DNA of 16,397 bases. Source: Nitrospirae bacterium CG2_30_53_67 (GTDB lineage: Bacteria > CG2-30-53-67). Where the stretch lies: assembly GCA_001873285.1 (NCBI GenBank), contig MNYV01000138.1, positions 1 through 16,397 on the forward strand, written 5' to 3'. A model generated the notes under the pieces. It saw only the letters and a program-made list of their open reading frames with translations. It did not search any database and had not been told where the DNA came from. Both the position numbers and the translations under genes were made by a program. Shown here piece by piece: positions 1-16,397 of the stretch (positions are counted from its first letter, which is position 1; every line of letters starts with the position of its first letter).

Positions 1-138
1 CGTACCGAGAGTGCCGTAGGGCGGTCTTATCAAGGCGCGCGACTGAGGTGTACCCCCTGTGGTACGCCGCAAGGAGCGGAACGCTGAGGAGACCGCCCTA
101 CGGCACTCGAATGCGACCGTATTTACGAATAGGACCAC
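1..138 (+). mobile_element. MITE-like palindromic element, copy A (left end outside window)
   Basis: This is the right-hand 138 bases of an element seen in full at 16148-16310; by hand alignment the two differ at about nine positions and have the same length over this stretch. It ends in CCAC after the inverted-repeat sequence TATTTACGAATAGGA, followed by TAA (139-141) and G, so the flank reads as half of a CTAAG target. Internally, 9-27 is perfectly complementary to 90-108 (19 bp). A smaller hairpin at the tip pairs GTACC with GGTAC, so the whole element can fold back on itself. It has no credible coding capacity. The left terminal repeat, about 25 bases, lies before position 1. It sits just beyond the 3' end of the minus-strand gene at 183-833. 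Confidence 0.8.
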
Positions 139-182
139 TAAGTACGGCTCCGGTTGATGCATTCAGCCATCTTGCTTCGGGA

Positions 183-833
183 TTATTCGTCTTTATGTCC
201 CTTGTCTTTGCCTTTGTTTTTCCCGTGTTCCTTGCCGTGATCTTCGTGTTTCCCGGCTTTTTCGTGGCGGCCTGCCTTGAAGTCGTCATTGATGACGACA
301 AAGTCCCGGCCCTGAGATCTCATGCCGATTACGTCTCCAGGAGTGCATCCGTGGTATTCGGATATGAAACGGAGGTTGACGAGGTTCACCACGTCATCGT
401 TTTCAAGGCGGATGGTTTTCCATTCCTTTTTAGGCTTATGCTTGTAATAACCGTATGCCTTGCCATAGGGCGGGCCGTGGATTTCCGCCTGGACCGGCAC
501 ATAGAAGATCTCCGGACCGAGACCGAAATGCAGGGTGATGTCCATCCAGGACATGCCGCTCAGTCTGAGATCAATCATGGCCTCCGGCGTCACATGGGCC
601 CGTGATGCAAGGAAAAAGACCACGGGAATTTCTTCATAAGGGATTCCCCTTTGCCGGATGACGATGACTTCCGGTTCCGGCACGTGGTAATAATCTCCAA
701 CCGAAACATAGAAACGGCGGATCCCCTCTTCTCCGATGGATACCCCGACATCCACCTGGTCTGCATACACGGGAATGACCGGGATGACGGGCAGAAGCCA
801 AATCAGCATGAAAAAAACAAGTGATCCTTTCAT
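183..833 (-). CDS. Exported protein of unknown function with a threefold motif and a Lys/His-rich tail
   Basis: A 216-residue protein that I do not recognise. The ATG at 833 is chosen because AAGGAGG lies 6 bases upstream; a longer reading from 869 lacks such a site. Residues 1-24 look like a signal peptide (basic start, hydrophobic run, VYADQ cleavage region), so the product is probably periplasmic or secreted. A 19-residue motif occurs three times, at about 51-69, 81-99 and 163-181, with the shared pattern I-x-[ILM]-R-x-x-G and a final I; the second and third copies also share a Thr-Pro near the start. The middle region (120-137) is rich in Gly, Tyr and Lys. The last 30 residues are almost only Lys, His, Gly, Glu and Asp, which could bind metal or polyanions; that is inference. 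It is monocistronic in view and transcribed away from lipA. Confidence 0.75.
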   Translation of the reverse strand: MKGSLVFFMLIWLLPVIPVIPVYADQVDVGVSIGEEGIRRFYVSVGDYYHVPEPEVIVIRQRGIPYEEIPVVFFLASRAHVTPEAMIDLRLSGMSWMDITLHFGLGPEIFYVPVQAEIHGPPYGKAYGYYKHKPKKEWKTIRLENDDVVNLVNLRFISEYHGCTPGDVIGMRSQGRDFVVINDDFKAGRHEKAGKHEDHGKEHGKNKGKDKGHKDE

Positions 834-898
834 CGTCTTCCTCCTTATGTAGTGACCGGATGCAGACATTTTCCGGACATCGTGACGAGTGATGAGAT

Positions 899-926
899 AT
901 TAAACCATGTTTTAGAAGATCGTCAA
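899..926 (-). promoter_or_regulatory. Probable sigma70-type promoter for the exported protein gene
   Basis: Read on the minus strand, TTGACG (926-921) is followed 16 bases later by TTTAAT (904-899), close to the TTGACA/TATAAT consensus. It lies about 65 bases upstream of the ATG at 833. Both boxes match well but activity is inferred. Between this site and the lipA promoter (927-1088) I see only AT-rich sequence without clear operators or repeats. Confidence 0.5.
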
Positions 927-1088
927 CAAGAATTTTGTCTATCCCGAATCACCTTGGAGGAGGTCTTTTATTAATAGTCTCGAAATAGAGAGGGGAGGGA
1001 TTTTCGATATGATGTCGTTTATATTATGAGAACCTTAATTAAAGGGCGTCTTTGAAGGATAACCCCTTGAGTTCAGAAAGAAATTGCA

Positions 1089-1117
1089 TTGACATAGGCA
1101 AACAGGTATTATAAGAT
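1089..1117 (+). promoter_or_regulatory. Probable sigma70-type promoter for lipA and the following gene
   Basis: A perfect TTGACA (1089-1094) is followed after 17 bases by TAAGAT (1112-1117). The -10 matches the consensus at four of six positions, including the key TA and final T. Transcription would begin near 1124, about 38 bases before the chosen lipA start. This is the best promoter match in the window and likely drives at least lipA and the aminotransferase gene. Confidence 0.6.
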
Positions 1118-1161
1118 TTAAAATCTAATATTTAGCCGAAAAATGCTTTTGGGAAGTGTGG

Positions 1162-2046
1162 ATGCAACCTGAAAAATATATGGCTATGCCCAGGAAAAGG
1201 CTTCCGGAGTGGGTGAGGAAGCGGAGGGGGGATCCGGATTCGATCCGCAGGATCAAGCGGATGCTTCGTGGGATGAATCTGCATACGGTTTGTGAATCGG
1301 CCCTATGTCCGAATCTGGGGGAGTGTTTCTCCAGGAATACGGCCACCTTTATGATTCTCGGAAACCGCTGCACGAGGAGATGCGCCTTCTGCGCCGTGGA
1401 ACATGAACAGCCCTTGCCTTTGGATCACGGGGAGCCGGAGAGGGTTGCGGCGGCGGCAAAGGAGATGGGACTCAAGCATGTCGTGGTTACCTCGGTGACG
1501 CGGGATGATCTTCCCGACGGCGGAAGCGCTCAGTTTGCAGAGACCATCCGTTGTTTGCGTGCCGGAATCCCTGATGCGACCATTGAAGCGCTGACACCGG
1601 ATTTTCAGGGGAATCAGGAAGCGATCCGCTGCGCGGCCGAGGCCGGGCCGGACATCTACAACCACAACATCGAGACGGCGCCGAGGCTCTATCCTACGGT
1701 CAGAAGCTCGGCCGATTACCGGCGCTCCCTGGATCTCATACGCCGGGTCAAGTTGTACAGGCAGGATCTCTCGACCAAGTCAGGGATCATGGTCGGACTG
1801 GGTGAGACCGGAGACGAGGTGGTTGCCGTCATGCGGGATTTAAGGGACATGGAATGTGATCTGCTGACCGTGGGCCAGTACCTCCAACCCGGGAAGGCAA
1901 ACCTTCCGGTGGCGGAATATATTCCTGAAGAACGGTTTGCCGAATATGAACGGATCGGTTATGAGCTTGGTTTCCGTCAGGTGATGTCCGGCCCGTTGGT
2001 TAGAAGTTCCTATCATGCAGATGCTGCAATAGGTTTGATATCATAA
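1162..2046 (+). CDS. lipA: Lipoyl synthase
   Basis: A radical SAM enzyme that inserts two sulfur atoms at C6 and C8 of octanoyl groups bound to carrier lipoyl domains, making lipoate for 2-oxoacid dehydrogenases and the glycine cleavage system. Both expected [4Fe-4S] sites are present: the auxiliary [12 protein letters not shown] (Cys 44, 49, 55) and the radical [11 protein letters not shown] (Cys 70, 74, 77). The C-terminal RSSYHA (281-286), whose serine ligates the auxiliary cluster in characterised LipA, is also intact. Length (294 residues) is normal. The start is uncertain: GTG 1156, ATG 1162, ATG 1180 and ATG 1186 are in frame. ATG 1162 is chosen because GGGA lies 7 bases upstream. It ends 10 bases before the aminotransferase gene, so the two are probably cotranscribed. 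No lipB or lplA is in view. Confidence 0.96.
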
Positions 2047-2056
2047 AGGACGGATC

Positions 2057-3226
2057 ATGGATTTTGTTTTTCGCAGAATTGAACGGATGCCTCCCTATGT
2101 CTTCGCCATCGTGAATGATCTGAAGATGAAGGCACGGCGCCGAGGGGAAGACATCATTGATCTCGGGATGGGGAACCCGGACCAGGGGACGCCGAAACAT
2201 ATCGTGGACAAGCTGATCGAAGCGGCCCGGAACCCCAAGAACCACCGATATTCCGCTTCCAAAGGGATCCCTAAGCTCCGGTCGGCCATTACCGACTGGT
2301 ATCAGGAGAAGTATAACGTAGAACCGGATCCGGAAAGCGAGGCCATCGCCACCATCGGCTCCAAGGAAGGGATGTCGCACCTTGCCCTGGCCCTGTTCGG
2401 TCCCGGGGATACGGTCCTGGTCCCCAACCCGACCTATCCGATCCATGCATACAGCGTGATCATCGCCAACGGGGATGTGCGCCATGTGCCCCTGATGCCG
2501 GATACGGATTTTTTCGAAGAGCTGCGCAAGGCCTACGTGCAGGCCTGGCCGAGGCCCAAGGCCATGATCATCAGTTTTCCGCACAACCCGACCACGCAGG
2601 TGGTGGATCTCGGCTTCTTCGAAAAGATCGTCGCCTTTGCCAAGGAAAACAGCGTGATCGTGATTCATGATCTGGCCTATGCCGAGCTCGTCTTCGACGG
2701 TTATACCGCGCCGAGCTTTCTGCAGGTCCCCGGGGCCATGGATGTGGGCGTTGAGTTTGTCAGCCTTTCGAAGAGCTATAATATGCCGGGCTGGCGCGTG
2801 GGATTTGCCGTAGGGAACAGCAGGATCATCGGCGCCCTGACCCGGATGAAGAGTTACCTGGATTACGGGATGTTCCAGCCGATCCAGATCGCAGCCATCA
2901 TCGCGCTCAAGGGCCCGCAGGATTGTGTGCAGGAGATCGTGGAGCTCTACCGGTCGAGAAGAGACACCCTCTGTGACGGTTTGAACCGGATCGGCTGGGA
3001 GATGGAAAAACCCAAGGCGACCATGTTTGTCTGGGCCCGCATTCCCGAAAAATACAGGGCCATGGGGTCGCTCGAGTTTTCCAAGCTCCTTCTGGAAAAG
3101 GCCAAGGTCGCGGTCTCGCCGGGCGTTGGGTTCGGTGAGTATGGAGATGAGTATGTCCGGTTCGCTCTGGTGGAAAACGAACACCGGACAAGGCAGGCGG
3201 TCAAGGGGATACGGACATTGTTTTGA
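2057..3226 (+). CDS. PLP-dependent class I aminotransferase, AlaC-like (alanine/aspartate type)
   Basis: A fold-type I aminotransferase of 389 residues that exchanges an amino group between an amino acid and a 2-oxoacid. The PLP-binding lysine is Lys239 in [12 protein letters not shown]. Asn177 (HNPTT), Asp205 and Tyr208 (HDLAYAE) match the usual cofactor contacts, and Arg368 (YVRFAL) the substrate carboxylate arginine. The overall sequence most resembles the AlaC/YfdZ alanine transaminases and LL-diaminopimelate aminotransferase relatives. The position before hom, thrC and lysC fits alanine formation or an aspartate-family step, but sequence alone does not settle the substrate. AAAGGA lies just before the ATG. 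The end is followed by about 260 bases of repeat-bearing DNA before hom. Confidence 0.9.
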
Positions 3227-3236
3227 GAAATTGTTT

Positions 3237-3417
3237 AGGGTCAGGGTCCAAGGGGTCAAGGGTTCCATGGTTACGCTTCGCGTGCCCCGCTTTTCTCTAT
3301 CTTTGCCGTCTGCGACGGCTACTACACTGAGGTATCTTGGGGTCAAGTGAAATGCTCAATGATCAAGTCGTTAGAACACAGACACTCGGACCCTTGAATC
3401 CTGGAACCCTCGAACCC
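3237..3417. repeat. Opposed octamer repeat arms in the gap before hom (array 1)
   Basis: G-rich 8-base units (GGGTCCAA 3244-3251, GGGGTCAA 3252-3259, GGGTTCCA 3260-3267, and another GGGGTCAA at 3339-3346) face C-rich units of the complementary type (TCGGACCC 3386-3393, TTGAATCC 3394-3401, TGGAACCC 3402-3409, TCGAACCC 3410-3417). The two arms could pair. The intervening part is not repetitive but holds a small perfect hairpin at 3305-3319 (GCCGTC-TGC-GACGGC) without a T-run. No open reading frame here is credible. Confidence 0.75.
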
Positions 3418-3485
3418 TTTGTGCCGTAGTAAGCGGGAGAGCAGTCTTTTTTGACTGATTTTTCAATGCCGCAGAGGATGAAGTG

Positions 3486-4817
3486 ATGAAAAAGATTTAC
3501 GTGGGACTTTTCGGTCTCGGAACCATCGGGACCGGCCTGGTCAGGGTGCTTGAACAGAACCGGGATGTGATCCGCCGGAGACTGGGCGCGAAGATCGAGA
3601 TCAAGAAGATCGTGGATCTCGACATCACGTCGGACCGAGGCGTCAAGATCGAACCGCATATCCTTTCCACCAGGGCCGAGGATATCCTGAATGATCCTGA
3701 GATCCGGATCGTGGTCGAGTTGATCGGCGGGACCGATGCGGCGCTCAGAATCGTGAGGCAGGCCCTTTCCGCGGGCAAGCACGTGGTCACGGCCAACAAG
3801 GCCCTCCTCGCGGTCCATGGCGAGGAACTTTTTACCCTTGCTTCTGAAAAGGGGGTCAAGATCGGTTTTGAGGCCAGCGTGGGGGGCGGGATCCCGATCA
3901 TCCGAATTCTCAAGGAAGGACTCGCGGCCAACCGGATCGAGTCCATCTACGGCATTGTGAACGGCACGGCCAATTACATCCTGACCGAGATGACCGACAA
4001 GGGGTCCGAGTTCGGGGCCGTGCTCAAGGAGGCGATGAGCCAGGGATATGCCGAAGCGGATCCCACCTATGATATTAAAGGAACCGATTCTGCGCATAAA
4101 CTGGCCATCCTGGCTTCGCTTGCCTTCGGGTCGCCCATCCCCCTCGACCGGGTCTATACCGAAGGGATATCCAAGATCACGCCTGTGGACATCGAGTATG
4201 CCCGAGGGTTCGGGTACAAGATCAAACTCCTCGGGATCACCAAGATCTCCGGCGGGGAGGTGGAGGCCCGCGTGCACCCGACTATGATTCCTGAGGATAC
4301 CCTCCTGGCGCAGGTGGACGGCGTGTTGAATGCGATCTATGTGAACGGGGACGCGGTCGGGCCTACGCTTTATTACGGGAGAGGCGCAGGCTCGCTCCCT
4401 ACGGCCAGTTCGGTGCTGGGGGACGTGATCGAGATCAGCCGTGATATCATCCACGGAGGGACGGCACGCGTCCCTTTATGCGCCTTTCTCAATCAAGAAC
4501 GCCGTCCCCTCCCGATCCGGAACATGGATGACGTCATGTCCAGATATTTCCTCCGGTTCACCACAGCGGACCAGCCAGGGGTATTATCGAAGATTTCAGG
4601 CATCCTGGCCTCGCACGGGATCAGCATTGCCTCGGTGATTCAGAAGGGAAGAAAGTCGGACCGCCCGGTCCCCATCGTCATGGTGACCCACAAAGCCAGG
4701 GAGAAAGACGTCTTTGATGCGCTTTCCGAGACCGACGTGCTGAATATTGTTTCGGCGAAGACGGTACTGATTCGGATTGAAGACGGGGAAGAGACAGTAG
4801 ACCCCGTCGGAGGATAA
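3486..4817 (+). CDS. hom: Homoserine dehydrogenase with C-terminal ACT domain
   Basis: Reduces aspartate semialdehyde to homoserine with NAD(P)H, at the branch leading to threonine and methionine. The 443-residue protein has an N-terminal Rossmann fold with GLFGLGTIG (7-15), the ANKALLA segment (103-109), and the catalytic-domain signature running from EASVGGGIPI (129-138) through NGTANYIL (159-166) and ADPTYDIKGTDSAHK (191-205), which includes the conserved acidic and lysine residues. An ACT domain occupies about 352-432, as in monofunctional enzymes inhibited by threonine. GTG 3483 and ATG 3486 are adjacent; the ATG is chosen because AGAGG (3473-3477) then has an 8-base spacing. It begins the hom-thrC-kinase-lysC-cimA run. 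It is separated from the upstream aminotransferase gene by repeat array 1 and from thrC by 52 bases. Confidence 0.96.
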   Translation: MKKIYVGLFGLGTIGTGLVRVLEQNRDVIRRRLGAKIEIKKIVDLDITSDRGVKIEPHILSTRAEDILNDPEIRIVVELIGGTDAALRIVRQALSAGKHVVTANKALLAVHGEELFTLASEKGVKIGFEASVGGGIPIIRILKEGLAANRIESIYGIVNGTANYILTEMTDKGSEFGAVLKEAMSQGYAEADPTYDIKGTDSAHKLAILASLAFGSPIPLDRVYTEGISKITPVDIEYARGFGYKIKLLGITKISGGEVEARVHPTMIPEDTLLAQVDGVLNAIYVNGDAVGPTLYYGRGAGSLPTASSVLGDVIEISRDIIHGGTARVPLCAFLNQERRPLPIRNMDDVMSRYFLRFTTADQPGVLSKISGILASHGISIASVIQKGRKSDRPVPIVMVTHKAREKDVFDALSETDVLNIVSAKTVLIRIEDGEETVDPVGG

Positions 4818-4821
4818 AAAA

Positions 4822-4842
4822 TTGAGATTTGAGATTTGAAAT
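4822..4842 (+). repeat. Heptamer tandem repeat between hom and thrC
   Basis: Three tandem 7-base units, TTGAGAT, TTGAGAT and TTGAAAT, follow the hom stop and run into AT-rich TTTAAAACG. It is a different unit from the GC-rich octamers in the neighbouring gaps. It ends 12 bases before the GAGGAG ribosome binding site of thrC. Confidence 0.7.
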
Positions 4843-4869
4843 TTAAAACGAACTGAGGAGCAAAAAGTT

Positions 4870-5931
4870 GTGACGACGTGGCGAGGAATCATTGAGGAGT
4901 ATCGAGAGTTTCTTCCAGTAACGGACAAGACGCCGGTCGTGACCCTTCTCGAAGGGAACACCCCTTTGGTTCGGACGAAACGTCTGGCGGAGGCGATTCA
5001 TCCGGACCTCGCGATCTATTTGAAGTTTGAGGGGGCCAATCCTACGGGCTCCTTCAAGGACCGGGGCATGGCCATGGCGATTTCCAAGGCCGTGGAGCAG
5101 GGATCCAAAGCCGTGATCTGCGCCTCCACAGGCAACACCTCGGCCTCGGCGGCGGCCTATGCCGCGCGGGTCGGGATCCGGGCCTTTGTCCTGATCCCGG
5201 AGGGGAAGATCGCCTTAGGTAAACTCGCCCAGGCCATGATGCACGGGGCCAGGGTGCTTCAGGTCAAAGGGAATTTTGATCAGGCCTTGAAGATCGTCCG
5301 GGAGGTTTCGGATAGGTATCCGGTCACGCTGGTCAACTCCATCAATCCGTACCGGATCGAGGGACAGACCACGGCCGCATACGAGGTCTGCGACCGGCTG
5401 GAACGCGCGCCGGATTTCCATGCCCTCCCTGTGGGGAACGCGGGAAACATCACGGCCTACTGGAAAGGATACAGGCGTTACAAGGACGCGGGGAAGATTG
5501 ACCGCCTGCCGAGGATGATCGGATTCCAGGCCGCAGGGGCCGCGCCCATCGTCCTCGGACATCCGGTTGAAAAACCTGAGACCGTGGCCACGGCCATTCG
5601 GATCGGGAACCCTGCATCCTGGAAATATGCGGAAGAGGCGGCCAGGGATTCCGGGGGGAAGATTGATATGGTGACCGATGAAGAGATCCTGGGGGCGTAC
5701 CGGATGATCGCCTCGCTTGAGGGGGTCTTCTGTGAGCCGGCCTCAGCCGCCTCGGTGGCCGGTGTGATCAAGCGGAGCGAAGCCGGCGGATTTCAGGAGG
5801 GGGACACCATCGTCTGCACCCTGACCGGGCACGGCCTCAAGGACCCGGATACGGCGATCTCGGTTTCGGAAAAACCGGTCACGGTCCACGCGGACCTGGA
5901 TGAGGTGATACGAGCCCTCGGATATAAATAA
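4870..5931 (+). CDS. thrC: Threonine synthase
   Basis: A PLP enzyme of fold type II that converts O-phospho-L-homoserine to threonine and phosphate. The 353-residue length and sequence are those of the shorter, Bacillus-type threonine synthases rather than the longer E. coli type. The PLP lysine is Lys63 in [22 protein letters not shown] (86-98) and the phosphate-binding PVGNAGN (187-193) are intact, and the late [10 protein letters not shown] segment is also typical. The start is GTG 4870, supported by GAGGAG at 4855-4860, nine bases upstream. The next gene, the proposed homoserine kinase, would supply the substrate, and hom upstream the precursor; a GHMP-type thrB is absent from the window. 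Confidence 0.95.
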
Positions 5932-6109
5932 GGGTTCAAGGATTCGAGGGGCCAAGGGGTCGAGGGTTTAAAGGTTCAAGAGTTTAAAGGTTTAAGGGTT
6001 TAAGGGTTTAAAGGTTTAAGGGTTGATGTTTTCACTTGACCCCTTGACCCCTTGAACCCTTGACCCCTTGAACCCTTGACCCCTTGACCCCTTGACCCCT
6101 TGAACCCTT
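5932..6109. repeat. Large inverted octamer array (array 3), about 178 bases
   Basis: Left arm: eleven consecutive 8-base units of the type RGGTTYAA (for example GGGTTCAA 5932-5939 and GGGTTTAA 5996-6003 and 6004-6011), all in register to 6019. Right arm: nine consecutive units TTGACCCC or TTGAACCC, in exact register from 6036 to 6107. The right-arm unit is the reverse complement of the left-arm unit, so the two arms face each other across a loop containing GATGTTTTCAC (6025-6035). The left arm is more diverged and more AT-rich than the right. It fills the gap between thrC and the proposed homoserine kinase gene, starting at the thrC stop codon. Confidence 0.9.
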
Positions 6110-6147
6110 CTGTCCCACTACATGTGGGTTAAAACGGAATTTCTAAT

Positions 6148-7359
6148 ATGGCGGCAAATAAACCGAATCATATGAGGTATATTGTTCTGTTGGGCGATGG
6201 GATGGCGGATCTCCCGATTCCTGAATTGGGAGGGAAGACCCCCTTGCAGGCGGCGAACACCTCGAATATGGACCGGCTCGCCCGAGGGGGCGAGATCGGC
6301 CTGGTCAAGACGATTCCGGATGGTTTTCTCCCGGGGAGCGACGTGGCGAACTTAGCGGTTTTCGGCTATGACCCTGCAAAATATTTTACCGGCCGGGCGC
6401 CCCTGGAGGCTGCAAGCATGGGGGTGGATCTCGGTCCGGACGATGTGGCCTTCCGGTGCAATCTGGTGACCATCGAGGATGCGGTCATGGTTGATTTCAG
6501 CGCGGGGCACATCAGCAGTGAGGAGGCCGCTGTTCTGATCCGGGATATCAACCAGGCCCTGTCGGATGACCGGGTCTCGTTCCATCCGGGTGTGAGTTAC
6601 CGCCATCTCATGGTCTGGAGGAAGGGGAAGTCCGCCACCCTCTGCACGCCTCCGCATGACATCACCGGCAGGCCGATATCGGATTATCTTCCGTTCCAGG
6701 ACGGATCTGAAATGCTCAAGGATCTCATGCTCCGTTCCCAGAACCTGTTAAAAGACCATCCGGTGAACCGCAAGCGGGGAGAAGCGGGGAAACGCCCCGC
6801 CAATTCCATCTGGCTATGGGGACAGGGGAGGCGGCCGAGCCTGCCCGCATTTAAGGAAAAGTACGGTCTCAGCGGTTCGGTGATCTCTGCCGTGGACCTG
6901 GTCAAGGGGATCGGGATCTATGCGGGACTGAAACCAATCCGGGTTCCAGGGGCCACCGGGTATCTGGATACCAATTACCGGGGCAAGGCTTTGGCGGCCG
7001 TTAAGGCCCTTGAGAACGGCTCGTTTGTCTATCTCCACGTGGAGGCGCCGGATGAAGCAGGCCACATGGGAAACATAGAGGAGAAGGTCAGGGCCATTGA
7101 AGCGTTCGATGAGCAGGTGGTCGGGACGGTGCTTTCGGGTTTGCAGAAGTTCGATTCATTCAGGGTCCTCCTGCTGCCGGATCATCCCACGCCGATCTCG
7201 ATCCGGACGCACAGCAGAGAGATGTCTCCTTACGTGATCTATGACAGCCGGAAGGTCAAGGAGACCGGACAGGTCTACGATGAGATCTCTGCGAGGCAAT
7301 CCGGCCGGGTGGTCAATCCCGGTTACCAGATCATGGACCGGCTGATCAGGGGAGATTAG
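6148..7359 (+). CDS. Proposed homoserine kinase of the cofactor-independent phosphoglycerate mutase (ApgM) superfamily
   Basis: A 403-residue alkaline-phosphatase-fold protein related to archaeal-type 2,3-bisphosphoglycerate-independent phosphoglycerate mutase. Visible metal and catalytic residues are Asp17 (LLGDGMAD), the nucleophile-type Ser64 (PGSDVANLAVFGYDP), Asp302 and His306 (EAPDEAGHMG), Asp345-His346 (LLPDHPTP) and His355. The DHPTPI..RTHS ending is the form found in the subfamily annotated as proposed homoserine kinase (TIGR02535), which occurs beside threonine genes in genomes without thrB. Its place between thrC and lysC supports phosphorylation of homoserine over a glycolytic role; this is inference from context. 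The start is uncertain: ATG 6148 has only a weak site, and ATG 6172 (MRYIVLLGDGMAD) would also preserve the fold. Confidence 0.88.
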   Translation: MAANKPNHMRYIVLLGDGMADLPIPELGGKTPLQAANTSNMDRLARGGEIGLVKTIPDGFLPGSDVANLAVFGYDPAKYFTGRAPLEAASMGVDLGPDDVAFRCNLVTIEDAVMVDFSAGHISSEEAAVLIRDINQALSDDRVSFHPGVSYRHLMVWRKGKSATLCTPPHDITGRPISDYLPFQDGSEMLKDLMLRSQNLLKDHPVNRKRGEAGKRPANSIWLWGQGRRPSLPAFKEKYGLSGSVISAVDLVKGIGIYAGLKPIRVPGATGYLDTNYRGKALAAVKALENGSFVYLHVEAPDEAGHMGNIEEKVRAIEAFDEQVVGTVLSGLQKFDSFRVLLLPDHPTPISIRTHSREMSPYVIYDSRKVKETGQVYDEISARQSGRVVNPGYQIMDRLIRGD

Positions 7360-7392
7360 ATCATTATTTTTCGATCATCTCCAAAAGAGTGG

Positions 7393-7521
7393 GTGAAAAC
7401 ATCAGGGGTCAAGGGGTCAAGGATTCCAGGGGTCAAGTGAAGTGCTGAAAACATAAGGGGCCGAGGGGTAAAGGGGTCGAGTGAACTACTCAAACCCTTG
7501 AACCCTGGAACCCTTGAACCC
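7393..7521. repeat. Opposed octamer repeat arms before lysC (array 4)
   Basis: GTGAAAACATC (7393-7403) is followed by GGGGTCAA twice (7405-7420), GGATTCCA and GGGGTCAA (7421-7436). After a 20-base spacer come GGGGCCGA, GGGGTAAA and GGGGTCGA (7457-7480). Opposed units TTGAACCC, TGGAACCC and TTGAACCC lie at 7498-7521. The spacer again contains TGAAAACAT, and the 11-base GTGAAAACATC is the exact reverse complement of the loop of array 3. The rest of the gap to lysC (7522-7594) shows no clear promoter. Confidence 0.8.
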
Positions 7522-7594
7522 ACAAAATGGGAGAAGGATCAGAAACTATTATGTTGTCAAGAGTAACAACCTGTCCGCATAATGAAAGGTTTTT

Positions 7595-8845
7595 ATGGGT
7601 TTGATCGTCCAGAAATACGGCGGAACCTCGGTTCGGGACATTGAGCGGATCCGCAGCGTGGCCGAGCGGGTCGGAAGGATGCGTGAGCAGGGGCACGATG
7701 TGATCGTCGTGGTTTCGGCCATGGCCGGAGAGACCGACAAACTGGTCAAATGGGCCGGGGAGTTTACGGAAATTCCGGACGAACGCGAGTATGATCTTCT
7801 CCTTTCTTCCGGGGAGCGGATCACGAGCGCGCTGCTCGCCATCGCCCTTCAGACCATCGGATATCCGGCCCAGTCCTTCACCGGACGGCAGGCCGGGATC
7901 ATCACCGATTCTGCGCATGGAAAGGCGAGGATTGCGAGGATTACAGGCGAGAGGATACAAGAGGCGCTCGCTCAGGGGAAGATCGCCGTGGTCGCAGGGT
8001 TTCAGGGGATCGATGAAAAGTCCGATGTCTCCACACTCGGAAGGGGCGGTTCGGACACCTCCGCGGTGGCCCTGGCCGCGGCCTTTCATGCGGACCTGTG
8101 CGAGATCTACACGGACGTGGATGGTGTTTACACCACGGACCCGAACCTCGTCCCGGAGGCGAGGAAACTTGAGAAGATCTCCTATGACGAAATGCTCGAG
8201 CTCGCGAGTCTCGGCGCCAAGGTGCTGCAGACCCGCTCCGTGGAATTCGCAAAAAAATACAATGTTCCGCTCATGGTGCGGTCGAGTTTCAACGAGCATT
8301 CAGGGACATTGGTGACCCAGGAGGAATCAGACATGGAAAAAGTGGTTGTTGCCGGCATCGCCTACAACAAGGGAGAGGCAAAGGTCTCCATCATCGGGAT
8401 CCCGGACCGGCCCGGCGTGGCCAAACGGATTTTCCGCTCCCTGGCGGATGCCAATGTCGTGGTGGATATGATCATACAGAATATCGGAAAGGACGGGCTG
8501 GCGGACCTGACTTTTACGGTTTCCAAAGAGGACAGGCCCAAGGCCGAGAAAATCATGCAGGAACTCAAGAATGATCTCTCGGCCCGTGAAATCCGTGTGG
8601 ACGAGGATATCGTCAAGGTGGCCATCGTGGGAGTGGGCATGCGCTCACATACCGGCGTCGCGGCGAAGATGTTCGAGATCCTTGCCGATGTCGGGATCAA
8701 TATCCAGATGATCAGCACCTCGGAGATCAAGATCTCCTGTATCCTTGCGGCAAAATATCTGGAACTTGCAGTACGGGAACTGCACAAGGCCTTTGAACTC
8801 GACAAGGAGCAGACCCTTCACGAGAAGCGTTATCCGTCCCGATAG
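7595..8845 (+). CDS. lysC: Aspartate kinase, alpha subunit or full-length form
   Basis: Phosphorylates aspartate to 4-aspartyl phosphate, the entry step to lysine, threonine, methionine and diaminopimelate. The 416-residue protein begins with the signature VQKYGGTSV (5-13) and contains the amino-acid kinase core, with [12 protein letters not shown] (71-82) and [17 protein letters not shown] (147-163). Two ACT domains follow at about 263-330 and 342-410, as in monofunctional feedback-regulated enzymes. It has no fused homoserine dehydrogenase, in keeping with the separate hom upstream. AAAGG lies 6 bases before the ATG. An internal start at residue 247 probably yields a separate regulatory subunit (see 8333-8845). 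cimA follows after 84 bases. Confidence 0.96.
8319..8324 (+). promoter_or_regulatory. Strong internal ribosome binding site inside lysC
   Basis: A perfect AGGAGG lies inside the lysC reading frame, 8 bases before the in-frame ATG at 8333, at the junction between the kinase and ACT domains. It is a better match than the site of the full-length gene. The same sequence encodes Gln-Glu-Glu, so coincidence cannot be excluded. Confidence 0.65.
8333..8845 (+). CDS. Aspartate kinase beta (regulatory) subunit by internal initiation
   Basis: Translation from ATG 8333 would give a 170-residue protein consisting of the two ACT domains alone, identical to residues 247-416 of LysC. Characterised aspartate kinases of Bacillus subtilis (isozyme II), Corynebacterium glutamicum and Thermus thermophilus are alpha2-beta2 enzymes whose beta chain comes from exactly such an in-frame internal start. 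Here the evidence is the AGGAGG at 8319-8324 with ideal spacing and the placement at the domain boundary. The subunit would carry effector binding (lysine and/or threonine) and stabilise the complex. Expression itself is not shown by the sequence. Confidence 0.65.
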
Positions 8846-8873
8846 AAGAAGCTTCAAGACCGGGTGAAGACGA

Positions 8874-8905
8874 ACGAACCCTTGAACCCTGAAACCCTTT
8901 TGACC
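8874..8905 (+). repeat. Short C-rich octamer array before cimA (array 5)
   Basis: Consecutive units ACGAACCC, TTGAACCC and TGAAACCC (8874-8897), then the partial TTTTGACC, match the right-arm units of arrays 1, 3 and 4. No facing G-rich arm is present here. The array can be read in frame with cimA from an ATG at 8864, which would give a false N-terminal extension. Confidence 0.65.
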
Positions 8906-8929
8906 ACTGCAACGGAGGGAAAACCAGAC

Positions 8930-10534
8930 GTGAGCACACACACCAAGCCGCATGTGACGATCTATGATACCACGCTGAGAGACGGCACCCAGTCCGAGGA
9001 CATTTCCCTTTCGGTTCAGGACAAGCTCCGGATCACCGGGTATCTCGATGATTTAGGTGTTCATTACATTGAGGGGGGATGGCCGGGTTCCAATCCCAGG
9101 GATATCGAGTACTTCAAATCCGTGCATCAACTCCCGTTGAAACGCTCAAAGGTCACGGCCTTCGGAAGCACCAGGCGCCGCGGCGTCACCCCGGGAAAGG
9201 ACAGAAACCTCCGGCAGATCATGAAGTCCGGCGTGGAGACGGCCACGATCTTCGGGAAATCATGGGATTTCCATGTCCGCCATGCCCTGCATGTCTCCAT
9301 GAAGGAAAACCTCGACATGATCTATGATTCGGTCCGCTACCTCAAGGCGAGGCTTTCCGAAGTCATCTACGATGCGGAACACTTCTTTGACGGGTACAAG
9401 GCCGATCCGGAGTATGCGATCCGGACCCTGCTGGCCGCCGAGGATGGAGGCGCAGACATCATCGTGCTCTGCGACACCAACGGCGGGACCCTCTCCCATG
9501 AAATCGGCCCGATCATGGAAGAGGTGAAAAAAAAGATCAGGACCCCGCTCGGTATCCATGCGCACAATGACACTGAGATGGCCGTGGCCAATACCATCAC
9601 GGCCGTGAGGCACGGGGCCGTTCAGGTGCATGGAACCATCAACGGGTACGGGGAGCGGTGCGGAAATGCCAACCTCTGCTCCGTGATCCCGAACCTGATG
9701 TTGAAACTCAAGATCCCGTGCCTCGGCATGAAGGACCTGGCCAAGCTAAAGAAACTCTCCGGGTTCGTCTCCGAGATCGCCAACCTCCCTCACAACAAGC
9801 GCCTCCCTTATGTCGGGGATTCGGCCTTCGCCCACAAGGCCGGGATCCATGTGAGCGCGGTTAAGAGGGAGTCCGGGACCTACGAGCATGTCCGTCCGGA
9901 ATCCGTGGGCAATCATCAGCGCATCCTGGTCTCCGACCTCTCGGGGAGAAGTAATATCCTGCACAAGGCACAGGAGTACGGCGTGGACATTGAAGGACGC
10001 TCAAAAGAGGTCAGGCAGATCCTCCGCGTGCTCAAACAAATGGAGAATCAGGGTTTCCAGTTTGAAGGGGCCGAGGCCTCGTTCGAGATCCTGATGCGCG
10101 AGGGCATGTCAAAGCAGAAGCGTTACTTCGACCTGCTTGGTTTCCGTGTGATCAACGAAAAGAAAGGGGATCAACCCACGGCGTGCGAGGCCACGATCAT
10201 GCTGCGCGGGCCGGACGGCAGGGTGGTGCACGAGGCATCCGTGGGGAACGGGCCGGTGAACGCCCTGGACAATGCCCTGCGCAAGGCCCTGTATGTCTTT
10301 TATCCTGAGCTTTCCGAGGTCCGTTTAACGGATTACAAGGTCCGAGTCCTGACAGACAAGAAAGGGACCGGCGCCAGCGTGCGCGTGCTCACTGAATCCA
10401 GCGACGGCGTGGACCACTGGGGTACGGTGGGGGTCTCCGAGAACGTGGTTGAGGCCTCCTGGCAGGCCATGGTGGACAGCCTGGTCTATAAATTGATGAA
10501 AGCCGATGATCGAAGAAATTGGGACCATCATTGA
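8930..10534 (+). CDS. cimA: (R)-citramalate synthase
   Basis: Condenses pyruvate and acetyl-CoA to citramalate, the first step of the threonine-independent route to 2-oxobutyrate and isoleucine. The 534-residue protein has an N-terminal HMG-CoA-lyase-like TIM barrel with [10 protein letters not shown] (12-21, metal Asp13), metal ligands His210 and His212 (GIHAHND), and [16 protein letters not shown] (234-249). A LeuA-type regulatory domain occupies about 395-525. [15 protein letters not shown] (44-58) is typical of the TIGR00977 citramalate synthase group rather than of 2-isopropylmalate synthase. The GTG at 8930 is chosen because GGAGGG (8914-8919) precedes it by 10 bases and the homologous region begins just after it. 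An in-frame ATG at 8864 would translate repeat array 5. The 3' end overlaps the next gene by 29 bases. Confidence 0.93.
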
Positions 10535-10937
10535 AATCCATGAAGGCCGGGCGCTGGTCAGGACCGACCGGAGCAGCGCATGTTCCGGGTGCGCCTCCAT
10601 GGGCTTATGCCATGTCACGGAATCCGGAGATGAGCGCACGGTTGAGGCGGATAACCCGGGCCATGCCGTGATCGGTCAGAAGGTCCGGGTAGCCGTTCCC
10701 ACTTCAAGTTTTTTAAAAGGAACCTTCTTTCTTTATCTCTTTCCCCTGATCGGTCTCTTCTCAGGCATGGCCGCGGGTCTGTGGTTTGCGGGCCGGTATG
10801 CCAAGGGGAGGGAAGACCTCTTCGCCGCCGCCGGCGCCCTTATCGGCCTTCTCATCTTTTTCTTCCTGCAGCGCCTCTTCAACAAAAGGTTCGAACGAAA
10901 CAAGGTTTTCCGTCCCCGTATTGTGGAGGCGCTGTAA
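10506..10937 (+). CDS. RseC/MucC-family (SoxR-reducing system RseC-like) membrane protein
   Basis: A 143-residue protein with a cysteine-containing N-terminal soluble part (Cys26, Cys29 and Cys35 in [13 protein letters not shown]) and two predicted membrane helices at about 73-96 and 105-124, followed by a basic tail. This is the usual layout of the RseC/MucC family, in which the cysteines may bind a cofactor and which has been linked to SoxR reduction by the Rsx/Rnf complex and to sigmaE control in other bacteria. No rsx/rnf or rse genes are in view, so its role here is open. It overlaps the end of cimA by 29 bases, implying translational coupling. Confidence 0.83.
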
Positions 10938-10973
10938 TAAATATTTATTCATTAAGACAGGGGCGTTTAAAAC

Positions 10974-10988
10974 ATTCTCGTGGAGAAT
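10974..10988 (+). promoter_or_regulatory. Small hairpin covering the ribosome binding site of the kinase gene
   Basis: ATTCTC (10974-10979) and GAGAAT (10983-10988) are perfect complements around a 3-base loop. The GGAG that serves the histidine kinase start (10982-10985) lies in the right arm, so folding would hide it. A second perfect 14-base AT palindrome, AATAAATATTTATT, lies just after the RseC-like stop (10936-10949). Six base pairs is short, and a regulatory role is only a possibility. Confidence 0.3.
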
Positions 10989-10996
10989 AATCATTG

Positions 10997-13900
10997 ATGG
11001 AACCCCGGCATAAGCCCAGAATAAAAACCGCCGAAAAAACTAAAGTATCGCACAGGGCGTCCAGCCTGTCCGTTCAGCAAAAACGTGTCCGTTCAAACAA
11101 AGATCGATTCCTGATGGGCGACAGCCCATATCATCTTCTGTTCCAAAAGATCCGGGACGCCATCTTTGTGGCCGATATTCGTACACGAAGAATCGTGGAC
11201 GTGAATCTTGCCGCGGTCCGTCTTATGGGATATTCCCGGAAAAAACTTCTGACCATGAAGGCGGATCAGCTTCACCCTGAGTCGGTCCGGGCCGAGACCA
11301 TGGAGGGCTTCAAACGTCATGCAGCCGGGTCCACAGAGGAAGTGGAGAGCCTGGTTCTGACTTCAAGGGGCAGAGAGGTCCCTGTGGGCATTCGAACGAG
11401 TGCCCTTAAAATTGAAGGGGAAAAGCGCCTTTTAGGGATCTTCCGGGATATCACAGAACGAAAAAATATGGAGAGGAATCTCAATGATCAGAAGGCTTTT
11501 TTTAATGACGTTCTTGAAAGCATACAGGACGGGATCAGCATCCTCGATAATGATCTGAATATTCTTTACACCAACTCCACCATGAAAAAGTGGTATGCAC
11601 ATAACCTTCCTCACACCGGCAGGAAGTGCTTCGACGTCTATCAGGGAAGGACCAAGCCCTGTGAGATCTGCCCAAGCATTCAAACCTTGAAAAGCGGGAA
11701 AGAGGCTGTTGAAATCGTCCCATATACAGGCGAAAAGGGTGTTCAGGGTTGGCAGGAGCTTTATGCCTTCCCGCTTGTGGACTCCATGACGTCCAAGGTG
11801 ACCGGCGTCATCGAATATGTCCATGATATCACGGAACGCAGGAGGATGGAGGAAGCGCTCAGAGAATCCGAAGAGAAATACCGGATGATCTTTGAAGATT
11901 CACCCCTGGGGATCCTTCATATTGACCGGAACGGTGTCGTGACAGCCTGTAACGAACATCTTGCCCGGATCCTGGGGGCCGACAGAGAAAAAGTGATCGG
12001 GTTTAACATGTTGACCTCGTTGAGGAATGAAAAATTAAGATCCGCTGTAACCTCGGCGCTCTCCGGAAAGAGAGGATACTTTGAAGGGGAGTATCTGTCG
12101 GTCCTCGGGGGAAAACATTCGTTCTTAAAAGCCGATTACAGCCCCTTGCTTTCCGATGACGGTTCGGTCCTCGGAGTCACCGGCATTCTCGAAGACATCA
12201 GCCGGCGCAAAAAGGCCGAGGAGGCAGTGCTGAAGATTGCAAGAGGGGTTTCCGCCGAGGTGGGTGAAAAATATTTCCGTTCCATGGTGGAACACCTGGC
12301 AAAAATATTGGAGGCCGATTATGCGTTTATCGCCGAAATTATGGCGGATCAACCCCATATGATCAGAACGATTGCCATGTATGCCGACGGCGGCATCGTA
12401 GATAACGTCGAGTTCAATCTTCAGGGCACGCCCTGTGAATCCACTCTCGGGAAAAGCGCCCATTCTTATTCCAGAGACGTACAGAAGCTGTTCCCTGAGT
12501 GTGAGTTGCTGGTGAAGATGAATGTCCATGCCTATATCGGGATTCCGTTATTTGACTTGACGGGGCGGTCGCTCGGCATTATGGTGGTCATGTTCAAGAG
12601 TGCCGTCAATAATATCAAGATGATCGAATCGACGCTGCAAATCTTCTCGGACCGAGCCGAGGCCGAGATCGAACGGCGGCTATCCGACGAGGCGTTAAGA
12701 GAGTCCGAACGCTCCTACAGAACACTGGCGCAGAACCTTCCCGCTGTCGTTTACAGAATATTTCTGAGAGAGAACAACCGGATGCATTTTTTCAATAATC
12801 TGCTCAAAACCATGACAGGCTATTCCGAGGAGGAACTGAGTCATGGCAGGGTCTGTTCCATTGAGCCGCTGATTATTTCCGAACAAAGACAAGGGGTGAT
12901 CCGAGAGATCGAGCGTGCGCTTTCAGAAGAGAGGCGGTTCTCAGTCGAATATCCAATCAGGCATAAGGATGGAACGATCCGGTTCTTTCTTGAAAGGGGA
13001 ACCCCTGTCTCCGGTGCGGACGGAAAGCCGCTCTATATTGACGGATTAATCTATGACATCACCGAAAATAAACGGATGGAGGAGGAACTCTCCCGGGCCC
13101 AGCGGCTTGAGACTGCCGGAAGGATCGCAGGGCAGATCGCCCATGATTTCAACAACCTTCTCTCTCCGCTGATGGCCTATCCTGACCTGATGCGTATGGA
13201 ATGTGCGGAGAAGAACAGCAAACTTTTACCTCTCCTGGACCAGATGCAGTCTGCAGCGATTCAGATGGCGGAGATCAACCAGCAGCTCCTGACCCTGGGA
13301 AGGAGAGGGCACTACACCCTGGAAGCCGTCCATCTGAACGCGGTGATCGAAGAACTGCTCGGATCCATGCCGATCCCCCATACCGTGACCGTGGAGAAAA
13401 AATATGATCCCGATCTGCTGCCGGTCAAGGGCGGATCGGCACAGCTTTCACGCGTGTTCACCAACGTCATCGCCAATGCCGTCGAGTCCATGGCGGATGT
13501 CGGGACGTTGAGGATCGCCACAAAGAATGTCTATCTGGACCAGCCTTTGAAAAGCTATGAAACCATTCAGGGGGGGGAATATGTCCGGGTTGATGTTGAA
13601 GATACCGGATGCGGTATTTCCCCTGAAATCATCAACAGCATTTTCGATCCGTTTTTCACGACCAAGAAGGCGGACAAGAAACGGGGCTCCGGCCTCGGCC
13701 TGAGCGTGGTCAAGGCGGTGATCGAAGACCATAACGGCTATATCGGGATAGTGAGCCGGTCGGGCAAAGGAACGACATTCTCCCTCTATTTTCCCATCAC
13801 CCGGGATGTGGAATTCCAGGCAAAGGCGGCGGAGGAGATTGCCGGAGGGAGTGAGCGTCTCCTGATCGTGGATGATGACCCGGTCCAGAGGGAGGTGATC

Positions 13901-14212
13901 AAACGCCTCCTCGATCAGCTCGGCTATAAAGTCCATGCCGTGGAAAGCGGAGAAGAAGCGGTGGAATATGTCAAGGGGCATCCGCAGGACCTGCTGATCC
14001 TGGATATGATCATGGATGGGATCGACGGGACCGAGACCTTCCGCAGGATCCGTGAGTTTCGTCCCGATCAAAAGGCGGCCATCCTTTCAGGTTATGCAGA
14101 AACCGAGCGTGTGGCCGAGGCGCAGCGTATGGGAGCGGGGATCTATATTAGAAAACCTGTGGATCTGAAATCCCTCGCCAGGGCCGTCAGGCTTGAGATT
14201 GATCAATCATAA
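10997..14212 (+). CDS. Soluble multi-PAS/GAF hybrid histidine kinase with C-terminal receiver
   Basis: A 1071-residue signalling protein with no membrane segment, hence cytoplasmic. Domains in order: PAS (about 42-157), PAS with a Cys motif (165-285; Cys211, Cys222, Cys225), PAS (293-405), GAF (410-560), PAS (568-695), phosphoacceptor domain with His716 in GQIAHDFNNLL, ATPase domain with N-box Asn827 (NVIANAVES), DTGCGI (869-874) and GSGLGL (897-902), and a receiver (954-1069) with phosphoacceptor Asp1003, Ser1031 and Lys1053. It would autophosphorylate at His716 and pass the phosphate to Asp1003. No DNA-binding output partner is nearby, and the ligand is unknown. ATG 10997 or TTG 10994 could be the start; GGAG (10982-10985) serves either. 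It ends 29 bases before mobile element B. Confidence 0.93.
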   Translation: MEPRHKPRIKTAEKTKVSHRASSLSVQQKRVRSNKDRFLMGDSPYHLLFQKIRDAIFVADIRTRRIVDVNLAAVRLMGYSRKKLLTMKADQLHPESVRAETMEGFKRHAAGSTEEVESLVLTSRGREVPVGIRTSALKIEGEKRLLGIFRDITERKNMERNLNDQKAFFNDVLESIQDGISILDNDLNILYTNSTMKKWYAHNLPHTGRKCFDVYQGRTKPCEICPSIQTLKSGKEAVEIVPYTGEKGVQGWQELYAFPLVDSMTSKVTGVIEYVHDITERRRMEEALRESEEKYRMIFEDSPLGILHIDRNGVVTACNEHLARILGADREKVIGFNMLTSLRNEKLRSAVTSALSGKRGYFEGEYLSVLGGKHSFLKADYSPLLSDDGSVLGVTGILEDISRRKKAEEAVLKIARGVSAEVGEKYFRSMVEHLAKILEADYAFIAEIMADQPHMIRTIAMYADGGIVDNVEFNLQGTPCESTLGKSAHSYSRDVQKLFPECELLVKMNVHAYIGIPLFDLTGRSLGIMVVMFKSAVNNIKMIESTLQIFSDRAEAEIERRLSDEALRESERSYRTLAQNLPAVVYRIFLRENNRMHFFNNLLKTMTGYSEEELSHGRVCSIEPLIISEQRQGVIREIERALSEERRFSVEYPIRHKDGTIRFFLERGTPVSGADGKPLYIDGLIYDITENKRMEEELSRAQRLETAGRIAGQIAHDFNNLLSPLMAYPDLMRMECAEKNSKLLPLLDQMQSAAIQMAEINQQLLTLGRRGHYTLEAVHLNAVIEELLGSMPIPHTVTVEKKYDPDLLPVKGGSAQLSRVFTNVIANAVESMADVGTLRIATKNVYLDQPLKSYETIQGGEYVRVDVEDTGCGISPEIINSIFDPFFTTKKADKKRGSGLGLSVVKAVIEDHNGYIGIVSRSGKGTTFSLYFPITRDVEFQAKAAEEIAGGSERLLIVDDDPVQREVIKRLLDQLGYKVHAVESGEEAVEYVKGHPQDLLILDMIMDGIDGTETFRRIREFRPDQKAAILSGYAETERVAEAQRMGAGIYIRKPVDLKSLARAVRLEIDQS

Positions 14213-14241
14213 TTTATACCGCTTTGCCGTGAGGTGACTTA

Positions 14242-14423
14242 GTGCCCCTATTCGTAAATACGGTGGCATTCGAGCGCCGTAGGGCGGGCTCCTCGGCGTT
14301 ACGCTCCTTGCGGTGTGCCAGAGGGGTACGCCTCAGTCGCGTGCCTTGATGAGACCACCCTACGACCCTCTACCGGTAAACGAGTACAAGTCGGTACGTC
14401 ACCCTATTTACGAACAGGACCAC
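14242..14423 (-). mobile_element. MITE-like palindromic element, copy B (inverted, 182 bp)
   Basis: Reverse-orientation copy of the 163-bp element. Left end GTGCCCCTATTCGTAAATA and right end TATTTACGAACAGGACCAC form the terminal inverted repeats. TTA is present on both sides (14239-14241 and 14424-14426), within CTTA...TTAG, consistent with duplication of the TTA of a CTTAG target. It carries about 19 extra bases near 14371-14390 (ACCGGTAAACGAGTACAAG) relative to copy C, which accounts for the length difference. It fills much of the 337-base gap between the histidine kinase and protease genes; no gene is visible in that gap. Confidence 0.85.
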
Positions 14424-14450
14424 TTAGATCCGCCTGTCATCAAAAAAGAG

Positions 14451-14479
14451 TTGTCAAATCCATATTTTTGGGATAAAAA
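14451..14479 (+). promoter_or_regulatory. Possible sigma70-type promoter for the HtrA gene
   Basis: TTGTCA (14451-14456) is followed after 17 bases by TAAAAA (14474-14479), 70 bases before the ATG at 14550. The -35 matches the consensus at five of six positions and the -10 at four. It lies just downstream of mobile element B, so the protease gene may have its own transcript. A small inverted repeat, GGAACC/GGTTCC (14503-14519), lies between it and the gene. Confidence 0.35.
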
Positions 14480-14549
14480 TAACGGCACATCGAGAAGAAC
14501 CGGGAACCGGATGGGTTCCTTAATATGTAAAAAAATAGGAGAATAAGAA

Positions 14550-16076
14550 ATGAAAAGCTTCAAACAATTCACGGTGGCATTCGTCATCATCCTCGCCTTT
14601 ATAGGCGGCATGCTTTATGCGGAATACGGCGGTTCCATTCATTCAGCCGGCGCGGCTTTTGACTTTTTCAAACCCAGGGTGGAGGCCAAGCCTGAAGAAA
14701 AGCCTGCTCCGACCCCTGAAAAGACGGCCCCGCAGCCTGGCATCACACAGGCGCCGCCCTCGTTCGTGGAACTGGTCCGGAAGGAAAAACCGGCCGTGGT
14801 GAACATCAGTACTACGCAGATCATCAAGCAGAAGGGGTTCACCCATCCTCCACTCGGCGGGAGACAGAGCCCGTTTGACGAATTTTTCGGGGACGATTTT
14901 TTCAAGAGGTTCTTCGGTGATGTCCCGCCCAGGGAATTCAAGTCCAAGAGCCTCGGCTCAGGCTTCATTATCAGCGGGGACGGGTATATCCTGACCAACA
15001 ATCACGTGATCGAAAACGCCTCTGAGATCAAAGTGAAACTGACAGACGAAAAAGAGTTCGATGCCAAGATCATCGGCCGTGACGCCAAAACCGATATCGC
15101 ACTGATCAAAATAGAAGACAAAGACAATCTGCCGGTCGTGAATATCGGAGACTCGGATCAACTTGAGATCGGTGAATGGGTGGTGGCCATCGGGAATCCC
15201 TTCGGTCTGGAGCAGACCGTGACCGCAGGGATCGTCAGCGCCAAGGGACGGGTGATCGGCTCAGGGCCGTATGACAACTTCATTCAGACCGATGCCTCCA
15301 TTAATCCGGGCAACAGCGGCGGACCCCTCTTCAATATTCGCGGGGAGGTGATCGGGATCAACACAGCCATCGTGGCCAGCGGGCAGGGGATCGGGTTTGC
15401 CATCCCGATCAACATGGCCAAGGATATTCTCCCGCAGCTCAAGGATAAAGGCACGGTGACCCGAGGCTGGCTTGGGGTCATGGTCCAGCATATCACCCCG
15501 GATATAGCGGAGAGCCTGCATTTAGAGGGCAAAGAGGGCGCCCTGGTCGCAGACGTGGTCAAAGGAGGGCCTGCTGAAAAAGCCGGGATCAAACGCGGGG
15601 ATGTCATCCTGGAATTCGACGGCAAGCAGATCGGGAAGATGAGGGATCTTCCCTCTGTGGTCGCCTCAACGCCTTTAGGAAAAGAAGTCAAGGTGCTGAT
15701 CCTGCGGGAAGGAAAGGAAAAGACCTTGACGGTTACGATCACCAAGCTTGAAGAAGAAAAGACGGCTTCTTCTGAGACCAAAGAAGAAGCCGGAGATTTC
15801 GGAATGAAGGTTCAGGATCTCACTCCTGAAGTGGCCGACTATTTTAATTTGCAGGAGACCGAAGGTGTGGTGATCGTGGACGTGGACAAGGACGGCGCCG
15901 CGGCCGAGGCCGGGATGCAGCCCGGAGATTTGATTTCGGAGGTGAACCAGAAGCCGGTCCGCTCCCTCAAGGATTACCGGGAGGCCGTCTCACTCAAGAA
16001 AGCGGGTGAGCCTTCCCTCTTCTGGATTAAAAGAGGTGACAATACCCTTTACTTCGCAGTCAGGAAACAGAAGTAA
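14550..16076 (+). CDS. Periplasmic serine endoprotease of the HtrA/DegP (Do) family
   Basis: A 508-residue protease/chaperone that degrades or holds misfolded envelope proteins. Residues 1-24 form a signal peptide or membrane anchor, followed by a Pro/Lys/Glu-rich linker (44-70). The trypsin-like domain has the complete triad His152 (TNNHVIE), Asp182 (KTDIALIKI) and Ser256 (NPGNSGGPL). It has a flexible Phe/Asp-rich loop (106-128), as in DegP LA loops. Two PDZ domains follow at about 305-400 and 418-505, which places it with the two-PDZ Do family rather than DegS. AGGAGA lies 7 bases before the ATG. The gene is bracketed by inverted copies of the MITE-like element (B and C), and a perfect palindrome follows its stop codon. 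Confidence 0.95.
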   Translation: MKSFKQFTVAFVIILAFIGGMLYAEYGGSIHSAGAAFDFFKPRVEAKPEEKPAPTPEKTAPQPGITQAPPSFVELVRKEKPAVVNISTTQIIKQKGFTHPPLGGRQSPFDEFFGDDFFKRFFGDVPPREFKSKSLGSGFIISGDGYILTNNHVIENASEIKVKLTDEKEFDAKIIGRDAKTDIALIKIEDKDNLPVVNIGDSDQLEIGEWVVAIGNPFGLEQTVTAGIVSAKGRVIGSGPYDNFIQTDASINPGNSGGPLFNIRGEVIGINTAIVASGQGIGFAIPINMAKDILPQLKDKGTVTRGWLGVMVQHITPDIAESLHLEGKEGALVADVVKGGPAEKAGIKRGDVILEFDGKQIGKMRDLPSVVASTPLGKEVKVLILREGKEKTLTVTITKLEEEKTASSETKEEAGDFGMKVQDLTPEVADYFNLQETEGVVIVDVDKDGAAAEAGMQPGDLISEVNQKPVRSLKDYREAVSLKKAGEPSLFWIKRGDNTLYFAVRKQK

Positions 16077-16082
16077 TAAACG

Positions 16083-16124
16083 GTTCACCCCGTTAGAGGC
16101 CTTAAGGCCTCTAACGGGGTGAAC
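16083..16124. terminator. Perfect 42-base palindrome after the protease gene, probable terminator
   Basis: From GTTCACCCCGTTAGAGGCC to its exact reverse complement, with TTAA at the centre: 21 + 21 bases without a mismatch, starting 7 bases after the stop codon at 16076. In RNA it would form a very stable stem of about 19 pairs. No clear T-run follows on the plus strand, so it may act as a processing or stability hairpin, or as a bidirectional terminator shared with the converging minus-strand gene, rather than as a classic intrinsic terminator. Confidence 0.55.
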
Positions 16125-16147
16125 TTGAGTGAGACCTTCCATACTTA

Positions 16148-16310
16148 GTGGTCCTGTTCGTAAATATGGTAACGTACCGAGAGGGTCGTAGGGTGGTCTC
16201 ATCAAGGCGCGCGACTGAGGTGTACCCACTGTGGTACGCCGCAAGGAGCGGAACGCAGATGAGGCCGCCCTACGGCACTCGAATGCGACCGTATTTACGA
16301 ATAGGGCCAC
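16148..16310 (+). mobile_element. MITE-like palindromic element, copy C (complete, 163 bp)
   Basis: The reference copy of the family. The left end GTGGTCCTGTTCGTAAATA and the right end TATTTACGAATAGGGCCAC are inverted repeats with two mismatches in 19. TTA flanks both sides (16145-16147 and 16311-16313) in the context C-TTA...TTA-G, so the empty site would have been CTTAG. Inner arms pair as well (GTCGTAGGGTGGTCTCATC against the complement of the segment ending near 16278), and the tip folds as GTACC-CACTGT-GGTAC. It has no transposase and no credible reading frame. A three-base TNA/TWA duplication is characteristic of some IS5-family groups and of the related PIF/Harbinger and Tourist elements. 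Confidence 0.87.
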
Positions 16311-16397
16311 TTAGTCGGAAATTTTGGGTATGATTTTCGGCTTGTATCCCAGGATGGGGTCAATCACAGGCGCATAGCCGGCAGGAACCGGGAAGGG
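16311..16397 (-). CDS. C-terminal end of an unidentified protein (partial, gene continues beyond the window)
   Basis: Read on the minus strand, 28 codons run open from the window edge to a TAA at 16313-16311. The peptide, PFPVPAGYAPVIDPILGY followed by a Lys/Ile/Pro-rich end, is proline-rich and not recognised. The stop codon is the same TTA that forms the right-hand target duplication of mobile element C, so the element sits exactly at the end of this gene. A stretch this short could be open by chance; the transcription direction converging on the protease gene and its palindrome is compatible with a real gene. Confidence 0.4.
   Translation of the reverse strand, partial: PFPVPAGYAPVIDPILGYKPKIIPKISD

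Follow-up and report, generated by a model that had tools for sequence, protein, structure and literature searches.

Short near-palindromic repeats at CTWAG sites in the candidate phylum CG2-30-53-67: a family of bacterial MITEs

The TNA groups of IS5 use a 3-bp target of the TNA type, and the MITEs derived from the IS427, IS1031 and ISL2 groups share with the repeat family described here a 3-bp duplication of this kind, short imperfect inverted repeats and a bacterial host. For this family, however, neither an IS with matching ends nor a DDE_Tnp_1_2 transposase was found, and a core that is near-palindromic over its full length is not what a simple derivative by internal deletion usually shows. 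A 3-bp duplication is also the target type of PIF/Harbinger transposons (PMC2213677). The Tourist-type MITEs of this group in eukaryotes are alike in their short non-coding form, terminal inverted repeats, 3-bp duplication (typically TTA or TAA) and very high copy number, but the present family has a bacterial host, other ends and no DDE_Tnp_4 match in six genomes.

The Correia/nemis repeats of Neisseria and RUP of the pneumococcus are similar in size (~100–160 bp), in number (dozens to more than 100 copies) and in possessing inverted repeats and duplications. RUP, for instance, measures 107 bp and occurs in 108 copies, and most of these classical bacterial MITEs have 5'-TA-3' termini (PMC2229807), whereas in the present family a 3-bp TWA duplication lies within CTWAG and copies often sit on stop codons. 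The Acinetobacter element MITEAba12 is also short and uniform in length, but its duplications measure 9 bp and its partner, ISAba12, is known; target duplications were reported for 40% of its 90 copies (PMC6382973). No earlier description of the family was found in the open-access literature searched.

Copies in the window and in the genome

The window, the whole stretch of 16,397 nucleotides that was analysed, is contig 138 of a 2.36-Mb draft MAG in 183 contigs (G000, the own genome). It belongs to CG2-30-53-67, where its relatives also place it; this lineage is treated as a candidate phylum of deep groundwater (PMC10591310). A sequence-only reading of the window had placed three copies of the repeat at 1–138, 14242–14423 (inverted) and 16148–16310, with TTA on both sides of copies B and C in a CTTAG context and CTAAG at the only visible end of copy A. 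All of this is confirmed: the three copies align with each other across their lengths, and the flanks read as described. The features are as follows.

1–138, forward strand: copy A, cut by the contig edge, equal to element positions 26–163; right flank TAAG, CTAAG context
14239–14241, no strand: left-hand TTA of the target duplication around copy B, within CTTAG (flank reading)
14242–14423, reverse strand: copy B, 182 bp long and in the opposite orientation to copy C, with an extra stretch of ~20 bp (alignment and end pairing)
14424–14426, no strand: right-hand TTA of the target duplication around copy B (flank reading)
16145–16147, no strand: left-hand TTA of the target duplication around copy C (flank reading)
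16148–16310, forward strand: copy C, the complete 163-bp element, near-palindromic, with G...C termini (alignment, fold and end pairing)
16148–16170, forward strand: terminal inverted repeat at the left end of copy C, GTGGTCCTGTTCGTAAATA... (inverted-repeat finding and end pattern)
16288–16310, reverse strand: terminal inverted repeat at the right end of copy C, GTGGCCCTATTCGTAAATA... in the inward direction (inverted-repeat finding and end pattern)
16311–16313, no strand: right-hand TTA of the target duplication around copy C (flank reading)

The region of copy A (1–143, C138) is 93% identical to 16173–16315 over 143 nt. The terminal inverted repeats are present as first read, although the 19 bases assigned to them were too few: in copy C the repeat extends over 28 bp at 86% complementarity with the flank counted in (16143–16170 with 16288–16315). 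Copy C folds strongly on itself (z = -7.3, with 0 of 200 shuffles as good, over the whole 171-nt stretch), and the fold of copy B is weaker (z = -2.65). A search of the window with Rfam 15 gave no match above the gathering score. An apparent second identical locus, C112:17243, was rejected, since its flanks match those of copy C on the opposite strand, which indicates a contig-end overlap and a single locus.

The window also contains a separate type of intergenic repeat, namely arrays of an 8-bp unit, CTTGACCC / CAAGGGGT, at 5929–6125, 7402–7531, 3241–3427 and 8873–8907, which occur in both orientations and in some cases make long inverted repeats. A palindrome of ~40 bp, GTTCACCCCGTTAGAGGCCTTAAGGCCTCTAACGGGGTGAAC, lies at ~16082–16126 between an htrA-like gene and copy C and has the look of a terminator-type hairpin.

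In the 2.36-Mb genome the 20-bp end of the element gives 86 forward and 84 reverse matches with at most 3 mismatches, and the reversed control pattern gives none on either strand. The 170 end matches against 0 for the control correspond to ~85 copies, a number slightly inflated by contig-end overlaps, and agree with the many genomic copies predicted from the window. Ends were paired in 1.26 Mb of the genome, a sample skewed toward contigs with matches, yielding 64 non-redundant copies with both ends. A perfect 3-bp flanking duplication is present in 46 of them, 23 with TTA and 23 with TAA and no other, and a preceding C together with a following G, which makes up the CTTAG/CTAAG context, in 47 of 64. 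As the middle base (W) is the same within a copy and varies between copies, the duplication is one of 3 bp and not of TA, and a TA-only duplication of the IS630-like type was rejected. The other 18 of the 64 copies, most of them one base off, and 24 unpaired ends in the same 1.26 Mb, several of them at contig edges, suggest that many copies are old.

The length is 161–163 bp in 45 of the 64 copies, with a second cluster at 181–189 bp and outliers from 60 to 225 bp; across the whole family size variants run from 46 to ~285 bp, plus one of 445 bp, around the typical 161–163 bp. Small indels among the copies argue against coding. Pairs of ends 225–3000 bp apart are missing from the 1.26 Mb, which indicates that this half of the genome lacks an autonomous version. 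The copies are placed in non-coding DNA at a median distance of 49 bp from the 3' end of a neighbouring gene, and tandem, convergent and divergent gene intervals all hold them alike. Direct-tandem copies with only a trinucleotide such as TAA between them occur at L252:7147–7256 and 7260–7422, at L098:1047–1213 and at L082; they can be understood if the CTWAG rebuilt at the end of an element acts as a fresh target.

Stop codons and empty sites

The 1.26 Mb contain 422 free CTWAG sites, 231 in predicted genes, 171 intergenic and 20 on stop codons, while 15 of the 64 copies sit on the stop codon of a gene (rplP, rpsT, rnc, pyrD, dnaN and others). Stop-codon sites are thus occupied in 15 of 35 cases versus 46 of 217 for intergenic sites (Fisher p = 0.01), and far above sites within genes (2 occupied); these counts are approximate because the gene calls were simple, and the 46 intergenic and 2 coding occupied sites were assigned by hand. 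The host genes are complete as judged by NCBIfam profiles: L16 is covered to 126/126, S20 to 84/84, RNase III to 219/219, DnaN to 366/367, PyrD to 301/304 and NrdJ to 606/606.

The survival of the stop codon follows from the sequence of the target and of the element. The target holds TAA or TAG, TWA is duplicated and the first base of the element, G, completes TAG; with a G at the start and a C at the end of the element, both junctions re-form CTWAG and a TAA or TAG stop in the target is restored. Copies can therefore lie within operons and directly behind the stop codon of a gene that remains intact, at a distance of zero bp, even where that gene is essential. On the simplest account of the mechanism, a transposase supplied in trans would bind the ~19–30-bp ends (GTGGYCCTRTTCGTAAATA...) and excise or copy the element by cut-and-paste or copy-out of the DDE type. 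The element would then be joined at a staggered cut, C^TWA^G, giving the 3-bp TWA duplication, and its G...C termini would rebuild CTWAG at both junctions and with it any stop codon in the target.

Empty sites are found in relatives, as the sequence-only reading had expected of a mobile element. The genome G001, from the same genus and ~80% identical to the own genome, was compared at 5 loci, and at all 5 it aligns to both flanks of the own-genome copy but lacks the element; most of these sites are not base-exact, since intergenic DNA has diverged at ~80% identity. In G001 the gap between rplP and rpmC is 0 bp, the rplP stop TAA being followed by the rpmC ATG (...TATAA/ATGAAAGC), and in the own genome the full element occupies the same junction (...GCATAG/TGGCCC...GGACCACTTAG/ATGAAAGC). 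The dnaN gene of the own genome is followed immediately after its stop codon by an element, whereas five relatives have no element at this stop codon and essentially the same protein length (~372 aa). One insertion is apparently common to the own genome and G001, truncated in the former (L010 vs L125). The empty orthologous sites indicate that the element is dispensable.

It is tentatively proposed that stop codons serve as a safe harbour, at gene ends and at zero-gap operon junctions such as rplP/rpmC where both proteins are left unchanged. As part of the same, rather speculative proposal, the AGGA/AGGG-bearing ends could provide the next gene with a ribosome-binding site, and the driver would be a transposase from a family for which this target has so far not been described.

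Distribution and the search for a transposase

The element is present in all six species examined of its own bacterial family; in the five other species the best copies show 87–95% identity and the rest are lower. The named relatives are MAGs, for example 'uncultured Nitrospirae bacterium FCS_M_CG2-30-53-67_02' and Hainich-H32-bin143. Outside the family the element was found in 0 of 92 genomes, apart from a 54-bp stretch that matches the inner hairpin but has no ends (L065:1501–1554 in G064), which may be an independent palindromic repeat with a common core. A Desulfobacteraceae MAG contains three complete elements of 160–162 bp with the same ends and a different palindromic core, two of them with a perfect TTA duplication, and the common ends suggest that the transposase probably crossed phyla. 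Three copies closely resembling those of the window occur in a Deltaproteobacteria MAG from CG_2015-17, which may be due to mis-binning. Plasmids and phages searched by blastn, and viral contigs searched with the patterns of the ends and the core, gave nothing convincing, and thus no sign of carriage by phage or plasmid. A Prevotella match to the end pattern (L110) was rejected, as it has no second end or core and several chance matches are expected at the size of the collection.

Longer and shorter versions also occur. Copies of ~263–268 bp, lengthened by an additional palindrome (GCCGCC...GGCGGC and GCGAAGG...CCTTCGC), are found in two genera (L092, L153, L104, L156 and L085, in G002 and G005). 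Minimal copies consist of the two ends joined directly, as a 46-bp palindrome at L121:4410–4455 in G001 and a 27-bp palindrome near 1519 of L321 in Desulfosarcina, with the TTA or TAA flanks kept in both.

The sequence-only reading had attributed movement to a transposase of the IS5 or PIF/Harbinger kind encoded elsewhere in the genome. The type of target fits, a 3-bp TWA duplication within the palindromic CTWAG. However, neither DDE_Tnp_1_2 (PF13586) nor the Harbinger-type DDE_Tnp_4 (PF13359) has a match in the six genomes of the family. A search of nine genomes did find DDE_Tnp_1 (PF01609) genes, but none of these carries the ends of the element, the three of the own genome having other ends. 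The full-length IS with matching ends that this attribution called for did not turn up in the 1.26 Mb or around the DDE_Tnp_1 genes found. No end motifs lie near any transposase match, no autonomous partner was found in the 1.26 Mb of this draft MAG, and the regions inward of the unpaired ends yielded no common sequence. The transposase may have been lost, may be unassembled or may lie outside the families searched. A driver of the IS5 type (IS427/IS1031/ISL2-like) or of the PIF/Harbinger type, which would refine the explanation by transposition in trans, not replace it, is given about even chances.

Nature of the repeat

The repeat has the hallmarks of a MITE in its terminal inverted repeats, its target duplication, its short multicopy form without a transposase gene and the empty sites in relatives. 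A different picture is seen in the sister genus, where most of the sampled copies of G002 and G004 have long conserved flanks and form part of a larger palindromic repeat with inverted-repeat ends AGCCCGGATATTGCATGAG. Loci at which the MITE lies mid-way in this repeat are L107, L118, L122, L197, L062, L070, L076, L193, L198 and L088. Were it general, this arrangement would make the 163-bp repeat a mere piece of a larger unit, but in the own genome and in G001 each copy has flanks of its own, with the 3-bp duplication directly next to the element, and the outer end AGCCCGGATATTGCATGAG occurs only once in the 1.26 Mb of the own genome. The duplications directly at the ends of the element refute this reading for the own genome, where the element itself has moved, and in general it is very improbable; the larger conserved unit that would have spoken against a mobile element is confined to G002 and G004. 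The larger repeat is probably a second MITE family, and the nesting is most readily explained if the element once inserted, long ago, into the centre of another MITE and the composite then spread.

A functional structured RNA or DNA element, such as a 3'-UTR hairpin, an mRNA stabiliser or an attenuator, held by selection near gene ends and mobile only incidentally, would account for the strong fold of copy C and for the non-coding placement close to the 3' ends of genes. It would also agree with compensatory cells in excess of shuffled alignments (20 vs 7 expected among 18 diverse copies, and 33 vs 6 among 86 copies), counts that are inflated by the relatedness of the copies. Against it, the orthologous genes of G001 do without the element, copies are spread over tandem, convergent and divergent intervals alike and the target duplications are left unexplained, so that this explanation appears unlikely, although a structural role of the element is possible, its pairing being kept somewhat beyond shuffles. 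Palindromic, intergenic repeats in many copies are likewise known as REP/BIME-type elements moved by RAYT (Y1) transposases. Such movement is not known to make a target duplication, and with a perfect 3-bp duplication in 46 of 64 copies this origin is scarcely credible.

The repeat is therefore, with high confidence, a family of mobile non-autonomous DNA transposons (MITEs) moved in trans at CTWAG with a 3-bp TWA duplication, and the non-autonomous element proposed from the window is upheld by the 46 of 64 TWA duplications, the terminal inverted repeats and the empty sites. Copies, ends, duplications, empty orthologous sites and intact host genes are observed directly; the DDE chemistry, the action in trans and the staggered cut are what these observations suggest.

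This is a genuine new MITE family of a kind that is already known, and it adds such a family from a barely known candidate-phylum lineage. Its occupation of about one tenth of the rare CTWAG sites in half of the genome is taken as a sign of activity. The fragmentation of these assemblies may partly stem from the copies, as several contigs end at or near them. The placement on stop codons offers a simple, testable reason why compact genomes can bear such an element at high density, and even within ribosomal operons.
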